Below, piece by piece: positions 1 through 64,000 of a DNA stretch of 64,000 nt. Origin of the DNA: an uncultured Eubacteriales bacterium. Its GTDB lineage: Bacteria > Bacillota > Clostridia > Christensenellales > Aristaeellaceae. The number at the start of each line of letters is the position of its first letter. Positions within the stretch are counted from its first letter, which is position 1. The notes below the pieces were generated by a model that was given only the letters and a program-made list of their open reading frames with translations, did no database searches and had not been told where the DNA came from. The translations under genes were made by a program, and so were the position numbers. The DNA is taken from NCBI GenBank assembly GCA_900315675.1, contig OMZY01000012.1, forward strand, positions 1-64,000, read 5' to 3'.

Positions 1-96
1 TTCCACCTGTTCCCATACCGAACACAGAAGTTAAGCTCTTCAGTGCCGATGGTACTTGACTGGTAACGGTCCGGGAGAGTAGGTCGCCGCCGGATT
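1..96 (+). rRNA. rrf: 5S ribosomal RNA, 3' portion
   Basis: The window opens inside a 5S rRNA. The conserved core TCCCATACCGAACACAGAAG at 11-30, the following gttaagctct segment and the late gagagtaggtcgccgcc segment match the bacterial 5S pattern. About 20 bases of the 5' end lie outside the window, so this is probably the tail of an rRNA operon. The 3' end near 96 is estimated from the usual 5S length. A strong terminator follows directly. Confidence 0.93.
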
Positions 97-102
97 CCAA
101 AT

Positions 103-136
103 ATAACTGCCGTATGAAAATACGGCAGTTATTTTG
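103..136 (+). terminator. rRNA operon terminator
   Basis: A perfect 12-bp stem (103-114 with 121-132) with a TGAAAA loop is followed by TTTTG. It sits immediately after the 5S rRNA and most likely ends the rRNA operon transcript. Confidence 0.85.
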
Positions 137-151
137 TCATTAGCCGGCGGA

Positions 152-277
152 CCGCAATCTCAGTCGGCGCAGCGGGCATCGCTGATGCTTCAACCCGCTG
201 CTTGCTTCGATTGACTCGCTCAGGGCGCTTCCTGCTTCGCAGGATAGCCCACTGGGCTACCGCTTCCTTCGCTCCCC
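152..277 (+). repeat. structured repeat, unit A
   Basis: The unit begins CCGCAATCTCAGTCGGCGC and ends CGCTTCCTTCGCTCCCC, like unit C. It has a first hairpin built on GCAGCGGG/CCCGCTGC, the spacer TTCGATTGACTCGCTCAGG, and a second hairpin TAGCCC-ACT-GGGCTA at 245-259. The stem bases differ from those of sister units but pairing is kept. It ends at an 11-base copy of the 5S 3' flank. Confidence 0.75.
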
Positions 278-334
278 GGATTCCAATAGGCAGTTGCTTA
301 CGCAACTGCTGATTTACTATATTCGCTTTGAAAA

Positions 335-388
335 GTCCCAATGCCATTTGTCTTCTTGCATGATATGCAAATCAAATGGCATTGGGAC
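335..388. repeat. 16-bp perfect inverted repeat with nested stem
   Basis: GTCCCAATGCCATTTG at 335-350 pairs perfectly with 373-388, and the 22-base loop contains a second stem, TTGCAT-GAT-ATGCAA, at 356-370. There is no T-run on either side, so an ordinary intrinsic terminator is unlikely. It could be a structured RNA element or the core of a small mobile repeat. Confidence 0.75.
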
Positions 389-519
389 ATTATTCGTTCA
401 ACTCTACGAGTTTCACTCACGAATCCCTTGCAGGGATCCTGGCGAGCTTTTAGTTACGATGAACAGGTGGGAGGGGGAGAGACGAAGAGGTTCCTCCGCA
501 TTCTCAATGGTCGTTCTTT

Positions 520-625
520 CCGCAATCTCAATGGTCGCAACTCCACATTGTGGAGTTTGCTCCCTTTCGATTGACCTTACCTCTGACGAAATTTCTGCCA
601 CTGGCAGTCATCAGAGGTTCGCCCC
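520..625 (+). repeat. structured repeat, unit B
   Basis: The unit starts CCGCAATCTCAATGGTCGCA, preceded by a partial copy of the same phrase at about 495. Hairpin 1 is AACTCCAC-ATT-GTGGAGTT. Hairpin 2 is nested: outer stem ACCTCTGA/TCAGAGGT (579-586 with 611-618), inner stem CTGCC-ACT-GGCAG (595-607). It closes with TTCGCCCC. Its closest relative is unit D upstream of recA. Confidence 0.78.
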
Positions 626-770
626 TTGGAGCGGGCTGTGCTCTCCCTTTCGGTAAGGATTCGCGCGCGCACCGCGGGCGGAATTCCCGCCTCGCGCACC
701 GCGCACGACAGGACTCCGCCTCATTTCGGCTTCGCCGACAGCCCACTGGGCTGACATTCGGCTCGCTCCC
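626..770 (+). repeat. structured repeat, divergent unit
   Basis: This GC-rich segment contains GGCGG-AATT-CCCGCC and alternating CG runs. It ends with CAGCCC-ACT-GGGCTG (739-753) followed by GGCTCGCTCCCC, the same layout as the second half of units A and C. The first half is not alignable by eye with the other units. Confidence 0.55.
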
Positions 771-898
771 CGCAACCTCAATCGTCGCAGACGGCCTCGC
801 GAGGACGCTTCAGCCCTCTGCTTGTTTCGGTTGACTCGCTCAGGTCGCTTTTGTCTTACGGCAAATGACCCACTGGGTCACCGCTTCCTTCGCTCCCC
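770..898 (+). repeat. structured repeat, unit C
   Basis: The unit begins CCGCAACCTCAATCGTCGCA, has a CCTC-GC-GAGG stem inside a GCAGA/TCTGC stem, then GTTGACTCGCTCAGG, then TGACCC-ACT-GGGTCA at 866-880, and ends CGCTTCCTTCGCTCCCC. It abuts an 18-base copy of the 5S core at 901-918. Confidence 0.75.
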
Positions 899-900
899 TG

Positions 901-918
901 TCCCATACCGAACACAGA
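901..918 (+). pseudogene. 5S rRNA core fragment
   Basis: Eighteen bases are identical to 5S positions 11-28 of this window (TCCCATACCGAACACAGA). The rest of the 5S gene is missing and a terminator hairpin follows directly. It looks like a remnant of a recombined or partly deleted 5S copy. Confidence 0.7.
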
Positions 919-960
919 GCAGCATTGCCATGAGGCAATGCTGCAAAGATGCTTTTTCTT
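919..960 (+). terminator. hairpin with T-rich tail
   Basis: A perfect 11-bp stem GCAGCATTGCC/GGCAATGCTGC (919-929 with 934-944) with an ATGA loop is followed by a T-rich tract from 952. It closes the repeat mosaic and probably stops any read-through before the gene at 1023. Confidence 0.7.
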
Positions 961-975
961 TTCATTTTTGGAATC

Positions 976-987
976 AGGTGATATAAT
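976..987 (+). promoter_or_regulatory. extended -10 promoter for the gene at 1023
   Basis: TGATATAAT gives a perfect -10 (982-987) with the extended TGN element. The -35 region about 17 bases upstream (TTTTCA) is weak. Confidence 0.5.
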
Positions 988-1022
988 GCGACCCAACACT
1001 ACATTTCCGGAGAGTAAACAGT

Positions 1023-1631
1023 ATGTATATTACAAGTGATAAGCTGAAGAAGAGGATTGAAGAAATTACCCGGGAAGCAAATGAACGGATCGATCGTCCT
1101 ATTCATCTGGAAGAGTATATCGCAATTCCCTGTTTCGGGCAGATTATCCTGCGGTTTATGCTGGAGGGGGAGGATTATACCCTGGAGGATCTGGATCGGT
1201 ACGAACGGGAACTGTATCAGATTGCCGGGGATGAATTCCTGGTGGATTTCATGGGAAGCGTTTATCGGAAAGCCGGAGTGGATTATGCAGATCTGGACAG
1301 GACGATGCTTCTCATGGAGCAGGAATACCGGGAGGAACCCCTTCTCTCTTCGGTTCACAGCGAAGGAATCCGGGCAGACGCACGGGAGCTGCTTCGGGTG
1401 GCTGGTATGGATCCGGGACGGAAAGTGTGGGAAATTCAGCTGGAAGATGGAGCATTTACCCTTTTGCTGATGGGAACAGAAAGCCGGACCATCAGGGAAA
1501 TGGAGGAACCTGTCCGGTTGGTTGTCATGGAGACAAAGGAAGCCGCCTGTACGGGCCTGATGAAGGCGGCGATGAGAAGCAAAAGGCTGGGGGTTTCCCT
1601 TGGCCGACTGATGATGGAAATGAGCCGATAA
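1023..1631 (+). CDS. hypothetical protein, 202 aa
   Basis: I do not recognise this family. The ATG has GGAGAG eight bases upstream and follows an extended -10 promoter. The product is soluble and acidic, rich in Glu, Met and Arg, with an N-terminal helical stretch (residues 6-25), no signal peptide and no membrane segment. Its central part (50-110) looks all-helical and the C-terminus is basic. The stop lies 14 bases before the next start, so it is probably co-transcribed with the GNAT gene. An overlapping frame (1057-1470) is a shadow. Confidence 0.75.
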   Translation: MYITSDKLKKRIEEITREANERIDRPIHLEEYIAIPCFGQIILRFMLEGEDYTLEDLDRYERELYQIAGDEFLVDFMGSVYRKAGVDYADLDRTMLLMEQEYREEPLLSSVHSEGIRADARELLRVAGMDPGRKVWEIQLEDGAFTLLLMGTESRTIREMEEPVRLVVMETKEAACTGLMKAAMRSKRLGVSLGRLMMEMSR

Positions 1632-1645
1632 CAGGAGAAAATCAT

Positions 1646-2149
1646 ATGGAAAGTATCAGATTGCTGATCCGCCGGATGGCAAAAGGGGATGAAGCGGCTT
1701 TTGTCAGCGGGATTGCCGACAGGGCGCTGCGGATTGCTTACGGGTTTCCGCCGGATATGGAGGATCAAATGTCCTCAAAGATTTTTGAACAGTTCTCGGG
1801 ACTGGAAGGCGGGTATTCCCTGATTGAAAAAGGATCAGGGGAAATGATCGGGTTCCTGCTGGAGGTGGATCCTGAACTGCCGGAAGACCTCAGGAAAAGT
1901 CTTCCCGGTACAGGAAGAACGCTGGCCTATGCGGTATTCCCGGCTTTCCAGAGAAAGGGATATATGCTGGAAGCGCTGCAGGCAGTGATTCCGGAACTGT
2001 TCCGGAAGGCGGAATACATTCACTGCGGGCATTTTGAGGAGAATCTTCCGAGCCGGGAACTGCTCCGCAAACTGGGTTTTGAAATGCATGCCAGCCATCA
2101 GAGCCGGGACAGGCTGATTGTTGATGAAATATTGCGGCGTAAGGCGTGA
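1646..2149 (+). CDS. GNAT family N-acetyltransferase
   Basis: This 167-residue protein looks like a GCN5-related acetyltransferase of the RimJ/RimL-like branch. The central segment AYAVFPAFQRKGYMLEAL corresponds to motif A, which binds the acetyl-CoA pyrophosphate (usual form Q/R-x-x-G-x-G/A); here it is Q-R-K-G-Y-M. The LLRKLGFE segment near the end is the typical motif B. The start was chosen at the ATG with AGGAGA seven to eight bases upstream; the frame is open further upstream but overlaps the previous gene. The substrate is unknown. It precedes a radical SAM gene, with a second GNAT after that. Confidence 0.82.
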   Translation: MESIRLLIRRMAKGDEAAFVSGIADRALRIAYGFPPDMEDQMSSKIFEQFSGLEGGYSLIEKGSGEMIGFLLEVDPELPEDLRKSLPGTGRTLAYAVFPAFQRKGYMLEALQAVIPELFRKAEYIHCGHFEENLPSRELLRKLGFEMHASHQSRDRLIVDEILRRKA

Positions 2150-2192
2150 TAAGCGCCAAAGCGCCGGAGCATAAAAAGGAGGGGATCAGGAC

Positions 2193-3242
2193 ATGAAAAC
2201 AACCTCACTGTTGATTGCCAACTACTGCGTACCCTGTCATTCTTTCTGCCGGTATTGCCTGCTGGCATCCTGCGGGAAAGCCACAGGCGTGGATTACAAG
2301 GCGGGAGAGGCACTAGGCGGCAGGATCATCCGGGAAATGAAGGCTGCACGCCCTGATCTGAACTGCAGTTATTATATCGGCTACTGCATGGATACGCCGG
2401 ACCTGCCGGAGTTTCTGCGCTTCAGCCGGGAGTATCAGGCACCTGCGGCGAAGTTCCTGCAGATGAACGGGTTTGCTTTCCGGAGTGATCAGGAACTGGC
2501 GGAGCTGATGCGGAACATCCGGGAAGCCGGTGTAGAGCTGATCGATCTGACTTTCTACGGGACAGAAGAGTATCATGACCGCTTCGCAGGCCGGAAAGGC
2601 GATTTCCGTTTCCTGCTCCGCATGCTGGATCAGGCATGCAAAGCCGGACTGGATGTCAGAGCCAGCGTTCCGATGATCCGGGAAAACCTGTCCCAGATCC
2701 CGGAACTCTATGAAATACTGAATGCTTATCCGCTGCGCCAATGCGCCTGTTTCCTGCCGCACAGCAAGGGCCGGGGCAGATCGCTGCCGGAACAGCGGAT
2801 CACGAAGCAGGAGTTTGAACAGCTGCCGGAAAGAATCCGGAATTCATTTTCCAGGACAAAGCACAGAACAGAAGCGGAATGGCTTACGTCCGATGAGATA
2901 TCCGAACCGGCAGAACGGGGCCTGACGCTGGTGCTGACGCCGGAGAATTTCGAAAAGTACAGCCGGATGAGTGCGGCGGAGATCCTGAAAGAGCTGGAAG
3001 CAATGGATGACCGGTATCTGAATGAAATGCCGTCGGTCCGGGAACTGGCCCGGATGTACGGCAATCCGGAGAATCAGCAGCTGTTCAGGATCAGGGACCT
3101 GGCGCTGATCTGGCAGCAGCGGTATATCAGTGAAACCGGGAACCGGATTTACGACATGCACGATGAAACCCATTCCTTCAGCGTGCATCTCCGGACAGAT
3201 GAACTTTTGATCAACAGGATGGTAGTGGAAAATGGAAAATGA
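2193..3242 (+). CDS. radical SAM protein of unknown substrate
   Basis: A 349-residue radical SAM enzyme. The CX3CX2C motif that binds the 4Fe-4S cluster and S-adenosylmethionine is at C15, C19 and C22, with an extra Cys at 12. The motif lies unusually close to the N-terminus. The C-terminal 130 residues are hydrophilic and lack a Cys-rich SPASM-type cluster. AAGGAGGGG lies upstream of the ATG. The last codons overlap the next gene by 11 bases, so the two are translationally coupled. Flanking acetyltransferases suggest a small modification pathway; that is inference. No obvious precursor peptide gene is adjacent. Confidence 0.85.
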   Translation: MKTTSLLIANYCVPCHSFCRYCLLASCGKATGVDYKAGEALGGRIIREMKAARPDLNCSYYIGYCMDTPDLPEFLRFSREYQAPAAKFLQMNGFAFRSDQELAELMRNIREAGVELIDLTFYGTEEYHDRFAGRKGDFRFLLRMLDQACKAGLDVRASVPMIRENLSQIPELYEILNAYPLRQCACFLPHSKGRGRSLPEQRITKQEFEQLPERIRNSFSRTKHRTEAEWLTSDEISEPAERGLTLVLTPENFEKYSRMSAAEILKELEAMDDRYLNEMPSVRELARMYGNPENQQLFRIRDLALIWQQRYISETGNRIYDMHDETHSFSVHLRTDELLINRMVVENGK

Positions 3243-3699
3243 AGAAATAAAGATTGAGCTGTATACCAAAGAGAAGATTCCGGACGTGCTGGCTTTTGAA
3301 AGACAACTGCGGGCGGAAGAGGACGTCTGGGGCTGGGAGATCGATGACGCTTATCTCAAAAGCGTGACGGACAGTTTCGAAGATTCACGGTTCAAAAACG
3401 CCATTTCCCTGCTGGCTTATATGGACGGACAGGTGGTGGGCCGGATTGACGTGGTGCGGATCCCCTCCCATTTTGATGGATCCGTCAAAGCGTACCTGGA
3501 CTGGATCTGTGTGCTGAAAAGCGCCCGGCATAAGGGCGTGGCTCAGGCGCTGATGAATGAAATGCGCAGCCGGCTGAAGTCGGAAGGGATTGACACGCTG
3601 ATCGCACTGACCGCCAGCAATGACGAAGCCCAGAGTTTTTACAAGGCTGTTCCGGATTCATCCATGCATGATACCGGAATCTGGATTGATATCAAATAA
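3232..3699 (+). CDS. GNAT family N-acetyltransferase
   Basis: A 155-residue acetyltransferase. The segment WICVLKSARHKGVAQALMNE carries motif A (R-H-K-G-V-A), and ALTASNDEAQSFYKAV is the motif B region with the usual Asn and Phe-Tyr. The start codon lies inside the end of the radical SAM gene, so expression is likely coupled. The substrate cannot be told. A bidirectional terminator follows. Confidence 0.88.
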   Translation: MENEEIKIELYTKEKIPDVLAFERQLRAEEDVWGWEIDDAYLKSVTDSFEDSRFKNAISLLAYMDGQVVGRIDVVRIPSHFDGSVKAYLDWICVLKSARHKGVAQALMNEMRSRLKSEGIDTLIALTASNDEAQSFYKAVPDSSMHDTGIWIDIK

Positions 3700-3717
3700 A
3701 AGACGCGTATTAAGAAA

Positions 3718-3749
3718 GGGAACCGCCTGTTCGGGCGGTTCCCTGTTTT
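3718..3749. terminator. bidirectional terminator between convergent genes
   Basis: GGGAACCGCC (3718-3727) pairs with 3734-3743 around a TGTTCG loop, followed by TGTTTTC. It separates the plus-strand GNAT gene from the minus-strand CotH gene. Confidence 0.8.
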
Positions 3750-5443
3750 CAGTTCTGAGGGAGGGTCACTACGTCATCGACGTTGCGCGGGATATCCGTC
3801 GGGAAATACACAGCCATTTCCTCGTCGGTCATCCCGAAGTATTCCTGGATGAAGTTGTACAGCCGGGTCGGGCGCTTGCGCATGACGTTCCGCAGACGGG
3901 CAACACGCTGCTGCCAGTATGTCCAGGCTTTTTCCGGCGTGGTCGGCACGTCAAAGATGACGTTCTTATCATAGTGTGGCGCCCAGCGGTCGATATGCGC
4001 TTTCATCCCGGGTTCAATCCAGGCGACGCAGGCGTCCACTTCGCTTTCCATGACGCCGGGCGTCAGGGACCTGAACAGGTTGCCCAGTTTGGTGAAGAAC
4101 AGCTCCCTGTACTTGTCCACTGAAAGGATCTTCCGGAAAATGATGTTGTTGATTTCCTTTGCTCCCATTCCTTTCTCTTTCAGGTAGCTCTGTACGGAGT
4201 TGAAACCGGAGTCATACAGGCCGTAGTCCAGATCCGAAATCAGGCATTTCCATTTTCCTTCCGGAATCCTGTATACTTTGCCGGTTCCGATGTCGGAGTT
4301 TCCGAAATACATTTCCACGGTCAGCCAGTCCAGGAAGCTGTCAATATCCACTTCCTGCTCCAGATAGGCCAGGTCTTCCGGAGTGTTTGCAGGATCGCTT
4401 TCTTTGAGCTTATTGAGCAGTTCTTTGTAAGGCTTATAGCTGTCCTTCATGGAAGAACCGCCGATTGACAGCAGGGATACCTCATCCGCCTGTTCGTCCG
4501 GAATCTGTTCATAGCGGCAGATGGTGTGGGCGTCAAGGGCTTCCCGCATATTGTACATGCCCCAGTATTCCCCGTTCAGGTAAACCTGGACCGGCCGCCA
4601 GGCCTGGGTCAGCAGCTTTGCGTCCGTGTGCTTTTCAATCAGGCGGTGCTGCACACCGTCCTGGATCCGGGTAAACATGCTGTCGTTTCCGGAGTTCCGC
4701 AGCAGAAGGGTCGGATAGGAGGAAGCTTCGCGGTCATCAAACAGCGGGAAATCAAAGCTTCCGTCTTTTGCGTCAATCAGGAAGCTTTTCTGCGGCATAT
4801 CCAGGGAGAAATCCCCGGCAAGGCCCAGCCGGACGCTGTCCCTGAACAGCACGGCGCCTTCGCCGCTCTGGTAAACCAGTTCGCCATCCACTTTGACTCC
4901 GTTATCCTTCATTTTGCGGTACACGGTATTTTTAAAGGGAAGGTTGTTTTTAATAACATTTTCGCCTTCGGTCAGGATACCGGTTTCACTGTTCCACAGC
5001 AGATCGGGTTCCACCTGCAGGTCGATCCGGTCCAGGGGAAGGGTCTGGCTCTGAAGGTTTTCCCGGGCGTCCATGGCGGCGGGAAGTCCGGGTGTGCCGG
5101 GTGTTTCATCACTGCCGGCGGGTTGTGTGACGGCGTCGAGGGGTGTGCTCTGGATAAAACCGTTGCTCCGGAGCCCCAGGAAACCGGCGGCAAGGATCAG
5201 CATAGCCGTAAGAATCAGCACCGGCCTGAGCAGGGCCCGGCTGCGGGAGACGGCCGGTATGGATACCGGCTGTACGGTTGTTTCAGTTATTCCGTTATAT
5301 ACAGTAATCAAAGATTCTGCCTCCTTCTTCGTTTTTGCCAGGATTTCAGATTCCTGGGAAGGAAGCTCATCCAGCCATGAGAGGCTGTCAAGGACAGCCT
5401 GATGAATGCGTTTCTGCGTATTGTGTTCATCCATTGATTTCAT
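3749..5443 (-). CDS. membrane-anchored CotH-family protein kinase
   Basis: About 564 residues. An N-terminal cytoplasmic segment of about 70 residues is followed by one membrane helix (around 72-91, LLRPVLILTAMLILAAGFL), a Ser/Pro/Thr-rich linker, and an extracytoplasmic CotH domain of about 430 residues. Recognisable CotH features are the VYLNGEYWGMYNMRE segment and the DLDYG motif near the middle (usual metal-binding D-x-D-x-x-G type). CotH proteins are atypical kinases first known from spore coat. The gene overlaps the sigma-factor gene at its start; two ATGs (5443 and 5434) are possible, with GGAAGGGAG just upstream. Position and topology resemble an anti-sigma factor, which is inference. 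Confidence 0.85.
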   Translation of the reverse strand: MKSMDEHNTQKRIHQAVLDSLSWLDELPSQESEILAKTKKEAESLITVYNGITETTVQPVSIPAVSRSRALLRPVLILTAMLILAAGFLGLRSNGFIQSTPLDAVTQPAGSDETPGTPGLPAAMDARENLQSQTLPLDRIDLQVEPDLLWNSETGILTEGENVIKNNLPFKNTVYRKMKDNGVKVDGELVYQSGEGAVLFRDSVRLGLAGDFSLDMPQKSFLIDAKDGSFDFPLFDDREASSYPTLLLRNSGNDSMFTRIQDGVQHRLIEKHTDAKLLTQAWRPVQVYLNGEYWGMYNMREALDAHTICRYEQIPDEQADEVSLLSIGGSSMKDSYKPYKELLNKLKESDPANTPEDLAYLEQEVDIDSFLDWLTVEMYFGNSDIGTGKVYRIPEGKWKCLISDLDYGLYDSGFNSVQSYLKEKGMGAKEINNIIFRKILSVDKYRELFFTKLGNLFRSLTPGVMESEVDACVAWIEPGMKAHIDRWAPHYDKNVIFDVPTTPEKAWTYWQQRVARLRNVMRKRPTRLYNFIQEYFGMTDEEMAVYFPTDIPRNVDDVVTLPQN

Positions 5444-5948
5444 CGCTCCCTTCCAGTTCACGTTTGAGTCTGGCGCAGGCACGGCTGCATCTTCTTGATA
5501 CAGCGGAAGGTGTTATTCCGAGAATGTCGGCTGTTTCCTGTATCCCACAGCCCTGTATATACCGCAGCATGATCGCTTCCATATATTTCCGGGGGAGGCT
5601 CATGACGGCGGCTGTCAGGGCGGTATGCGTTTCATTTTCCTGTTCCGCGGCAATCCGGAGATCTTCCGGCTGGACGTACCGGTTCATGTGCGTTACCCAG
5701 GGGCTGCGCAGATGATCCCGGCAGATATTGACCGCGATTTTTGTCAGCCAGCTTTTTTCTTTTGACGGATCCTGAAGCCTGTCCAGGTGGGTGTAGGCTT
5801 TCAGGAAGGTTTCCTGCACGGCGTCTTTTGACTGTTCAAGCTCATGCAGGTACAGATAACAGATTCTCAGGATATCTTTTTCATAACGTCTGATCAGGAC
5901 GGTAAGTCTTTCCTGTCTGGCAGAATCCGGGCCCTGGATTCCAGTCAC
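5427..5948 (-). CDS. ECF-type RNA polymerase sigma factor
   Basis: About 173 residues. Region 2 (ILRICYLYLHELEQSKDAVQ, then ETFLKAY) and region 4 (LPRKYMEAIMLRY through SAVSRRCSRACARLKREL) of the sigma-70 family are clear. The first GTG (5957) abuts GGGAG; the GTG at 5948 has GGGAG nine bases upstream and is the better start. The 3' end overlaps the CotH gene, so the two form an operon. Upstream on the minus strand CGTCTA (5970-5975) resembles an ECF -10 element, hinting at autoregulation. Confidence 0.9.
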   Translation of the reverse strand: MTGIQGPDSARQERLTVLIRRYEKDILRICYLYLHELEQSKDAVQETFLKAYTHLDRLQDPSKEKSWLTKIAVNICRDHLRSPWVTHMNRYVQPEDLRIAAEQENETHTALTAAVMSLPRKYMEAIMLRYIQGCGIQETADILGITPSAVSRRCSRACARLKRELEGSDEING

Positions 5949-5969
5949 AGATTTCACCTCCCATATATA

Positions 5970-5975
5970 TAGACG
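5970..5975 (-). promoter_or_regulatory. possible ECF-type -10 element (CGTCTA)
   Basis: CGTCTA on the minus strand lies about 20 bases upstream of the sigma-factor start. This hexamer is typical of the -10 element of several extracytoplasmic-function sigma factors. A convincing -35 (GGAAC-type) was not seen at the right spacing. Confidence 0.3.
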
Positions 5976-6013
5976 GTTTAAACAGCCGGAATTTGACTTC
6001 TGATCTGAAAATT

Positions 6014-6052
6014 CAGAAAAAGCACCCGGAACGGAAGCCCCGTTCCGGGTGC
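6014..6052 (-). terminator. terminator of the VWA gene
   Basis: GCACCCGGAACG (6022-6033) pairs perfectly with 6041-6052. On the minus strand the stem is followed by TTTTTC, so it ends the transcript of the gene at 6087. Confidence 0.85.
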
Positions 6053-6086
6053 AGCATCTGCATTATACTATGAAGTCAGGCGGCAG

Positions 6087-6737
6087 TCAGCCGTTTTTCC
6101 GGGAGTTGAAGTCTTCTTCTATCTGCTGTTTCCAGCGGCGGGTCAGCGGTGCGCTGGCGCGGACACAGTGAACGGCCCCGCTGATGCTTTCATAGTTCAG
6201 CGCCTGGCCCCGTGCGTCATTGCGGAATGTCACGGCCCGGTCTTCATTGATTCCGTAGCGGGCGGCGGTTTCCACGGCGTCGATATTGGCGCCCAGGAAC
6301 AGGAATTCCCAGCCGTATTTTTCCTTCTGCCGATTGACCATTTCCTTCACCCGTTCGGCGGAGTAATGCCTGCTGGCATTTTCCATACCGTCTGTGGTGA
6401 TGATGAAGATGGTATGCTCCGGCCGGTCCTCCTCCCGGGCGTACTTGTGGACGTTGCCGATGTGGTGGATGGCACCGCCGATGGCGTCGATGAGGGCAGT
6501 GCAGCCGCCCACGTAATACTGCCGGGCTGTCATCGGCTCAATCTTCCGGAGATCCACCCGGTCATGGAGGACAACGCTTTCATCGGAAAACAGAACCGTG
6601 GAAACCAGGGCTTCCCCGTCCTCCTTCTTCTGCTTTTCAATCATACTGTTAAAGCCGCCGATGGTATCTGCCTCCAGCCCGGACATCGAGCCGCTTTTGT
6701 CGAGGATAAAGACCATTTCTGTCAGATTCTTTTTCAT
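6087..6737 (-). CDS. VWA-domain protein, TerY-like
   Basis: A 216-residue single-domain von Willebrand factor A protein with no signal peptide or membrane helix, so cytoplasmic. The metal-ion-dependent adhesion site is intact: D13-x-S15-x-S17 in FILDKSGSMS, a conserved Thr in GGCTALIDAIGG, and Asp in IIITTDGMEN. This short form resembles TerY-like VWA proteins of stress and metal-resistance gene clusters. AGGAGGGG lies six bases before the ATG. It follows the macro-domain gene by 100 bases on the same strand and probably shares its transcript. Confidence 0.87.
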   Translation of the reverse strand: MKKNLTEMVFILDKSGSMSGLEADTIGGFNSMIEKQKKEDGEALVSTVLFSDESVVLHDRVDLRKIEPMTARQYYVGGCTALIDAIGGAIHHIGNVHKYAREEDRPEHTIFIITTDGMENASRHYSAERVKEMVNRQKEKYGWEFLFLGANIDAVETAARYGINEDRAVTFRNDARGQALNYESISGAVHCVRASAPLTRRWKQQIEEDFNSRKNG

Positions 6738-6837
6738 AACAAACCCCTCCTGTTCGTATCTGGCCAGGGCTTTCTGAACCCTGCATGCAGATCATACCGG
6801 AAACAGGAGGGGAAAGGGTCGCCTGCCGGGCGACAAA

Positions 6838-7917
6838 TCAGCCCATGCCGGAACCCAGCAGCGGCATGTCATACTGGAAAAGAACTGTGTTGATTTCGAA
6901 GATATTGTAAAACCGGTTCGTAATGCAGTATTCCAGGATAATGTCCAGGGGGTTGCTGCGCGTCAGGGCAAAGCCGGCTTTGCTCAGCAGCCCTTTGGTT
7001 TCCGCAAGGGAAAGTTCCAGCGCCACCGCGAACGCGAGTACGGTGGGTTTGCTGGGCTGATAGGCGGGGTTTGAACGGATTTTACTGAACAGCTTCCGGT
7101 CAATATTGGCTTTTTTGTAGCACTCGGCGTCCGTCATGCCGCGTTCGTCAATCAGGTCCAGCAGGGTTTCGGAAAAGCCCTTGTCTGTTTGTTTCAGGAT
7201 TTTGTCCCAGTCCGGCGCGATCATTGCGTCCGGCGGCGCCTCCGAAGCCGGAATAGATTGTTTCGGCGCGGCGCAGACGGGATTGCCATGGATGGCGGCG
7301 CCCAGCTGGATATCCATTTCCAGCGCCGCTTTCTCATCCTGCCGCCAGAGCTGTTCCCGTGCGTTTTCCCTGCGGCTGATCAGGTGCTTTTCGGCATAGA
7401 CATCATCTATGTATTCCCGGATGTCCCGGAAAAGCTTTTTTCCGGTCAGCAGGGCGTCATGGCCGAAGATCACAAGATAAACCATCATTTCATGGTCCAT
7501 CAGGAAACCGGTAATGGTTTCCATGGCCACGGACAGAGCCTGGTCTTTCGGATAGCCGTAGGCGCCGGCGGAAATCATCGGAAAGGCGACGCTTTCGCAG
7601 CCTGCTTTATCCGCAAGCTCCAGGGAGCGGCGGTAGCAGGAGGCCAGCAGTTCCTTTTCGCCGTGTCCGCCTCCGTGCCAGACGGGACCGACCGTGTGAA
7701 TCACATACCGGGCAGGGAGCCGGTAGCCCTTGGTAATCTTCGCGTCGCCGGTCTCACAGCCGCCCAGGGTACGGCATTCCTCCAGCAGCTCCGGCCCGGC
7801 GGCACGGTGAATGGCGCCGTCCACACCCCCGCCGCCCAGCAGGGAACGGTTGGCCGCGTTGACGATGGCGTCCACTTTCATTTTGGTGATGTCATTTCGG
7901 ATCAGTTCAAAAGGCAT
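6838..7917 (-). CDS. macro-domain protein with C-terminal helical domain
   Basis: A 359-residue two-domain protein. Residues 1-170 form a macro domain, which binds or hydrolyses ADP-ribose derivatives: [20 protein letters not shown] is the ADP-ribose pocket, and the [13 protein letters not shown] segment is the second loop. After a variable linker (about 185-235) comes a helical domain (about 240-345) with a helix-turn-helix look, [20 protein letters not shown], as in XRE-type folds. It is cytoplasmic. AAGGAG lies 11 bases before the ATG. The VWA gene follows on the same strand. The target of the C-terminal domain is unknown. Confidence 0.87.
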
Positions 7918-8060
7918 GAGGAATCACGCTCCTTTTCCTGATTTTATCAGAGCGGAAGGGATCTGTGCAAGTCTGTGCCGGAATGCCGCCTCTCGACAAG
8001 GGGCGCTTTTCATTGTATCGTATAGGGAAGAAAACAGACGCTGAAGGAGCATGGAATGCT

Positions 8061-8753
8061 ATGAGAATCATTTTTGTCCGTCACGGCGAACCGGATTATG
8101 AGCATGACTGCCTGACGGAAACGGGAAAACTGCAGGCTGTGGACGCCGCGGAACGCCTCCGGAACGAAGGCATAGAAGAAATATATGCCTCTCCGCAGGG
8201 CCGGGCTGCTCAGACCGCCGCGGCGACAGCGGAAGTGCTGAAACGCCCGGTTAAGACGCTGGATTATATGCGCGAACTGCACTGGGGCAGTATTGACGGA
8301 ACGCCGATTCCCTCCAATGGCCATCCGTGGAATCTTTCAGACCTGCTGGCGGAGGAAGGCTGGGATCTGATGAATCCCGACTGGCGGGAGCATCCCTATT
8401 TCAGCAATAATCTGGTGACCGCCAATGTGGACGAGGTGGCGGCGAAAACGGATGAATGGCTGCGTACCCTGGGATATGAGCGGGAGGGCGCTTTCTACCG
8501 GTGCGTAAGGACCGATGACCGGCAGAAAACCGTGGCGCTCTTCAGCCATGGCGGTTCCTCCGCGGCGGCGATGGGACGGATCCTGAACCTGCCTTTCCCC
8601 TATGCCTGCGCCCTGCTTCATCTGGAATTCACCGGGATTACTATTATCCGGCTGGACCGGAGGCCGGGTTCCAGGCGCCTGCCCTGCCTGGAGCTGGCCA
8701 ATGACGGACGGCATATTCACGGAACGCATTATCACCGGCTGAAGGACATGTGA
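8061..8753 (+). CDS. histidine phosphatase family protein
   Basis: A 230-residue phosphatase of the phosphoglycerate-mutase-like superfamily. The catalytic RHG motif is at residues 7-9 (FVRHGE), the second conserved Arg is in SPQGRAAQTA, the acid region is around RELHWGSIDG, and the second His is in LFSHGGSS. The start was set at the ATG with GGAG ten bases upstream; the open frame extends further but into non-coding sequence. The substrate cannot be told. The CapA-like gene starts 20 bases downstream. Confidence 0.88.
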   Translation: MRIIFVRHGEPDYEHDCLTETGKLQAVDAAERLRNEGIEEIYASPQGRAAQTAAATAEVLKRPVKTLDYMRELHWGSIDGTPIPSNGHPWNLSDLLAEEGWDLMNPDWREHPYFSNNLVTANVDEVAAKTDEWLRTLGYEREGAFYRCVRTDDRQKTVALFSHGGSSAAAMGRILNLPFPYACALLHLEFTGITIIRLDRRPGSRRLPCLELANDGRHIHGTHYHRLKDM

Positions 8754-8772
8754 GAATCCGGAGGGATGGATC

Positions 8773-9888
8773 ATGACCGCAAGGAACGGACGGAGAAATG
8801 GAATTCTACTGCTGGCGGCAGTCCTGCTGCTGTTCCGGCCTGCCTGGGCGGCTGCTTCCGGCGAATGGCTGACGCTCTCCTCTTCCGGCAGTCCGGAGGA
8901 GCTCGCCGGTCCTGTTCAGGAATTTACCGGCACAGTCCGGATGACCTTCCTGGGGGACTGCACCCTCGGGGGAGAGGAGAAACTCCGCTACGCAGCCCGG
9001 GGATTTCACCGGGTGGTTGAACAGAACGGATCAGACTATCCTTTCCGGAACCTGACAGCGCTTACCGCCGGGGATGACCTGACTGTGGCGAACCTGGAGG
9101 GCGTGCTGTCGGACCGGGATCTTCCCAAAGTCAAAAAGACATATAACTTCAAAGGAGCCACAGCTTATACGGAAATCCTGAAGGCCGGCTCTGTGGAATG
9201 CGTGACCCTGGCCAACAATCATTCCCATGATTATGATACGGCCGGCTATCAGGATACGAAGGCGGCGCTGGAAGCCGCCGGTGTGGCATACTTTGGCACG
9301 GACTGTTCGGCGGTCTGGAGGAACGGGGACGGCCTGATGATCGGCTTCCTGGGCGTTTCCGGTTCCCTGTCCGGCAGCCGGGCCAGGGACTACGCGGAAC
9401 GGGCAGAGACGCTCCGTGCCGCGGGCTGCGCGGCGGTGATCACGGTGATGCATGCCGGAACGGAATATGCATCCGCGCCGGACAGCTATCAGGAACAGAT
9501 TGTCAACCGGGCAATCAACTGCGGGTCGGATCTGATCATCGGGCATCATCCCCATGTGGTACAGGGATATGAGATCCGGAACGGCGTGCCGGTGGTTTTC
9601 AGCCTGGGGAACTGCGTTTTCGGAGGAAACACCAACCCGAAGGATCAGGACGCGCTGGCGGTGCAGGCGGAGCTTGCCTTTTATGAGGGAGAACTGGAGA
9701 ATATCATCCTGCGATTTTATCCCCTTTCCGTTTCCGGCGTACCGGGAAGAAATGATTATTCGCCGGTGCTGCTGGAGGGTGCGGACGCGGAGCGGGTGCT
9801 GGAAAAGATGGAAAAATCGACGGGCGTCTCCCCGGGTACCTTTGATTCCGCCGGGGGCGCGGCGGTCAGCATTCCCCGGAAACAGTGA
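8773..9888 (+). CDS. CapA/PgsA-like secreted metallophosphatase-fold protein
   Basis: A 371-residue protein with an N-terminal signal peptide (ILLLAAVLLLFRPAWAAAS). The mature part carries the CapA hallmarks: MTFLGDCTLGG, VANLEGVLS, LANNHSHDYDTAGYQDT and IIGHHPHVVQGYE, which correspond to the metal-ligand loops of this calcineurin-like branch. Family members include PgsA/CapA of poly-gamma-glutamate synthesis, but no capB/capC genes are near, so the true role is unclear. GGAGGG lies seven bases before the ATG. A terminator follows. Confidence 0.87.
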   Translation: MTARNGRRNGILLLAAVLLLFRPAWAAASGEWLTLSSSGSPEELAGPVQEFTGTVRMTFLGDCTLGGEEKLRYAARGFHRVVEQNGSDYPFRNLTALTAGDDLTVANLEGVLSDRDLPKVKKTYNFKGATAYTEILKAGSVECVTLANNHSHDYDTAGYQDTKAALEAAGVAYFGTDCSAVWRNGDGLMIGFLGVSGSLSGSRARDYAERAETLRAAGCAAVITVMHAGTEYASAPDSYQEQIVNRAINCGSDLIIGHHPHVVQGYEIRNGVPVVFSLGNCVFGGNTNPKDQDALAVQAELAFYEGELENIILRFYPLSVSGVPGRNDYSPVLLEGADAERVLEKMEKSTGVSPGTFDSAGGAAVSIPRKQ

Positions 9889-9896
9889 AATAACCT

Positions 9897-9921
9897 GCCT
9901 GCCGGTTTCCCGGCAGGCTTT
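9897..9921 (+). terminator. terminator after the CapA-like gene
   Basis: GCCTGCCGG (9897-9905) pairs with 9910-9918 around a TTTC loop and is followed by TTTCT. The T-run is short. Confidence 0.65.
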
Positions 9922-9936
9922 CTGCGCTGTCCGGCA

Positions 9937-9965
9937 TTGCTGAGGATGGGGAAGAATGGTATAAT
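9937..9965 (+). promoter_or_regulatory. sigma-A promoter of the pullulanase gene
   Basis: TTGCTG (9937-9942), a 17-base spacer and TATAAT (9960-9965), with TGG giving an extended -10. The start codon lies about 45 bases downstream. Confidence 0.75.
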
Positions 9966-10010
9966 CCAGACAGAATCGAGTGACATTGATATACAGCAGG
10001 AGGGATGAAG

Positions 10011-12608
10011 ATGAAGAAGATCATGTGTATGCTGACCGCTTTGCTGATGACGCTGACGCTGCTGTGCGGACCGGCAGCCGGGGCGGAGGAGGAAGAATAC
10101 ACCCTGCCCCGGGAGGAAGGAACGCGCCAGCTCACCTTCTACTGGCAGGATGAGGAAGCAGATTACAGCACCTGTGACATGTGGATCTGGTATCCCAACG
10201 CGGACGGACACGGATACCTGTTCCATCCCTGCGCCTACGGCGTGAAGGTTGTCCTGAACGTTCCGGAGGATGTCAGTGAAGTGGGCTTCATCGTCCGCCG
10301 CAGATGTTCGGATCCCGGCGGAGCAAGCTGGGGCGAAGCGACGAAGGACTATGACGGCGATCGCTATGCGGAAATAACCGGGGACACAACCGAGGTTTAT
10401 CTGCTGCCCGGGGATGAGAATCAGTATAAGAGCAATGACGGCGGCGTGACGCTGTACCAGGAGAAGAAAATGACCATGGCAGGCATTATCGAGCTGAATC
10501 AGATTCAGTATTACCTGAATCCCGCGGTCAGGCTTGAGTCCCTGGACCAGGTGACGGTGACCGAGCAGGAAACCGGCCGGAAACTGGAGGTGACCGGGCT
10601 TTCCAGCCTGAACAACAGCGTGATCGCCGGCAAGATCACCGTCGGGGAGGAACTGGACCTGACCCGTTCCTATACGGTGCAGATTGAAGGATATGACGCG
10701 ATCACCGCGGTACCCACCGGCGTGTTTGATTCCGCCGCTTTCGCGGAAAAATACAATTATGACGGGGACGACCTGGGCGCCGTACCGGGTGAAAACGGAA
10801 CGACCTTTAAGGTCTGGGCGCCGACGGCGTCGAAAGTGGTACTGAACCTGTTTGAAGCCGGCGACGGCGGAGAGGCATATGACCGGGTGGAAATGACCCG
10901 GGGAGAGCAGGGCGTCTGGAGTACGGAACAGCCCTGCGGTGCCGGAACCTATTACACCTACACGGTCACAACGGTTGTCGGGGAACAGGAAGCGGTGGAT
11001 CCCTACGCCCGCGCAGCCGGTGTGAACGGGGACCGGGGTATGGTCATCAACCTGGATGAGACAGATCCGGAAGGCTTCGGAGAGGATGCCTTCGTTGACA
11101 GCATCAGCGCCTACAATGAAGCGGTGATCTGGGAAGTGCATGTCCGCGATTTCTCCAATAAGCTGGCCTCATCGGCGTATCCGGGCAAATACCTGGCCTT
11201 TACCGAGCACGGCCTGACCAACGCGTCCGGAGAACCGGCGGGTGTTGATTACCTGACGGACCTGGGGATCACCCATGTGCACCTGCAGCCGGTATACGAC
11301 TATGCCACCGTGGACGAGTCCTCCGATGAACCGCAGTTCAACTGGGGATATGATCCGAAGAACTATAACGTGCCGGAAGGCAGCTATTCCACGGATCCGT
11401 TCCACGGCGAGGTCCGCGTCAGGGAATTCAAGCAGATGGTACAGGCCCTGCATCAGAGCGGGCTGGGCGTGGTGATGGACGTGGTGTACAACCACACCTA
11501 TGACGGGAACTCCTGCTTCAACCGGATTGTGCCGTATTACTACTATCGTTTTGATAACCGGGGCGGCTGGTCCAACGGTTCCGGCTGCGGCAATGAGACC
11601 GCTTCGGAGCGGTTCATGTTCCGGAAATACATGGTGGATTCCGTCAGCTACTGGGCGAAGGAATACCATGTGGACGGCTTCCGCTTTGACCTGATGGCGC
11701 TCCATGATGTCCAGACCATGCAGGAGATTGAGGCTGCCGTGCATGCCGTCAATCCGCGGGCTATCCTTTACGGAGAAGGCTGGACCGGCGGCACAACTCC
11801 CCTGATGGAAAACCGGCGGGCGAGCCAGGCCAACATCAAAAAGGTCACGGCTTCCGAGGGGGCCATCGGCGCGGTCGCGGTGTTCAACGACGCGATCCGG
11901 GACGGCCTGAAGGGCAGTGTGTTCAACGCAAAGGACCGGGGCTACATCAGCGGAATCATCAGCAAAAACACAGCCGGACAGGTGGTTTTCGGACTGACCG
12001 GAGGCGTGAAGAACACGATGGTTTCCTGGTCGGTGCCGAATAACGGCGTTATCAACTATATGGCCTGCCATGACAATCATACGCTGTATGACCGGCTGCT
12101 GGCTTCCTGCTCCGTTGAAACTCCTGAGGAACGCCTGAGAATGAACCGCTTCGGCACTTCGATCATCATGATCGGCAAGGGAATTCCCTTCTTCCTGGCC
12201 GGGGAGGAGATCCTGCGGTCCAAGGGCGGGGATTCCAACAGCTATAAGTCTTCCGACGAAGTGAACAATATCCGCTGGGACGACCTGACGGCCGGCAGCG
12301 ACAACATGGCGATGCGGGACTTCTACCGCGGGCTGATTGCCCTGCGGAAAGCCAACGCCTTTATCACCGGCGGGGAGATTGCCTGCGAGGTGCTGGAGGA
12401 CAGCGCGATTGAGGTCCGCTGGACAGAAAATGAAAAGACAGTCGCTTACGCGCTGATTAACCCGCGCGGAGACCGGGAGGCGGTCCTGCCGGAAGGGGAA
12501 TGGCAGGCGCTGCTGTATAACGAAACGATTGATCCGGAAGGCACACAGACGCTCAGTGGAACGGTGAACGTTGCCGGCCGTACGGTACTGCTGGTCCGGG
12601 CCCGGTAA
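10011..12608 (+). CDS. pulA: secreted type I pullulanase (GH13)
   Basis: About 865 residues. A signal peptide (MKKIMCMLTALLMTLTLLCG) is followed by a starch-binding module of CBM41 type (about 35-135), a linking domain, a CBM48-like domain (about 245-340), and a GH13 barrel. The four alpha-amylase regions are present: DVVYNHTYD, GFRFDLMAL with the nucleophile Asp, ILYGEGW with the acid Glu, and MACHDNHT. The YNWGYDP signature of type I pullulanases appears as FNWGYDPKNYNVPE. It debranches alpha-1,6 links of pullulan and starch outside the cell. The second ATG was chosen because AGGAGG is seven bases upstream of it. Confidence 0.93.
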   Translation: MKKIMCMLTALLMTLTLLCGPAAGAEEEEYTLPREEGTRQLTFYWQDEEADYSTCDMWIWYPNADGHGYLFHPCAYGVKVVLNVPEDVSEVGFIVRRRCSDPGGASWGEATKDYDGDRYAEITGDTTEVYLLPGDENQYKSNDGGVTLYQEKKMTMAGIIELNQIQYYLNPAVRLESLDQVTVTEQETGRKLEVTGLSSLNNSVIAGKITVGEELDLTRSYTVQIEGYDAITAVPTGVFDSAAFAEKYNYDGDDLGAVPGENGTTFKVWAPTASKVVLNLFEAGDGGEAYDRVEMTRGEQGVWSTEQPCGAGTYYTYTVTTVVGEQEAVDPYARAAGVNGDRGMVINLDETDPEGFGEDAFVDSISAYNEAVIWEVHVRDFSNKLASSAYPGKYLAFTEHGLTNASGEPAGVDYLTDLGITHVHLQPVYDYATVDESSDEPQFNWGYDPKNYNVPEGSYSTDPFHGEVRVREFKQMVQALHQSGLGVVMDVVYNHTYDGNSCFNRIVPYYYYRFDNRGGWSNGSGCGNETASERFMFRKYMVDSVSYWAKEYHVDGFRFDLMALHDVQTMQEIEAAVHAVNPRAILYGEGWTGGTTPLMENRRASQANIKKVTASEGAIGAVAVFNDAIRDGLKGSVFNAKDRGYISGIISKNTAGQVVFGLTGGVKNTMVSWSVPNNGVINYMACHDNHTLYDRLLASCSVETPEERLRMNRFGTSIIMIGKGIPFFLAGEEILRSKGGDSNSYKSSDEVNNIRWDDLTAGSDNMAMRDFYRGLIALRKANAFITGGEIACEVLEDSAIEVRWTENEKTVAYALINPRGDREAVLPEGEWQALLYNETIDPEGTQTLSGTVNVAGRTVLLVRAR

Positions 12609-12625
12609 ACAGGAAAGAGGATTGT

Positions 12626-12856
12626 ATGAAGAGCATTCTGATCAGGGATACGACCCGGGAGGAACGGGCAGCCATCGTGGCGGAGGCTATCGGGAATATC
12701 GAGGGCGCCTGCGACGGCTGTGCCCCCGGAATCATCCGGATGTATGAGGAATACATTGAAGGCCGGATGGAACTCCGGGAAGTGAACGCCGCCTTCCGTA
12801 CCGGCTATGTTTCCGGCAGGGAAGGACCGGAAAAAACAGGATGCGGAATACTGTAA
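12626..12856 (+). CDS. small conserved protein, 76 aa
   Basis: A short acidic protein with the pattern ILIRDTTREERAAIVAEA and a GACDGCAPG turn holding two cysteines. I recall similar small proteins in other clostridia, sometimes loosely labelled as purine-related, but no function is established. AAAGAGG lies five bases before the ATG. It starts 17 bases after the pullulanase stop and ends at a terminator, so it is likely co-transcribed with the pullulanase. Confidence 0.72.
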   Translation: MKSILIRDTTREERAAIVAEAIGNIEGACDGCAPGIIRMYEEYIEGRMELREVNAAFRTGYVSGREGPEKTGCGIL

Positions 12857-12866
12857 GGAACCCCTT

Positions 12867-12893
12867 AAGCTGCCGGGCAACCGGCAGCTTTTT
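12867..12893 (+). terminator. terminator of the pullulanase transcript
   Basis: AAGCTGCCGG (12867-12876) pairs with 12881-12890 around a GCAA tetraloop, followed by TTTC. Confidence 0.82.
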
Positions 12894-12908
12894 CATGCCG
12901 GGCCCGGC

Positions 12909-12937
12909 TTGCTTATTCCACCGCAACCCCCTATAAT
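12909..12937 (+). promoter_or_regulatory. sigma-A promoter of the metallophosphoesterase operon
   Basis: TTGCTT (12909-12914), a 17-base spacer and TATAAT (12932-12937). The start codon is 27 bases downstream. Confidence 0.72.
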
Positions 12938-12964
12938 GGGTTCAGGAAAAGAGGTGAGTGGACC

Positions 12965-14047
12965 GTGAGACGGGAGAGGAATCAGTACATTTTTGCTTCG
13001 GAACTGATCCGGAAGAACCGGAAACATCATATCCGCACCGCGGTTCTGCTCCTGCTGCCGATCCTGATTGTTCTTCTGTGGGTGGTGAACTTTACCCTTT
13101 CCCACCGGGTGCTGCTTCGGGAAGAAAAACTGACAATCCTGAACCTGCCGCCGGATCTGGAAAACTACTCCATCCTTCATATCAGCGATCTTCACGGCGA
13201 AAGATTCGGCGAAGGCCAGAAGGGGATCGATTCTGTCCTGGACAACGTCCGCTATTCCTGTGTGGTGATGACCGGAGACATGCTGGGAGAGGACGGAGAT
13301 GTCGGCCCCTTGCTGGAGCTGATTGACCTGATGCCGCATGATACGCCGAAGTTCCTGATTGCCGGCGATACGGACGGACCGTTTATTGAGACAAAGGCGC
13401 ACAGCAGCCTTTCTGTCTATACGGACTGGGCGGACCGGCTGATTGCGGCGGGTGTGAAGATTGTTGACAAGCCAGTGCTGATTACCCGGGAAAAAGGCAG
13501 GCTCTGGATTGTTCCGGAAAGCGTGTATACGCTGGATCTGTGGCGTCTGCAGGGGACTGTTGAGGATCAGCTGGATTCGCTGAACAAACGGGCCGCCTCC
13601 TTAACCGCAGACGACGCGGCACGGATCCGTTCGCTGGAATATGAGCTGCAGCGGATCGAGGAACTGAAGGAAATCAAAAAACAGTTTTTATCAACCGATA
13701 TACAGGTGGTGCTGGCCCATACCCCGCTGAGCGAGGAATATGTTTCAGATATGATTGCCGGAGCAGAAAAGGACAATGTTTATTCCCTGCGCTATGCTTC
13801 TCTGATCCTGGCCGGGCATTATAACGGTGGACAATGGAGGATTCCCTTTGTCGGTGCCATTTATGTACCGGAACTGGGCTGGTTCCCGAAGGATCAGGAA
13901 ATACAGGGACTGAGCTATGTTAACGGAATTCCGCAGTATATCAGCCCGGGAATGGGATCTGATCCTCATTATGAGCATCAGCCGGGCCGGGTCTTTAATA
14001 ATCCTGTAATCACAAAGATTACATTAACCAGGAAAGCAGAGAGATAA
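12965..14047 (+). CDS. membrane-anchored metallophosphoesterase
   Basis: A 360-residue calcineurin-like phosphoesterase with a single N-terminal membrane helix (about 25-45, AVLLLLPILIVLLWVVNF). Metal-binding motifs follow in order: ISDLHGE, VMTGDML, LIAGDTDG (where family members usually have GNHD/E), LAHTP and LAGHYNGGQ (usual GHTHGGQ). The altered third and fifth motifs suggest a divergent active site. A coiled segment (about 195-235) is inserted before the LAHTP motif. The start is GTG with AGGTGAG upstream. The MATE gene begins five bases after the stop. Confidence 0.83.
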   Translation: MRRERNQYIFASELIRKNRKHHIRTAVLLLLPILIVLLWVVNFTLSHRVLLREEKLTILNLPPDLENYSILHISDLHGERFGEGQKGIDSVLDNVRYSCVVMTGDMLGEDGDVGPLLELIDLMPHDTPKFLIAGDTDGPFIETKAHSSLSVYTDWADRLIAAGVKIVDKPVLITREKGRLWIVPESVYTLDLWRLQGTVEDQLDSLNKRAASLTADDAARIRSLEYELQRIEELKEIKKQFLSTDIQVVLAHTPLSEEYVSDMIAGAEKDNVYSLRYASLILAGHYNGGQWRIPFVGAIYVPELGWFPKDQEIQGLSYVNGIPQYISPGMGSDPHYEHQPGRVFNNPVITKITLTRKAER

Positions 14048-14052
14048 AAACC

Positions 14053-15441
14053 ATGTTCCGTTTTCGCCGGGAAAGGCGGGGACGTCGTGAAATCAACATG
14101 ACGGAGGGCCCGCTGCTTCCCAGAATCCTGGCCTTTTCAGGACCGCTGATCCTGACGGGTATTCTGCAGCTTTTGTATAACGCGGCGGATGTGATTGTGG
14201 TGGGCAATTATGCAGGCCACGAAGCCCTGGCTGCGGTTTCCTCCACAGGTTCCCTGATTAACCTGCTGGTAAATGTCTTCATGGGCCTGGGCGTCGGGGC
14301 AAGCGTGGCGGTGGCCCGGAACTACGGCGCACGGGATGTGAAAGCGCTGCGCAAGGCGGAGCATACAGCCATGACGCTTGCCCTTTTCATGGGCGTCGCG
14401 GTGGGAATCTTCGGGTTCCTGGCGGCCCGGCCGCTGCTTCAGATGATGGATTCCCCGCCGGACGTGATTGACGGCGCGACGCTTTATGTGCGGATCTATT
14501 TCCTGGGGATGCCCGCCAATATGCTGTACAATTTCGGCGCGGCCACCATGCGCGCGGTCGGGGATACCAAACGTCCCATGGTTTACCTGATGATTTCCGG
14601 CCTGGTGAATGTCCTGCTGAATCTGCTGCTGGTCATTGTGTTCCATATGGATGTGGCTGGCGTGGCAATCGCTACGGTGGCCAGCCAGGTGGTCAGCATG
14701 GTGCTGGTGCTGCTGTGCCTGTTCCGCACCCGCGGCGTGACCCAGCTGAACCTGCGGGAATGCCGGATCGACGGAAAGAGCCTGCGGGAGATCCTGCGCA
14801 TCGGCCTGCCGGCCGGTCTGCAGGGAAGCCTGTTCTCCATTTCCAATGTGCTGATTCAGTCTTCGGTCAACTCCTTCGGCTCCCTGGTGGTTGCCGGAAA
14901 CGGGGTGGCGTCCAATATTGAAGGCTTTGTTTATACGGCGATGAACGCCCAGCACCAGGCGGACATGACCTTTGCCAGCCAGAACTACGGAGCCGGCAAG
15001 GCTGACCGGGTGCGGAAGACGCTCTGGTGCTGCCTGGGAATCGTTACGGTGATCGGCCTGGGAATGGGCCTGCTGATCCTGTTGTTCGGCGCGCCCCTGA
15101 TGAGCCTGTACAATTCCGAGGCGCAGGTGATTTCGGACGGCCTGGTGCGCATGGGAATCATCATGCCCACGTATTTCCTCTGCGGACTGATGGATGTCAT
15201 GGTCGGCCAGCTGCGGGGAATCGGCTATTCCATCATGCCGATGATCGTTTCCCTGACCGGAGCCTGTCTGCTGCGGATCGTCTGGATTATGACGGTTTTC
15301 GCGCAGAACCATACCCTGACGGTCCTGTATATGTCCTATCCGGTGTCGTGGTTTGTGACTTTCGCGATCCACTTCTTCTGTTATATGCTTGTGGCCCGGA
15401 AACGTCTTGATCAGCTGAAGGCTGTTCCGGCGCAGGGCTGA
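14053..15441 (+). CDS. MATE family multidrug exporter
   Basis: A 462-residue integral membrane protein with about twelve hydrophobic segments in two halves, typical of MATE/NorM-like exporters driven by sodium or proton gradients. The N-terminal half has the family phrase GPLILTGILQLLYNAADVIVVGNYAGHEALAAV, given here in shortened form as LYNAADVIVVGNY. The second half begins near IGLPAGLQGSLFSISNV. It follows the phosphoesterase closely and is followed 20 bases later by a Cys-rich protein gene. Another MATE gene lies at 55741. The substrate is unknown. Confidence 0.9.
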   Translation: MFRFRRERRGRREINMTEGPLLPRILAFSGPLILTGILQLLYNAADVIVVGNYAGHEALAAVSSTGSLINLLVNVFMGLGVGASVAVARNYGARDVKALRKAEHTAMTLALFMGVAVGIFGFLAARPLLQMMDSPPDVIDGATLYVRIYFLGMPANMLYNFGAATMRAVGDTKRPMVYLMISGLVNVLLNLLLVIVFHMDVAGVAIATVASQVVSMVLVLLCLFRTRGVTQLNLRECRIDGKSLREILRIGLPAGLQGSLFSISNVLIQSSVNSFGSLVVAGNGVASNIEGFVYTAMNAQHQADMTFASQNYGAGKADRVRKTLWCCLGIVTVIGLGMGLLILLFGAPLMSLYNSEAQVISDGLVRMGIIMPTYFLCGLMDVMVGQLRGIGYSIMPMIVSLTGACLLRIVWIMTVFAQNHTLTVLYMSYPVSWFVTFAIHFFCYMLVARKRLDQLKAVPAQG

Positions 15442-15461
15442 CCCGTCTGAAGGAGGACGGA

Positions 15462-15968
15462 ATGATGGATGCCGCGGTATCTGCTGCCCGGGAAAAACTG
15501 AAAAATGTGACGCCGCTGAAGAAAGACTGCGGCCGCGTCTGCAATGCTGCCTGCTGCCGCCCTCTGGAGGGGGAGGAAACAGGCATGCTGCTTTTTCCCG
15601 GGGAGGCGGAGGCCTACACGGACCGGGAAGACTGGAAGATCCGGCATACCGCTCAGGGAGAACTGGTGGTTTGCCCCGGCAGCTGCAACCGGGAGGAACG
15701 GCCGCTTTCCTGCCGGTTTTTTCCGCTGCTGCCTCTGATCGGAGAAGACGGGACGATCCGGGTAGTGACGGATCTGCGGGCAAAGGCGGTCTGCCCGCTG
15801 GCCCGGCAGGGGAAAAGCGCCCTGGATCCGGCGTTCATTGAGGCGGTCCGGGAGGCAGGAAAGCTGCTGGCACAAAGCGAGGAGCAGGCTCTGTTCCTGG
15901 ATGTACTGGAAGCAGAACAGGAGGAGCTGAAGGAACTCAGGAGGCAATTCACAATTCATAATTCATAA
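15462..15968 (+). CDS. Cys-rich YkgJ-like protein
   Basis: A 168-residue soluble protein with clustered cysteines: CGRVCNAACC near residue 23, CPGSC in the middle, and a later SCRFFPLLP and VCPLA. The layout resembles YkgJ-type zinc- or iron-sulfur-binding proteins, of unknown function. GGAGG lies upstream of the ATG pair. The last six residues (FTIHNS) and the stop are encoded by an AT heptad repeat, so the native C-terminus may have been changed by its arrival. Confidence 0.78.
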   Translation: MMDAAVSAAREKLKNVTPLKKDCGRVCNAACCRPLEGEETGMLLFPGEAEAYTDREDWKIRHTAQGELVVCPGSCNREERPLSCRFFPLLPLIGEDGTIRVVTDLRAKAVCPLARQGKSALDPAFIEAVREAGKLLAQSEEQALFLDVLEAEQEELKELRRQFTIHNS

Positions 15969-15970
15969 TG
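15945..15970. repeat. AT heptad repeat (AATTCAC/AATTCAT type)
   Basis: CAATTCACAATTCATAATTC repeats with a 7-base period. It supplies the stop codon of the preceding gene and an ATG (15968) in front of the methyltransferase. The same heptads occur at 17597, 25088, 25146, 40923, 41028 and 43294. Confidence 0.75.
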
Positions 15971-15997
15971 ATACAGACCGGTAGTCGTGGGAAGGGG

Positions 15998-17212
15998 ATG
16001 AGTCTCGTGGCGGAACAAGTCAAAGTGGATCGTGAAGTATTCGGGAACGGTGAAAACCTGCTGGTCTGCGGCAGCGTGATGAAACTGCCGGATGAGATCC
16101 GCGCACTGGCCGGCAAGGCGCAGTGCGTGTATGTGGATCCTCCCTTTATGACCGGCGAAAAGTTTATGCGCCGCCGGCCCTATGGCGAAAAAGGCTGGAA
16201 GACGGGCGCGCCAGCGCCGCGCTATCCGGCCTATGATGACCGGTATACCAGCGAGAAACAGTACCTGCGCCTGCTGAGACGGGTGATCTCTGTCGCGAAA
16301 ACGCTCCTGAACGAGACCGGCGTGTTCTATCTTCACCTGGACTGGCGTATGGCAGCCCAGGCCCGGCTGATGTGTGACCGGGAATTCGGCAAGACCCGCT
16401 TCCTGAACGAAATCATCTGGGCATACGAAAGCGGCGGCCGGAGCAAAAAGACTTTTTCCCGCAAGCACGATACCATCCTGCTCTACGCGAAGGGAAAGGA
16501 CTATTTCTTCGACCTGACCCGGGTGCCGCTTCCACGCGGGGACGGAAAGCGGAATCACATGGCCCGCGGCCGGGATGAACAGGGGAGAATGTTCTCCTAT
16601 ATCACTTCCAACGGAAAAGAGTACCGGTATTACGACGATGAACCGGTTTATCCCAGCGACGTCTGGTCGGATATCAGTATCCTGCAGCAGCGGGATCCGG
16701 AGCGGACCGGTTACGCAACCCAGAAGCCCCTGAAGCTGCTGGAGCGGCTGCTGCTGCCGGTGACCAATCCGGGGGATCTGGTGGTGGATCTGTGCTGCGG
16801 CAGCGGAACGGCGCTGGAGGAGGCGCAGAAGCTGGACTGCCGTTTTGCCGGCCTGGACCTGAATCCGGAGGCGGTGGCGGTGTCCCTTTCCCGGCTGAAG
16901 CCGGAAAACCTGACGGTGATCTGTCCCTGCGGCGGAAAGGCGGAGCTGCTGGCGGAAAATGAGGCGGAACGCTTCCGGATGGACGGGCTGGAGGTGGAGA
17001 ATCCGGCATTCCCTGCCCGGACAACGCCGCTGGACAACCTGGAAAGCTGGGATACCGGCGTGATCGAGGAAGGCATTTTCCGGGCGGAGCAGAGTTTCCG
17101 GCGCAGCTACCGCTATCCGGAACTGCAGCAGTCGCTGAAGACGGAAAAACCGGTAGCCGCGGTTATGACCACAGACGCCGCGGGAATCCGCCGGGCGTAT
17201 GAAATAAAATAG
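15998..17212 (+). CDS. orphan DNA methyltransferase (beta-class, DPPF)
   Basis: About 404 residues. The catalytic motif IV is VYVDPPFMTG (Asp near residue 47) and the S-adenosylmethionine-binding motif I is VVDLCCGSGTALEEA near residue 260, so motif IV comes first as in beta-class N6-adenine or N4-cytosine methyltransferases. ATQKPLKLLERLL just before motif I is the usual companion signature. No restriction endonuclease gene is adjacent, so it is an orphan or part of a lost system. Possible starts are ATG 15998 next to GGGAAGGGG and GTG 16007; the ATG at 15968 lacks a ribosome-binding site and sits in an AT repeat. Confidence 0.87.
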   Translation: MSLVAEQVKVDREVFGNGENLLVCGSVMKLPDEIRALAGKAQCVYVDPPFMTGEKFMRRRPYGEKGWKTGAPAPRYPAYDDRYTSEKQYLRLLRRVISVAKTLLNETGVFYLHLDWRMAAQARLMCDREFGKTRFLNEIIWAYESGGRSKKTFSRKHDTILLYAKGKDYFFDLTRVPLPRGDGKRNHMARGRDEQGRMFSYITSNGKEYRYYDDEPVYPSDVWSDISILQQRDPERTGYATQKPLKLLERLLLPVTNPGDLVVDLCCGSGTALEEAQKLDCRFAGLDLNPEAVAVSLSRLKPENLTVICPCGGKAELLAENEAERFRMDGLEVENPAFPARTTPLDNLESWDTGVIEEGIFRAEQSFRRSYRYPELQQSLKTEKPVAAVMTTDAAGIRRAYEIK

Positions 17213-17285
17213 TTATGCGATCGCCGTTCGCCGGTTTTTACTGCTTTGCAGAAAAACCGGACGGCTGTAGCAAAGGATTTGTTGT

Positions 17286-17389
17286 CCGCAACTTCAATCG
17301 TCGCGACTCCCCGCAGGGGAGCTCGCTTGTTTCAGTTGACCTCAGCTCTGACAAAGCATCCGCCACCGGCGGTTGTCAGAGCTTCGCCC
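17286..17389 (+). repeat. structured repeat, unit D
   Basis: The unit begins CCGCAACTTCAATCGTCGC, has hairpin 1 CTCCCC-GCA-GGGGAG, the spacer TTGTTTCAGTTGACC, and a nested hairpin 2 with outer stem AGCTCTGACA/TGTCAGAGCT (17344-17353 with 17374-17383) and inner stem CCGCC-ACC-GGCGG (17360-17372). Relative to unit B, paired bases in both stems have changed together. Confidence 0.8.
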
Positions 17390-17518
17390 AAATTGAAATT
17401 TGGACAAATCCGTTTGTGATCGTCGTCTCCGCTCTGCCTTCGCCTGACGCTCGGCAATCGCGGACTCCTGTAGCAAAGGATTTGTTACCCAAATTGAAAT
17501 TTGGACAAATCCGTTTGT
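17387..17518 (+). repeat. direct repeat pair with nested hairpin
   Basis: The 31-base sequence starting CCCAAATTGAAATTTGGACA occurs at 17387 and again at 17488. In the second copy GGATTTGT (17478-17485) pairs with ACAAATCC (17505-17512) outside the CCAAATT/AATTTGG stem, giving a long hairpin just before the recA promoter. The phrase GTAGCAAAGGATTTGTT occurs in front of the cluster at 17267 and again before the second copy. Confidence 0.75.
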
Positions 17519-17523
17519 TCCCC

Positions 17524-17552
17524 TTGTCTTTTGCGGGAACCGATGATACGAT
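17524..17552 (+). promoter_or_regulatory. candidate recA promoter
   Basis: TTGTCT (17524-17529), a 17-base spacer and TACGAT (17547-17552). The match is moderate. The recA start codon lies 86 bases downstream, with a heptad repeat in between. Confidence 0.45.
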
Positions 17553-17596
17553 ACTTTTAAGGCACAGCGGGAAAGCTTTCCGCTGCAGGAATAACA

Positions 17597-17624
17597 GTGA
17601 ATGATGAATTGCGAATTTTGAATT
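17597..17624. repeat. AT heptad repeat in the recA leader
   Basis: GTGAATGATGAATTGCGAAT followed by TTTGAATT is a degraded run of the 7-base GAATTNN repeat. It ends just before the recA ribosome-binding site. Confidence 0.6.
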
Positions 17625-17637
17625 GGAGGATCTGTAT

Positions 17638-18774
<1,137 letters not shown>

Positions 18775-18790
18775 TCATCCTGAATACCAC

Positions 18791-18823
18791 ATTAGCACTC
18801 TCGATGCGAGAGTGCTAATTTTT
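18791..18823 (+). terminator. hairpin coinciding with CIRCE, likely recA terminator
   Basis: The stem ATTAGCACTCTCG (18791-18803) pairs without mismatch with 18807-18819 around an ATG loop, and TTTTTG follows. It lies 16 bases after the recA stop. The same bases form the CIRCE operator. Confidence 0.7.
18792..18818 (+). promoter_or_regulatory. CIRCE operator (HrcA site)
   Basis: TTAGCACTC (18792-18800), nine bases, GAGTGCTAA (18810-18818): a perfect match to the CIRCE consensus bound by the HrcA repressor. It lies directly upstream of the htpG -35 element, so htpG is expected to be repressed by HrcA and induced on heat shock. Confidence 0.95.
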
Positions 18824-18825
18824 GC

Positions 18826-18854
18826 TTGCAATTCATGCATTGGGGTGCTAAAAT
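18826..18854 (+). promoter_or_regulatory. sigma-A promoter of htpG
   Basis: TTGCAA (18826-18831), a 17-base spacer and TAAAAT (18849-18854), seven bases downstream of CIRCE. Confidence 0.75.
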
Positions 18855-18875
18855 ACTTGTGTCAAAAGGATTGAG

Positions 18876-18905
18876 GCCCGGCAAAGGACTGCCGGGCACA
18901 TTTTT
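18876..18905 (+). terminator. terminator-like hairpin in the htpG leader
   Basis: GCCCGGCA (18876-18883) pairs with TGCCGGGC (18890-18897), followed by ACATTTTTC. It would lie at about +15 of the htpG transcript, so it could attenuate or stabilise the message. Confidence 0.55.
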
Positions 18906-18932
18906 CAGAGTTTATTATTTACGGAGGTTTAT

Positions 18933-20837
18933 ATGGCAATGAAAAAGGAAAAAGGTGCCGTATCGATTGACGCGCAAAATATAATGCCGGTGATCAAGCG
19001 CTGGCTGTATTCAGACAAGGATATTTTCCTGCGGGAGGCAGTTTCCAACGCCTGCGACGCCATCACCAAGTTCAGGATGCTGCATCCGGACAGCGAAGAG
19101 GCCATGAGCGTCACCGTCACCGTGGATAAGGAGAAGAAGCAGATTACGATCTCCGATACCGGTATCGGCATGACCGCGGAGGAAGTCCGCAAATACATCA
19201 ACCAGGTGGCTTTCTCCGGCGCGGCGGAGTTTATGAAGCAGTTTGAGAACGAGAAACCTGAGGAGAAGGGCGATATCATCGGTCACTTCGGCCTGGGTTT
19301 CTACTCTGTCTTTATGGTCAGCGAAAAGGTGGAGATCCAGACCCTCAGCAGCGAGGGAGAGGCGGAGCCGGTTCACTGGGTTTCCGAGGACGGCATGAGC
19401 TTCGAGCTCTCCGGCGGCAAGCGCAAGGCCCACGGTACGGACGTTATTCTGCATATCACCGATGAGGAAAAGGAATTCCTGGACGTGTGGAAGGTCCGCG
19501 AGGTTCTGAACCGCTACTGCGGCTATATGGCCTATCCGGTCATGCTGGAGGACGCCAACGCGAAGCCTGTGGAGAAGGATGTGCCTGTCGGGGATGAAAA
19601 GAATGAGGACGGCACGCCGAAGACCGAAAAGGTGCTCGAGGTTCCGAAGCCCCAGCAGATCAATGAGACCGCGCCCCTGTGGCTGAAGAAGCCCTCCGAA
19701 TGCACGGACGAGGAGTATAAGGAGTTTTATCACAAGGTCTTCATGGACTTTGACGATCCGCTGTTCTGGATTCACCTGAACGTGGATTATCCCTTCAACC
19801 TCAAGGGAATCCTGTACTTCCCGAAGCTGAAGAATGATTTCGGCACCCATGAGGGACAGATCAAGCTCTTTGCCGGCCAGGTCTTTGTGGCGGACAACAT
19901 CAAGGAAGTCATTCCGGAGTTCCTGATGCTGCTCAAGGGCGTGATCGACTGCCCCGACCTGCCCCTGAACGTCAGCCGTTCCTTCCTGCAGAACGACGGC
20001 TATGTGAAAAAGATCAGCGCCCACATCACCAAGAAGGTGGCGGACAAGCTGAACAGCCTCATGAATACGGAGCGGGAAACCTACGAAGGCTACTGGGACG
20101 ATATCGCTCCCTTTGTCAAGTACGGCTGCATCAAGGACAGCAAGTTCTACGACATGGTGAAGGGCTCCGTCCTCATGAAGAAGACTGACGGAAAATACTG
20201 CACCATCGCGGAATACAAGACCGCCAACTTCGACAAGACTGAGAAGAAGGTCTACTACACCAACGATGAGAAGCGGCAGGCGGCCTCCGTCAAGCTGTAT
20301 ACGGACCGGGGCATTGAGGTCGCGGTCATGAATACCCTGATCGACGGTAATTTCATGTCCTTCATGGAATACCAGGGCAAGGAGGAAGACCGGGTCACCT
20401 TCGCCCGGGTGGACGCGGACATTGACGGCCTGAAGGAGGAATCCGAGGAAGGCAAGGATCTGGACGCCGAAAAGCTGCAGACGCTCTTCCGGGGCGCCCT
20501 GGGCAAGGATAACCTGGAAGTGAAACTGGAATCCCTGGGAGATGCGGACATGACCGCCATGGTCACCGAGGATGAGCAGATGCGCCGCTACAAGGAAATG
20601 AGCCGTCTCTACGGCCAGAATTTCCCGATACCGGACAGCTTCACCCTGGTGCTGAACCGCCGCAATTCCACCGTGCAGGCACTGGCCCAGCGGGATCCGG
20701 ATGATGAAACCACAAAGATGCTTTGCTGCCAGGTGTATGACCTGGCCCGCATGGCAGCCCAGCCGCTGGAAGCGGAGGAGATTACCGCCTTCCTGGACCG
20801 CAGCCGCAAGCTGCTGGCCATGATGGTCAACAAATGA
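18933..20837 (+). CDS. htpG: HtpG, Hsp90-family chaperone
   Basis: A 634-residue Hsp90 homologue that remodels client proteins using ATP. The N-terminal GHKL ATPase domain shows FLREAVSNACDAITK, ISDTGIGMTAEEV and the lid-side GHFGLGFYSVFMV. The middle domain has the LPLNVSRSFLQ catalytic-loop segment with its Arg. The C-terminal dimerisation domain is complete. CGGAGG lies upstream of the ATG. Regulation by HrcA is indicated by the CIRCE element; in Bacillus subtilis htpG is not a CIRCE gene, so this is a lineage difference. Confidence 0.97.
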   Translation: MAMKKEKGAVSIDAQNIMPVIKRWLYSDKDIFLREAVSNACDAITKFRMLHPDSEEAMSVTVTVDKEKKQITISDTGIGMTAEEVRKYINQVAFSGAAEFMKQFENEKPEEKGDIIGHFGLGFYSVFMVSEKVEIQTLSSEGEAEPVHWVSEDGMSFELSGGKRKAHGTDVILHITDEEKEFLDVWKVREVLNRYCGYMAYPVMLEDANAKPVEKDVPVGDEKNEDGTPKTEKVLEVPKPQQINETAPLWLKKPSECTDEEYKEFYHKVFMDFDDPLFWIHLNVDYPFNLKGILYFPKLKNDFGTHEGQIKLFAGQVFVADNIKEVIPEFLMLLKGVIDCPDLPLNVSRSFLQNDGYVKKISAHITKKVADKLNSLMNTERETYEGYWDDIAPFVKYGCIKDSKFYDMVKGSVLMKKTDGKYCTIAEYKTANFDKTEKKVYYTNDEKRQAASVKLYTDRGIEVAVMNTLIDGNFMSFMEYQGKEEDRVTFARVDADIDGLKEESEEGKDLDAEKLQTLFRGALGKDNLEVKLESLGDADMTAMVTEDEQMRRYKEMSRLYGQNFPIPDSFTLVLNRRNSTVQALAQRDPDDETTKMLCCQVYDLARMAAQPLEAEEITAFLDRSRKLLAMMVNK

Positions 20838-20910
20838 TATTGTTTTGAATCACGAACGGAAAGAGGGGAAAAGCAATGGTTCTTTGCATTGTCTCCGCTC
20901 CATGCAGAGT

Positions 20911-20990
20911 CTGAGGATCTGTGTGGAGTAAATGACATTTCCTCAGGCTTTGCTCTTTCATTCTCAAAAAAATGAAATGGAGCAAAGAAT
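20911..20990 (+). promoter_or_regulatory. inverted repeats in the leader of the MFS gene
   Basis: CTGAGGA near 20911 can pair with TCCTCAG near 20940, and CTTTGCTCTTTCATT can pair imperfectly with AATGAAATGGAGCAAAG, which contains the ribosome-binding site GGAG of the next gene. This could be an attenuator or start-site switch, as known ahead of several drug-efflux genes. No leader peptide was clear. Confidence 0.35.
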
Positions 20991-22295
20991 ATGGGAAACA
21001 ACAGAAAATTAAGAGATTTTTATATCCTGTGGAGTACCCAGAGCCTTTCACATCTGGGCAGCGCCATGACCAGCTTCGCGCTGACCCTGTGGTTGTTTGA
21101 CAAGACGGGTTCAGCCCTCAGCACGGCCGCCCTGACGATCTGCACCTATGCGCCCTATGTGGTTATGAGCATCTTCGCCGGGGCCATATCGGACAAATTC
21201 GACAAGAAGAAGACCATGCTGGTCTGCGACGCGCTGGCAGCGCTGACCACCGTGCTCGTGTTTGTCCTGTACAAGACGGATACGCTGTCCATGTGGCATC
21301 TGTATGTCATCAACGCTTTTTCAGGGCTGATGAATACGGTGCAGCAGCCGGCCTCGGAAGTGGCCAACACGCTGTTGGTGCCGAAGGAACAGTATCAGAG
21401 AACCAGCGCTTTGCAGTCGCTGTCCAGGTCTCTGGTCAGCATCGGGAACCCGCTGCTGGCGACGGCGCTGTACGGCCTGGCGGGGCTGGATACGGTGCTT
21501 GCCGTGGATCTGGCAACTTTTGCCGTGGCTTTCGTGGCACTGCTGCTGTTTATCCGGCTGCCTGCTGTCAGTGCGGAAACCGGAAAACAGGAAAAGGTCC
21601 TTAAGCTGGCGAAAGAGGGACTGCGGTTCCTGAAGACGCATCCGCTGATCCTGGACGTGATCCTGTTCATGTCCGGGGTGAACCTGGTGGCTTCGGCCTT
21701 TGACGCGGTGCTTCCGGCGCTGGTCATTCCCCGGTACGGCGACAGTGTTCTGGGAATCGTCGCTTCCTGCTCCGGGATTGCCATGGCGCTGGGCAGTCTG
21801 CTGGCAACGGCGATGCCCAAACCCGGGAACCGGGTGCGCGTCATTTATCTGACCATGCTCTTTTCCCTGGGAACGGAAAACTTCCTGCTGGCATTTTCCC
21901 GCAACCCTGTTCTGTGGTGCGCCGGGCAGGTCATCGGGTGGATCCTGGTGCCGCTTATGGGCGCCAACCAGAACGTGATCATGCGCAACAGCATACCGGT
22001 GGAATTGCAGGGAAGAGTTTACGCGTGCAGGAACACGATGCAGTTTTTTACGATTCCGATCGGCCTGGCCCTGGGCGGGTTCATGGTGGACAACCTCTGT
22101 GAACCGTTCATGGAAGCCAACGGCGCGGACGGATGGCTGACCCTGCTGTTCGGAACCGGGAAAGGCTCCGGCGCGTCGCTGATGATGTTTGTGCTGGGTG
22201 TGGCCGGAGTGGTCCTGTGCCTGTTCATGGGCCGGAGACTGAAAAAGTACCGGTACTCGGACGATATGCTTCCGGAAGAATCTGCCGGACAGTAA
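20991..22295 (+). CDS. MFS transporter, macrolide-efflux-like
   Basis: A 434-residue major facilitator protein with twelve predicted membrane segments. The layout (FYILWSTQSLSHLGSAMTSF at the N-terminus, AGAISDKFDKKKTMLVCD as the motif A loop between helices 2 and 3) resembles the MefA/Enterobactin-exporter branch. The substrate is not known. GGAG lies nine bases before the ATG and may be masked by a leader hairpin. A perfect 14-bp terminator follows. Confidence 0.87.
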   Translation: MGNNRKLRDFYILWSTQSLSHLGSAMTSFALTLWLFDKTGSALSTAALTICTYAPYVVMSIFAGAISDKFDKKKTMLVCDALAALTTVLVFVLYKTDTLSMWHLYVINAFSGLMNTVQQPASEVANTLLVPKEQYQRTSALQSLSRSLVSIGNPLLATALYGLAGLDTVLAVDLATFAVAFVALLLFIRLPAVSAETGKQEKVLKLAKEGLRFLKTHPLILDVILFMSGVNLVASAFDAVLPALVIPRYGDSVLGIVASCSGIAMALGSLLATAMPKPGNRVRVIYLTMLFSLGTENFLLAFSRNPVLWCAGQVIGWILVPLMGANQNVIMRNSIPVELQGRVYACRNTMQFFTIPIGLALGGFMVDNLCEPFMEANGADGWLTLLFGTGKGSGASLMMFVLGVAGVVLCLFMGRRLKKYRYSDDMLPEESAGQ

Positions 22296-22305
22296 CTGAA
22301 GAATC

Positions 22306-22345
22306 AAGCGGTATACGTCTGTTTCGGACGTATACCGCTTTTTGA
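22306..22345 (+). terminator. terminator of the MFS gene
   Basis: AAGCGGTATACGTC (22306-22319) pairs without mismatch with 22327-22340, followed by TTTG. Confidence 0.88.
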
Positions 22346-22435
22346 GTTGAACTGACCGGAGAGGAATGATATCATGGCATTGCGGCGGCTGAGCCGCGTG
22401 AAATCAAAAGATGAATTCTGATCAGGGGGACCTGC

Positions 22436-25081
22436 ATGCTCGAATTAAAGAACATTGTGAAGGATTATTCGGCGGGCGACGCCAGGGTGGAGGCGCTCCG
22501 GGGTGTGGACCTGGAGTTCGGCGAAAGTGAATTTGCCGCGATCCTGGGGCCGTCCGGCTGCGGAAAAACAACGCTGCTGAATATTATCGGCGGCCTGGAC
22601 CGGTACACCTCCGGCGATCTGGTGATCCGGGGAAAATCCACAAAACAGTTTACGGAACGGGACTGGGATACCTACAGGAATCATTCGGTGGGTTTTGTAT
22701 TCCAGAGCTATAACCTGATTCCGCACCAGACGGTGCTTTCCAACGTGGAACTGGCCCTGACCCTTTCCGGCGTCAGCCGGGAGGAGCGCCGCCGCAGGGC
22801 AGCGGAAGCGCTGGAGAAAGTAGGTCTGGGAGACCAGCTGAAGAAAAAGCCGAATCAGCTCAGCGGCGGCCAGATGCAGCGCGTCGCCATTGCCCGTGCG
22901 CTGGTAAACAACCCGGAGGTCCTGCTGGCGGATGAACCGACCGGCGCGCTGGACAGCGAGACCAGCATCCAGGTCATGGAGATCCTGCGTCAGGTGGCGA
23001 AGGACCGGCTGGTGATCATGGTGACCCATAACCCGGAACTGGCGGATCAGTATGCCACCCGGATAATCCGCCTGCTGGACGGTAAAATTGTCAGTGACAA
23101 CGCCGCTGAAGCGGAGCATACCGGGGCGGAGGAAGCGACCGCGGAAAACGCGTCGGAACGGAAAACCTCCATGGGCTTCCTGACCGCGCTGAACCTGAGC
23201 CTGAACAACCTGATGACCAAAAAGGGCCGGACTATTCTGACGGCTTTTGCCGGATCTATCGGCATCATCGGCATCGCGCTGATCCTGAGTCTGTCCAACG
23301 GCGTGAACCGTTATATCGAGCGGGTACAGCGGGATACGCTGTCCTCCTATCCGGTGCAGATTGACGAGCGTACCGTGGACATGACGGATACCATGGCCGG
23401 GCTGATGGATATTGACCTGGAGGGAAAGGAACGGGCGGACGGCAAGGTATATTCCGGCAGCCGCATGACCCAGCTGATGAGCTCCTGGATGAGCGGCGTG
23501 ACGGAAAACGACCTGGCCGGCTTCAAAACCTGGCTGGAGGATCCCGCCAACGATATTGACCGGTATGTTTCCGGTATCCGCTATGAATACAATACACCGC
23601 TGCTGCTGTACCGCATGGATCTGGACAAGCCCCTGCAGGTCAATCCGTCCACGGTGATGGAATCCTCCGGCATGGCGGATATGATGAACATGATGGGCTC
23701 GGGAACCGGTATCCAGGAAACCATGATGAACACCACGGCCCGCCGGATGAATGTGTTCACGCCGCTGCTGAACAACGATGAGCTGCTGAGGTCCCAGTAT
23801 ACCGTGCTGGCCGGCCGCCTGCCGGAGGCGATGGACGAAGTGGTCGTCATGCTGAACAGCCGGAATGAGCTGAGCGATTACACCCTGTATTCCATCGGCC
23901 TGCGGGACCAGAGCGAACTGAAGGAACAGTTTGAGCAGCTGATGCGCGGCGTGCCGATTGAAACGGAAGAGCTGGAGTTTTCCTATGACGAACTCCTGAG
24001 TATGCGTTTCCGGATGCTGCTGAACACAGATGTCTTTACCAAATCGGGAACGCTGTGGACGGATAACTCCGGGGACACGGATTACATAGCCCGCAAGCTG
24101 CAGGACGGCATGGAACTGAAGATTGTGGGTGTGGTGAAACCTGCGAAGAGCGGGCTGTCCGCTGAATCCGGCGGAATCGGCTACCGGACAGAACTGGTGG
24201 ATTATCTGCTGGAGCAGGTGCGTGACAGTGAAATTGCCCGGGAACAGCTGGCGAATCCCGGAACGGATGTTTTTACCGGCCAGCCCTTCTCCGCTGTGGC
24301 ACAGGACGCCCTTTCCCTGCTGGACTCCATGGAAGTGGAAGACTTTATGGAAATGCTGGAAAGCAAAGGGCTGATTCCGGCGGGCATGATTCCGAAGGAG
24401 TACCGGATGTTCCTGACCAAGGATCTGCTGAAGCAGTTTGTCGGCCAGGGCGTCATGATGATCAGCGGCAACACGCTGGAGGCCAATCTGGAAAAGATGG
24501 GCATCAGCGATCCGGATAAGCCGGCCTCCGTCTATATTTATCCGAAGGATTTCGAATCCAAGAACCGGATCACTGAAAAGATCGAAGAATATAACGCGCA
24601 GGCGGGCGAGGAACATGCCGTGCGCTATACGGATTATGTCGGCCTGATGATGGATTCCGTAACGACCATTGTCAATGCAATCTCCTATGTGCTGGTGGCG
24701 TTTGTGGCGATTTCTCTGGTGGTTTCCTCCATCATGATCGGTATCATTACCTACATCAGCGTGCTGGAGCGTACCAAGGAAATCGGTATCCTGCGGGCCA
24801 TCGGCGCGAGCCGCCGGGATGTGTCCCGCGTCTTTAACGCGGAAACGCTCATTGTGGGCTTTGCAGCGGGTGTGATCGGTATCCTGGTTACGCTGGGCCT
24901 GACGGTTGTTGCCAATATTATCCTCAGCAACCTGACCGGTATTCCGGATATTGCCGCCCTGCCGCCTGTTGCAGGCGTGATCCTGGTGGGCATTTCCATG
25001 CTGCTGACGCTGATTGCGGGCATCATTCCCTCACGGATTGCCAGCCGGAAAGATCCGGTCGTGGCGCTGAGAACGGAGTAA
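22436..25081 (+). CDS. fused ABC transporter, ATPase plus MacB-type permease
   Basis: An 881-residue fusion. Residues 1-225 are a LolD/MacB-type ATPase: Walker A GPSGCGKTT, signature LSGGQMQRVAIARAL, Walker B VLLADEPTGALD. A linker leads to a membrane helix (about 265-285), a large extracytoplasmic domain, and three C-terminal helices (about 740-870) forming the FtsX-like core, with the KEIGILRAIGASRRDV segment. Such type VII mechanotransmission transporters export drugs, peptides or lipids or sense peptide antibiotics. No other subunit is needed. It follows the MFS terminator by about 90 bases. Confidence 0.92.
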   Translation: MLELKNIVKDYSAGDARVEALRGVDLEFGESEFAAILGPSGCGKTTLLNIIGGLDRYTSGDLVIRGKSTKQFTERDWDTYRNHSVGFVFQSYNLIPHQTVLSNVELALTLSGVSREERRRRAAEALEKVGLGDQLKKKPNQLSGGQMQRVAIARALVNNPEVLLADEPTGALDSETSIQVMEILRQVAKDRLVIMVTHNPELADQYATRIIRLLDGKIVSDNAAEAEHTGAEEATAENASERKTSMGFLTALNLSLNNLMTKKGRTILTAFAGSIGIIGIALILSLSNGVNRYIERVQRDTLSSYPVQIDERTVDMTDTMAGLMDIDLEGKERADGKVYSGSRMTQLMSSWMSGVTENDLAGFKTWLEDPANDIDRYVSGIRYEYNTPLLLYRMDLDKPLQVNPSTVMESSGMADMMNMMGSGTGIQETMMNTTARRMNVFTPLLNNDELLRSQYTVLAGRLPEAMDEVVVMLNSRNELSDYTLYSIGLRDQSELKEQFEQLMRGVPIETEELEFSYDELLSMRFRMLLNTDVFTKSGTLWTDNSGDTDYIARKLQDGMELKIVGVVKPAKSGLSAESGGIGYRTELVDYLLEQVRDSEIAREQLANPGTDVFTGQPFSAVAQDALSLLDSMEVEDFMEMLESKGLIPAGMIPKEYRMFLTKDLLKQFVGQGVMMISGNTLEANLEKMGISDPDKPASVYIYPKDFESKNRITEKIEEYNAQAGEEHAVRYTDYVGLMMDSVTTIVNAISYVLVAFVAISLVVSSIMIGIITYISVLERTKEIGILRAIGASRRDVSRVFNAETLIVGFAAGVIGILVTLGLTVVANIILSNLTGIPDIAALPPVAGVILVGISMLLTLIAGIIPSRIASRKDPVVALRTE

Positions 25082-25087
25082 CATTTT

Positions 25088-25177
25088 CAATTCAGAATTC
25101 AGAATTGTATATGGGATGCCTGTGATCAGATACAAGTCTCTTATCATTATGAATTATGAATTGTGAATTATGAATTT
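25088..25177. repeat. short element flanked by inverted AT heptads
   Basis: A left arm of AATTCAG heptads (25088-25110) and a right arm of GAATTAT/GAATTGT heptads (25146-25177) are roughly inverted with about 35 bases between. It resembles the larger unit at 40923-41057 and may be a miniature non-autonomous repeat. Confidence 0.6.
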
Positions 25178-25196
25178 ACGACAAGGGGGCTGTGGT

Positions 25197-26087
25197 ATGT
25201 TCAGTGAAGCTAAAGGCGATTCCGTACAGATCGCGAGGGAATATATGGATTCCCTGCTGGTGGAAAGCCGGGTGGTCGGCGCGGTGAAGCCGGATACCGC
25301 GTTCCGTTTCCTGGGGGAGAATTTCAGCATGCCCTTTATGACCGCGGCGCTCAGCCATCTGGATCTGGTGTCCATGGCGGAGGGCGCGAAGCAGGCCGGT
25401 GCCTGCGTCAGCATCGGTATGGGCGGCAATGAGGAAATGGGCAGGGTTCTGTCCACCGGCGCGAAGGTGATCAAGATCATCAAACCCTACGCGGATGAAA
25501 AAGAAATCCTGGACCGCCTGGAATACGCGGAGGCCAACGGCGCGCTGGCGGTGGGCATGGACGTGGAACATGCTGTCAATGTGGAGGACGCGGAGGATTC
25601 CGTGGTCATGGGGCTGCAGATGAAGCAGCCGACCCTGGCAGAGCTGGAGAAGTATATCCGGGCGACAAAGCTGCCCTTCTTCATCAAGGGCGCGCTGAGC
25701 CCGGCGGACGCGCTTCGCTGCCGGGATCTGGGCGCTGCCGGACTGATCCTGAGTCATCACAACGGCCTGATGAGATATGCCGTACCTCCGGTGATGATCC
25801 TGCCGGAAATCCGGAAGGCTGTCGGGAGGGATCTCCTGCTGATTGCGGACGGTGGCATTGAAACCGGCTTTGACGCTTTCAAGGCGCTGGCCCGCGGGGC
25901 GGACGCCGTCACCATGGGTAAAGCGCTGATGGGCCCTCTGAAGGAAAAGGGAGCGGAGGGCGTCAGGGACACCCTGCTGAAAGCCAACGGCCAGCTGCAG
26001 GCCATGATGATCCGTACCGGAACGAAAAACCTGAAGCACATGGATCCTTCTGTGATCTGGGAACCGGTGCAGTACCGTCACGGATAA
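25197..26087 (+). CDS. FMN-dependent alpha-hydroxy-acid dehydrogenase-like protein
   Basis: A 296-residue TIM-barrel protein, shorter than the usual 350-400. The C-terminal FMN-phosphate segment IADGGIETGFDAFKALARGADAVTMG is clear in its two halves (ADGGIETGFD; RGADAVTMGKALMG). The KGALSPADALRCRDLGAAGL stretch is followed by SHHNGL where the catalytic SNHGGR motif is expected, so the Arg is absent and a true hydroxy-acid oxidase activity is doubtful. The start is the ATG with GGGGG eight bases upstream; an earlier ATG at 25170 lies inside an AT repeat. Confidence 0.8.
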   Translation: MFSEAKGDSVQIAREYMDSLLVESRVVGAVKPDTAFRFLGENFSMPFMTAALSHLDLVSMAEGAKQAGACVSIGMGGNEEMGRVLSTGAKVIKIIKPYADEKEILDRLEYAEANGALAVGMDVEHAVNVEDAEDSVVMGLQMKQPTLAELEKYIRATKLPFFIKGALSPADALRCRDLGAAGLILSHHNGLMRYAVPPVMILPEIRKAVGRDLLLIADGGIETGFDAFKALARGADAVTMGKALMGPLKEKGAEGVRDTLLKANGQLQAMMIRTGTKNLKHMDPSVIWEPVQYRHG

Positions 26088-26105
26088 CAGAAAAGCAATG
26101 AAAAA

Positions 26106-26139
26106 CGTCCCCGGCCGGATCGGCCGGGGACGCTGTTTT
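26106..26139. terminator. bidirectional terminator before recO
   Basis: CGTCCCCGGCCG (26106-26117) pairs with 26121-26132. A T-run follows on the plus strand (TGTTTTA) and AAAAA precedes it, which gives a T-run for the minus-strand recO transcript. Confidence 0.88.
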
Positions 26140-26869
26140 ATTCCTTGGGGAGCATGGACGCGCTTTTAATGCGCCTGCCCAGGCGGCGTTCCGTGTAGTC
26201 CCGCAGCAGGCTGAAGGGGGCGGTTTCTCCCGGGGCGTTGACCCATCCCGCGGAACCGGTGGTCAGCGCTTTCCGCATCCAGCGGATCTGCCCGGGGGCC
26301 AGCGGAGCCTGATCCCGGCGGCTCCGGCAGTTTTCACAGCAGATACCGCCCTCTTCCGCGTCAAAGAAAAGCGGGGCGTTTTCCTCCGGTTTTTTGCCGC
26401 AGAACACGCAGTGGTTCAGCCGGGGTTTGAAGCCCTGGCAGGCGGAGAAGTGCAGCAGGAACCCGGCCAGCAGCGGTTTCCATTCCTGATCGGAAAAGGT
26501 CAGCCGGGACAAGGTGTGAAGCAGCAGCATGAACAGCTCCTGCTGTTCCTGTTCAGGTTCGGCCACGGCTTCCGCCAGGTTCAGCAGCCAGATGCCGCAG
26601 GTCAGCCGGTCATAGTCGTTCCGTAGAGGATAGAAGGTTTCAATCAGTTTGACGGAGGTTACCGTGATGTGTCCGCCGTTTTCGTGCAGCATATAATCCC
26701 CCAGCGCGAACAGCTCGCCGGAGTTCAGGTTGTGGGATTTGGGCTTGCGGCAGTTCCGGATGATGGCGTCAATGCGCCCCCGGGAAGGGGACAGCAGGGT
26801 GACCATCCGGTCGTTGTCCCGGTAGTTGACGTGCCGCAGCACAATGGCGGTGTTTTCTGTCTGAATCAT
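26138..26869 (-). CDS. recO: DNA repair protein RecO
   Basis: A 243-residue RecO, which loads RecA onto SSB-coated DNA together with RecR. The N-terminal OB fold begins with TENTAIVLRHVNYRDNDRM, typical of RecO. The zinc finger is present as CVFCGKKP and CCENC in the C-terminal third. GAGGA precedes the ATG. The gene is not next to era or a glycyl-tRNA synthetase gene, its common neighbours. Confidence 0.92.
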   Translation of the reverse strand: MIQTENTAIVLRHVNYRDNDRMVTLLSPSRGRIDAIIRNCRKPKSHNLNSGELFALGDYMLHENGGHITVTSVKLIETFYPLRNDYDRLTCGIWLLNLAEAVAEPEQEQQELFMLLLHTLSRLTFSDQEWKPLLAGFLLHFSACQGFKPRLNHCVFCGKKPEENAPLFFDAEEGGICCENCRSRRDQAPLAPGQIRWMRKALTTGSAGWVNAPGETAPFSLLRDYTERRLGRRIKSASMLPKE

Positions 26870-26986
26870 GGTATCCTCAGCGCTTACAGGCCGTTTGCAG
26901 GTTGGCGGATTCTTAAAGCTATGCTATCATATGGAACAGTTGAATGCAAGAAACTGACAGGGTTTTCTTCGGAAGGAGGGACTGGC

Positions 26987-27583
26987 GTGGATGAACTGCT
27001 GCTTCGCAAGGCGCAGCGCGGTGATCCGGAGGCGTTTGAACAGCTGATCGGGCCGCTGGAGCAGCTGATCTGGCGAATATGCTGGCACTATACAGGGAAC
27101 CGGGAGAGCGCCGAGGACTGCGGCCAGGAGACCATGCTCCGGATCTGGCGGAGCCTGGACAGCTACCGGAACGACTGCGCCCTGGAAAGCTGGGTGTACC
27201 GGATTGCTGCCAACTGCTGCATGGATTACCTGCGGAAGAAAAAGCGGGATAAAAGTGTATCGGTGGAGCCACTGCGGGAGCAGGGGTTTGACCCGGCGGA
27301 TTCCAATCCGGGAACCGAAGAGCAGGTAGTTGCCGCGGATGAACGTCAGCGCCTGCGGGAGGCCATTACGCAGCTGCCGGAGGACCAGCGGGAAGCACTG
27401 ATCCTGACCCAGCTGGAAAAGGTCCCCTATGAGGAAGCGGCAAACCGTCTCGGGGTTTCGGAGGGAACCGTCAAAAGCAGGGTCAACAGGGCGAAAGCCC
27501 GGCTGAAAGAAATCCTCTCGGAGGAAAGGGAACTTTCTCCGCCGGGGAACGTCCAAAGAAATGAAAGGAGGTCGCGGTCATGA
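26987..27583 (+). CDS. ECF-type RNA polymerase sigma factor
   Basis: A 198-residue sigma factor. Region 2 is WHYTGNRESAEDCGQETMLR with SLDSYRNDCALESWVYRIA, and region 4 is LPEDQREALILTQLEKVPYE followed by NRLGVSEGTVKSRVNRAKARL. The start is GTG with GGAGGG six to seven bases upstream; the frame is open further upstream but this would run into the promoter region and the recO 5' end. Its stop overlaps the next start as ATGA, so the membrane partner is translationally coupled. Confidence 0.92.
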   Translation: MDELLLRKAQRGDPEAFEQLIGPLEQLIWRICWHYTGNRESAEDCGQETMLRIWRSLDSYRNDCALESWVYRIAANCCMDYLRKKKRDKSVSVEPLREQGFDPADSNPGTEEQVVAADERQRLREAITQLPEDQREALILTQLEKVPYEEAANRLGVSEGTVKSRVNRAKARLKEILSEERELSPPGNVQRNERRSRS

Positions 27584-28374
27584 ATCAGACAGATATGGAA
27601 AAAAACCTGCAGGCTGATCCGGAACTGGACGCTGTGCTGGAACAGATGTCCGGGGAAGTTCCACCCATGCCCGCGGACTTCCATGACAAATGGATGAATG
27701 CCATCCGGGCGGAAGCCGTACAGAACGCGTCCGCGCCGGAAGAAAAAACCGAAAAGAAAGTTGTGTCCCTGACCCATTGGACCAGGATCCTCAGCATTGC
27801 CGCGGTCTTTATTTTCCTGATCGGAGGCACAGTCCTGTACCGGAATTCCAGGGGTTCCCTGATGCCGGCCGCGGATAAGACGGAGGCGGCGGTCATGGCG
27901 GACCTGGCGTCCGCGGCCCGGGAAGAGTCAGCGGAGGAAACGGAAGAGGAACCGGACATCCGGAAAAAGAATGCCGCCGCCATGACGCTTGCGGCGGGCG
28001 CGCCTCAGGCCGCGTCCGAAGCGGAAGCACCGGAGACCTGGTCGGAAGCGGCGGCTTATGACGCAGAACCGGCTCTGGCAATGGGAGCAGCATCCATGGA
28101 AACCGCGGAGACGGAGTATGACGCGGCGGAGGAACCGATGCCCCTGCCGCAGGCGACGGCCATGCCCACGATGCCGGCTGCTGTGCCGGAGGAGGCTGAA
28201 ACCGATACATCGGAAGCGGAGCAGACGGAGGAAGCCCCCGGACTGCTGCGGCAGGCGGGAGAGTTCATCACGGATATGGGTGATTTCCTGCTGGCGGCGC
28301 TGCCCTACCTGGCTGTGCTGGCGGTACCGGCTGTTATCGCGGCGGTTCTGTGCCGGCGGAAAAAGAACGGATAA
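27580..28374 (+). CDS. membrane partner of the ECF sigma factor, putative anti-sigma
   Basis: A 264-residue protein. A cytoplasmic N-terminal part (1-70) with a conserved-looking VPPMPADFHDKWMNAIR segment precedes a membrane helix (about 72-90, ILSIAAVFIFLIGGTVLY). A long low-complexity region rich in Ala, Glu, Pro and Met (95-225) follows, and a second helix near the C-terminus (about 238-257) ends in Arg/Lys. This resembles the N-terminal part of DUF4349-type proteins that follow sigma genes, but the DUF4349 domain itself is missing. The ATGA overlap with the sigma gene supports an anti-sigma role; no HCC zinc motif is present. Confidence 0.75.
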   Translation: MNQTDMEKNLQADPELDAVLEQMSGEVPPMPADFHDKWMNAIRAEAVQNASAPEEKTEKKVVSLTHWTRILSIAAVFIFLIGGTVLYRNSRGSLMPAADKTEAAVMADLASAAREESAEETEEEPDIRKKNAAAMTLAAGAPQAASEAEAPETWSEAAAYDAEPALAMGAASMETAETEYDAAEEPMPLPQATAMPTMPAAVPEEAETDTSEAEQTEEAPGLLRQAGEFITDMGDFLLAALPYLAVLAVPAVIAAVLCRRKKNG

Positions 28375-28391
28375 CACAGCGGAGAAGAAAC

Positions 28392-29003
28392 ATGATCCTG
28401 TATCATATGAGCGAGTCCCTGGAGGAAGGGAAGGAACTGATTCCGGATTACAAGAAAAACGCGTCCCTGGTCGAGCCCTTTGTCAAGGCGCTGAATACCA
28501 GCGTTGAAATGTTCCAGATCCTGATGCTGAACGCGGAATATTTCGGAAGCGTTCTTGCCAAATACGAATTGTCCGGCATGCCGACGCATGAAATCAAATG
28601 GGGAACGGAAGGTATTTTTGAGTATATCCGCCGGAAGGAATTCCCCGATCAGATCGGCCGGGTAAAGTGCAATTATTTCTATCCGGACCTGAAACGGTGC
28701 AGTGAACTGTATTATGAGGACTGGGGGGAAGCCTCCGAAGAGGAACGCGCGAAGATCCGGCTTTATGAGGTGGAAGCAGCGGGAAGGACAGCCGTTTATG
28801 ACATGAGGCTGTTTGATGAGGCTTTCGATATTCTGTATGAGGGAACCGCCGCGGCGGATATAGCGCGCTGTATGGAGCTGGCAAGAAAGTACTTCCGCGG
28901 GGAAAAGGGAAATGATCCGGTTATGGAGATCCTGAGCGACGGGGCTGCAACCGTAAAGCAGGAGCTGGACAAAACCATACTGGAAGAGATCCGGAACAAA
29001 TAA
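28392..29003 (+). CDS. hypothetical protein, 203 aa
   Basis: The N-terminus ILYHMSESLEEGKELIPDYK resembles the start of DUF2441-like proteins, where a Tyr-His pair is followed by L-x-x-G, but the rest is not clearly related. The protein is soluble and acidic, with no signal peptide. GGAG lies seven bases before the ATG. It starts 17 bases after the anti-sigma-like gene and is followed 18 bases later by the NUDIX gene, so all are probably one operon. Confidence 0.72.
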   Translation: MILYHMSESLEEGKELIPDYKKNASLVEPFVKALNTSVEMFQILMLNAEYFGSVLAKYELSGMPTHEIKWGTEGIFEYIRRKEFPDQIGRVKCNYFYPDLKRCSELYYEDWGEASEEERAKIRLYEVEAAGRTAVYDMRLFDEAFDILYEGTAAADIARCMELARKYFRGEKGNDPVMEILSDGAATVKQELDKTILEEIRNK

Positions 29004-29021
29004 CACAGGGAGATAGGGACA

Positions 29022-29558
29022 ATGGAACTGTTTGATCTGTATACGAAGGACCGGGAACCAACAGGAAAGAAGATGGTGCGCGGCGACAGGGTACCGGAAG
29101 GACTGTACCGGCTTGTTGTGCATGTGTGCATTTTTGATCAGGAAGGCCGGATGCTGATCCAGCAGCGCCAGCCCTTCAAACACGGCTGGTCCAACCTCTG
29201 GGATATTACGGTGGGCGGAAGCGCGGTGGCCGGAGACACCAGCCGGTCGGCCGCGGAAAGGGAAACCCGTGAGGAAATCGGACTGGATATAGACCTGTCC
29301 GATGCCCGTCCGGCGCTGACGCTCAACTGGGAGCATGGCTTTGACGATTATTACCTGCTGACGCGGGACGTGGATCCGGCGAGCCTGAACCTGCAGTATG
29401 AGGAAGTACAGGCAGTCCGCTGGGCTGCACTGGAGGAAATCCTGGAAATGATTGATGACGGACGGTTTATTCCTTATGAAAAGGGCCTGATTGAGCTGCT
29501 CTTTTTCCAGAGGAATCACCGGGGCGCCCATACACGGAAAGATACCACGGGAGCCTGA
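29022..29558 (+). CDS. NUDIX hydrolase
   Basis: A 178-residue protein of the YfcD/IPP-isomerase-like NUDIX branch, marked by the N-terminal LFDLYTKDREPTGKKMVRGD. The NUDIX box reads GSAVAGDTSRSAAERETREE, continuing IGL: the REx2EE core is intact, while the first Glu (G-x5-E) is Asp. It probably hydrolyses a nucleoside-diphosphate-linked compound; the substrate is not predictable. It overlaps no gene and leads into the HAD phosphatase after about 20 bases. Confidence 0.88.
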   Translation: MELFDLYTKDREPTGKKMVRGDRVPEGLYRLVVHVCIFDQEGRMLIQQRQPFKHGWSNLWDITVGGSAVAGDTSRSAAERETREEIGLDIDLSDARPALTLNWEHGFDDYYLLTRDVDPASLNLQYEEVQAVRWAALEEILEMIDDGRFIPYEKGLIELLFFQRNHRGAHTRKDTTGA

Positions 29559-29578
29559 TCCCTGTGATAAGAGGAAAT

Positions 29579-30415
29579 ATGGATAAAAACACGCTGTATG
29601 TTACCGATCTGGACGGAACCCTGCTGCGGAGTGACGCGACCCTCTCCCCGTATACGATTTCAACGATCAACAGGCTGACGGAACAGGGCCTCGCGTTCAC
29701 TTACGCAACGGCCCGGTCCATTGAAAGCGCACGGCCGATTGCGGGAGAACTGAATCTTCGTCTTCCGGCCATTACCCGCAACGGCGCTGTGCTGGCGGAC
29801 AACGCTACCGGGAAACACCTGGAAAAGGCGCTTTTCACGGAAGAGGAAGTCGCCCTCCTGAAGGAAATGCTGCCGGAACTGCCACGGTGCGGTTTTGTTT
29901 CCTGCTTTCTCGGGGAGGAAATGTTCAAGGCCTATGTCCCGGGGAACCTTGTTCCGGGAATGGTACAGTATGCGGATTATTACCGGGATGATCCCAAAAT
30001 GAAACCGGTAAAAACCCTGGAGGAGATGTTCTTCGGCCAGCCCGGATATGTCACCCTGATTGACGACCGGGAGAAAGCCGCGAAAATCTATGAAAAAGTC
30101 CGGCAGTATCCCGGCTGGGAATGCATTTTCCAGAAGGATACCTACTGGGATGAGTACTGGGTGGAAGTCTGTCCGCGGAACTGTACCAAAGCCAAGGCGA
30201 TCCTGAAGATGAAGGAACAGTACGGATTCCGGAAGGTGGTTGCTTTCGGGGATTCCGTCAATGATATGCCCATGTTCCGCGCTGCGGACGAAGCCTACGC
30301 GGTATCCAACGCGCTGGAGGCACTGAAGGAGATTGCGACCGGGGTGATCGGCGGCAATAATGAGGACGCGGTGGCGCGCTTCCTGGAAAGCCGGGCGGCG
30401 GAGACAGAAAAGTGA
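29579..30415 (+). CDS. HAD-superfamily phosphatase, Cof type
   Basis: About 278 residues. The HAD motif I is YVTDLDGTLL at the N-terminus, motif II is TYATARS, the conserved Lys lies in CTKAKAILKMK, and motif IV is VVAFGDSVNDMPMF. A C2B-type cap sits between motifs II and III, as in Cof/YbjI-like sugar- or flavin-phosphate phosphatases. The start is ATG 29579 with AGAGG close upstream; a GTG at 29564 is an alternative. A terminator follows the stop. Confidence 0.88.
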   Translation: MDKNTLYVTDLDGTLLRSDATLSPYTISTINRLTEQGLAFTYATARSIESARPIAGELNLRLPAITRNGAVLADNATGKHLEKALFTEEEVALLKEMLPELPRCGFVSCFLGEEMFKAYVPGNLVPGMVQYADYYRDDPKMKPVKTLEEMFFGQPGYVTLIDDREKAAKIYEKVRQYPGWECIFQKDTYWDEYWVEVCPRNCTKAKAILKMKEQYGFRKVVAFGDSVNDMPMFRAADEAYAVSNALEALKEIATGVIGGNNEDAVARFLESRAAETEK

Positions 30416-30422
30416 CTGTGAG

Positions 30423-30455
30423 GGAACCGGAAGCAAAATACCGGTTCCTATTTTT
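30423..30455 (+). terminator. terminator of the NUDIX/HAD operon
   Basis: GGAACCGG (30423-30430) pairs with 30441-30448 around a ten-base loop, followed by TATTTTTC. Confidence 0.78.
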
Positions 30456-30549
30456 CTGAATGAGTCCTGTATTCCGCGCTTTTCAGGAGATATGATCAGC
30501 ATAGAAAGAGACTGAACAGGCTGAAAAAAGCAGAGAAGGGGGCAAAACG

Positions 30550-30885
30550 ATGTACTGCGAGAAATGCAGGCGAATCTTTGAAGAAGAAAAATGCCCTGTC
30601 TGCAGGCACAGCCGGGTCCGGAATCCTGAACCCGGCGACCTGTGCTTTCTGACAGAGCAGGACTATGTGTCTTCGGGAATCCTGGAGGATGTACTGAAGC
30701 AGGACGGAATTCCGTACCTGAGGAAGGATGTCATGGGCGCCGGAATGGCTGTCAAGGTCGGTCCCATGCTGGACCGGGGCCGGTTCTATGTCATGTATGA
30801 AAAGCTGCCGGACGCCCGGGCAGTTGTGGAAGAGCTGTTCACCGGAATCCGGGATGAAGCCGGAGCGCCGGCGGATCAGGAGTGA
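30550..30885 (+). CDS. zinc-ribbon protein with DUF2007-like domain
   Basis: A 111-residue protein. Two CxxC pairs (C3/C6 in MYCEKC and C15/C18 in CPVC) make a short zinc ribbon. Residues 35-95 (LTEQDYVSSGILEDVLKQDG through MYEKLPDARAVVEELF) resemble the DUF2007 putative signal-transducing domain. A relative without the zinc ribbon lies at 53381. A membrane-protein gene begins four bases after its stop. Confidence 0.72.
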   Translation: MYCEKCRRIFEEEKCPVCRHSRVRNPEPGDLCFLTEQDYVSSGILEDVLKQDGIPYLRKDVMGAGMAVKVGPMLDRGRFYVMYEKLPDARAVVEELFTGIRDEAGAPADQE

Positions 30886-30889
30886 GGAC

Positions 30890-31210
30890 ATGATTGCCGG
30901 TTTTGTGATCTGGAGCGCAGTAAGTCTTCTGCTGGTGGGAATCGGCGTCTGGTGCTGGCGGTCGGAAAAAACCGTGGGCTTTTACACCGGCGTAAAGCCG
31001 CCGGAGGTGACGGACGTCCGGAAATATAACCGTTCCGTGGGAAAACTGTGGTTTGTCTACGCGGTGCTGTTTGAACTGCTGTATGTCCCGCTGCTGATTC
31101 CGGTGCTGCATCATTCCGGAATCCTGTGGTTTGGTCTCGGTACGCCTGTGATTACGGTCGGCCTGCTGATCGGCTATCACCGTGTCCTGCAGCGGTACAG
31201 AAAAGTGTAA
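30890..31210 (+). CDS. small membrane protein
   Basis: A 106-residue protein with three hydrophobic segments (about 4-22, 50-70, 78-98). The pattern with GFYTGVKPPEVTDVRKYNRSVG between helices 1 and 2 recalls DUF3784/SdpI-like small membrane proteins, of unknown function. GAGTGAGG precedes the ATG. It is coupled to the zinc-ribbon gene. A cre-like site overlaps its stop codon. Confidence 0.75.
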   Translation: MIAGFVIWSAVSLLLVGIGVWCWRSEKTVGFYTGVKPPEVTDVRKYNRSVGKLWFVYAVLFELLYVPLLIPVLHHSGILWFGLGTPVITVGLLIGYHRVLQRYRKV

Positions 31211-31219
31211 ACGTTTCCT
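31206..31219 (+). promoter_or_regulatory. cre-like site (CcpA/LacI-family operator)
   Basis: TGTAAACGTTTCCT matches the cre consensus TGNAANCGNTNNCA except for the last base, and has the AAACGTTT palindrome core shared by LacI-family operators. It lies just upstream of the -35 of the beta-galactosidase promoter. Confidence 0.65.
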
Positions 31220-31221
31220 TA

Positions 31222-31250
31222 TTGGAAAAACCCGGGTCCTGTGATATATT
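31222..31250 (+). promoter_or_regulatory. sigma-A promoter of the beta-galactosidase gene
   Basis: TTGGAA (31222-31227), a 17-base spacer and TATATT (31245-31250). The start codon is 33 bases downstream. Confidence 0.7.
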
Positions 31251-31282
31251 GTTTTTATCAGAATGAAGAGAGGCTATGCTTT

Positions 31283-34200
31283 ATGTTCTTTGATGAAAAC
31301 AGGCTCAGGGATCCGGGTTTTTTTCGTGAGAACAGACTGGACGCGCACTCTGATCACGCGGTCGAGCCTGCGTACCGGCTGTGCCTGAACGGCCTGTGGA
31401 AATTTGCCCATGCGGTGAATCCCGCCCAGGTGATTCCCGGCTTTGAACAGCCGGAGTTTGACTGCCGCGGCTGGAACGATATTCATGTGCCTGCCCATAT
31501 CCAGCTGGAAGGCTGGGGAACGCCCCAGTACGCCAATACGGAGTATCCCTGGGACGGGCTGGCGGATATCCGGCCCGGTGAGCTGCCGGAGAATTACAAT
31601 CCGGTTGCCTGCTATGTGAAGTATTTCCGCCTGCCGGAGAATATGCAGGGCAAGCGGGTGTTTATTTCCTTCCAGGGCGTTGAGAGCTGCGTGGCCCTGT
31701 GGCTGAACGGAACCTATATCGGTTTCTCTTCGGACAGTTTCACGCCCCATGAATTTGAACTGACGGAGGCGCTTCGGGAGGGGGAGAATAAGCTGGCCTG
31801 CCGGGTCTACCGCTGGTGCTCCGGCAGCTGGCTGGAGGATCAGGATTTCCTCCGTTTTTCCGGAATCTTCCGGGACGTGTATCTTTATGCGGTCTCTTCC
31901 GTCCATGTATGGGATCTGAAGATCGTCGCGGAACCGGATGAAACCTTTGCGAACGGTATCCTGCGCTGGCAGGCAAAGACGGAAGCCCCTGCGGGAACCA
32001 GCCTGGCTGTCTGCCTGAAGGACGGGGATAAGGTGATCGCGGAGGGCGGCGGGGAAGTTTCCGGCCTGACGGAATCCAAAGGAGACCTTGCGGCGGAGAG
32101 GATCCGCCTCTGGTCCGCGGAAGATCCGTATCTCTATGAACTGCGGCTGACGCTGACTGCGCCGGACGGAACGGAGGAAACAGCGGTCCAGAAGGTGGGC
32201 TTCCGGAAGATTGAGATCCGGGACAGCGTTATCCGGGTGAACGGCGTCCGTGTGGTTTTCAAGGGCGTCAACCGTCATGATTTCTGCGGTGAAAGCGGCC
32301 GGGCGGTCACGGAGGAAAAGGTCCGCCGGGATCTGCTGACCATGAAGCGGAATAATATCAACGCCATCCGGACCAGCCATTATCCGAATGCCAGTATGCT
32401 TTACCGGCTGTGCGATGAGCTGGGCCTGTATATCATTGACGAGAACAACATGGAAAGCCACGGCATGTGGGACATGCTCTGGCAGGGCTATATCAAAACC
32501 GAACAGATGTTCCCCGGTGCGCAGAAGGCATGGGAACCGATGCTCCTGGACCGGGTCCGCTCCGTCACGGAACGGGACAGGAACCATCCCAGCGTGATTA
32601 TCTGGTCCTGCGGCAATGAAAGTCTGACGGGCCCTGTGATCCTGGCCATGAGCCGGGAGTTTAAGCGGCTGGATCCCACCCGCCCCGTGCATTATGAAGG
32701 GGATCACCAGGTGGATCACTTCGATCCGGCGCTTCGCCTGCGGGAGATTACCGATATTGAGTCGGAAATGTACACCCCGGCGGACCGGGTCCGCTCCTAC
32801 CTGAAGGAACACCGGGAAAAACCGTTCATCCTCTGCGAGTATACCCATTCCATGGGCAACTCCAACGGCGCCATGCACAAATATACGGAGCTGGCCTATG
32901 AGGAGGAACTGTACCAGGGCGGTTTCATCTGGGACTTCATTGACCAGGGCCTGGTCATGCGGGACCGCTTCGGAAAGGAAACCCTCACCTACGGCGGCGA
33001 CTGGGACGACCGGCCGACGGACGGGATTTTCTGCGGCAACGGCATTGTTTTTGCCGACGGCCGGGAAACCCCGAAGCTGCAGGAAGTAAAGTACAACTAC
33101 CAGGATATTGTGGTCCGGCCTGACGCGGAAAAAATGGAAGTCATCAACCGGCACATGTTCACCTCCACCGCGGCATTCCGCTGCGTGGCGGTGCTGGCCC
33201 GGGACGGAAGGGAAATCGCCCGCCGGGAAATAGAGACCGACGTGGCGCCACTGTCTTCCGCGGTTTATCCGCTTCCTTTCGGCAAACAGACGGAACCGGG
33301 CGAGTATACGGTGACCGTATCCTTCCGTCTGCGGAAAGATACCCCCTGGGCTTCCGAAGGCTTTGAGACTGCCTTCGGACAGGGCGTCTGGACTGTGGAG
33401 AAAAAGGAGCGTGTCTGCCAGCGCCTGAGCGGGGAGCTTTTCTTCATGAACAGCCCCTGGAATATCACCGTGCGCGGAGATCATTTCAGCGTTCAGTTTT
33501 CCCGGCTTACCGGCGCGCTGACCTCCTACCGCTGGGGCGGTACGGAATACCTGAAGGTACCGCTGCTGCCCAACTTCTGGCGCGCGCCCACCAACAACGA
33601 TATCGGCAACCGCATGCCCCAGCGTTATGCCCAGTGGAAACTTGCTTCCCAGTATGTGACGGCCGGGTATCAACCGGAAACGGCGAAAAAGAACGTCGCG
33701 GTCCGACCGGAAAAGCAGGCGGACGGCAGCGTGTGCTTTACCATGACCTATGACCTTCCGACGGCTCCCGCGGCTTCCTGTTCGGTGACGTACAGGATCC
33801 GGCCCTGCGGACGGGTGGATGTCCGGCTGGATTATGATCCGGTGAAGGAACTGGGCGACATGCCGGAATTCGGAATGATTACCAAACTGGACGCGGATTA
33901 TAACCGGGTACGCTTCTACGGGCTCGGACCGCAGGAAAACTATACCGATCGGCGGGAAGGCGCGCGGCTGGGCGTCTGGGACTACCGTGCGGAGGAAAAC
34001 CTGACGCCTTACCTGCTTCCCCAGGAATGCGGCAACCGGACCGGCGTCCGCTGGGCGGAAATAACCGACGCGAAGGGACAGGGCCTGAAGCTGTGGCTGA
34101 ACGGAGGGGAATTCTCCGCTCTGCCCTGGACGCCCCATGAAATTGAGAACGCAGCCCATGGCTATGAGCTTCCGCCGGTGAATTACACCGTGCTGAAAAT

Positions 34201-34318
34201 GAGCGCGCAGCAGATGGGCGTTGGGGGCGATGACAGCTGGGGAGCGCGCACCCATCCGGAATACCTGCTGGATGTATCAAAGCCGCTTCGCTTTGAATTC
34301 TCGTTCAGGGGAATCTGA
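31283..34318 (+). CDS. lacZ: beta-galactosidase, GH2 (LacZ type)
   Basis: A 1011-residue cytoplasmic enzyme with the five-domain LacZ layout: sugar-binding domain (1-200), two immunoglobulin-like domains, the TIM barrel (about 315-600), and the C-terminal Bgal small chain (about 720-1010). The acid/base Glu is in WSCGNESLTG (near 445) and the nucleophile Glu is in FILCEYTHSMGNSNG (near 518). The barrel entry segment FKGVNRHDF is conserved. It hydrolyses beta-galactosides such as lactose. No signal peptide. The start was chosen over an upstream ATG (31241) that lies within the promoter. Sugar control is suggested by the cre-like site. Confidence 0.95.
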   Translation: MFFDENRLRDPGFFRENRLDAHSDHAVEPAYRLCLNGLWKFAHAVNPAQVIPGFEQPEFDCRGWNDIHVPAHIQLEGWGTPQYANTEYPWDGLADIRPGELPENYNPVACYVKYFRLPENMQGKRVFISFQGVESCVALWLNGTYIGFSSDSFTPHEFELTEALREGENKLACRVYRWCSGSWLEDQDFLRFSGIFRDVYLYAVSSVHVWDLKIVAEPDETFANGILRWQAKTEAPAGTSLAVCLKDGDKVIAEGGGEVSGLTESKGDLAAERIRLWSAEDPYLYELRLTLTAPDGTEETAVQKVGFRKIEIRDSVIRVNGVRVVFKGVNRHDFCGESGRAVTEEKVRRDLLTMKRNNINAIRTSHYPNASMLYRLCDELGLYIIDENNMESHGMWDMLWQGYIKTEQMFPGAQKAWEPMLLDRVRSVTERDRNHPSVIIWSCGNESLTGPVILAMSREFKRLDPTRPVHYEGDHQVDHFDPALRLREITDIESEMYTPADRVRSYLKEHREKPFILCEYTHSMGNSNGAMHKYTELAYEEELYQGGFIWDFIDQGLVMRDRFGKETLTYGGDWDDRPTDGIFCGNGIVFADGRETPKLQEVKYNYQDIVVRPDAEKMEVINRHMFTSTAAFRCVAVLARDGREIARREIETDVAPLSSAVYPLPFGKQTEPGEYTVTVSFRLRKDTPWASEGFETAFGQGVWTVEKKERVCQRLSGELFFMNSPWNITVRGDHFSVQFSRLTGALTSYRWGGTEYLKVPLLPNFWRAPTNNDIGNRMPQRYAQWKLASQYVTAGYQPETAKKNVAVRPEKQADGSVCFTMTYDLPTAPAASCSVTYRIRPCGRVDVRLDYDPVKELGDMPEFGMITKLDADYNRVRFYGLGPQENYTDRREGARLGVWDYRAEENLTPYLLPQECGNRTGVRWAEITDAKGQGLKLWLNGGEFSALPWTPHEIENAAHGYELPPVNYTVLKMSAQQMGVGGDDSWGARTHPEYLLDVSKPLRFEFSFRGI

Positions 34319-34339
34319 TACCGGTTTGAATCAAAAGAG

Positions 34340-34364
34340 GCACGGCCTGCGCCGTGCTTCTTTT
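34340..34364 (+). terminator. terminator after beta-galactosidase
   Basis: GCACGGC (34340-34346) pairs with GCCGTGC (34351-34357) around CTGC, followed by TTCTTTT. Confidence 0.75.
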
Positions 34365-34408
34365 ATAGGATGATGTGTCGCATATAAATAAATATAAGTA
34401 ATATAAAC

Positions 34409-34437
34409 TTGACACAGTGTCGTGTTTATGTTAATCT
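34409..34437 (+). promoter_or_regulatory. strong sigma-A promoter of the XRE/membrane module
   Basis: TTGACA (34409-34414), a 17-base spacer and TAATCT (34432-34437). The predicted transcript begins near 34444, downstream of the only in-frame ATGs of the regulator. Confidence 0.72.
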
Positions 34438-34460
34438 ACTGGCGAAGGGAGGGGGTTCCA

Positions 34461-34673
34461 ATCGCACGCAACCTGAAAATCAAAGCCGCCCGGGCTGAAA
34501 AGGATATGACCCAGAAGGCCCTGGCGGAGGCTGTCGGCATTTCCCGGCAGACAATGAACGCGATTGAACAAGGGGAGTTTAATCCGTCCATCCGTCTCTG
34601 CCGTGCAATCTGCCGTGTCCTTGGGAAAAGTCTGGATGATTTATTCGGAGAGGAGAATGAAGATGAAGCATAA
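34461..34673 (+). CDS. short XRE-family regulator with possible ATC start
   Basis: About 70 residues. The helix-turn-helix is TQKALAEAVGISRQTMNAIE, followed by NPSIRLCRAICRVLGKSLDDLF, the typical short YozG-like form. The in-frame ATGs (34422, 34428) lie inside the promoter, upstream of the expected transcript start. The codon in the right place after GGGAGGGGG, eight bases on, is ATC, giving (M)ARNLKIKAARAEKD, which matches where family members usually begin. ATC initiation is rare, so this needs checking. It overlaps the next gene by 11 bases and probably represses its own operon. Confidence 0.8.
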   Translation: MARNLKIKAARAEKDMTQKALAEAVGISRQTMNAIEQGEFNPSIRLCRAICRVLGKSLDDLFGEENEDEA

Positions 34674-35121
34674 TGGTAAAAACACCCTGGATGAAATGCA
34701 GGATCAGAAGATGCTGAAGATGGAAGAATACGGCTACTGGATTCTTTTCTGGGGCCTGGCGCTCGCGGTTGTCATCCAGCTGCTGCTGGGCGGAAGCATC
34801 CGCCAGGTGGCGGGGGAACTGATTGTCCTGCTCCTTGGCGGCATATATGTGCTGGCCACTTCTATGAAAAACGGCCTGTGGACCAGGAACGCTGCGCCGA
34901 CCCGGAAGGGTAACGCGGTCGCGAGTATCATTCCTGCGGCAGTTATCGGCGTTCTGAACGGGATTAAACTCGTCCAGAAAAAGAGCGCCGGGACGAATGA
35001 TATTCTTCTTGCCGCGGTGTTTACGGTTACGGCTTATGTGTTTTGCTTTATTGCCCTGGAAGTACTCAGGACGGCATATGAAAAAAGACGCCAGAAGCTG
35101 GATGAAACAGGCGAGGAGTGA
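34663..35121 (+). CDS. membrane protein paired with XRE regulator (DUF6773-like)
   Basis: About 152 residues with four hydrophobic segments (about 22-41, 46-62, 85-101, 113-133). The N-terminal phrase QDQKMLKMEEYGYWILFWGL looks like DUF6773-type proteins that commonly follow short XRE regulators in clostridia. The start is the ATG with GGAG seven bases upstream, inside the end of the regulator gene. A similar two-gene module lies at 54991-55636. The function is unknown. Confidence 0.78.
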   Translation: MKHNGKNTLDEMQDQKMLKMEEYGYWILFWGLALAVVIQLLLGGSIRQVAGELIVLLLGGIYVLATSMKNGLWTRNAAPTRKGNAVASIIPAAVIGVLNGIKLVQKKSAGTNDILLAAVFTVTAYVFCFIALEVLRTAYEKRRQKLDETGEE

Positions 35122-35130
35122 GCATAAAAA

Positions 35131-35160
35131 CGGCGCGGTTCGTGTGAACCGCGCCGGTTT
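35131..35160. terminator. bidirectional terminator
   Basis: CGGCGCGGTTC (35131-35141) pairs with 35146-35156 around GTGT, with AAAAA before and TTTTG after. It serves both the membrane-protein gene and the convergent gene at 35179. Confidence 0.87.
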
Positions 35161-35178
35161 TGCAATCCGGGGAATTGA

Positions 35179-35724
35179 TTATTCCGCCAGGCGGATGGAG
35201 GAGGCGATGTAGGCTTTCACCTGGTCCCATTCCTCATCGCCGTTCAGGGGCGTGCAGGCAAAGAGCAGAATCGTGGAATCGTTGACGGGCAGAAGAATCA
35301 TGTCGATGCCTTCAGCCGGGTTTTCTATGCCGACGATCTGGAGACCGTTGGTGATGACCAGTTTGGCATTGTCAACATCCGCGCCTGCTTCTTTCAGGCC
35401 GGCAGCATACGCTTCCAGGCCGCCGGTCACGGTCAGGGCGTAAACAGAAACGGAGTAGGAAGTCCCTTCGTTGTCGGCCCCGAAAGCGGCGATCGGCGGG
35501 ATTTCCGCCTCAATGGTGCTGACGTCGATGGCGGGCAGGTTGTTGGGAATCCAGTACAGGATGTTTCCGACGCCGTCAACGGCAATCTGCTGGGTGGAAC
35601 CGTTGGCTTCCAGGTTGGGATTTTCGCTCAGGGAGTTTTCCCAGCTCAGTTCGGGAGTCTCTTCCGCCAGGGCGAAGGAGCACAGCATACACAGGGACAG
35701 AGCGACAGCAAGCAGCTTTTTCAT
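35179..35724 (-). CDS. secreted hypothetical protein, 181 aa
   Basis: A signal peptide (MKKLLAVALSLCMLCSFALA) with a likely cut after ALA-EE is followed by a mature acidic domain of about 160 residues with no family I recognise. It has no cysteine bridges apart from one Cys near the end (LLFACTPLNG). AGAGG lies six bases before the ATG; an upstream in-frame ATG at 35784 has no such signal. It is monocistronic between two terminators or promoters. Confidence 0.8.
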   Translation of the reverse strand: MKKLLAVALSLCMLCSFALAEETPELSWENSLSENPNLEANGSTQQIAVDGVGNILYWIPNNLPAIDVSTIEAEIPPIAAFGADNEGTSYSVSVYALTVTGGLEAYAAGLKEAGADVDNAKLVITNGLQIVGIENPAEGIDMILLPVNDSTILLFACTPLNGDEEWDQVKAYIASSIRLAE

Positions 35725-35874
35725 AAAAACCTCTTCTCTCAGGGTGATCCCTGATCTTTTTTTGCGTCCGTTCATCAAAGACACACATCATGACTATTAT
35801 ACAGAAAATGAATGAATATGCAAATAGAAACGGATTTTAATACAAACGTTTACGTGTTTATTGCATTTATCCTA

Positions 35875-35904
35875 TTGACCGGTTGTGGACGCTTTGTATA
35901 TAAT
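35875..35904 (+). promoter_or_regulatory. sigma-A promoter of the clostripain-like gene
   Basis: TTGACC (35875-35880), an 18-base spacer and TATAAT (35899-35904). An AAACGTTT palindrome lies about 30 bases upstream (near 35844) but the flanks do not fit the cre consensus. Confidence 0.68.
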
Positions 35905-35940
35905 GCGTGACGGATTGCTGTCTGAAAGGAACGGGTAGAC

Positions 35941-37905
35941 ATGAAAAAAATCATAGGCATTGTTTTGTTACTTGCGCTGCTTTTCGCCCTGGGATGTGTA
36001 CGGGCTGAGGGGAAAACGACCACGCTGCTGGTCTACATGTGCGGAACCGATCTGCAGGAAGACGCCTGCGAGGATCTGGTGGAGATGGCTGAAGTGGAAG
36101 CCGGAGACGCCATTAACGTTGTGGTGCTGGCCGGCGGTGCGAAGGAATGGGACCTGGAGGATCTGAAGGGCAACAGCAGGACGCTGGCAGTGATCCGCGA
36201 CGGCTATTTTGAAGAACTGCAGGACTGGGGAAAGGCTTCCATGGGCAGCCCGGACAGTCTGGTGGAATTTCTGCGTTACGGTCTGACGGAGTACCCGGCG
36301 GACCGGACGATCGCTGTGCTGTGGGACCACGGCGCCGGATCGGAAGGCGGCGTCTGCTTTGATGAAACCGCGAACGATGACGGCCTGACTGTTGTGGAAA
36401 TCAACAGTGCGCTGGAAAACCTGGCCAGGGAGGTTCCCGGTTATCATATCAATATTTTCGGCTGTGACGCCTGCATGATGGCTACCTACGAAATGGCAGC
36501 CATGCTTTCCCATCACAGCATTGATTACTATGTGGCCAGCGAAGAGCTGGAACCCGGAACGGGTTGGGATTATACCGGCTGGCTGGATATGCTGAAGCAG
36601 GACGCTGACATTTCGGACGAGGATCTGTGCGGCGGCATTATTGAAAGCTTTATCGAGCAGGGCCTGAACAATGACCCGGATGATTACCTGACCCTGAGTG
36701 CGGTAAAGCTGTCCGCCATGGGTGAACTGGAAGCCAGCATGGAGAAATTCGCTTCCACAATGTCCGGTCAGATTGAGAACGGCAATATTTCCGCCATCCG
36801 CCGCGGCCGTAGCCGCATGTACACCTTCGGTTCCTTCGCGGACGGCAGCTGGGATATGGTGGACCTGGGAGCGGCGCTGGACGCTTATGCTCAGTTTGAC
36901 GCGGAGACTGCGACCAGGGCGAAGCGGAGCCTTTCCGAGGCGGTCATCCTGAGCCGTCAGACAGACAACCTGGACACCTGTTCAGGCCTGTCCGTCCTGA
37001 TTCCCCAGGACACAACGGAATCCTTTGAAGAGTACAGGGAAGGTTTCGATCTTTCCGGAATTATCCCGAACTGGGTGGATTTTGTCTGCGGCTATGTGGA
37101 CCAGCTACAGGGCGGAAGCTTCCATATCAGCGCGTCTTCAGCCTGTCAGTTTGAAGACAGCTCCTCTTTTTCCGATGCGAGTTTCTCTTCCTCCTCCTTC
37201 TGGAGTTCTCTGCTGTGGGACGATGAGGAAGAATGCTATACGGACGAGTACTACGAAGAGGATGAATATACCATCGGCGATGACGATGAAGGTTTTACGG
37301 CGATCCTGTCCCAGGAGGACCTGGCCTACCTGGACTATGTGGAAGGTATGCTGCTGATGGATATCAGCGATGAGGAAACGACCGCCTATGTGGACTTCGG
37401 CCTGATGCAGAACAACCTGATCGACTGGGAATCCGGTACGGTCATCAGCCTGTATGACGGAACCTGGCCTGTGTTCGGCGGACAGCCGGTGCCGCTGTAT
37501 GACCAGACCAGCAACGAGCACAGCCGCCGCAGCCTGATTCCGGTCAAGCTGAACGGGGAATATACCTACCTGGTGGTGGTGTTCCCGGCGGGCGGCACCG
37601 AAGGCCGGATCGTCGGCGCCAATGCCGGTTATGACGAGAACGGCCTGCCGATCCGCAGCACAACCCGGCTGAAACCCGGCGATGAGATTATTCCAGTCTA
37701 TACGATGTATGTGGATGTGGAAGGGGAGGAAGACCTGCAGGAGGCGGAATTTGAAGGAGAGAAAATCATCTGGCAGGATGGCATGACCGTTACCTATGAG
37801 GATCTGAGCGATGAGACGGATCCGCAGGAGATGCTCTTCTGCTTCATCTTCAATGATATCTTCGGCGAGGATTCCATGAGCGATATGATTTCTTTCACGC
37901 TGTGA
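35941..37905 (+). CDS. secreted clostripain-family cysteine protease (C11)
   Basis: A 654-residue protein with a signal peptide (IIGIVLLLALLFALGCVRA), possibly a lipoprotein. The caspase-like clostripain fold is marked by TLLVYMCGTDLQEDA at the start of the mature part, the catalytic His in LWDHGAGSEGG (H130) and the catalytic Cys in FGCDACMMATYEM (C178). The second half (about 390-654) is acidic with a Ser/Phe-rich linker and an unassigned C-terminal domain. C11 peptidases cut after Arg or Lys. The gene stands alone behind its own promoter. Confidence 0.9.
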   Translation: MKKIIGIVLLLALLFALGCVRAEGKTTTLLVYMCGTDLQEDACEDLVEMAEVEAGDAINVVVLAGGAKEWDLEDLKGNSRTLAVIRDGYFEELQDWGKASMGSPDSLVEFLRYGLTEYPADRTIAVLWDHGAGSEGGVCFDETANDDGLTVVEINSALENLAREVPGYHINIFGCDACMMATYEMAAMLSHHSIDYYVASEELEPGTGWDYTGWLDMLKQDADISDEDLCGGIIESFIEQGLNNDPDDYLTLSAVKLSAMGELEASMEKFASTMSGQIENGNISAIRRGRSRMYTFGSFADGSWDMVDLGAALDAYAQFDAETATRAKRSLSEAVILSRQTDNLDTCSGLSVLIPQDTTESFEEYREGFDLSGIIPNWVDFVCGYVDQLQGGSFHISASSACQFEDSSSFSDASFSSSSFWSSLLWDDEEECYTDEYYEEDEYTIGDDDEGFTAILSQEDLAYLDYVEGMLLMDISDEETTAYVDFGLMQNNLIDWESGTVISLYDGTWPVFGGQPVPLYDQTSNEHSRRSLIPVKLNGEYTYLVVVFPAGGTEGRIVGANAGYDENGLPIRSTTRLKPGDEIIPVYTMYVDVEGEEDLQEAEFEGEKIIWQDGMTVTYEDLSDETDPQEMLFCFIFNDIFGEDSMSDMISFTL

Positions 37906-37937
37906 TATAAACCCTGTAATCCTTATCAAGGGTACGA

Positions 37938-37967
37938 TTGACGCAACGCGGGGGTTTATGTTAAAAT
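37938..37967 (+). promoter_or_regulatory. promoter of the SCIFF gene
   Basis: TTGACG (37938-37943), an 18-base spacer and TAAAAT (37962-37967). The peptide start is 34 bases downstream. Confidence 0.62.
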
Positions 37968-38000
37968 ACTTTTTGAAGTCTGTGAATGGAGGAATTAATC

Positions 38001-38153
38001 ATGAAACATATTAAGACTCTGAATACCCGTAATCTGTGTGAAAGCGCCAAGAAGGGCGGCTGCGGCGAATGCCAGACATCCTGCCAGTCCGCCTGCAAGA
38101 CCAGCTGCGGCATTGCCAATCAGCAGTGCGAAAACAAGAAGAGCGCGAAGTAA
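38001..38153 (+). CDS. scfA: SCIFF family ranthipeptide precursor, 50 aa
   Basis: A 50-residue peptide matching the six-cysteines-in-forty-five (SCIFF) family that nearly all Clostridia carry. The leader starts MKHIKTLNTRNL and the core is CGECQTSCQSACKTSCG, with Cys-x3-Cys spacing, plus a last Cys at 43. There are seven cysteines in all (13, 21, 24, 28, 32, 36, 43), one more than the name implies. The maturase downstream is expected to make thioether bridges from Cys to nearby residues. GGAGG lies upstream of the ATG. The biological role of SCIFF is still unclear. Confidence 0.96.
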   Translation: MKHIKTLNTRNLCESAKKGGCGECQTSCQSACKTSCGIANQQCENKKSAK

Positions 38154-38171
38154 TTTACCGGGTTATCACTT

Positions 38172-38195
38172 ATGCCGCCTTTCGGCGGCATTTTA
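38172..38195 (+). terminator. hairpin between SCIFF gene and maturase
   Basis: ATGCCGCC (38172-38179) pairs with 38184-38191 around TTTC, followed by TTTATG. As a leaky terminator it would give more precursor than enzyme. Confidence 0.7.
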
Positions 38196-38213
38196 TGTTA
38201 TCGGAGAAAGAAA

Positions 38214-39611
38214 ATGATTCATCGTTATCATCTGGACGACTGGTATATCGTCATTGACACCTGTTCGGGATCCGTGCACGTGGTGGACGAGATCGCCTAT
38301 GAGATCATCGGCTGCTATGAGGAAAAAACCCGGGACGAAATCGTGGCGGAAATGGCCGCGCGCTTCGGGGAAGACCCCGCGGAAATCGGGGAGTGCTGGG
38401 ATCAGATTACGGAACTGAAGGAGCAGGGCACCCTGTTTTCCCCGGATGTGTTTGAGCCTCTGGCCGGAACGCTGAAGCAGAAAACAGCCGGTGTGGTGAA
38501 GGCGCTGTGCCTGCATGTGGCGCACACCTGCAACCTGAACTGCGCCTACTGCTTTGCCAGCCAGGGAAAGTATCACGGAGACCGTGCCGTGATGTCCTTT
38601 GAAGTGGGCAAACAGGCCCTGGATTTCCTGGTGGCGCATTCCGGCACCCGGCATAATCTGGAGGTGGACTTCTTCGGCGGGGAACCGCTGATGAATTTTG
38701 ACGTGGTGAAGCAGCTGGTGGCTTATGCCCGAAGCATCGAGAAGGAAAAGAACAAGAACTTCCGTTTCACCCTGACCACCAACGGCATGCTGATTGATGA
38801 TGACGTGATCGATTTTGCCAACCGGGAAATGAGCAACGTGGTGCTCAGCCTGGACGGCCGGAAGGAAATCCATGACCGCTGCCGGGTGGATTATGCCGGC
38901 AACGGCAGCTGGGACCGGATTGTGCCGAAATTCCAGAAGCTGGTGAAGGCGCGGGAAGGCAAAAACTATTATATGCGGGGTACCTTTACCCATGCGAATC
39001 CGGATTTCCTGAAGGATATCCAGACCATGTTGGATCTGGGCTTTACGGAGCTGAGCATGGAACCTGTGGTCTGCGCGGAGAATGATCCCGCGGCCCTGAC
39101 GCAGGAAGACCTGCCCATTGTCCTGCAGCAGTATGAGGACCTGGCCCGGCTGATGCTGAAGCGGAAGCGGGAAGGTCGGCCCTTTACCTTCTATCACTAC
39201 ATGCTGGATCTCTCCGGCGGTCCGTGCATCTACAAGCGGATTTCCGGCTGCGGTTCCGGAACGGAATACATGGCAGTGACCCCCTGGGGCGACCTGTATC
39301 CCTGTCACCAGTTTGTCGGGGAGGAAGCTTTCCGCCTGGGCGATGTCTGGCAGGGCGTCACGAACACCGCTGTCCAGGAGGACTTTGCCTCCTGCAATGT
39401 CTATGCCCGGGAGGAATGCCGGGACTGCTGGGCCCGGCTTTACTGCTCCGGCGGCTGCGCAGCCAATGCGTATCACGCAACCGGCTCTGTCCGGGGCGTA
39501 TACAAATACGGCTGCGAGCTGTTCCGTAAGCGGATGGAATGCGCGATCATGCTGCAGGCTGCCCTGCAGGCAGACGCCGAGGAACAACAGGATGGAGACG
39601 CCGATCAGTGA
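38214..39611 (+). CDS. scfB: SCIFF peptide maturase, radical SAM/SPASM
   Basis: A 465-residue radical SAM enzyme that forms thioether bonds in the SCIFF precursor. The N-terminal 85 residues form the peptide-recognition (PqqD-like) part. The radical SAM motif is CNLNCAYC (C106, C110, C113), with FFGGEPLMNF and TLTTNGML following. The C-terminal SPASM/twitch region holds many cysteines: GGPCIYKRISGCGSG, LYPCHQFVG, CNVYAREECRDCWARLYCSG, and a final YGCELF. GGAGAAAG precedes the ATG. The 3' end overlaps the PLP decarboxylase gene by 20 bases. Confidence 0.95.
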   Translation: MIHRYHLDDWYIVIDTCSGSVHVVDEIAYEIIGCYEEKTRDEIVAEMAARFGEDPAEIGECWDQITELKEQGTLFSPDVFEPLAGTLKQKTAGVVKALCLHVAHTCNLNCAYCFASQGKYHGDRAVMSFEVGKQALDFLVAHSGTRHNLEVDFFGGEPLMNFDVVKQLVAYARSIEKEKNKNFRFTLTTNGMLIDDDVIDFANREMSNVVLSLDGRKEIHDRCRVDYAGNGSWDRIVPKFQKLVKAREGKNYYMRGTFTHANPDFLKDIQTMLDLGFTELSMEPVVCAENDPAALTQEDLPIVLQQYEDLARLMLKRKREGRPFTFYHYMLDLSGGPCIYKRISGCGSGTEYMAVTPWGDLYPCHQFVGEEAFRLGDVWQGVTNTAVQEDFASCNVYAREECRDCWARLYCSGGCAANAYHATGSVRGVYKYGCELFRKRMECAIMLQAALQADAEEQQDGDADQ

Positions 39612-40932
39612 TTTTGTCCGGGCTTATGCGGAATCGCATCCGGTGCGTATGCACATGCCGGGACACAAGGGACAACCGCTGACAGGACCGGAAGCGCTGG
39701 ACCTGACGGAGATCGGGGGAGCGGACGTGCTGTACCGCTCTGAAGGGATCATCCGCCGGAGCGAGGAGAATGCCGCGGCCCTGTTCGGGACTGCCCGCAC
39801 GGTTTATTCCGCGGAGGGCTCTTCTTTGTGCATCCGGGGCATGCTGTATCTTGCCCTGATGACCGCAAAACGGAAGGGGATTCCTGCCCGGCTGCTGGCC
39901 GGACGGAATGCCCATCATACCCTGATGACTGCCGCAGCCCTGCTGGACCTGGAAGTGGACTGGCTTGCGCCGGCACCGGGGGAGGATCTGCTGTCCTGTG
40001 CGGTATCCGCGGAAATGCTGGAGAAAGAACTGAACCGGAAACCGTATATGGCGGTTTATCTGACGTCTCCGGATTACCTGGGAAGGCGGGTTGACCTGCG
40101 TGCGGCGGCGGTAGTCTGCCACCGTCACGGTGTACCGCTGCTCGTGGACAATGCCCACGGAGCCTATCTGAAATTCCTGCCGGAAGACAGCCATCCGATC
40201 ACCCTGGGTGCGGATGCCTGCTGTGATTCGGCGCATAAAACCCTGTCCTGCCTGACCGGCGCGGCCTATCTGCATCTTTCGGCGAGCGCTCCGGCGGAGT
40301 GGACGGAGCAGGCGGAACAGGCCCTGTCCCTGTTCGCTTCCACCAGCCCGTCCTGGCTGATCCTGCAGTCGCTGGACCGGATGAACCGGGAACTGGCCGG
40401 GGATTATCCGGCCCGCCTGCGCCGCAGGAAGGAGCAGCTGCTGACAATCAAAGAAACCCTCCGGGCGGAGGGCTGGACGCTTATCGGAGATGAACCGCTG
40501 AAGCTGACGCTGCGTGCGGCGGACCGGGGCTATACCGGGGAGAAACTGCACAATATCCTGCGAAGCAAAGGGATTGAGTGTGAATTTGCGGATCGGGAAT
40601 ACCTGGTGATGATGCCTTCCGCTGACACGCCGGACGCGGATCTGGAACACCTGGTTTCAGTACTTCGGGCGGTTCCGCGGAAAGCGCCGCTGCAGCAAAA
40701 GGCTCCGACGCTGCCGGTTCCGGAAAAGGCAATGTCGATCCGGGAAGCCATGTTCTCCCCGCGGGAGACCTTGCCGACGGATCTGGCTGTGGACCGGGTG
40801 CTGGCAGACGCCTGCGTCAGCTGTCCGCCGGCGGTGCCGGTGATTATCGCCGGGGAAAGAATCACGCAGCAGGCTGCGGAGTGCATGAAGTATTACAACA
40901 TCACAGCATGTGATGTTGTAGTTAATTCATAA
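39592..40932 (+). CDS. Orn/Lys/Arg decarboxylase family PLP enzyme
   Basis: A 446-residue fold-type I PLP enzyme of the short YaaO-like branch of Orn/Lys/Arg decarboxylases. HMPGHKGQPL near residue 20 is the family signature, and the PLP lysine is K216 in CDSAHKTLSCLTG, preceded by LLVDNAHGAYL with the PLP-binding Asp. The C-terminal domain is short. It probably decarboxylates a basic amino acid. The start lies inside the end of scfB, so the gene is coupled to it. Its last codons and stop are made of an AT heptad repeat. Confidence 0.88.
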   Translation: METPISDFVRAYAESHPVRMHMPGHKGQPLTGPEALDLTEIGGADVLYRSEGIIRRSEENAAALFGTARTVYSAEGSSLCIRGMLYLALMTAKRKGIPARLLAGRNAHHTLMTAAALLDLEVDWLAPAPGEDLLSCAVSAEMLEKELNRKPYMAVYLTSPDYLGRRVDLRAAAVVCHRHGVPLLVDNAHGAYLKFLPEDSHPITLGADACCDSAHKTLSCLTGAAYLHLSASAPAEWTEQAEQALSLFASTSPSWLILQSLDRMNRELAGDYPARLRRRKEQLLTIKETLRAEGWTLIGDEPLKLTLRAADRGYTGEKLHNILRSKGIECEFADREYLVMMPSADTPDADLEHLVSVLRAVPRKAPLQQKAPTLPVPEKAMSIREAMFSPRETLPTDLAVDRVLADACVSCPPAVPVIIAGERITQQAAECMKYYNITACDVVVNS

Positions 40933-41057
40933 TTCACAATTCATAATTATGATTACTGACAACATATAAAAAACCATTTCTGCTCCATTGCGAAATGGCT
41001 TTTTGCGTGGTGAGATGGTCTGCCATATAATCATTGTGAATTATGAATTGTGAATTA
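40923..41057. mobile_element. MITE-like unit with inverted AT heptad arms
   Basis: The left arm (40923-40955) begins TAATTCATAATTCACAATTC and the right arm (41028-41057) is close to its reverse complement. The 72-base interior carries a terminator-like hairpin, CCATTTC/GAAATGG followed by CTTTTTG (about 40974-41005). No transposase gene is present. It sits in the gap between two convergent genes and supplies the stop codon of the left one. Confidence 0.6.
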
Positions 41058-41097
41058 CGCATTGGAGCAGATCATTTCATGATCTGCTCCAATGCGT
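41057..41097. repeat. 18-bp perfect inverted repeat over the traX stop
   Basis: ACGCATTGGAGCAGATCA (41057-41074) pairs without mismatch with 41080-41097. The minus-strand TraX gene ends inside it (stop at 41072-41074). There is no T-run, so it may be a 3' stabilising hairpin. Confidence 0.7.
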
Positions 41098-41827
41098 ATA
41101 ACGCCGCCAGGTGGGCCGGATACAGGGCGTAGCCGACCCACCGGGGAAGTTTCAGGTCCTTTTTGAAGGGAATCAGAATCAGCGGCAGGCCCAGCAGCGC
41201 GTAGGTTTCCATCCGCAGGAAAGCAGACAGAGGCTGGGACAGGACGCCCGGAAGGGCATTCAGGTCGATGGGCAGGCCGAACAGGCTTTTGGTGACGCTG
41301 TAGAAAGAACCCCAGAACAGAAAGTAGGAGACCATCACCGCGGCAATACCCGGGCGGCTTTCCTGAACCGCGTAGAGCAGAACAAACAGCAGAACGCCTT
41401 TCCAGCCGTAATCCGCGCCCGTATAAATCGCAATCATCATGGCCAGTACCGGAGCCCAGATCTGGCTCAGGTATTTCTTTTCCCGGATGCCCCACAGGGC
41501 GCACAGGCCCAGGAACAGCGTCAGGAAGATGTTGGGCTGCCGCCAGGTATGGTTCAGGGCAAGGTTATACAGCGGCTGGGAAACAAGGCCGGTGATCAGG
41601 ATGCGAAGCAGGTATTTCGGTACGCTGCGGGTATAGTGAAAACCGACGATCATGCACCAGGCGTAAATCGGAAAGGCGATCCGGCCGAGCATCCGCATTT
41701 CCGGAATGGAGGGAAAACACATCTTGCCCGCGTGATCGATAAACATGAACACCAGGGCGACGATTTTCAGCCAGCTGGTCGCGGTGTTGCCGGCAGGCTT
41801 GCGGGAACGTGATAAAGCAGTTTCCAT
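41072..41827 (-). CDS. TraX-like membrane protein
   Basis: A 251-residue membrane protein with about seven to eight helices. The opening phrase LKIVALVFMFIDHAGKMCFP and the following LGRIAFPIYAWCMIVGFHYT are typical of the TraX family (acetylation of pilin in F plasmids, but most chromosomal members have no known role). No conjugation genes are near. The last residues are encoded by one arm of a long inverted repeat. The ATG is preceded by AAGGAG on the minus strand. Confidence 0.88.
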   Translation of the reverse strand: METALSRSRKPAGNTATSWLKIVALVFMFIDHAGKMCFPSIPEMRMLGRIAFPIYAWCMIVGFHYTRSVPKYLLRILITGLVSQPLYNLALNHTWRQPNIFLTLFLGLCALWGIREKKYLSQIWAPVLAMMIAIYTGADYGWKGVLLFVLLYAVQESRPGIAAVMVSYFLFWGSFYSVTKSLFGLPIDLNALPGVLSQPLSAFLRMETYALLGLPLILIPFKKDLKLPRWVGYALYPAHLAALYALEQIMK

Positions 41828-41977
41828 GGGTGTGCTCCTTCCTGTACAGATCTGCGGCTTGGGACGGGTTGAAAGGATTATAACACAGTTTTATGGTTTC
41901 ATAACAGTGGCGCGGGGGACTTTCAACCGGATCAAAATAATGTGTATTTCTTTCCGGATAAATACCATATGTACCTC

Positions 41978-42006
41978 TTGCAAACCGTTGATTTCTTTGA
42001 TATAAT
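41978..42006 (+). promoter_or_regulatory. sigma-A promoter of rpsF-ssb-rpsR
   Basis: TTGCAA (41978-41983), a 17-base spacer and a perfect TATAAT (42001-42006). A GCGCTGC/GCAGCGC hairpin lies in the leader (about 42029-42047) followed by TCCG before the ribosome-binding site; S6:S18 autoregulatory leaders use a hairpin with a CCG bulge, so this may be one. Confidence 0.78.
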
Positions 42007-42069
42007 CCGTATCTGGCACATCCTTGCGCTGCAGAAAGCAGCGCCAAAAGTCCGTGAGGAGGTGAAAGA

Positions 42070-42507
42070 ATGATGAACAGGTATGAAATGATCTACATCA
42101 TCGACGCTGATCTGGAGGAAGCCGCCCGCAAAGAGCTGATTGAAAAGGTTTCCGCGCTGATCACCAATAACGGTGGTGAGATCGAGAAGGTCGATGAAAC
42201 ATGGGGCAAGCGCCGCCTGGCCTATGCGATCGACTACAAGACCGAAGGCTGGTACGTGCTGGTGAACTTCAAGGCACCGGTCGAACTGCCCCGCGAGCTC
42301 GAGCGTAACCTGCAGATCAACGAGAACGTTCTCCGTTATCTCGTGATCAAGCTGGTCGAGAAGCGTTCTTCGGTGAAGCCCCGTGCTGAAAGGCCGGCTC
42401 CCGTTGCCGCTCCTGTGGATGAAGCTCCCGCTGCTGAGGAAGCCGCTCCTGTTGCTGAGGCCGTTGCCGCAGCCGCAGAAGAAGCTCCCGCTGCTGACGC
42501 AGAGTAA
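42070..42507 (+). CDS. rpsF: ribosomal protein S6 with C-terminal extension
   Basis: A 145-residue S6 protein of the small ribosomal subunit. Residues 1-97 are the standard fold (MNRYEMIYIIDADLEE through NVLRYLVIKL). Residues 105-145 add an Ala/Pro/Glu-rich tail, longer than in most relatives and likely unstructured. AGGAGG lies seven bases before the first of two ATGs. The operon continues with ssb and rpsR, the usual order in Firmicutes. Confidence 0.97.
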   Translation: MMNRYEMIYIIDADLEEAARKELIEKVSALITNNGGEIEKVDETWGKRRLAYAIDYKTEGWYVLVNFKAPVELPRELERNLQINENVLRYLVIKLVEKRSSVKPRAERPAPVAAPVDEAPAAEEAAPVAEAVAAAAEEAPAADAE

Positions 42508-42528
42508 GATCTGAGAGGAGAGGGAAAC

Positions 42529-42960
42529 ATGAATAAGCTGACAATCATCGGTAATCTGACCCGTGATCCTGAACTGCGCACCACCACAACCGGTGTGAAC
42601 GTTTGTGACTTTACCGTTGCGGTAAACCGCAGACAGCGCCGTGACGCCCAGGGCGGACAGCCTGAAGCGGATTTCTTCCGTGTGACTGCCTGGCGTGAAC
42701 GCGGAGAACTCTGCGCCAAGTATCTGGCAAAGGGCCGCAAAGTGTGCGTCATCGGACCGGTCAGCGTCCGTACCTATACAGGCAACGACGGTGCAACCCG
42801 TGCCAGCCTGGAGGTAACGGCTGATGAAGTGGAATTCCTTTCTTCCCGGAATGAAGGAGAAGCCGGCGGCTATGCTGCTTCCGCTGCTCCCGAAGCTCCC
42901 TCTGCTGATTCCCAGGCAGCCGGTTTCACTGCTGTTGAAACCGATGAACTGCCGTTCTAA
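42529..42960 (+). CDS. ssb: single-stranded DNA-binding protein
   Basis: A 143-residue SSB with one OB fold (1-105, beginning MNKLTIIGNLTRDPELRTTT) and a flexible Ala/Ser-rich linker leading to the acidic tip ETDELPF, close to the usual DDDIPF partner-binding tail. Its place between rpsF and rpsR is the conserved one. Confidence 0.97.
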   Translation: MNKLTIIGNLTRDPELRTTTTGVNVCDFTVAVNRRQRRDAQGGQPEADFFRVTAWRERGELCAKYLAKGRKVCVIGPVSVRTYTGNDGATRASLEVTADEVEFLSSRNEGEAGGYAASAAPEAPSADSQAAGFTAVETDELPF

Positions 42961-42984
42961 CGCTCGAAAAGGAGGATAAAGCCA

Positions 42985-43242
42985 ATGTCTGAAGAACGTG
43001 GCGAAAGAAGACCGCGCCCCCGCGGAGGACGTCGTCCCCGCCGGAAGGTTTGCAGCTTCTGCGTTGACAAGATTGAATACATCGACTACAAAGATATCAA
43101 CCGCCTGCGCCGCTTCACCAATGAGCGCGGCAAGATTCTGCCCCGCCGGATGAGCGGCAACTGCGCCAAGCATCAGCGTCAGCTGAGCGAGGCCATCAAG
43201 CGCGCACGTGCCATCGCCTTGATGCCCTACACGGTGGAATAA
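42985..43242 (+). CDS. rpsR: ribosomal protein S18
   Basis: An 85-residue S18. The Arg-rich N-terminal segment is followed by [20 protein letters not shown] and [20 protein letters not shown], both signature stretches. The Cys pair in CSFC and the later Cys form the zinc-binding type of S18. AGGAGG lies upstream of the ATG. A strong terminator ends the operon. Confidence 0.98.
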
Positions 43243-43251
43243 AATGTAGAG

Positions 43252-43283
43252 AAACAGCTCCGAGCAATCGGAGCTGTTTTTTC
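43252..43283 (+). terminator. terminator of the rpsF operon
   Basis: AAACAGCTCCGA (43252-43263) pairs with 43268-43279 around a GCAA loop and runs into a seven-base T-run. Confidence 0.93.
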
Positions 43284-43293
43284 TATACAATCC

Positions 43294-43325
43294 ATTATGA
43301 ATGATGATTTGTGAATTATGAACTG
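43294..43325. repeat. AT heptad repeat
   Basis: ATTATGAATGATGATTTGTG followed by AATTATGAAC is a degenerate run of the GAATTAT/GAATTGT heptads seen elsewhere. Here no inverted partner arm is visible. Confidence 0.55.
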
Positions 43326-43402
43326 AAATCCCTGAACTATACAGTTCGGGGATTTGATTTTTGATTTTGAACATGACGATGTGATGTATTATTGACTTCA
43401 TC

Positions 43403-44017
43403 TCATCTGTTTGTTGGTTTCCATGCTTTCACTTCAACTTCGGGCGTTACCATTAGGTATTGCCTTACCTGTGCCAGTTTCTTTTTGCTAATACCATATT
43501 CTCTGTTGATCTGTCCATGCTGTTTTTCATCCATGACCCGTGCACATAGGACGTAAGATAAATGGGCATCTGCATGTTTCCTGGGTAGCAGGGAAGCAGC
43601 TAGTTCTTCAATCATATGATCCCGACTGAAGTTTCCGTTGCCTGTTCGGATTTCTGTTGTTTCTCTGCGAATGCGTTTAATCTCCGAAACAACAATGGCT
43701 AATGCAAATCCGCCGAAAAGTGCGCACATCACCCAGCGGACAATATCGTTTTGTCCCAGAAAATGGACACCGACTGCCAGTATAGCCAGCAGGACCGGAT
43801 ATTTCAGCGCCTTCACGATCTGATGTTTAGGTTCGCCGCGCATTGCAATCCATGCATCGATACAGGATGAACACAGGCTGATACTCAGCACTTCTCCCAT
43901 CGCCTGATACTTCTGAGGTTTTCTTCCACTATGCACCGTCATGGTGCGAAAAGTAACAATTGGATAATCAGTGGCTCCTGCGTTTCCGCATTTCTTACAG
44001 ATGCATTGCTCGGGCAT
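43403..44017 (-). CDS. zinc-ribbon membrane protein, hypothetical
   Basis: A 204-residue protein. The N-terminus holds CICKKCG and a later CSSC, which together suggest a zinc ribbon. Two hydrophobic helices follow (about 75-92 and 99-117), then a cytoplasmic C-terminal part with RDHMIEELAASLLPRKHAD. I do not recognise the family. GGAGG lies seven bases before the ATG; the frame is open upstream to 44122 without a signal. Base composition here is visibly less GC-rich than the rest of the window, as in the transporter gene next to it. Confidence 0.75.
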   Translation of the reverse strand: MPEQCICKKCGNAGATDYPIVTFRTMTVHSGRKPQKYQAMGEVLSISLCSSCIDAWIAMRGEPKHQIVKALKYPVLLAILAVGVHFLGQNDIVRWVMCALFGGFALAIVVSEIKRIRRETTEIRTGNGNFSRDHMIEELAASLLPRKHADAHLSYVLCARVMDEKQHGQINREYGISKKKLAQVRQYLMVTPEVEVKAWKPTNR

Positions 44018-44049
44018 ATGATTTCCTCCGGGATGTTGATATTTCGAAT

Positions 44050-44092
44050 TGTTCTTAAAAAGGGTGCCAGCCGGAAAACCAGGCTGGCACCC
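44050..44092 (-). terminator. terminator of the malic enzyme operon
   Basis: GGGTGCCAGCC (44062-44072) pairs with 44082-44092. On the minus strand CTTTTTAAG follows, so it ends the transcript of the gene at 44115. Confidence 0.85.
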
Positions 44093-44114
44093 GGAAAACG
44101 AGATGAAATGTCCG

Positions 44115-45536
44115 TCAGACATGAATCAATGAAAGCAGAACAGAGGAGATCAACAGGATGATTGCGCCGCCGATACGACTGGAGATCTGGGCGAAAGGCA
44201 TCAGTTCCATGCGATCCGCAGCAGACAAGCACGCCACATCGCCTGTGCCGCCCATGTTGGCCATGCACAGGCCTGCGGTGATTGCCGATTCTACCGGGTA
44301 GAAACCCACTAGTTTTCCGATTAGACCGGAACCTATAACCGCGCCGAGAACTGTCACCAGGCACAGTATCACATATGTGACCGTAAACTGAGAAATAACA
44401 TCCTGTAGTGGCACATAGCAGGCACCAATACCGATCAGTAACATGGGCGTCAGGTTCTTAGAAATAAACTGGAACCACTGGTAACAGCCGATTTCACAAT
44501 CTTCATCCAACCATCCGAACACTTTGCACAAAGCTACTGAAATGATCATCCATGCATAGGCGTGGATCTTGGGCAGAAATTGACCGTCCGGCAGAACCAT
44601 GTTGAAGAACTTGTTGATGATAATGCCCAAGCAGAAGAACGCTCCGCTGACAAACAGTCCGATGCCCATCCGTCGCAGATCGATCTTATCGCGTTTGACC
44701 ATTTCTTCCTCGCTGAGGTCATACTCATGCGGATCATTGGACTTGTTCACCAGCAAGGCACCCTGGCCGTTCCATCCTTTACCCTTGACAACTTTGGGCA
44801 GTAGTCCGGCCATTACAATTGCAAACAGATTGCCGATTGCCACTGCGGGAACCATTCTGGCCAATGCTTCGGCTGCAGAAAGCGATGACCCTGAATCGAA
44901 GATCTTGGAGAGTGGCACAGCACCTGCACCCATTCCGCCGCCCATGATCGGCAGGCCGATAAAGACCAGCGCTTCTTTGGAGCCGTATCCGATGATCAGA
45001 CCTGTCAGAGCAACCAGTCCGAATGCTACGGCAACACCGCCCAGGATTGCTGGTAGATAACGAGCAGATGCTTTCATAAGCAGTTTTTTGTTCATACCCA
45101 GGATAGAACCGCAGATCAATGCGGCAATATACCAGTCCAGGAAGCCGCCGGTGGAAGCGAAGAATGTATACATGCTTCCGCTGATTGCAGTTGCTTTACC
45201 TTCATTGGGCGTTGCAAGCACCAGGGATGTCGGGAACAGCTTAAAATATACCATGGCGCTGGCAGCAAAAATACACACGATGGCGCCGCCACCCAGATAA
45301 CTCTTGACAATCGGTGTCCGGTTACCGATCTCATTGAAGATGGCACCGAGCAGAATCATCAGCGAAAAGCAGCCAAGCATAGCGCCGGGCAGGTTGGTTT
45401 TGGCACCAACGTCTTCACCTGTGATGTTGATCGGCACATACAGGGTAATCAGCACAATGGCGGCAAATATGGCAAAATAATACCATTTCATGCCAAACAA
45501 CTGGAATGTTTTTTTCTCCTTGGGTACGGTAGTCAC
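44115..45536 (-). CDS. 2-hydroxycarboxylate transporter (CitS/CimH family)
   Basis: About 473 residues with eleven or more membrane segments. The two re-entrant GGxG motifs that mark this family are present: GLPIMGGGMGAGAVP near the middle and CMANMGGTGDVACLSAADRM near the C-terminus. Members carry citrate or malate in symport with sodium or protons, or exchange it for lactate. It lies 40 bases downstream of malic enzyme, so malate is the likely substrate. Two GTG starts are possible (45542, 45536); the second has AGGAGG at the better distance of seven bases. GC content is lower than in neighbours. Confidence 0.92.
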   Translation of the reverse strand: MTTVPKEKKTFQLFGMKWYYFAIFAAIVLITLYVPINITGEDVGAKTNLPGAMLGCFSLMILLGAIFNEIGNRTPIVKSYLGGGAIVCIFAASAMVYFKLFPTSLVLATPNEGKATAISGSMYTFFASTGGFLDWYIAALICGSILGMNKKLLMKASARYLPAILGGVAVAFGLVALTGLIIGYGSKEALVFIGLPIMGGGMGAGAVPLSKIFDSGSSLSAAEALARMVPAVAIGNLFAIVMAGLLPKVVKGKGWNGQGALLVNKSNDPHEYDLSEEEMVKRDKIDLRRMGIGLFVSGAFFCLGIIINKFFNMVLPDGQFLPKIHAYAWMIISVALCKVFGWLDEDCEIGCYQWFQFISKNLTPMLLIGIGACYVPLQDVISQFTVTYVILCLVTVLGAVIGSGLIGKLVGFYPVESAITAGLCMANMGGTGDVACLSAADRMELMPFAQISSRIGGAIILLISSVLLSLIHV

Positions 45537-45580
45537 AGACACTCCTCCTTATAATAGATTGGGAAACCGGAACCGGGGGG

Positions 45581-46750
45581 TTAGATCCGGGCGACGCCGC
45601 TGTCGCGTGCCGCCTTCGCAACCGCCGCTGCCACGGCGGGTCCGATCCGTTTATCAAAGGCCAGGGGAAGAATATAGTCGGACTTCAGTTCTTCGTCGGA
45701 AACCAGGCCGGCAAGCGCGAGGGAAGCGGCCATTTTCATTTCTTCATTGATGTCTGTGGCCCGGACATCCAGCGCGCCGCGGAACAGGCCGGGGAAGCAC
45801 ATGACGTTGTTGATCTGGTTCGGATGGTCGCTCCGTCCGGTACCGACCACGGCCGCACCGGCAGCCAGCGCTTCGTCCGGCTCGATTTCCGGCGTGGGGT
45901 TGGCCATCGGGAAAATGATGGGGCCTTCCGCCATGGAGCGGACCATGTCCTGGCTGACAATATGCGGCGCGCTGACGCCGATGAATACATCCGCACCCTT
46001 CATCGCGTCCGCCAGTTTTCCGGAGAACTTTTCAGGATTGGTGATCTTTGCCATCGCTTCCTGGGCGGGGTTCATCTGTTCCCCTTCGCACAGGATGCCG
46101 AAGCGGTCCACCATCTTCATGTGCTTCACACCCAGGTTCAGCAGGTGTTTGCCGATGGCGATGCCGGCGCTTCCGGCGCCGTTGATGACGACCTTTGCCT
46201 CACCGATGTCCTTTTTGACCACCTTCAGGGCGTTGATCAGCGCGGCGCCGACCACCACGGCGGTACCGTGCTGGTCATCATGGAAAACGGGAATATCGCA
46301 CAGCTCTTTCAGCCGGCGCTCAATCTCGAAGCAGCGCGGAGCAGCAATATCCTCCAGGTTGATGCCGCCGAAGCTGCCGGAAATCAGGTAGATGGTCCTG
46401 ACGATTTCATCCACATCCTTGCTGCGGATGCAGATCGGGAAAGCGTCCACATCGCCGAAGGCTTTGAACAGGGCGCATTTTCCTTCCATAACCGGCATGC
46501 CGGCTTCCGGACCGATGTCACCCAGACCGAGGACCGCGGTGCCGTCCGTAATGACAGCCACCAGGTTGTGCCTGCGCGTCAGCGTGAAGGATTTGTCATA
46601 ATCCTTCTGGATTTCCAGACAGGGCTGGGCAACACCGGGCGTATAGGCGACGGACAGATCATCTTTGTTTTTTACGGGGACACGGGAAACAACTTCAATT
46701 TTACCCTGCCATTCACCATGCAGGCGCAGGGACTCCTCAGCGTAATTCAA
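45581..46750 (-). CDS. NAD(P)-dependent malic enzyme
   Basis: A 389-residue short-form malic enzyme that oxidatively decarboxylates malate to pyruvate and CO2. The N-terminal domain has [14 protein letters not shown] with the catalytic Tyr, [14 protein letters not shown], and [11 protein letters not shown] with metal-binding Asp residues. The Rossmann domain shows [12 protein letters not shown], and a late [13 protein letters not shown]. The start is TTG with AAGGAGG eight bases upstream. The transporter follows on the same transcript, and an AEC permease is divergent. Confidence 0.95.
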
Positions 46751-46788
46751 AGGGATGCCCTCCTTATGATTGTTTTTTGGATGTATTC

Positions 46789-46817
46789 ATTATAATGGAA
46801 AAATCGGAAAATAACAA
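46789..46817 (-). promoter_or_regulatory. promoter of the malic enzyme operon
   Basis: On the minus strand TTGTTA (46812-46817), a 17-base spacer and TATAAT (46789-46794). Confidence 0.68.
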
Positions 46818-46845
46818 GGCCAAATATGGCAAACTTTGGATGCGC

Positions 46846-46874
46846 TTGAATGGGGATAAGGCGGATAGTATAAT
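46846..46874 (+). promoter_or_regulatory. promoter of the AEC permease gene
   Basis: TTGAAT (46846-46851), a 17-base spacer and TATAAT (46869-46874). It is divergent from the malic enzyme promoter, with about 30 bases between the -35 elements, so one regulator could serve both. Confidence 0.7.
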
Positions 46875-46910
46875 AATCATATCGAAAGGATCATGTCGGG
46901 AGGAGTAAGG

Positions 46911-47858
46911 ATGCTGGAGAGTTTCCTGGTTGCATTCAACGCGGTGGCGCCGTTCCTGATTCTTCTGGGGATCGGTTTTGCGGCTGTCCGGCTGAAATGG
47001 ACGGACCGGCCTTTTATGGACCGACTGAACGCCCTGAACTATAAGCTCTTTTTTCCTTTCCTGATGTTCAACAATGTCTACAGCGCGAAACCGGAGAACA
47101 TGCCTTCCGTGAAGCTGATGCTTACAGGAGCCCTTTCGGTTTCCCTGCTGGTGGTGCTTCTGGTCCTGATCGTGCCGAAGATCGTGAAGGAGAATCCCCG
47201 CCGCGGCGTGGTGATCCAGGGGATCTTCCGCAGCAATTTCATTATTTACGGGATTCCGCTGACCACTTATGTATTCGGAACGGAAAAATCCTCCATCTGC
47301 GGCATGATGATCATGATCATGGTTTCCCTGTTCAATATTGCCGCGGTGATCGTGCTGGAGCTGTTCCGGGACGGCGGAAAAATCCGGCTCGGCGCGCTGG
47401 TGCTGGGGATTGTGAAAAACCCGCTGCTCCAGGGCTGCGTTGTCGGCCTGCTTTTTTACCTGCTGCAGATCAGGCTTCCGTCTTTCATTGCCACGCCTGT
47501 CTCCTCCCTGGCGGGGGCGGCGACGACGATTGCACTGGTGGTGCTGGGCGCGAACCTGAAGTTTGACGAATTAAAAAAGAACAGCCGGACAATCAGCGTG
47601 GTGCTGGTCATCCGGCTGATCCTGCTGCCGGTTGTGATGATGACGTTTGCATACTTTATCGGCCTGCGGGGGGTGGAGCTGTTCCTGATCCTGATGATCT
47701 TCGGAACGCCTGTGGCCACCTCATCCTATCCCATGGCCCAGAATATGGGCGGGGATGGACAGCTTGCGGGCCAGCTGGTCTTTGTCAGCACAGTGGCGTC
47801 CCTCGCGACGATTTTTGCCTTTATTTTCACCCTGTCCCGGCTGGGACTGCTGTACTGA
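46911..47858 (+). CDS. AEC family transporter (malate permease-like)
   Basis: A 315-residue auxin-efflux-carrier-type protein with ten membrane segments in two five-helix halves. The family includes MleP malate permeases of lactic acid bacteria. The opening AVAPFLILLGIGFAAVRLKW pattern (here NAVAPFLILLGIGF) and the late GTPVATSSYPMAQNMGGD are typical. The ATG with GGAGGA at six to seven bases was preferred over the one at 46893. Divergence from malic enzyme suggests malate or lactate transport. Confidence 0.9.
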   Translation: MLESFLVAFNAVAPFLILLGIGFAAVRLKWTDRPFMDRLNALNYKLFFPFLMFNNVYSAKPENMPSVKLMLTGALSVSLLVVLLVLIVPKIVKENPRRGVVIQGIFRSNFIIYGIPLTTYVFGTEKSSICGMMIMIMVSLFNIAAVIVLELFRDGGKIRLGALVLGIVKNPLLQGCVVGLLFYLLQIRLPSFIATPVSSLAGAATTIALVVLGANLKFDELKKNSRTISVVLVIRLILLPVVMMTFAYFIGLRGVELFLILMIFGTPVATSSYPMAQNMGGDGQLAGQLVFVSTVASLATIFAFIFTLSRLGLLY

Positions 47859-47870
47859 ATTCGGAGCTGC

Positions 47871-48335
47871 TTACGGAAGACTGCCGGTGAGCATTCCTTC
47901 AGGCAGGGTGATGGTATTGACGGTTGCGCCGATGGAGGCGTTCCGCAGTGAAAGGCTCAGCTGCTCCTGCAGCAGGGCGTTATGATTTTCCAGGGTGGTG
48001 ATGCCCGCAGAGAGCTGGCCGATTCTCTGCCCGCCGGCATTGAGCGCGGCCAGGTCTGAGAACAGCACGCTGAAGAAGAGCACAAGCACCAGCGTCAGCG
48101 TGATCAGCAGCACATCCCGCCGGATCCCGCGGGAGGAAAAGACGGGCAGCGTACGGGCGGTTTCCGTAACGACGCTGTTGTATTTTCTGGATTCGTAGTC
48201 CAGCCCTTTTGTCCAGTCCTGAACCTGCAGGGAAGCATAGGGATTCTCCGCCGGCTGGCGGCCGGGGACGGGAAACAGGCCTTCCTGCTGCGGAAGGGCA
48301 TATCCCTGTATGGTGTTCATACGACGAACTGCCAA
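47871..48335 (-). CDS. single-pass membrane protein with coiled-coil tail
   Basis: A 154-residue protein: a hydrophilic N-terminal cytoplasmic part (1-72), one membrane helix (about 73-92, DVLLITLTLVLVLFFSVLF) and an extracytoplasmic part with heptads (RIGQLSAGITTLENHNALLQ) typical of a coiled coil. The topology is FtsL/DivIC-like, but sequence similarity is not evident. The start is a TTG (48335) with GGGGAAG upstream; ATG 48320 is the alternative but has no ribosome-binding site. It is convergent with the AEC gene, ending 12 bases from it. Confidence 0.7.
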   Translation of the reverse strand: MAVRRMNTIQGYALPQQEGLFPVPGRQPAENPYASLQVQDWTKGLDYESRKYNSVVTETARTLPVFSSRGIRRDVLLITLTLVLVLFFSVLFSDLAALNAGGQRIGQLSAGITTLENHNALLQEQLSLSLRNASIGATVNTITLPEGMLTGSLP

Positions 48336-48474
48336 AGCTGCTTCCCCATTTCATTTGTGGTTTTCTGGGCGCTATTATACCATATATTGTAGATAATGAT
48401 ATTACTTTTCTGTTAATAATCCATACAAATTCGTTACCGGTAAAAGCCTTGCAAGGAATCCGACTGTTTTTCAG

Positions 48475-49314
48475 TTACAGCCCTGCCTGCAGCCAGCTGC
48501 CGTCCACGGCGTTGATATAGCTGTTGCCGACGCGCCAGGCCAGGGTGGCAGAGGCTTCTTTTCCGTCCAGATGCATAAACCAGCATTTTTCCGGAGACTG
48601 ACCGGTCCTGCCCGCCTGGGTGAAGATGGAGACGATTTCCTCTTCGGAAAGCAGGCTGTCGGTATAGGAAACGGGCTCAAAGGTACACCAGCTCCCCCCC
48701 ATAAACATGAGACCGTGTTCATCGGAAAAGACCACTTCCATCACGCATTTCTCCATATGCGCGTTCAGGCCTGAACCGACTTCCAGGGATTCCTCCGACC
48801 AGCGGACCGGAAGCCCCTCCAGGGTTTCCTCAAAGACAGCTTTTCGGCTTTTCAGGCCTCCCGCGTACCGGCCGAGCGTGCAGAAGTATAACGGCTTTGC
48901 CTGCCAGCTTTCCCCGTTCATGCCCAGCAGATCAAGGGCTTCAGCGGCGGCACTGACGGTTTCTTCTGCCCGGGGTGCGCTGAATCCGCTCTCTTCCGGA
49001 ATGACGTTGTACATATCCTGGTAATAATACGGTCCGTCCGGTTCATCATAGACCCAGACGATCCAGGGCATGCTCTGGATGCCGGCAATTTCCGCGAAAA
49101 ACGGTTCGTAGTTTTCGAGAACCGGGCGGTTTTTATCGGGCCTGGAAAGGTTCAGGGCTTTCAGGTTTTCCGGATGATGCTCCCAGCTGCAGACCTTCCA
49201 TACGCTGACCTGTTTCCCGCCGGCCGGGGCCGCGCTTTCCGCAGGGGCGCAGCAGCAAACGGATAAGGACAGTAAAAGGCACAGCAGCAGGCTGATGATT
49301 CTTTTTTTATTCAT
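48475..49314 (-). CDS. secreted lipoprotein-like hypothetical protein
   Basis: About 279 residues. The signal peptide (IISLLLCLLLSLSVCCCAPA) contains a possible lipobox ending LSVC. The mature part has no family I can name; the C-terminal stretch ATLAWRVGNSYINAVDGSW suggests a PepSY/YycH-like small beta fold. The start overlaps the stop of the upstream secreted-protein gene by eight bases, so they are coupled. It is the last gene of the two-component operon. Confidence 0.78.
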   Translation of the reverse strand: MNKKRIISLLLCLLLSLSVCCCAPAESAAPAGGKQVSVWKVCSWEHHPENLKALNLSRPDKNRPVLENYEPFFAEIAGIQSMPWIVWVYDEPDGPYYYQDMYNVIPEESGFSAPRAEETVSAAAEALDLLGMNGESWQAKPLYFCTLGRYAGGLKSRKAVFEETLEGLPVRWSEESLEVGSGLNAHMEKCVMEVVFSDEHGLMFMGGSWCTFEPVSYTDSLLSEEEIVSIFTQAGRTGQSPEKCWFMHLDGKEASATLAWRVGNSYINAVDGSWLQAGL

Positions 49315-50629
49315 TGCCGGCTTCCTCCTCCGCATAGGTATGGTCGTGATAGTAATCCAGGAGTGCGGCGGACTCGGCGTCATAGTATTCGAGCATGACG
49401 ACGGTGCCGGTCAGATAGGAGATGTCCGCCTGGTAAACGGCTCCGTCAGTCAGGGTCACCCGGATTTCCGCACACCAGGTATACTGGTTGATCCGGGATT
49501 CCCGCCAGGGCTGCACCTGCGCGATTTCAACAGCAGGATCAGTGCACAGGGAGGCAATGGTTTCCCTGGCAATTTCAGACCAGCGGGGATCCCAGGGGTC
49601 CATCCGGATGTCTGTGTGCTGCTCCGGCGACTGGAGAACCCGGGGATCGGGGTCGGTCCGGGCCTGAATCAGCTTCCCGGAAGAAAGTTCGATTTCGCCC
49701 AGCCAGCTGTGTGAAGAAAAGGATCCGGCGTCTTCAAAACAGGCGGAATAAACCGTCCGCGAATCACCCCAGTAATTATCGCTTTCTCCGGAATAGTCGG
49801 AATTCAGCATATGAACCGCGGAGGCGGGCATTCCCATCCGCCTGCTGAGTTCCTGGCGAAGCAGGGTTTCATATTTGCTGATTTCTGTCGGCTGGATTGC
49901 GGGTTCCGGGTTCTCCAGAGCGTAAATCTGCAGCAGCTCCTCATCCGTAAGCCGGCGCGCGGGAAGAAAACTGAAATACTCCGGGCCGCTGAAAGACTCC
50001 GGATCGTCTGCCAGCCAGACGCGGCCGATGCCGTCGTCCTCCACTGACGGGGTGAACGGGGTTTCCGGTCGCAGACCTGCACGGTTGAATTGTTCTCCGA
50101 GGGAGAAAAACCGCTCCTGTTCATCGCCTTTCCAGTCCCGGGTTTCCGTGATGGCTCCGCCCCGCATGCAGTTGCGCCAGTTCAGCAGATCCGGATCGAA
50201 CCGGATCCCGGCTTCCAGGAATGCGCCGGCAACCTGCAGCAGTTCACTGTCCGTCATTTCCCGGCAGGGCAGGATCAGGTACCAGTCTTCTCCCTCATAC
50301 TGATCCCGGGGAAGCTGAATCAGGGATACGGTTACCCCCTCCATTTTATTCAGGACGCTGCTGTCCGGCTTTTCGCCGTCTTCCGCGCGGCGCCGGATAT
50401 CGGCAAACCGAAGCTTTTCGGAGGCGGACATTTCAGGAAGCATGTAGGGCAGGTGAGGGCTATAGGGTTCGTAATACGGATCCAGATCCTCAAATGAATA
50501 CTCGTTTTTTCCCGGCACAGGGTCCGGCATGGGCGGTGTGGTGGGCAGGATCTCAACCGCACTTTCCGCGGCCGCGGCCAACGGAAGCAGGATTGCGCAC
50601 AGGGCGGCAATCAGTCGTTTTCCGGTCAT
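49307..50629 (-). CDS. secreted hypothetical protein, 440 aa
   Basis: A signal peptide (LIAALCAILLPLAAAAESA) is followed by a mature protein of about 420 residues, acidic and rich in Tyr, Pro and Glu. It is likely extracytoplasmic. The C-terminal part (WCAEIRVTLTDGAVYQADIS, then YLTGTVVMLEYYD) resembles PepSY-like beta modules, as does the end of the next protein. The start is the ATG with AAGGAG nine bases upstream (50629); the ATG at 50638 touches the ribosome-binding site. It follows the histidine kinase gene by 46 bases. Confidence 0.8.
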   Translation of the reverse strand: MTGKRLIAALCAILLPLAAAAESAVEILPTTPPMPDPVPGKNEYSFEDLDPYYEPYSPHLPYMLPEMSASEKLRFADIRRRAEDGEKPDSSVLNKMEGVTVSLIQLPRDQYEGEDWYLILPCREMTDSELLQVAGAFLEAGIRFDPDLLNWRNCMRGGAITETRDWKGDEQERFFSLGEQFNRAGLRPETPFTPSVEDDGIGRVWLADDPESFSGPEYFSFLPARRLTDEELLQIYALENPEPAIQPTEISKYETLLRQELSRRMGMPASAVHMLNSDYSGESDNYWGDSRTVYSACFEDAGSFSSHSWLGEIELSSGKLIQARTDPDPRVLQSPEQHTDIRMDPWDPRWSEIARETIASLCTDPAVEIAQVQPWRESRINQYTWCAEIRVTLTDGAVYQADISYLTGTVVMLEYYDAESAALLDYYHDHTYAEEEAGNE

Positions 50630-50675
50630 CCTGATCATCTCCTTTTTATCGGTATTGCTTTCAGGGACGTCCCCA

Positions 50676-52049
50676 TCATGCCACGGGGGATGTAAAGGAG
50701 TCATCAACAGCCGGTAAAGATGTTGTAAAGGTAATCCGGGTGCCTTTCCCGGGCGCGGAATCGAAGGACAGGGTTCCCTTGTGGAGCTCCGCAATGCGCC
50801 TGCACAGGCTCAGCCCGAGGCCGGCGCCCCCGTGCCGGCGTGTCCGGGCTTTATCCGCTTTCCAGAAAGGCTCGCAGATATGCTTCAGGACTTCCTCCGA
50901 CATACCGGGACCCTGATCCTCCACGGTGAATCCGCCCGGAACAGCGGTCAGGGTAACCGTCATTCCGGATTCGGACACATGAAGGGCATTGGCGGTCAGA
51001 TTGTCACACAGAAGAGAAAGCAGTTCGCGGTCTCCGGTGATGAGGCTGTCTGTGCCCCGGACCTCGATGGCAATGCCGGCCGCCTGCTCCCGCAGCCGGT
51101 CAGCGGTATCGTGAAGCAGACCGGAAACGGAAACGGGTTCGGTTTCCAGCTCCTCGTGCCGCAGGACGGTCAGTTTCATCAGCTGCTGATCCATATCGGA
51201 CAGCCGGCGGATTTCCCGGGCCATGCTGTCGGTGATCCGGATCCGCTCTTCTGCGGACAGATCATGCTGCAGCAGGCGGGCGTTACCCAGCAGGGAAGTC
51301 AGCGGGGTGCGCATTTCGTGCGCCAGGGCGTCCAGAAGCGTCTGCCGGGCTTCACTTTCCTCCCGCAGCTGGTTTTCCCGGTCCGCTACAGCGGTCTGCA
51401 TTTCAGAAAACGCCCGGGCAAGCGTGCCGATCTCATCCCGTCCGTTTGTAGGCAGCGGAACGTTCTTTCCCGTGTGCTCCGTTATGGCGCGGGCAGCCTC
51501 GGTCAGCCGGGAGACCGGACGGATCACGACGCCTGCAAGAATCAGCGTCAGCAGCGTCAGCAGGGCAGACGCGATAACAGCGGACAGATAGGCAAAGGTC
51601 CGGTACTGGTCCTTCAGCCGGTACAGGTCGCTGATATCCCGGAGCAGGATCATGGTCATGCGGGGGGAGACAGACTCCGCGACCGCATAGTATTCCGGAG
51701 AACGGCTGTCGTCCAGCATGGCGGTGCGCTGGCCGGTCAGAAGCGCCTCATAACCCGGACCCGGGAACTTCGCTCCGGCGATTGGTTTGCCGTTCCAGCA
51801 AAAAATCAGTTCGATGCCCTGGCTCAGGTAATACGTACGCAGTTCTGCGGCACGGCTGACGGCAGTCGAATAGACCAGGGATTTCATTTTATCCTGGACT
51901 TCCCGGAAAACAATACTTTCTGTCAGCTGAATCCGCTCCTTTTCCTGCCGCAGAAAAAGGCTGAAACCGTGACTGCTCATGAACCAGGCCATGAAGAAGA
52001 AAATGGGCACTGTCACAGCCAGGATCAGCAGGGAAAGCTTTTTCCTCAT
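50676..52049 (-). CDS. sensor histidine kinase
   Basis: A 457-residue kinase. Two membrane helices (about 5-28 and 150-175) flank an extracytoplasmic sensor of about 120 residues. A HAMP domain (VIRPVSRLTEAARAITEH) leads to the dimerisation box LDALAHEMRTPLTSLLGNA with the phospho-acceptor His, then the ATPase with N box LLCDNLTANAL, G1 VEDQGPGMSEE and G2 GGAGLGLSLC. It overlaps the response-regulator gene by four bases. The last codons contain helically phased TTTACA repeats that may be an operator for the gene that follows. Confidence 0.94.
   Translation of the reverse strand: MRKKLSLLILAVTVPIFFFMAWFMSSHGFSLFLRQEKERIQLTESIVFREVQDKMKSLVYSTAVSRAAELRTYYLSQGIELIFCWNGKPIAGAKFPGPGYEALLTGQRTAMLDDSRSPEYYAVAESVSPRMTMILLRDISDLYRLKDQYRTFAYLSAVIASALLTLLTLILAGVVIRPVSRLTEAARAITEHTGKNVPLPTNGRDEIGTLARAFSEMQTAVADRENQLREESEARQTLLDALAHEMRTPLTSLLGNARLLQHDLSAEERIRITDSMAREIRRLSDMDQQLMKLTVLRHEELETEPVSVSGLLHDTADRLREQAAGIAIEVRGTDSLITGDRELLSLLCDNLTANALHVSESGMTVTLTAVPGGFTVEDQGPGMSEEVLKHICEPFWKADKARTRRHGGAGLGLSLCRRIAELHKGTLSFDSAPGKGTRITFTTSLPAVDDSFTSPVA
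50691..50729 (-). promoter_or_regulatory. phased TGTAAA direct repeats, possible response-regulator site
   Basis: TGTAAA at 50691, GGTAAA at 50713 and TGTAAA at 50724 (TTTACA on the minus strand) are spaced 22 and 11 bases, that is, on one face of the helix. They lie 60-100 bases upstream of the secreted-protein start. OmpR/PhoB-type regulators bind such repeats. Confidence 0.5.
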
Positions 52050-52705
52050 AGCCTGTCTGCCCCTCCGGCCCAGCGGTAACCGTATTTGAAGACGGTTTCA
52101 ATGGTTCGGGCGCCCAGCTTGGCCCGCAGGTGCTGCACATGTACATCCACAGTGCGTGTTTCGCCGATGAAATCCCAGCCCCATACGGCGGAAAGGATCT
52201 TATCCCGGCTGAGGGCGGCGCCTGCGTTGTCGGTCAGCAGCGCCAGCAGGTCGAACTCAGTTGTGGTCATGGTGACCGGTTTGCCGTTCAGTGTGACCGT
52301 CCGGGCTTCATGATCGATTACCAGGCCGCCCTCTGTATAGATTTTCGGCTGCGTCCGCCGCAGAATCACGTCAATCCGGGCCAGAAGCTCTTCCGGCTCA
52401 AAAGGTTTGAGAATATAATCCTCCGCTCCCATGCGCAGACCGGTTACCCGATCCTCCACCGCGGTCCGGGCAGTCAGGAAGAGCACGGGAATGCCGGACA
52501 GAATCAGGTCCCTGGCCAGGGAGAAACCGTCTTCACCGGGCATCATAATATCCACCAGCGCCAGGTCCGGAGATTCCCGGGCTATTTTCAGCCGCGCCTG
52601 CGCGGCGTCATGTGCCTCAATGCCGTTATGCCCCGCAAGCTTCAGAACCATCCGCAGCATATCGCGGATGGCCGGTTCATCATCCACAAACAGAATCGTT
52701 GCCAT
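52046..52705 (-). CDS. OmpR-family response regulator
   Basis: A 219-residue regulator. The receiver domain has the acid pair in LFVDDEPAIRD, the phospho-accepting Asp in LALVDIMMPGEDG and the Lys in DYILKPFEPEEL. The C-terminal winged helix is complete, with LLALLTDNAGAALSRDKILS and RTVDVHVQHLRAKLG. It is the first gene of the operon with the kinase and two secreted proteins. A divergent promoter for a tiny gene lies about 90 bases upstream. Confidence 0.95.
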   Translation of the reverse strand: MATILFVDDEPAIRDMLRMVLKLAGHNGIEAHDAAQARLKIARESPDLALVDIMMPGEDGFSLARDLILSGIPVLFLTARTAVEDRVTGLRMGAEDYILKPFEPEELLARIDVILRRTQPKIYTEGGLVIDHEARTVTLNGKPVTMTTTEFDLLALLTDNAGAALSRDKILSAVWGWDFIGETRTVDVHVQHLRAKLGARTIETVFKYGYRWAGGADRL

Positions 52706-52751
52706 TCTATATCACCCGGTTACAAGTATATCATAGGGACACCCCGAAAGA

Positions 52752-52768
52752 TGTAACGATGATGTAAA
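52752..52768. promoter_or_regulatory. TGTAAC/TGTAAA direct repeat pair between divergent promoters
   Basis: TGTAAC at 52752 and TGTAAA at 52763 are 11 bases apart, the same word and phasing as the repeats at 50691-50729. Position between the response-regulator gene and the promoter at 52795 would allow control of either. Confidence 0.5.
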
Positions 52769-52794
52769 ATGTATGACTTCTGCGCAAAAAACGC

Positions 52795-52823
52795 TTGACA
52801 CGGCCTGCGTATCGTTGTATAGT
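52795..52823 (+). promoter_or_regulatory. strong sigma-A promoter of the 33-residue peptide gene
   Basis: A perfect TTGACA (52795-52800), a 17-base spacer and TATAGT (52818-52823). It is one of the best promoters in the window. Confidence 0.82.
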
Positions 52824-52843
52824 CTGTGCAATCTTTCAGGAAA

Positions 52844-52948
52844 GGAGCTCTTCCAATGAGGAACGTAAGGATCAGTAAGTACCTGTTGACTATTCGTGAG
52901 ACTAAGTTCATACCCCTCGGATCTGTGTCCGCCAGGCTGAAGAGCTCC
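52844..52948 (+). promoter_or_regulatory. long-range pairing of the ribosome-binding site with the end of the ORF
   Basis: GGAGCTCTTC (52844-52853), which contains the Shine-Dalgarno GGAG, is the exact reverse complement of GAAGAGCTCC (52939-52948) at the end of the same small reading frame. Pairing would hide the ribosome-binding site in the full-length RNA. Confidence 0.65.
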
Positions 52949-52957
52949 GGAGTATAA
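52856..52957 (+). CDS. 33-residue basic peptide
   Basis: ATG follows AAAGGAG at eight bases and opens a 33-codon frame beginning MRNVRISKYLLTIRETKF and ending with a TAA at 52955. The peptide has seven Lys or Arg residues and one Glu, with no membrane helix. Promoter, ribosome-binding site, frame and terminator fill about 220 bases, so it is a self-contained unit. It may be a leader peptide, a small regulator or a type I toxin-like peptide. No family is recognised. Confidence 0.6.
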   Translation: MRNVRISKYLLTIRETKFIPLGSVSARLKSSGV

Positions 52958-52981
52958 TTCCAGGCCCTGCTCAGTTTATAC

Positions 52982-53014
52982 GGCCGCTTGTCCGAATGGG
53001 TAAGCGGCCTTTTT
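52982..53014 (+). terminator. terminator of the small peptide unit
   Basis: GGCCGCTT (52982-52989) pairs with AAGCGGCC (53002-53009) around a twelve-base loop and runs into TTTTTG. Confidence 0.85.
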
Positions 53015-53092
53015 GTATCCTTTGTTCTTCCGGAAACCGGGAAAGACCGGGCAGAACCTGGCAAAAAACAATGTGTATCAGGAAAGGAACGG

Positions 53093-53203
53093 ATGATGAT
53101 GAGAATGATTACAGCGGGACGGACCCGGCTGCTGCTGAGAAACAATAAAGCGGTGAGGCGTTTCGGGACGGTGCTGACCGATAACAGGAAGAATATAACC
53201 TGA
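53093..53203 (+). CDS. possible 36-residue basic peptide
   Basis: AGGAAAGGA lies just upstream of three ATGs in a row (53093-53101) that open a 36-codon frame with the stretch TRLLLRNNKAVRRFGTVLTD. It is strongly basic with no acidic cluster. No promoter is obvious, and read-through from 52795 would have to pass the terminator. The evidence is weaker than for the peptide at 52856; it could be a non-coding spacer. Confidence 0.35.
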   Translation: MMMRMITAGRTRLLLRNNKAVRRFGTVLTDNRKNIT

Positions 53204-53380
53204 CGGATAAGATTATCAGCCTGTCTTCAGTGAAACAAAACTGCCGCACCGGCAGAATAACAGCCTGAATCAACGAAGCCGGACGGAAACCGGCAAATCG
53301 GACGGTGTGTTTCGTGTACCAAAAAAACGGATAACAAAACCCGCGCAGCAGCGGGCAGGAAAGAAAAGAGGTCATTGATT

Positions 53381-53692
53381 ATGTGTCACTGGAAAAATAT
53401 CGGCCCTGAATGGAAAACGGAGGACGTTTTCCAGGTTCGGGAAATACTCAGGGGAGAACATATCCCCTTCAAAATGCCTTTTTCGGACATCTTTTTTGTA
53501 AATGAGTTTCACAGGCCTGCGGAGGACAAAAGATGGAATGTGATGGTCCGGGAAAAGGACTGGGAAAAGGCAGTCCGCATGCTGATCCGGGAAAACCTGA
53601 TCCGCGGGGCGGAACTTGAAATCTGCGCTGTCGAAATGGTTCCGGAACCTGAACGGACTGTTCTGTCCGGCGTCCCTGTCCCCTCCCGCTGA
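53381..53692 (+). CDS. DUF2007-like small protein
   Basis: A 103-residue soluble protein. The stretch TEDVFQVREILRGEHIPFKM to WNVMVREKDWEKAVRMLI resembles the putative signal-transducing DUF2007 fold also seen, with a zinc ribbon added, in the gene at 30550. AGAGG lies ten bases before ATG 53381; a TTG at 53375 is possible. The region from 53204 to 53380 shows GCCGGAC/ACCGGC-type short inverted repeats but nothing I can name. Confidence 0.68.
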   Translation: MCHWKNIGPEWKTEDVFQVREILRGEHIPFKMPFSDIFFVNEFHRPAEDKRWNVMVREKDWEKAVRMLIRENLIRGAELEICAVEMVPEPERTVLSGVPVPSR

Positions 53693-53712
53693 AGGAGGGG
53701 ACGCTAATGGTA

Positions 53713-53748
53713 AAAACCGTTTTAGTACAGACAAAAACGGTTTTGATC
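53713..53748 (+). terminator. terminator after the DUF2007-like gene
   Basis: AAAACCGTTTT (53713-53723) pairs with AAAACGGTTTT (53734-53744) and is followed by GATCTTTTG. A second GC-rich stem GTCCCCTCC/GGAGGGGAC lies just upstream. Confidence 0.65.
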
Positions 53749-53837
53749 TTTTGTTTGCAGTATGCCCTGTGTTACAATAACCCAATAAGGACGGGACAGG
53801 TATCCTGCGCCGGAAAACCGGGAAAGGAGGACGCGGA

Positions 53838-54935
53838 ATGGAGAATTCGCTGGCGATCGAATTGCTGAATAAGCATTTCATATCAATCCTGCTGGTCATC
53901 GGTTTCTCCATGAAGCTGTGGAGTCAGCGGCGCGCCGGGGACCGCCATCTGTGGTGGTACTGGCTTACTGTTTTCAGCACGATGGTTCTCATCGTGGCGG
54001 ACAGCTTTGAGCTCTGGGCCCAGGGCGATCCTTCCCGGCGTTTCTTCAGGATGTTCTTTTCTGTGGTCGGTTATATCATGCGGCCGGCAGCGGCAATGAG
54101 CATTGCCATGATCGTTTATCCGGAGAACCGCAAACCCCGCCTGATCTGGATTCCGTTTGTCCTGAACGCGCTGGTCTATTGTACGGCGTTCTTTTCCCCC
54201 GTTGCGTTCTTCTTCAGGCAATCGGATTACACTTTTGTCCGGGGCCCCCTGGGATATATGGTGTTCAGCGTATGCTTTTTCTATATTGTTTTCGCGGTGC
54301 TGACAACCTGGAATCGCTTCAGGCATGAGGATCACAGCGGGGACCGGTTTGTGCTGTACTTCTGTGCCCTGGCCTGCCTTGCCGCGGCCCTGATTGACTG
54401 GCAGACCGAAGGGGCGAATATCAATCCGACCATTATGATCAGCGGTATTTTCCTGTACATGTTCCTCCGGTTTTATGATACGGACCGGGATCCGCTGACA
54501 GGCCTGAGAAACCGTATGAGCTTTTACGCGGACTGCAAGCGGTACGGCCAGCTGATCAATGCGGTGGCTTCCGTGGACATGAACGGACTGAAGGAACTGA
54601 ACGATACCAAAGGACATGAAGCGGGAGACAAAGCCCTGCAGGCTATTGCGGACAGCCTGAAGGATGTGGCCGGAAGACGGATTATGGTATACCGGATCGG
54701 CGGGGATGAATTCATCATCCTGTTCATCCGCCAGGACCAGATTGTGGTCAGCGACGTGATGCACCGCGTCAAGAAGATGATTGCGGACAGCGGTTATTCT
54801 GTTTCTGCGGGATACACGATGCGGGGCGGACGGGATGAGGAAATCACCGAAATGCTTCGCGTATCGGACGAACGCATGTACGCGGACAAGGCGGAATATT
54901 ACCGGAGGATCGGCCGGGACCGGCGGATCCGGTAA
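53838..54935 (+). CDS. membrane diguanylate cyclase (GGDEF)
   Basis: A 365-residue protein with six to seven membrane helices (about 15-210) followed by a GGDEF domain (about 215-360). The active-site loop is YRIGGDEFIILF (near residue 287), intact, with DRDPLTGLRNR opening the domain, so it should make cyclic di-GMP. There is no RxxD inhibitory site five residues before the GGDEF loop. The N-terminal membrane part is of unknown sensing function. GGAGG lies upstream of the ATG. A terminator follows. Confidence 0.92.
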   Translation: MENSLAIELLNKHFISILLVIGFSMKLWSQRRAGDRHLWWYWLTVFSTMVLIVADSFELWAQGDPSRRFFRMFFSVVGYIMRPAAAMSIAMIVYPENRKPRLIWIPFVLNALVYCTAFFSPVAFFFRQSDYTFVRGPLGYMVFSVCFFYIVFAVLTTWNRFRHEDHSGDRFVLYFCALACLAAALIDWQTEGANINPTIMISGIFLYMFLRFYDTDRDPLTGLRNRMSFYADCKRYGQLINAVASVDMNGLKELNDTKGHEAGDKALQAIADSLKDVAGRRIMVYRIGGDEFIILFIRQDQIVVSDVMHRVKKMIADSGYSVSAGYTMRGGRDEEITEMLRVSDERMYADKAEYYRRIGRDRRIR

Positions 54936-54952
54936 AACCAGAGAGCATAAAG

Positions 54953-54983
54953 AAGGATGGACCGAAGGGCCCATCCTTTTTCT
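54953..54983. terminator. terminator after the GGDEF gene
   Basis: AAGGATGG (54953-54960) pairs with CCATCCTT (54971-54978), followed by TTTC. AAAGA precedes the stem, so it may also stop the convergent minus-strand gene. Confidence 0.78.
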
Positions 54984-54990
54984 GACCGGG

Positions 54991-55434
54991 TCAGTATTTT
55001 TTTCTGAGATGGCTGAAAACCGCGATGCCGAGAATGATCTGGATCAGCAGGATCGCGCCCAGCACCAGGATGGTAAGCCGGCTGTCCCGGATCACCCCGG
55101 CGGCGTCCAGCACGGCGAGAATCATCATCGTGACTGAAATGATTCCCAGACCGGTGGAGTAAGCGATCCGGCCGGACTGATCCCTCAGTTTCCGGTTCAG
55201 TTCGTCATTGACTCCGATTTCCTTGTTTTCCAGGATTTCCCGGTATTGCTCCGACCGGTCGGGCGCGGACCAGCGGAAGAAGCGGATCACTATGCCGATA
55301 CCCAGGCAAAGGCCGGCTCCCGCGACGCCCCAGAAAATGCCGTCAAAAGCGGTTTCCGTAAGGAGCGCTGCCGCAAGGGCGGCGGCTCCCGCCAGCGTCA
55401 GGATGACGCCGGTAATCAGTTCACTTTTCTTCAT
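54991..55434 (-). CDS. small membrane protein paired with XRE regulator
   Basis: A 147-residue protein with four hydrophobic helices (about 7-24, 30-47, 88-105, 118-138) in two hairpins. The cytoplasmic loop holds SEQYREILENKEIGVNDELN, a pattern of DUF2178-like proteins that follow XRE regulators. The start overlaps the end of the regulator gene by 14 bases, and GGAGG lies just upstream. The function is unknown; a role in sensing for the regulator is possible. Confidence 0.8.
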   Translation of the reverse strand: MKKSELITGVILTLAGAAALAAALLTETAFDGIFWGVAGAGLCLGIGIVIRFFRWSAPDRSEQYREILENKEIGVNDELNRKLRDQSGRIAYSTGLGIISVTMMILAVLDAAGVIRDSRLTILVLGAILLIQIILGIAVFSHLRKKY

Positions 55435-55636
55435 GGTTGTTTCCTCCGTTCCTGATAAAAATCTCCTCGATTGTTTTCCCGAAGAAATCCGCAATGTCAA
55501 ACGCCAGATCCAGGGATGGGTTGTACCGTCCCGTCTCGATGGAACTGACGGTCTGCCGGGATACGCGGATGGCCTTTGCAAAATCCTCCTGGCTGAGTCC
55601 GCGCTCTTTTCGCAGTTGTTCCACTCTGTTTTCCAC
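55421..55636 (-). CDS. short XRE-family transcriptional regulator
   Basis: A 71-residue single-domain regulator: SQEDFAKAIRVSRQTVSSIE is the helix-turn-helix, followed by NPSLDLAFDIADFFGKTIEE. GAAAGGAG lies upstream of the start. The promoter has a perfect palindrome just downstream of its -10 element, as expected for autorepression. Confidence 0.92.
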   Translation of the reverse strand: MENRVEQLRKERGLSQEDFAKAIRVSRQTVSSIETGRYNPSLDLAFDIADFFGKTIEEIFIRNGGNNHEEK

Positions 55637-55659
55637 TGATTGTTCACTCCTTTCAGGAA

Positions 55660-55677
55660 TGTAAAGGTTCCTTTACA
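55660..55677 (-). promoter_or_regulatory. palindromic operator of the XRE gene
   Basis: TGTAAAGG-TT-CCTTTACA is a perfect eight-base inverted repeat located between the -10 element and the start codon. A half-site TTCCTTTACA recurs at 55715-55724, upstream of the -35. Confidence 0.75.
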
Positions 55678-55683
55678 AAAAGA

Positions 55684-55712
55684 AGCTTAACACACTCTTT
55701 GGAGTATGTCAA
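55684..55712 (-). promoter_or_regulatory. promoter of the XRE/membrane module
   Basis: On the minus strand TTGACA (55707-55712), a 17-base spacer and TAAGCT (55684-55689), flanked on both sides by CCTTTACA operator words. Confidence 0.72.
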
Positions 55713-55740
55713 GCTTCCTTTACATTTTTTGTTGTTTTTT

Positions 55741-57126
55741 TTACTCTTCGTTCACCACGTTCCGGGCCCAGAAGTCGGATTTAAGCATTATCAGGCCGAT
55801 AATGACCTTCAGGATGTCTACAAACTGCACGCAGCAGTATACCTGGGTGATGGTGAGCGCGGTATACCGGGTGAGGACAAATGCCAGCGGCACGACGACG
55901 ACCCAGGTGTAGACGGCGTCAAACAGGAAGGTAATCACCGTACGGCCGCCGGAACGGATGGTAAAGTAGGTCACGTGGGCAAAGGAATGGATCGGCAGGG
56001 AACAGCCGGCGATGACCAGCAGCTGCCGGGTCAGGTCCCGTACTTCCGCGCTGACGTTGTACAGCCGGGGAACCAGCGGGGAAGCGAGGATCATACCCAC
56101 GCCGATAATCACGTGAAGCACTTCGGTCAGGAAGATCAGCTTCCGGTCCACATCCCGGGCTTCGTCTATTTTACCGGCGCCCAGGCGCTGTCCCACCATA
56201 ATGGCCACGGCGCTGCCCATGCCCATCATGATGACGCTGAACAGGTTCCAGGCGGTACCGTTGATATTCAGCGCGGCGACGGCGTTCAGCCCGCGGGAGG
56301 AGTAGAACTGGGTGATAAAGGTCATGCCCAGGGACCAGAGAATTTCGTTGATCAGCAGGGGTGTGGCTGTGCGGAAAATCCGCGCGGCCAGCCTGGCGGG
56401 TACATACAGGCTCTTGTAGGCACCGGCAAAGAAGGGATATTTTTCCGTGTGCCGGTGAGCGTGAACCGCCACGATCAGCAGCTCCACGTACCGGGAGATC
56501 ACTGTCGCGATGGCGGCGCCTTCCACGCCCATGGCGGGGGCGCCCAGATGACCGAAAATCAGGACCCAGTTGCCGAACAGATTGGTCAGGATGGCACAAA
56601 TACCGGCGAACATCGGGGCCCGGGTCTCGCCGGATTCCCGCAGGGTGCCGGCGTATACCTGCACCAGCGCGAAGGGCGGCAGGCCCCACAGAATGATGTC
56701 CAGGTAATTGCAGCCGCTGCGCAGCGTCAGGGCCATATCTCCGCCGTTGCTTTCGCCTTTCAGGAAAGAGGCAATGAAGGATTCACCGAAAAACAGGTAG
56801 ACCAGGATGGCTGCGGCGCTGACAAGCACGCCGAAGTACAGCTTGAACCTGAAGGTGTGGCGCATACCGTCGGTATCGCCTTTGCCGAAGAACTGCGCGC
56901 CGTAGATGCCCGCGCCGCTCATGCCGCCGAAGACCGCCAGGCAGAACACCATCATCACCTGGTTTGCGATGGAAGCCGCGGAGATGGCTTCTGTGCCGAG
57001 ACTCCCGACCATGATGTTGTCCAGCAGGGATACAAAGGAAGTGATGAACTGCTGGATGACGATGGGAATCAGCAGGGTTACGACGCTTTTGTAGAAGGCT
57101 TTATTGCCGATAAAACGTGAAAACAT
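55741..57126 (-). CDS. MATE family multidrug exporter
   Basis: A 461-residue exporter with about twelve helices in two halves. FVSLLDNIMVGSLGTEAISA in the first half and the mirrored segments in the second are typical of the DinF/NorM-like MATE group. It differs clearly from the MATE protein at 14053. GAGG lies five bases before the ATG. The 3' side is T-rich on the plus strand and no clear terminator was seen. The substrate is unknown. Confidence 0.9.
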   Translation of the reverse strand: MFSRFIGNKAFYKSVVTLLIPIVIQQFITSFVSLLDNIMVGSLGTEAISAASIANQVMMVFCLAVFGGMSGAGIYGAQFFGKGDTDGMRHTFRFKLYFGVLVSAAAILVYLFFGESFIASFLKGESNGGDMALTLRSGCNYLDIILWGLPPFALVQVYAGTLRESGETRAPMFAGICAILTNLFGNWVLIFGHLGAPAMGVEGAAIATVISRYVELLIVAVHAHRHTEKYPFFAGAYKSLYVPARLAARIFRTATPLLINEILWSLGMTFITQFYSSRGLNAVAALNINGTAWNLFSVIMMGMGSAVAIMVGQRLGAGKIDEARDVDRKLIFLTEVLHVIIGVGMILASPLVPRLYNVSAEVRDLTRQLLVIAGCSLPIHSFAHVTYFTIRSGGRTVITFLFDAVYTWVVVVPLAFVLTRYTALTITQVYCCVQFVDILKVIIGLIMLKSDFWARNVVNEE

Positions 57127-57336
57127 TCATACCTCGGATCAGCTCAGAATCATGGAATGCGGAATGCCCTTTCCGGAACGGCGGGAAGGCTTGTCCGGAA
57201 ACGGGCGTACAGGATATTGTAACTGACGGTTATGCCAAGGTCAATGACCTGCCGGGATATTATTCTGGATACATTGATTTCATCTGCAAAAAGAGCGGTA
57301 CTCATGATGAATCACAAAGGGTGAATTCCGGATTCC

Positions 57337-57374
57337 GGAACCGGGAAACCGGTTCCGTTTCCCTGTTTTTTTCC
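57337..57374 (+). terminator. orphan plus-strand terminator
   Basis: GGAACCGG (57337-57344) pairs with CCGGTTCC (57349-57356) around a GAAA tetraloop, followed by GTTTCCCTG and a seven-base T-run. The nearest upstream plus-strand gene ends 2.4 kb away. Confidence 0.75.
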
Positions 57375-57404
57375 TGATTGTTTATTTATTTCCGGGGCCT
57401 GTTC

Positions 57405-57414
57405 ATGGTATAAT
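57405..57414 (+). promoter_or_regulatory. extended -10 promoter of smc
   Basis: TGGTATAAT gives an extended -10 with a perfect TATAAT at 57409-57414. The -35 (TTATTT near 57386) is weak. Confidence 0.55.
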
Positions 57415-57464
57415 AAACCGTTATTGTAAACGGCGGGAAGGAACCTGCCGGGCCGGAGGAAATC

Positions 57465-60400
57465 ATGCGCTTAAAGAAGCTGGAGCTTTACGGATTCAAG
57501 TCCTTTCCGGAGCGGACTGAGATTGTCTTCAAGGAAGGCATCACCGCGATCGTGGGACCCAACGGATCCGGAAAAAGCAATATAGGCGACGCGGTTCGCT
57601 GGGTGCTCGGTGAGCAGAGCGCCAAAATCCTGCGCGGCGCCAGCATGCAGGACGTGATTTTCGGCGGTACGCAGCGCAGAAAACCTCTGAGCTACTGTGA
57701 AGTTTCCCTTGTCTTTGACAATGAAGATAGAAGCCTTCCTCTTGACTACGCGGAGATCCAGGTGACCCGCCGGGTCTACCGCAGCGGGGAAAGCGAGTAT
57801 TTCCTGAACCGCTCTTCCTGCCGGCTCAAGGATGTGGTGGATCTGTTCCGCGACACCGGTATCGGCAAGGAGGGCTATTCCATTATCGGCCAGGGCCGGA
57901 TTGATGAAATCCTGTCCCGGAAGGGAGAGGATCGCCGCCAGGTCTTTGAAGAGGCCGCCGGTATCGTCAAATTCCGTGCCCGTAAGGAAGAGGCGGACAA
58001 AAAACTGGCACGCACCCAGGAGAATATTTCCCGGGTGGATGACCTGCTGGATGAGCTGAAGCACCGCCTGGGCCCGCTGGAGGAAGACGCGAAAAACGCA
58101 CGGGTCTATCTGGATCTGTCCGCCCGCCTGAAGGTGCTGGACCTGAATCTGTTCCTTGTCCGTTCGGACCGGATGGAAGCCAAACTGCGGGAATCGGATC
58201 ACGATCTGCAGAACATACAGGCTGTCCTGACGCAGAATGAGGAAAACCTGAAAACCCGGACGGAGGAACGGGATATCCGCCAGGCGGAGATCCAGGACCT
58301 GGACGAAAAGATTGCCTCGGCCCATACCGCCCTCATGGAAGGGATGGAAGCGGTTCACCGGGCGGAAAACGCCTCCCGGGAAGTGGAGGAGCGCCGTGCC
58401 CGTCGGCAGGAGGACCGCCTACGCATCGGGGAGGAACTGAAGGATGCGGAAGAGCGGATCGCCGAACTGGACGCCCTTGCGTCTGAATCTTCCGGCGGAA
58501 CTGAAACCCGAAGCGCGTCACTGGAGAAACTGACCGCCCGGCTGGAAGCCGCAAAGACGGCGGAGGAGCAGGCCCGGACGGAAGAAGCGGAAAAAGAAAA
58601 CGCCCTGGAAGAGCATAAGAACGCGATGCTGGACGCGGTGAACCGCCGCGCCGCCGCCCTGAGCGACCAGACCCGTCTGACCACAATGCTGGGCGCCATG
58701 GAATCCCGCCTGCAGGAAATCACGGTTTCCTGTGAAGAGATGAAAAAAGAAGAAGCAGATCTTGCCGCCGCGGTGACAGACGCCCATGGACGCCTGGAGA
58801 AGGAAACAGCGGAGCAGGACCGCCTGTCCGCCTCCCTGCAGGAGGCCCGTACCGGACTGGAAACCGCGGACGCGGATGTGATCGGTGCCCGGGCAGCCTA
58901 TGACACAAAGCTGGCGGAAATGCGGGAAATGGAAGCCCGCCAGAAAATCCTGGAGGATCTTTCCCGGGAAATGGAAGGCTATTCCCATGCTGTGCGCCGG
59001 GTTATGCACCGTGCCCGGGACCGGGAGGACAGCCGGATCCGCGGGCCGATCAGCCAGCTGATTTCCGTGCCGGAAAAATATGAAACCGCAATGGATATGG
59101 TGCTTGGAAACACCCAGCAGCATATTGTGACCGAGGATGAAGAAACCGCAAAGGAACTCATTGAATTCCTGCGGGAAAGGAATATGGGCCGGGCGACCTT
59201 CCTGCCCATGACCACGATCCGGCCGCGGCTGCTGACGCCGCAGGAGCAGGAGGTTCTGACCATGCCCGGCTGCCTGGGCGTGGCTTCAGACCTGGTGTCC
59301 TGTGATGAGGATTACCGCGGTATCGTGGAAAACCTGCTGGGCCGCACGGTTGTGGCGGAGGATCTTGCCTCGGGTATTCCCATCATGCGCAAGGGCGGCC
59401 ATGCGTTCCGGCTGGTGACGCTCAAGGGCGACGTCATGCATTCCGGCGGTTCCATGACCGGCGGTTCCGTTTCTTCCAACAATGTAAACCTCTTTACCCG
59501 GGAACGGGAGCTGAAGGAGCTGACCGGGAAGCTTTCCGCCGGACAGGACGAACTGGAATCGCTGCTGAAGAAGATGCAGGAAGGCCAGAAGCGGAAGGAT
59601 GAGCTGAAAGCCCTTTCCGCGGACGCGCTGGAACAGCTGCACCAGCAGGAGATCGCTGTGGCCCGGGAAACCGAGCGTGTGCAGAACGCGGAAGCGGAGG
59701 CTTCCACCCATGCCATGCGGCTGCATGAATCCGAAGCGGCCCGGGAGCAGCTGATGGAATCCATGCTGCAGATCCGGGAACAGCTGTCCATGGCGGCGGA
59801 CAGTACGGAACAGACAGATAAAACGCGGGAAGACATGGAAGCGCAGGCCGTTCAGATGCAGCAGGCGCTGACGGAAGCCCGGAAAAAGACTGAGGAGCGG
59901 GCGGAGGAAACCCTGCGCCTGACCCTGGAAACCAATGATCTGAAGCACGAGCTGGAAACCCTTCAGCGGGACCGCACGCGCTATGAGCAGGACCGGAAAC
60001 GGATGGCTGCGGAGCAGGAACGCCGGAAGGCGCACCTGGCGGAAATGGACGCGACGGAAGCCGCGGACCTGGAAGCTGCTGCCACGGCAGCAAAAGAACT
60101 GGAACAGGGACGGCTGGAACAGGCGCGCCGGGAACGGATCACCCATGCACTGGAGGAGGACCGGGCCGGAAAGCAGGAATTGCTGAAGGAAATCCTTTCC
60201 GATATCGAGGGACTGCACCAGTCCCGCCAGCGGGATACGGACCGGGCTCACCGGCTGGAACTCAGCCGCGCCCGGACTGAGGGCGATCTCAAGGCCCTCC
60301 GGGACCGGATCTGGAACACTTACGAGATGACCTATGCCGGTGCGGAGGAGCTCCGCATCACCGAAGGCTTCAACCTGACGGAGGCGGACCGCGAGGCGGC

Positions 60401-61034
60401 CCAGCTTTCCGCGGAAATCCGCGCCCTCGGCCCGGTCAATGTCCGGGCGGTGGAGGAATACGCGGACACCAAGGCCCGTGCGGATGAAATCATCGCGCAG
60501 CGGGAAGACCTGGAAAAGGCGGAACAGGACCTGAAGGATCTGATTGCCCGCCTGCTGGCCGGCATGAAGGAAACCTTTGTGGAACAGTTTACACTTCTGC
60601 AGGGGTATTTCTCGGAAACCTTTGTCCGTCTTTTCGGCGGCGGGCATGCCGAGCTGATCCTCATGGATCCCTCGGATCCCCTGAACTGCGGAATCGAGAT
60701 CAACGCGCAGCCGCCGGGTAAAAAACTGCAGCTGCTTTCGCTGCTCTCCGGCGGTGAACGGACCCTGACCGCCATCGCGATTCTCTTTGCCACCCTGAAG
60801 CTGAAGCCGACGCCCTTCTGTATCCTGGACGAGATTGAGGCCGCGCTGGATGACGCGAATATCGGCTATTTCGCGGATTACCTGGCGGAGTATTCCGCTT
60901 CGACCCAGTTTGTGGTCATTACCCACCGCAAGGGAACCATGGAGCGGGCAAACGGCCTGTACGGTGTGGCCATGGAGGAACAGGGCGTCAGCAGGATGGT
61001 TTCTGTTTCCCTGCAGGATTACCGTGACGCGTAA
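57465..61034 (+). CDS. smc: chromosome segregation ATPase SMC
   Basis: An 1189-residue SMC protein, the core of the condensin that organises chromosomes with ScpA and ScpB. Walker A is VGPNGSGKSN near residue 35. Two coiled-coil arms (about 170-500 and 680-1010) flank the hinge (about 515-660, with ISQLISVPEKYETAMDMVLG and GGSMTGG). The C-terminal head has the signature LLSGGERTLTAIAILFA and Walker B FCILDEIEAALDD. Length and order are normal. GGAGG precedes the ATG. The usual neighbours rnc and ftsY are not in the window. Confidence 0.98.
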   Translation: MRLKKLELYGFKSFPERTEIVFKEGITAIVGPNGSGKSNIGDAVRWVLGEQSAKILRGASMQDVIFGGTQRRKPLSYCEVSLVFDNEDRSLPLDYAEIQVTRRVYRSGESEYFLNRSSCRLKDVVDLFRDTGIGKEGYSIIGQGRIDEILSRKGEDRRQVFEEAAGIVKFRARKEEADKKLARTQENISRVDDLLDELKHRLGPLEEDAKNARVYLDLSARLKVLDLNLFLVRSDRMEAKLRESDHDLQNIQAVLTQNEENLKTRTEERDIRQAEIQDLDEKIASAHTALMEGMEAVHRAENASREVEERRARRQEDRLRIGEELKDAEERIAELDALASESSGGTETRSASLEKLTARLEAAKTAEEQARTEEAEKENALEEHKNAMLDAVNRRAAALSDQTRLTTMLGAMESRLQEITVSCEEMKKEEADLAAAVTDAHGRLEKETAEQDRLSASLQEARTGLETADADVIGARAAYDTKLAEMREMEARQKILEDLSREMEGYSHAVRRVMHRARDREDSRIRGPISQLISVPEKYETAMDMVLGNTQQHIVTEDEETAKELIEFLRERNMGRATFLPMTTIRPRLLTPQEQEVLTMPGCLGVASDLVSCDEDYRGIVENLLGRTVVAEDLASGIPIMRKGGHAFRLVTLKGDVMHSGGSMTGGSVSSNNVNLFTRERELKELTGKLSAGQDELESLLKKMQEGQKRKDELKALSADALEQLHQQEIAVARETERVQNAEAEASTHAMRLHESEAAREQLMESMLQIREQLSMAADSTEQTDKTREDMEAQAVQMQQALTEARKKTEERAEETLRLTLETNDLKHELETLQRDRTRYEQDRKRMAAEQERRKAHLAEMDATEAADLEAAATAAKELEQGRLEQARRERITHALEEDRAGKQELLKEILSDIEGLHQSRQRDTDRAHRLELSRARTEGDLKALRDRIWNTYEMTYAGAEELRITEGFNLTEADREAAQLSAEIRALGPVNVRAVEEYADTKARADEIIAQREDLEKAEQDLKDLIARLLAGMKETFVEQFTLLQGYFSETFVRLFGGGHAELILMDPSDPLNCGIEINAQPPGKKLQLLSLLSGGERTLTAIAILFATLKLKPTPFCILDEIEAALDDANIGYFADYLAEYSASTQFVVITHRKGTMERANGLYGVAMEEQGVSRMVSVSLQDYRDA

Positions 61035-61120
61035 AGCTCCGCGGATTCCTGATGATACATTTCCGGACAGGCTCCGGAATCTGAATACCCGGTCATTCTG
61101 ACTGCTGTAAGGAGGCGCCC

Positions 61121-62449
61121 ATGAAAAAGAGCCTGACTGCCCTGCTGGTTTCAGTGCTGCTGGCTGTGCTGTGCGCCTTTGCGGCGGCGGAGGAAACCGG
61201 TACTCCGGAACTGATGGATCTGTGGGATTACGGCGGCGAAAGCATGACCTGGATCACCACGGTGATTCCCGTGGTCGAGGGGATGGCTGTTGCGTCGCCC
61301 GCGGCGCTTCCGGACGATACGGAACACCTGGCCGTTTTTGACGGAAAAACCTTCTGGGAAGTCCGGGCGGTACTGCCGGATGATTACGGACTGCTGACCG
61401 CCATTTACTATGATCCGGCGGGAAAACCGTCCCGCTGTACACCGTGGCCGCTGATGAACCTGGGTATGAGCGTGGCTGCGGAAGACTGTATTGTCCGGAC
61501 CGGAGACGCCATGGGATCGCGGATCAACCGCAGTGTGCTGTACGCGCAGGAGCTGACGCGGGGATACCGCTGTGAAGTGCTTTCCCTGACCGGTCCGGCC
61601 GCGCCGGGAAGCCCGGTGATTACCCCGGACGGCCAGCTTGCCGGGATTGTTGCGGCAGAATGGTCGGAAGGCACTAACCGGGTGCTGGCTGTTGCGCCGG
61701 ATGAGATTGCCTTTTTCGCGCTCGAGAGCAGCATGCGCCTGAAGAACCTGCCGGGATGGCAGGAGACGCCGGCGGGCATGGATGTGACTGTGGAACGGAA
61801 CGGTGTGACTGTCGAATGGACAGAGGAGGCTCTTCCGGCCAGAGCAGAGGGAGAAAACCTGTACCTGATTGTGTCTGATACAGGCAATGATTACTGGCAG
61901 TACTGGCAACTGGAGGAAGACGCGCGGTCCTTCTTCACGAGGCTTCCTCCCGGCCGGTTCTATATGGCAGGCTTCGTTGCGGCGGCGGATGGGCCGAAGG
62001 ACGTGCCCGGAACTTATGCAACTTTCGGTATTCCGGCGGCAAAGCCTCTCACGGAATACGATTTTCAGCCTCTCCTGACCACCCTTGCGGAAGCGCCGGA
62101 GGGCGGAAACGGGGAGGAGGCACCTGTTCCGGTGACGGAAATAACGCGGGAGCTTCTGAACAGCGGACGGGCATACTTTTATGCGTCCGCGTCCTATGAA
62201 CTGACAGAGGACATCCTGAATCTTCCGCTCATGATCACGCTGACCGCTCCGGACGGAAACTGCTATTGCCACAACTCCGGCTGGTCCTACCTGAAGGAGT
62301 GCATGACAGAGGATATCTGGTATCTGTCGCTGAAGGAAATGGGCCTGACGGAAGGACCGGAACAGCAGGGCTATCCGGCGGGGGTGTATCGAATGGCTTA
62401 CTACGTGAACGGTTATCTGGCCGACGCGTTTGAATTTGAAATCAAGTAA
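61121..62449 (+). CDS. secreted protein with trypsin-like fold, probably inactive
   Basis: A 442-residue protein with a signal peptide (LTALLVSVLLAVLCAFAAAE). Residues 40-215 look like a chymotrypsin/HtrA-type beta-barrel: the segment AAPGSPVITPDGQLAGIVAA matches the GNSGGPxxxxxGxVVGI region around the catalytic Ser, but the GNSGG core reads APGSP, and the His and Asp boxes are not evident. Residues 220-440 are two beta-rich modules. It may be a binding protein on a dead protease scaffold. Ribosome-binding site AAGGAGG lies upstream. The lysA-like gene follows after 13 bases. Confidence 0.75.
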   Translation: MKKSLTALLVSVLLAVLCAFAAAEETGTPELMDLWDYGGESMTWITTVIPVVEGMAVASPAALPDDTEHLAVFDGKTFWEVRAVLPDDYGLLTAIYYDPAGKPSRCTPWPLMNLGMSVAAEDCIVRTGDAMGSRINRSVLYAQELTRGYRCEVLSLTGPAAPGSPVITPDGQLAGIVAAEWSEGTNRVLAVAPDEIAFFALESSMRLKNLPGWQETPAGMDVTVERNGVTVEWTEEALPARAEGENLYLIVSDTGNDYWQYWQLEEDARSFFTRLPPGRFYMAGFVAAADGPKDVPGTYATFGIPAAKPLTEYDFQPLLTTLAEAPEGGNGEEAPVPVTEITRELLNSGRAYFYASASYELTEDILNLPLMITLTAPDGNCYCHNSGWSYLKECMTEDIWYLSLKEMGLTEGPEQQGYPAGVYRMAYYVNGYLADAFEFEIK

Positions 62450-62462
62450 GGGGGTCTTTCCC

Positions 62463-63725
62463 ATGCCTAATTTTTCACTGGACGACGAGGTTTTTTTCCG
62501 CGCCGCGGAAAAGTATCCCACACCCTTCCATCTGTATGATGAGCAGGGAATCCGCCTCCGGGCCCGCAGGCTGAAAGCCGCGTTTGCCTGGTGCGGGGAT
62601 TTCAGGGAATACTTTGCCGTCAAGGCGCTTCCGAATCCCGCTGTGCTGCGGATTATGAAGGAGGAAGGCTGCGGCCTGGACTGCTCTTCCGCTACGGAAC
62701 TGATGCTGGCAAAAGCCTGCGGTTTCTCCGGCGAGGAGATCATCCTGTCCGCCAACGCCATGCCGCCGGAAGAGTTTACCCAGGCCCGGGCGCTGGGCGC
62801 TTTCATCAACCTGGATGACCTGACAGACGTGGAGCTGCTGCGGACGCACGGCGGATTTCCGTCCTGCGTCTGCCTGCGTTACAATCCCGGCGGACAGTTT
62901 TCCATCGGCAATACGATTATGGGCAACCCGGGTGAGGCAAAATACGGCATGACCCTGCCCCAGCTGAAAGAAGCCCTCACCATCCTGAAGCGGGAGGGAG
63001 TCACTGCTTTCGGCCTGCATGCTTTCCTGGCTTCCAACACCATTGATCCGGCCTACTATCCGGGCCTGGCGGAGGTGCTGATGACCCTGGGCAGGGATCT
63101 GGCGGCGGAGCTGGGAATCAGGTTTGCTTTTGTGGATCTGTCCGGCGGAATCAGCATTCCCTACAAGCCGGAGGATCAGGAACCGGATATTGAACAGGTG
63201 GGCGAAGGCGTCCGGAAAGTCTATGAGAAGCTTTTCCCGGAAGGCGGCGTCGCCATCAAGACAGAACTGGGCCGCTGGATGACCGGCCCCTGCGGCTGGC
63301 TGGTGACCCATGCGGTGCATGAAAAAAAGATCTACCGGGATTATATCGGCGTGGACGCCTGCGCGGTCAACCTGATGCGCCCGGCGATGTACGGGGCGTA
63401 TCACCATGTGACCGTCTGCGGCAAACGGGATCTTCCCGCGGACCACGTATACGATATCACCGGCAGTCTTTGTGAAAACAATGATAAGTTTGCCTGGGAA
63501 CGGAAGCTTCCGGAAATCCGGATCGGCGATCTGCTCCTGATCCATGATACCGGAGCCCACGGCTCCGCCATGGGCTATAACTATAACGGACGCCTGCGCG
63601 GCGCCGAGGTGCTGTATACCGCGGACGGGGATTACCGGCTGATCCGCCGGGCGGAAACCCCCGCGGACTACTTTGCCACCCTGGATGTGGATCCGGATTA
63701 CAGCACGATTTCTCCGGGACGGTAA
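62463..63725 (+). CDS. lysA: diaminopimelate decarboxylase-like PLP enzyme
   Basis: A 420-residue fold-type III PLP enzyme. The PLP lysine is K54 in YFAVKALPNP, followed by GCGLDCSSATELMLA. The glycine-rich phosphate site is FVDLSGGISIPY and the late active-site segment is SLCENNDKF with the Cys that serves the substrate. HDTGAHGSAMGYNYNG is the typical C-terminal LysA segment. It probably makes lysine from meso-diaminopimelate. The ATG with GGGGG eight bases upstream was chosen. Its 3' end overlaps a convergent gene by 28 bases. Confidence 0.9.
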   Translation: MPNFSLDDEVFFRAAEKYPTPFHLYDEQGIRLRARRLKAAFAWCGDFREYFAVKALPNPAVLRIMKEEGCGLDCSSATELMLAKACGFSGEEIILSANAMPPEEFTQARALGAFINLDDLTDVELLRTHGGFPSCVCLRYNPGGQFSIGNTIMGNPGEAKYGMTLPQLKEALTILKREGVTAFGLHAFLASNTIDPAYYPGLAEVLMTLGRDLAAELGIRFAFVDLSGGISIPYKPEDQEPDIEQVGEGVRKVYEKLFPEGGVAIKTELGRWMTGPCGWLVTHAVHEKKIYRDYIGVDACAVNLMRPAMYGAYHHVTVCGKRDLPADHVYDITGSLCENNDKFAWERKLPEIRIGDLLLIHDTGAHGSAMGYNYNGRLRGAEVLYTADGDYRLIRRAETPADYFATLDVDPDYSTISPGR

Positions 63726-64000
63726 CCCCGCGGAAGCTCCTCTTCCTCCGCGAAGGGGAGGGTCTCATCCTCCAGCGCCGGCAGGAATGCCTCGTAAGGG
63801 ATGCTTTCAATTTCACGTCCGTAAACGCTCCGGCCGAACCAGCCGCCCTCCCGGGCAGCCAGGTTCAGGTCGCGGGCGATTTTTGTTTTATTGCTGCAGT
63901 CGTGCACCGCAATGGGCCAGTGTTCCTCGGACGCGGTTTTCATCACCTGCAGGGTGAGATCCCGGCTGATAATGGGACTCAGGTAACCCATCCGGCAGAA
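63698..64000 (-). CDS. C-terminal part of a gene cut by the window edge
   Basis: The frame is open to the edge of the window, so the true start lies outside. The last 100 residues (including DCSNKTKIARDLNLAAREGG and PRGYRPGEIVL) lack a motif I can name with confidence; the pattern HWPIAVHDCSNKTK with LPRGYRPGEIVL may be the tail of a radical SAM enzyme of the pyruvate-formate-lyase-activase-like type. It overlaps the end of the lysA-like gene tail to tail by 28 bases. Confidence 0.6.
   Translation of the reverse strand, partial: FCRMGYLSPIISRDLTLQVMKTASEEHWPIAVHDCSNKTKIARDLNLAAREGGWFGRSVYGREIESIPYEAFLPALEDETLPFAEEEELPRGYRPGEIVL

Follow-up and report, generated by a model that had tools for sequence, protein, structure and literature searches.

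The repeats beside the 5S rRNA gene at the start of this contig raise the question of what kind of element they are, and whether their structure is that of an RNA or of DNA. The window, meaning the whole stretch of DNA that was analyzed, comprises bases 1–64000 of contig 8 in a draft genome of 3.62 Mb and 57 contigs. The contig starts within a 5S rRNA gene, of which the 3′ part remains at positions 1–95 of the plus strand (RF00001, 68.5 bits) and adjoins the repeats, as the preliminary description had stated. A terminator-like hairpin lies 3′ of the gene at 103–132 on the same strand. Unit A, a full class I unit, is located on the minus strand at 152–277 and was identified by pair counts and by a score of 134.1 bits with our covariance model R1. 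It is followed at 278–310 (plus strand) by a second copy of the 5S trailer (GGATTCCAA) with a second terminator-like hairpin (289–310). Flush trailer copies of this type are also present at loci L026, L028, L031, and L113. Unit B, the other full class I unit, lies on the minus strand at 770–898 (122.3 bits). Directly after it, at 901–918 on the plus strand, there is an 18-nt fragment of 5S helix III that is identical to positions 11–28, followed by a hairpin at 919–944 (no strand assigned). Junctions resembling that between unit B and the 5S fragment were found at L001, L027, L031, L033, and L044.

Unit C (496–771, minus strand) was dissected by eye. A class I start at 496–519 is interrupted, and the second domain is resumed at approximately 717–771; in the whole-genome run, R1 matched the partial domain at 690–771 with 46.7 bits. 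A class II unit is nested in the first hairpin at 520–624 (minus strand; 32.1 bits over 520–623), and a GC-rich palindromic piece, with no strand assigned, occupies 658–716. The palindromic piece is also present at L007 and L014, and partly at L121. The earlier grouping of A, B, and C as one family is borne out for A and B as full class I units; C, with these two pieces nested in it, reads as a composite. Elsewhere in the window, another class II unit is located at 17286–17391 on the minus strand (34.7 bits over 17286–17388). R1 was trained on 70 copies that include units A and B; the class II units at 520–623 and 17286–17388 were outside the training set. The region between the units at 332–391 contains a strong 19-nt inverted repeat (95% complementary), and a similar one is observed at L009, near 415–475.

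The phrases previously described as shared are present with two or three mismatches at the start (152, 496, 520, 770, and 17286), in the middle (205 and 825), and at the end (261 and 882) of the units. The three hairpins described with them are also found, TAGCCC-ACT-GGGCTA from 245, CAGCCC-ACT-GGGCTG from 739, and TGACCC-ACT-GGGTCA from 866. A class I unit is approximately 120–130 nt long and has sharp ends, which read GGGG...TTGCGG on the minus strand; across 70 copies the ends on one strand are CCGCAA... and ...CTCCCC. Terminal inverted repeats were not seen at the ends of these 70 copies. As modeled, two domains can form when a class I unit is single-stranded. The stem CAAYC/GRTTG of domain 1 is followed by a tandem G.A step and a variable hairpin. 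In domain 2, tandem G.A steps break a stem that bears two small triloop hairpins. In unit A, the assignments made by eye (plus coordinates) are CAATC at 155–159 with GATTG at 209–213 for the outer helix of domain 1, 170–176 with 194–200 for hairpin 1, 231–243 for hairpin 2 with its TTC loop, and 245–259 for hairpin 3 with its ACT loop. The class II unit has a domain 1 of the same kind, and a long hairpin replaces domain 2.

To assemble an alignment, an HMM was run over 122 loci, which gave 187 hits, of which 131 were distinct and 98 full length. The 131 distinct hits were reduced to 95 by a stricter end filter and to 75 at less than 93% identity. The final minus-strand alignment (A3) holds 70 copies, namely 68 of these 75 and the two window units; L051, L072:843, L007:2104, L058, L041:1143, L026:500, and L121 were omitted on account of odd length, breakage, or poor match. 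A structure with 34 pairs was drawn by hand; standard pairs fill 92.9% of its 2379 cells, compared with 75.3% in shuffles and 29–37% with slid partners. The covariation score is 0.501 against 0.189 for shuffled and at most 0.089 for slid controls, although the slid control favors the hand-drawn structure because that structure was drawn from the same sequences. Changes on both sides are found in 29 of the 34 pairs. In a structure-free G-test with average-product correction over 7381 column pairs, nine of the 10 highest-ranking pairs are structural, as are 16 of the first 25. By this test, nine of the 34 pairs lie above the highest background pair and 16 lie above the 99.9% level of the background, which is not a phylogenetic null. 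The paired stem changes reported for three hairpins are thus seen in 70 copies above both shuffled and slid controls, and the covariation proposed for many copies is strong by our own statistics, which take the place of R-scape. The family is real and strongly structured.

The tandem G.A mismatches, which separate the helices, are nearly invariant on the minus strand. The A.G mismatch is present at 9.60 in 70 of 70 copies, at 74.122 in 69, and at 14.54 in 68, and the G.A mismatches at 8.61 and 73.123 are each present in 67. The partner step 13.55 varies (A.A in 32 copies, G.A in 25, A.C in 12, and A.T in one). The pair 11–58, which flanks G.A steps, swaps between G-C in 51 copies and C-G in 19. 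On the plus strand, the G.A steps would read as C and T mismatches. Tandem G.A steps are a known RNA motif, and tandem sheared G.A is favored after a pyrimidine; in DNA, GCGAAGC forms a very stable mini-hairpin. The individual folds are modest, with z-scores of −1.0 to −2.8 for seven RNA folds and −0.3 to −2.6 for six DNA folds.

Paired change in a palindrome can also be produced by mutation. Homogenization of arms by template switching is described in PMC8604942. If one arm were copied onto the other in this way, the palindromes would be kept perfect by mutation and not by selection. We compared nearest-neighbor copies, using 26 of the 34 pairs. Copies that differ at no more than 16 positions show 62 double changes from one Watson–Crick pair to another and 34 single changes, and this excess, together with the rarity of wobble intermediates, is as arm copying would have it. 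The same genomes also have antisense and sense copies of tRNA ends around units. At eight or fewer differences, however, one-sided changes are not fewer (five single and three double changes in five pairs of copies). Arm copying also leaves the sharp conserved ends, the near-invariant G.A steps and loops, and the insertion at L075 described below unexplained. As the whole explanation we regard it as quite unlikely, but arm-copying mutation may act in addition. The preliminary description had seen in the stems selection on RNA or single-stranded DNA structure, a reading that is supported in part. That structure is kept is confirmed; the RNA part of the claim is less supported, with G.T pairs being rare. 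The copies resemble mobile repetitive DNA, and some of the paired change could be the product of arm copying.

In an RNA helix, G.U is expected to outnumber A.C. On the minus strand, G.T accounts for 31 and A.C for 49 of the 2379 cells; 27 of the A.C cells fall in a single pair, 7–62, and without this pair the counts are 24 G.T and 22 A.C. As a yardstick, 13 distinct tRNAs from the same loci contain 19 G.T in 274 pairs. The share of G.T among G.T and Watson–Crick pairs is 1.4% in the units and 6.9% in the tRNAs (Fisher p = 4e-7). No A.C was counted in the tRNAs, but this zero should not be used for comparison, as ARAGORN may leave A.C pairs unbracketed. In the units, G.T is scarcer than among tRNAs and no more frequent than A.C, a pattern that speaks against an ordinary RNA. 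We favor DNA over RNA.

We also considered the units as a functional structured non-coding RNA, transcribed from the minus strand at many loci and selected as RNA. The covarying two-domain fold and the presence of tandem G.A steps on the minus strand only are consistent with such an RNA. A weak promoter-like site (nine of 12 matches) on the minus strand at 416–389 points at unit A from approximately 112 nt upstream; two promoter-like sites were counted in 1100 bases, with 0.5 expected. Against this stand the wobble counts and the variation in the number of R1 matches at E ≤ 1e-15 from 0 to 26 among genus-mates, many of whose genomes are incomplete. The orientation is likewise not constant, being opposite to the 5S gene in the window and the same as the gene at tRNA-Ala loci. 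The wobble test weakens the RNA gene reading, which we judge to be unlikely. In an Rfam scan of the window, the 5S gene alone reached its threshold; the region 100–960, scanned at E up to 5, gave nine weak matches, all below threshold. The statement that no named family has this layout agrees with these scans, as no Rfam family reached its threshold on the unit. The family was not described in the literature searched, which included few subscription journals, and this holds also for its motif CCTGAGCGAAG.

The covariance-model search suggested in the preliminary description was carried out with R1 and recovers the family in the window's own genome and in related ones. Neither an absence of further copies nor a lack of covariation, the two outcomes that would have refuted that description, was observed. 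At E ≤ 0.001 there are at least 47 matches in the own genome (G000), and at least 45 in G001, 68 in G002, 48 in G022, and 51 in G051; these counts include class II and partial units, and 150 of 847–1025 candidates were scored per genome. At E ≤ 1e-15, with 87 candidates scored per genome, the same five genomes have 26, 23, 22, 17, and 23 matches, respectively, and 30 of 41 genomes of the genus have a match. A DNA search with unit A gave 13 matches in the own genome, itself included. A search with unit B matched 17 of 41 genomes, all of them among the 25 of the genus (the own genome included) and none among the 16 of other families. When 61 genomes of the order were searched with stricter filters and at most 58 candidates per genome, the own genome matched 44 times and none of the other 60, three of which belong to the same family, gave a match. 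A pattern scan of named genome contigs returned 23 stretches, all titled as Clostridia or Clostridiales MAGs, with several titles naming rumen, omasum, or duodenum. As far as genomes of known kinship were searched, the family is restricted to one genus, which belongs to the gut Clostridia.

Evidence of movement comes from unit-free counterparts of occupied sites. Locus L075 in G022 differs from L123 in G001 by a unit and a second copy of a 25-nt stretch. The duplication is imperfect, with two mismatches between its copies; it is flush with one end of the unit and separated from the other end by four nucleotides, TTAT. The same site without the unit is also found at L131 (G051), L145 (G005), and L139 (G002). 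L075 is the sole insertion with a clean counterpart that shows its duplication. Unit-free sites also exist in relatives for L101 (three relatives) and L118 (one relative), where the flanks diverge next to the unit and the junction is not definable; L106 and L092, compared in search of a clean counterpart site, were not interpretable at the junction. Of 73 copies in the wider sample, 15 have a direct repeat flush with the plus-strand 3′ end at a score of at least 8, where shuffled flanks predict 1.3, and seven reach a score of 16 (0.3 predicted). Thus, 58 of the 73 copies lack a flush direct repeat at score 8. In the minority that have them, the flush repeats are 11–33 nt long, and part of them sit in pre-existing tandem repeats (L073 and L111). 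The plus-strand start is preceded by T in 48 of 66 copies. These samples of 73 and 66 were taken from the 75 copies by requiring sufficiently long flanks and canonical ends. A comparison of flank repeats was made on 96 copies before the 75-copy filter. Direct repeats were found in 25% of these, tandem units included, against 4.4%, and inverted flanks at score 24 in eight of 96 against 0.8% of 474 shuffled pairs. With eight of 96 copies, inverted flanks were rejected as a general rule.

Such junctions could also be left by a SINE-like retroelement inserted by target-primed reverse transcription, with the minus strand as the RNA, a flush 5′ end, a short A-rich 3′ junction, and long duplications. 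The duplication at L075 with ATAA at the minus-strand 3′ end, the A that follows the minus-strand end in 48 of 66 copies, and the flush repeats of 11–33 nt would all fit. However, in a search limited to the RVT_1 family, RVT_1 was absent from nine of 12 genomes, including the copy-rich G000, G001, G002, G022, and G051, and present in three. Reverse transcription was set aside as RVT_1 is lacking in the copy-rich genomes tested, and we consider it very improbable.

The 5S neighborhood noted in the preliminary description is present, and it proves to be one among several recurrent settings, the others being tRNA copies, REP hairpins, and other units. Of the 75 copies, 26 have sequence resembling a tRNA or 5S rRNA within 120 nt, compared with three of 52 control windows taken 500–620 nt away (p = 9e-5). 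Inspection by eye, without a control, showed nesting in a minority of copies. RAYT-type REPs have a unit in the loop at L006, L107, L098, L116, L117, L070, and L023, and at L008, L038, and L070 a unit sits in the first hairpin of another unit. Degenerate 5S and tRNA copies likewise enclose some units. One place behind tRNA-Ala(GGC), between the end of a GGCAGTG-type hairpin and a copy of ACAGGAGTTCG, is occupied by a class I unit in L165, L167, L170, and L171 and by a class II unit in L164, L169, and L179; it is empty in L177 and holds a remnant in L166. These are nine of 30 loci examined, in which six of the seven units were marked by script and that of L164 by eye. L091, L036, L078, and L076 denote the same positions as the four loci with a class I unit. 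Such a place is lacking at most of the remaining tRNA-Ala loci, and some are truncated by contig ends. At L036, L078, L032, L076, L091, L025, L089, and L120, the tRNA gene is followed by a terminator, a copy of the tRNA 3′ part that is partly antisense, the unit, and a sense copy of the tRNA 3′ end. These arrays vary in completeness and look like a palindrome-forming duplication. The 5S trailer is likewise present once antisense and once sense at some 5S loci.

A resident Y1 transposase of the RAYT type was examined as the possible mobilizer, in which case the unit would be a REPIN-like element. Y1_Tnp genes are widespread in the genus, being present in 25 of 41 genomes and three times in the own genome, and several units lie, by eye, within RAYT-type REP loops. 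Separate REPs of the own genome flank its RAYTs, and some such REPs carry units. The flanks of the three RAYT genes themselves, however, carry other palindromes, and when the listed unit matches of five genomes are considered, only one of the 16 Y1 genes found there lies within 5 kb of a unit. The presence of Y1 also does not track the number of units. G012 has five Y1 matches and one R1 match at E ≤ 1e-15, whereas G005 and G016, 70% and 60% complete, have 16 and eight R1 matches and no Y1 match. A 25-nt duplication, as at L075, is not expected from the IS200/IS605 mechanism, and replication-strand bias speaks no more clearly for a RAYT. None was found among the matches listed in three genomes of one or two contigs, with 49 units oriented with the fork and 44 against it, when dnaA was taken as the origin, the terminus was assumed to lie opposite, and 3.4 Mb was taken as the length of G051. 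Mobilization by a RAYT is supported neither by position nor by presence and appears improbable. The three RAYT-type Y1 genes of the own genome (L017, L018, and L019) are each accompanied by a separate palindromic repeat, and a GGGAC or GTCCC core is common to these repeats.

BOX, RUP, and SPRITE of Streptococcus pneumoniae are small interspersed non-coding repeats, and BOX is modular, with a boxA–boxB(n)–boxC arrangement and a fold predicted if it is transcribed, as set out in PMC3049150. The present family is similar to those descriptions in being a small interspersed non-coding repeat. It differs in occurring in another genus, and covariation, near-invariant tandem G.A, and nesting in hairpins are described for it. 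REP, BIME, and REPIN elements are short palindromic mobile DNA without a gene of their own and have many intergenic copies, according to PMC3116915. The present units share these properties with them as there characterized; they differ in consisting of two unlike domains in A3 rather than an inverted REP doublet, and they were not found beside the RAYT genes checked. MITEs are similar in being small, non-autonomous, and folded, and one clear duplication is seen here, but the present family is without a terminal inverted repeat. The target-site duplication is 25 nt in the one clean case and 11–33 nt in the minority of copies; 25 nt is longer than is usual for IS transposases. In integron attC sites, structure is kept over sequence and the site is recognized as a folded single strand, and the present family may resemble them in this principle. 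The family thus resembles BOX and REPINs in kind but lacks defining features of REPINs, namely a position beside the RAYT genes checked and an inverted REP doublet, and of MITEs, namely terminal inverted repeats.

Mobile DNA is most likely what the family represents. Its fuller description as a new family of small, non-coding, non-autonomous, structure-bearing mobile DNA repeats of the BOX/REPIN kind, on whose folded strand an enzyme would act in trans, has in our view an even chance of being right. The enzyme would recognize the unit folded as single-stranded DNA, and the strand concerned is most likely the minus strand, since the mismatches are G.A only there. Insertion would be preferred where the target also folds, as in REP hairpin loops, the first hairpin of other units, and degenerate 5S or tRNA copies. 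More tentatively, the family may represent a new class of bacterial mobile DNA in which a single strand, folded and held by tandem sheared G.A, would be recognized and the target would be another folded sequence, be it a REP loop, a unit hairpin, or a tRNA/5S docking place. Small folded repeats are common in bacteria, and for many of them the mode of movement is not known. The present family offers 98 full-length distinct hits from 122 loci, covaries strongly, and has both a clean counterpart site and docking places that recur. With it, one could examine if single-stranded DNA is recognized in its folded form and which enzyme moves it. The origin of paired changes in DNA palindromes, by selection or by arm-copying mutation, could be addressed as well.

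Other repeats were observed around the units. The flanks at L008, L013, L020, L100, and L103 contain a second structured repeat, GTCATTCTGAGC...GTCGAAGAATC, with a possible tandem G.A step, and several units are inside or beside it. Similar repeats may occur in other phyla. Short tandem repeats of the type TCCTACTTCCTACCTCC contain or adjoin units at L073, L078 (near 683), L101, L106, L111, and L041. At L005, L015, and L086, a related variant of the element appears to split a copy of the tRNA T-arm (GATTCGATACCGTTCGCTCAATCGTCGC ... CTCGTTTGCCACG), and at L005 the split copy is close to an intact tRNA gene.
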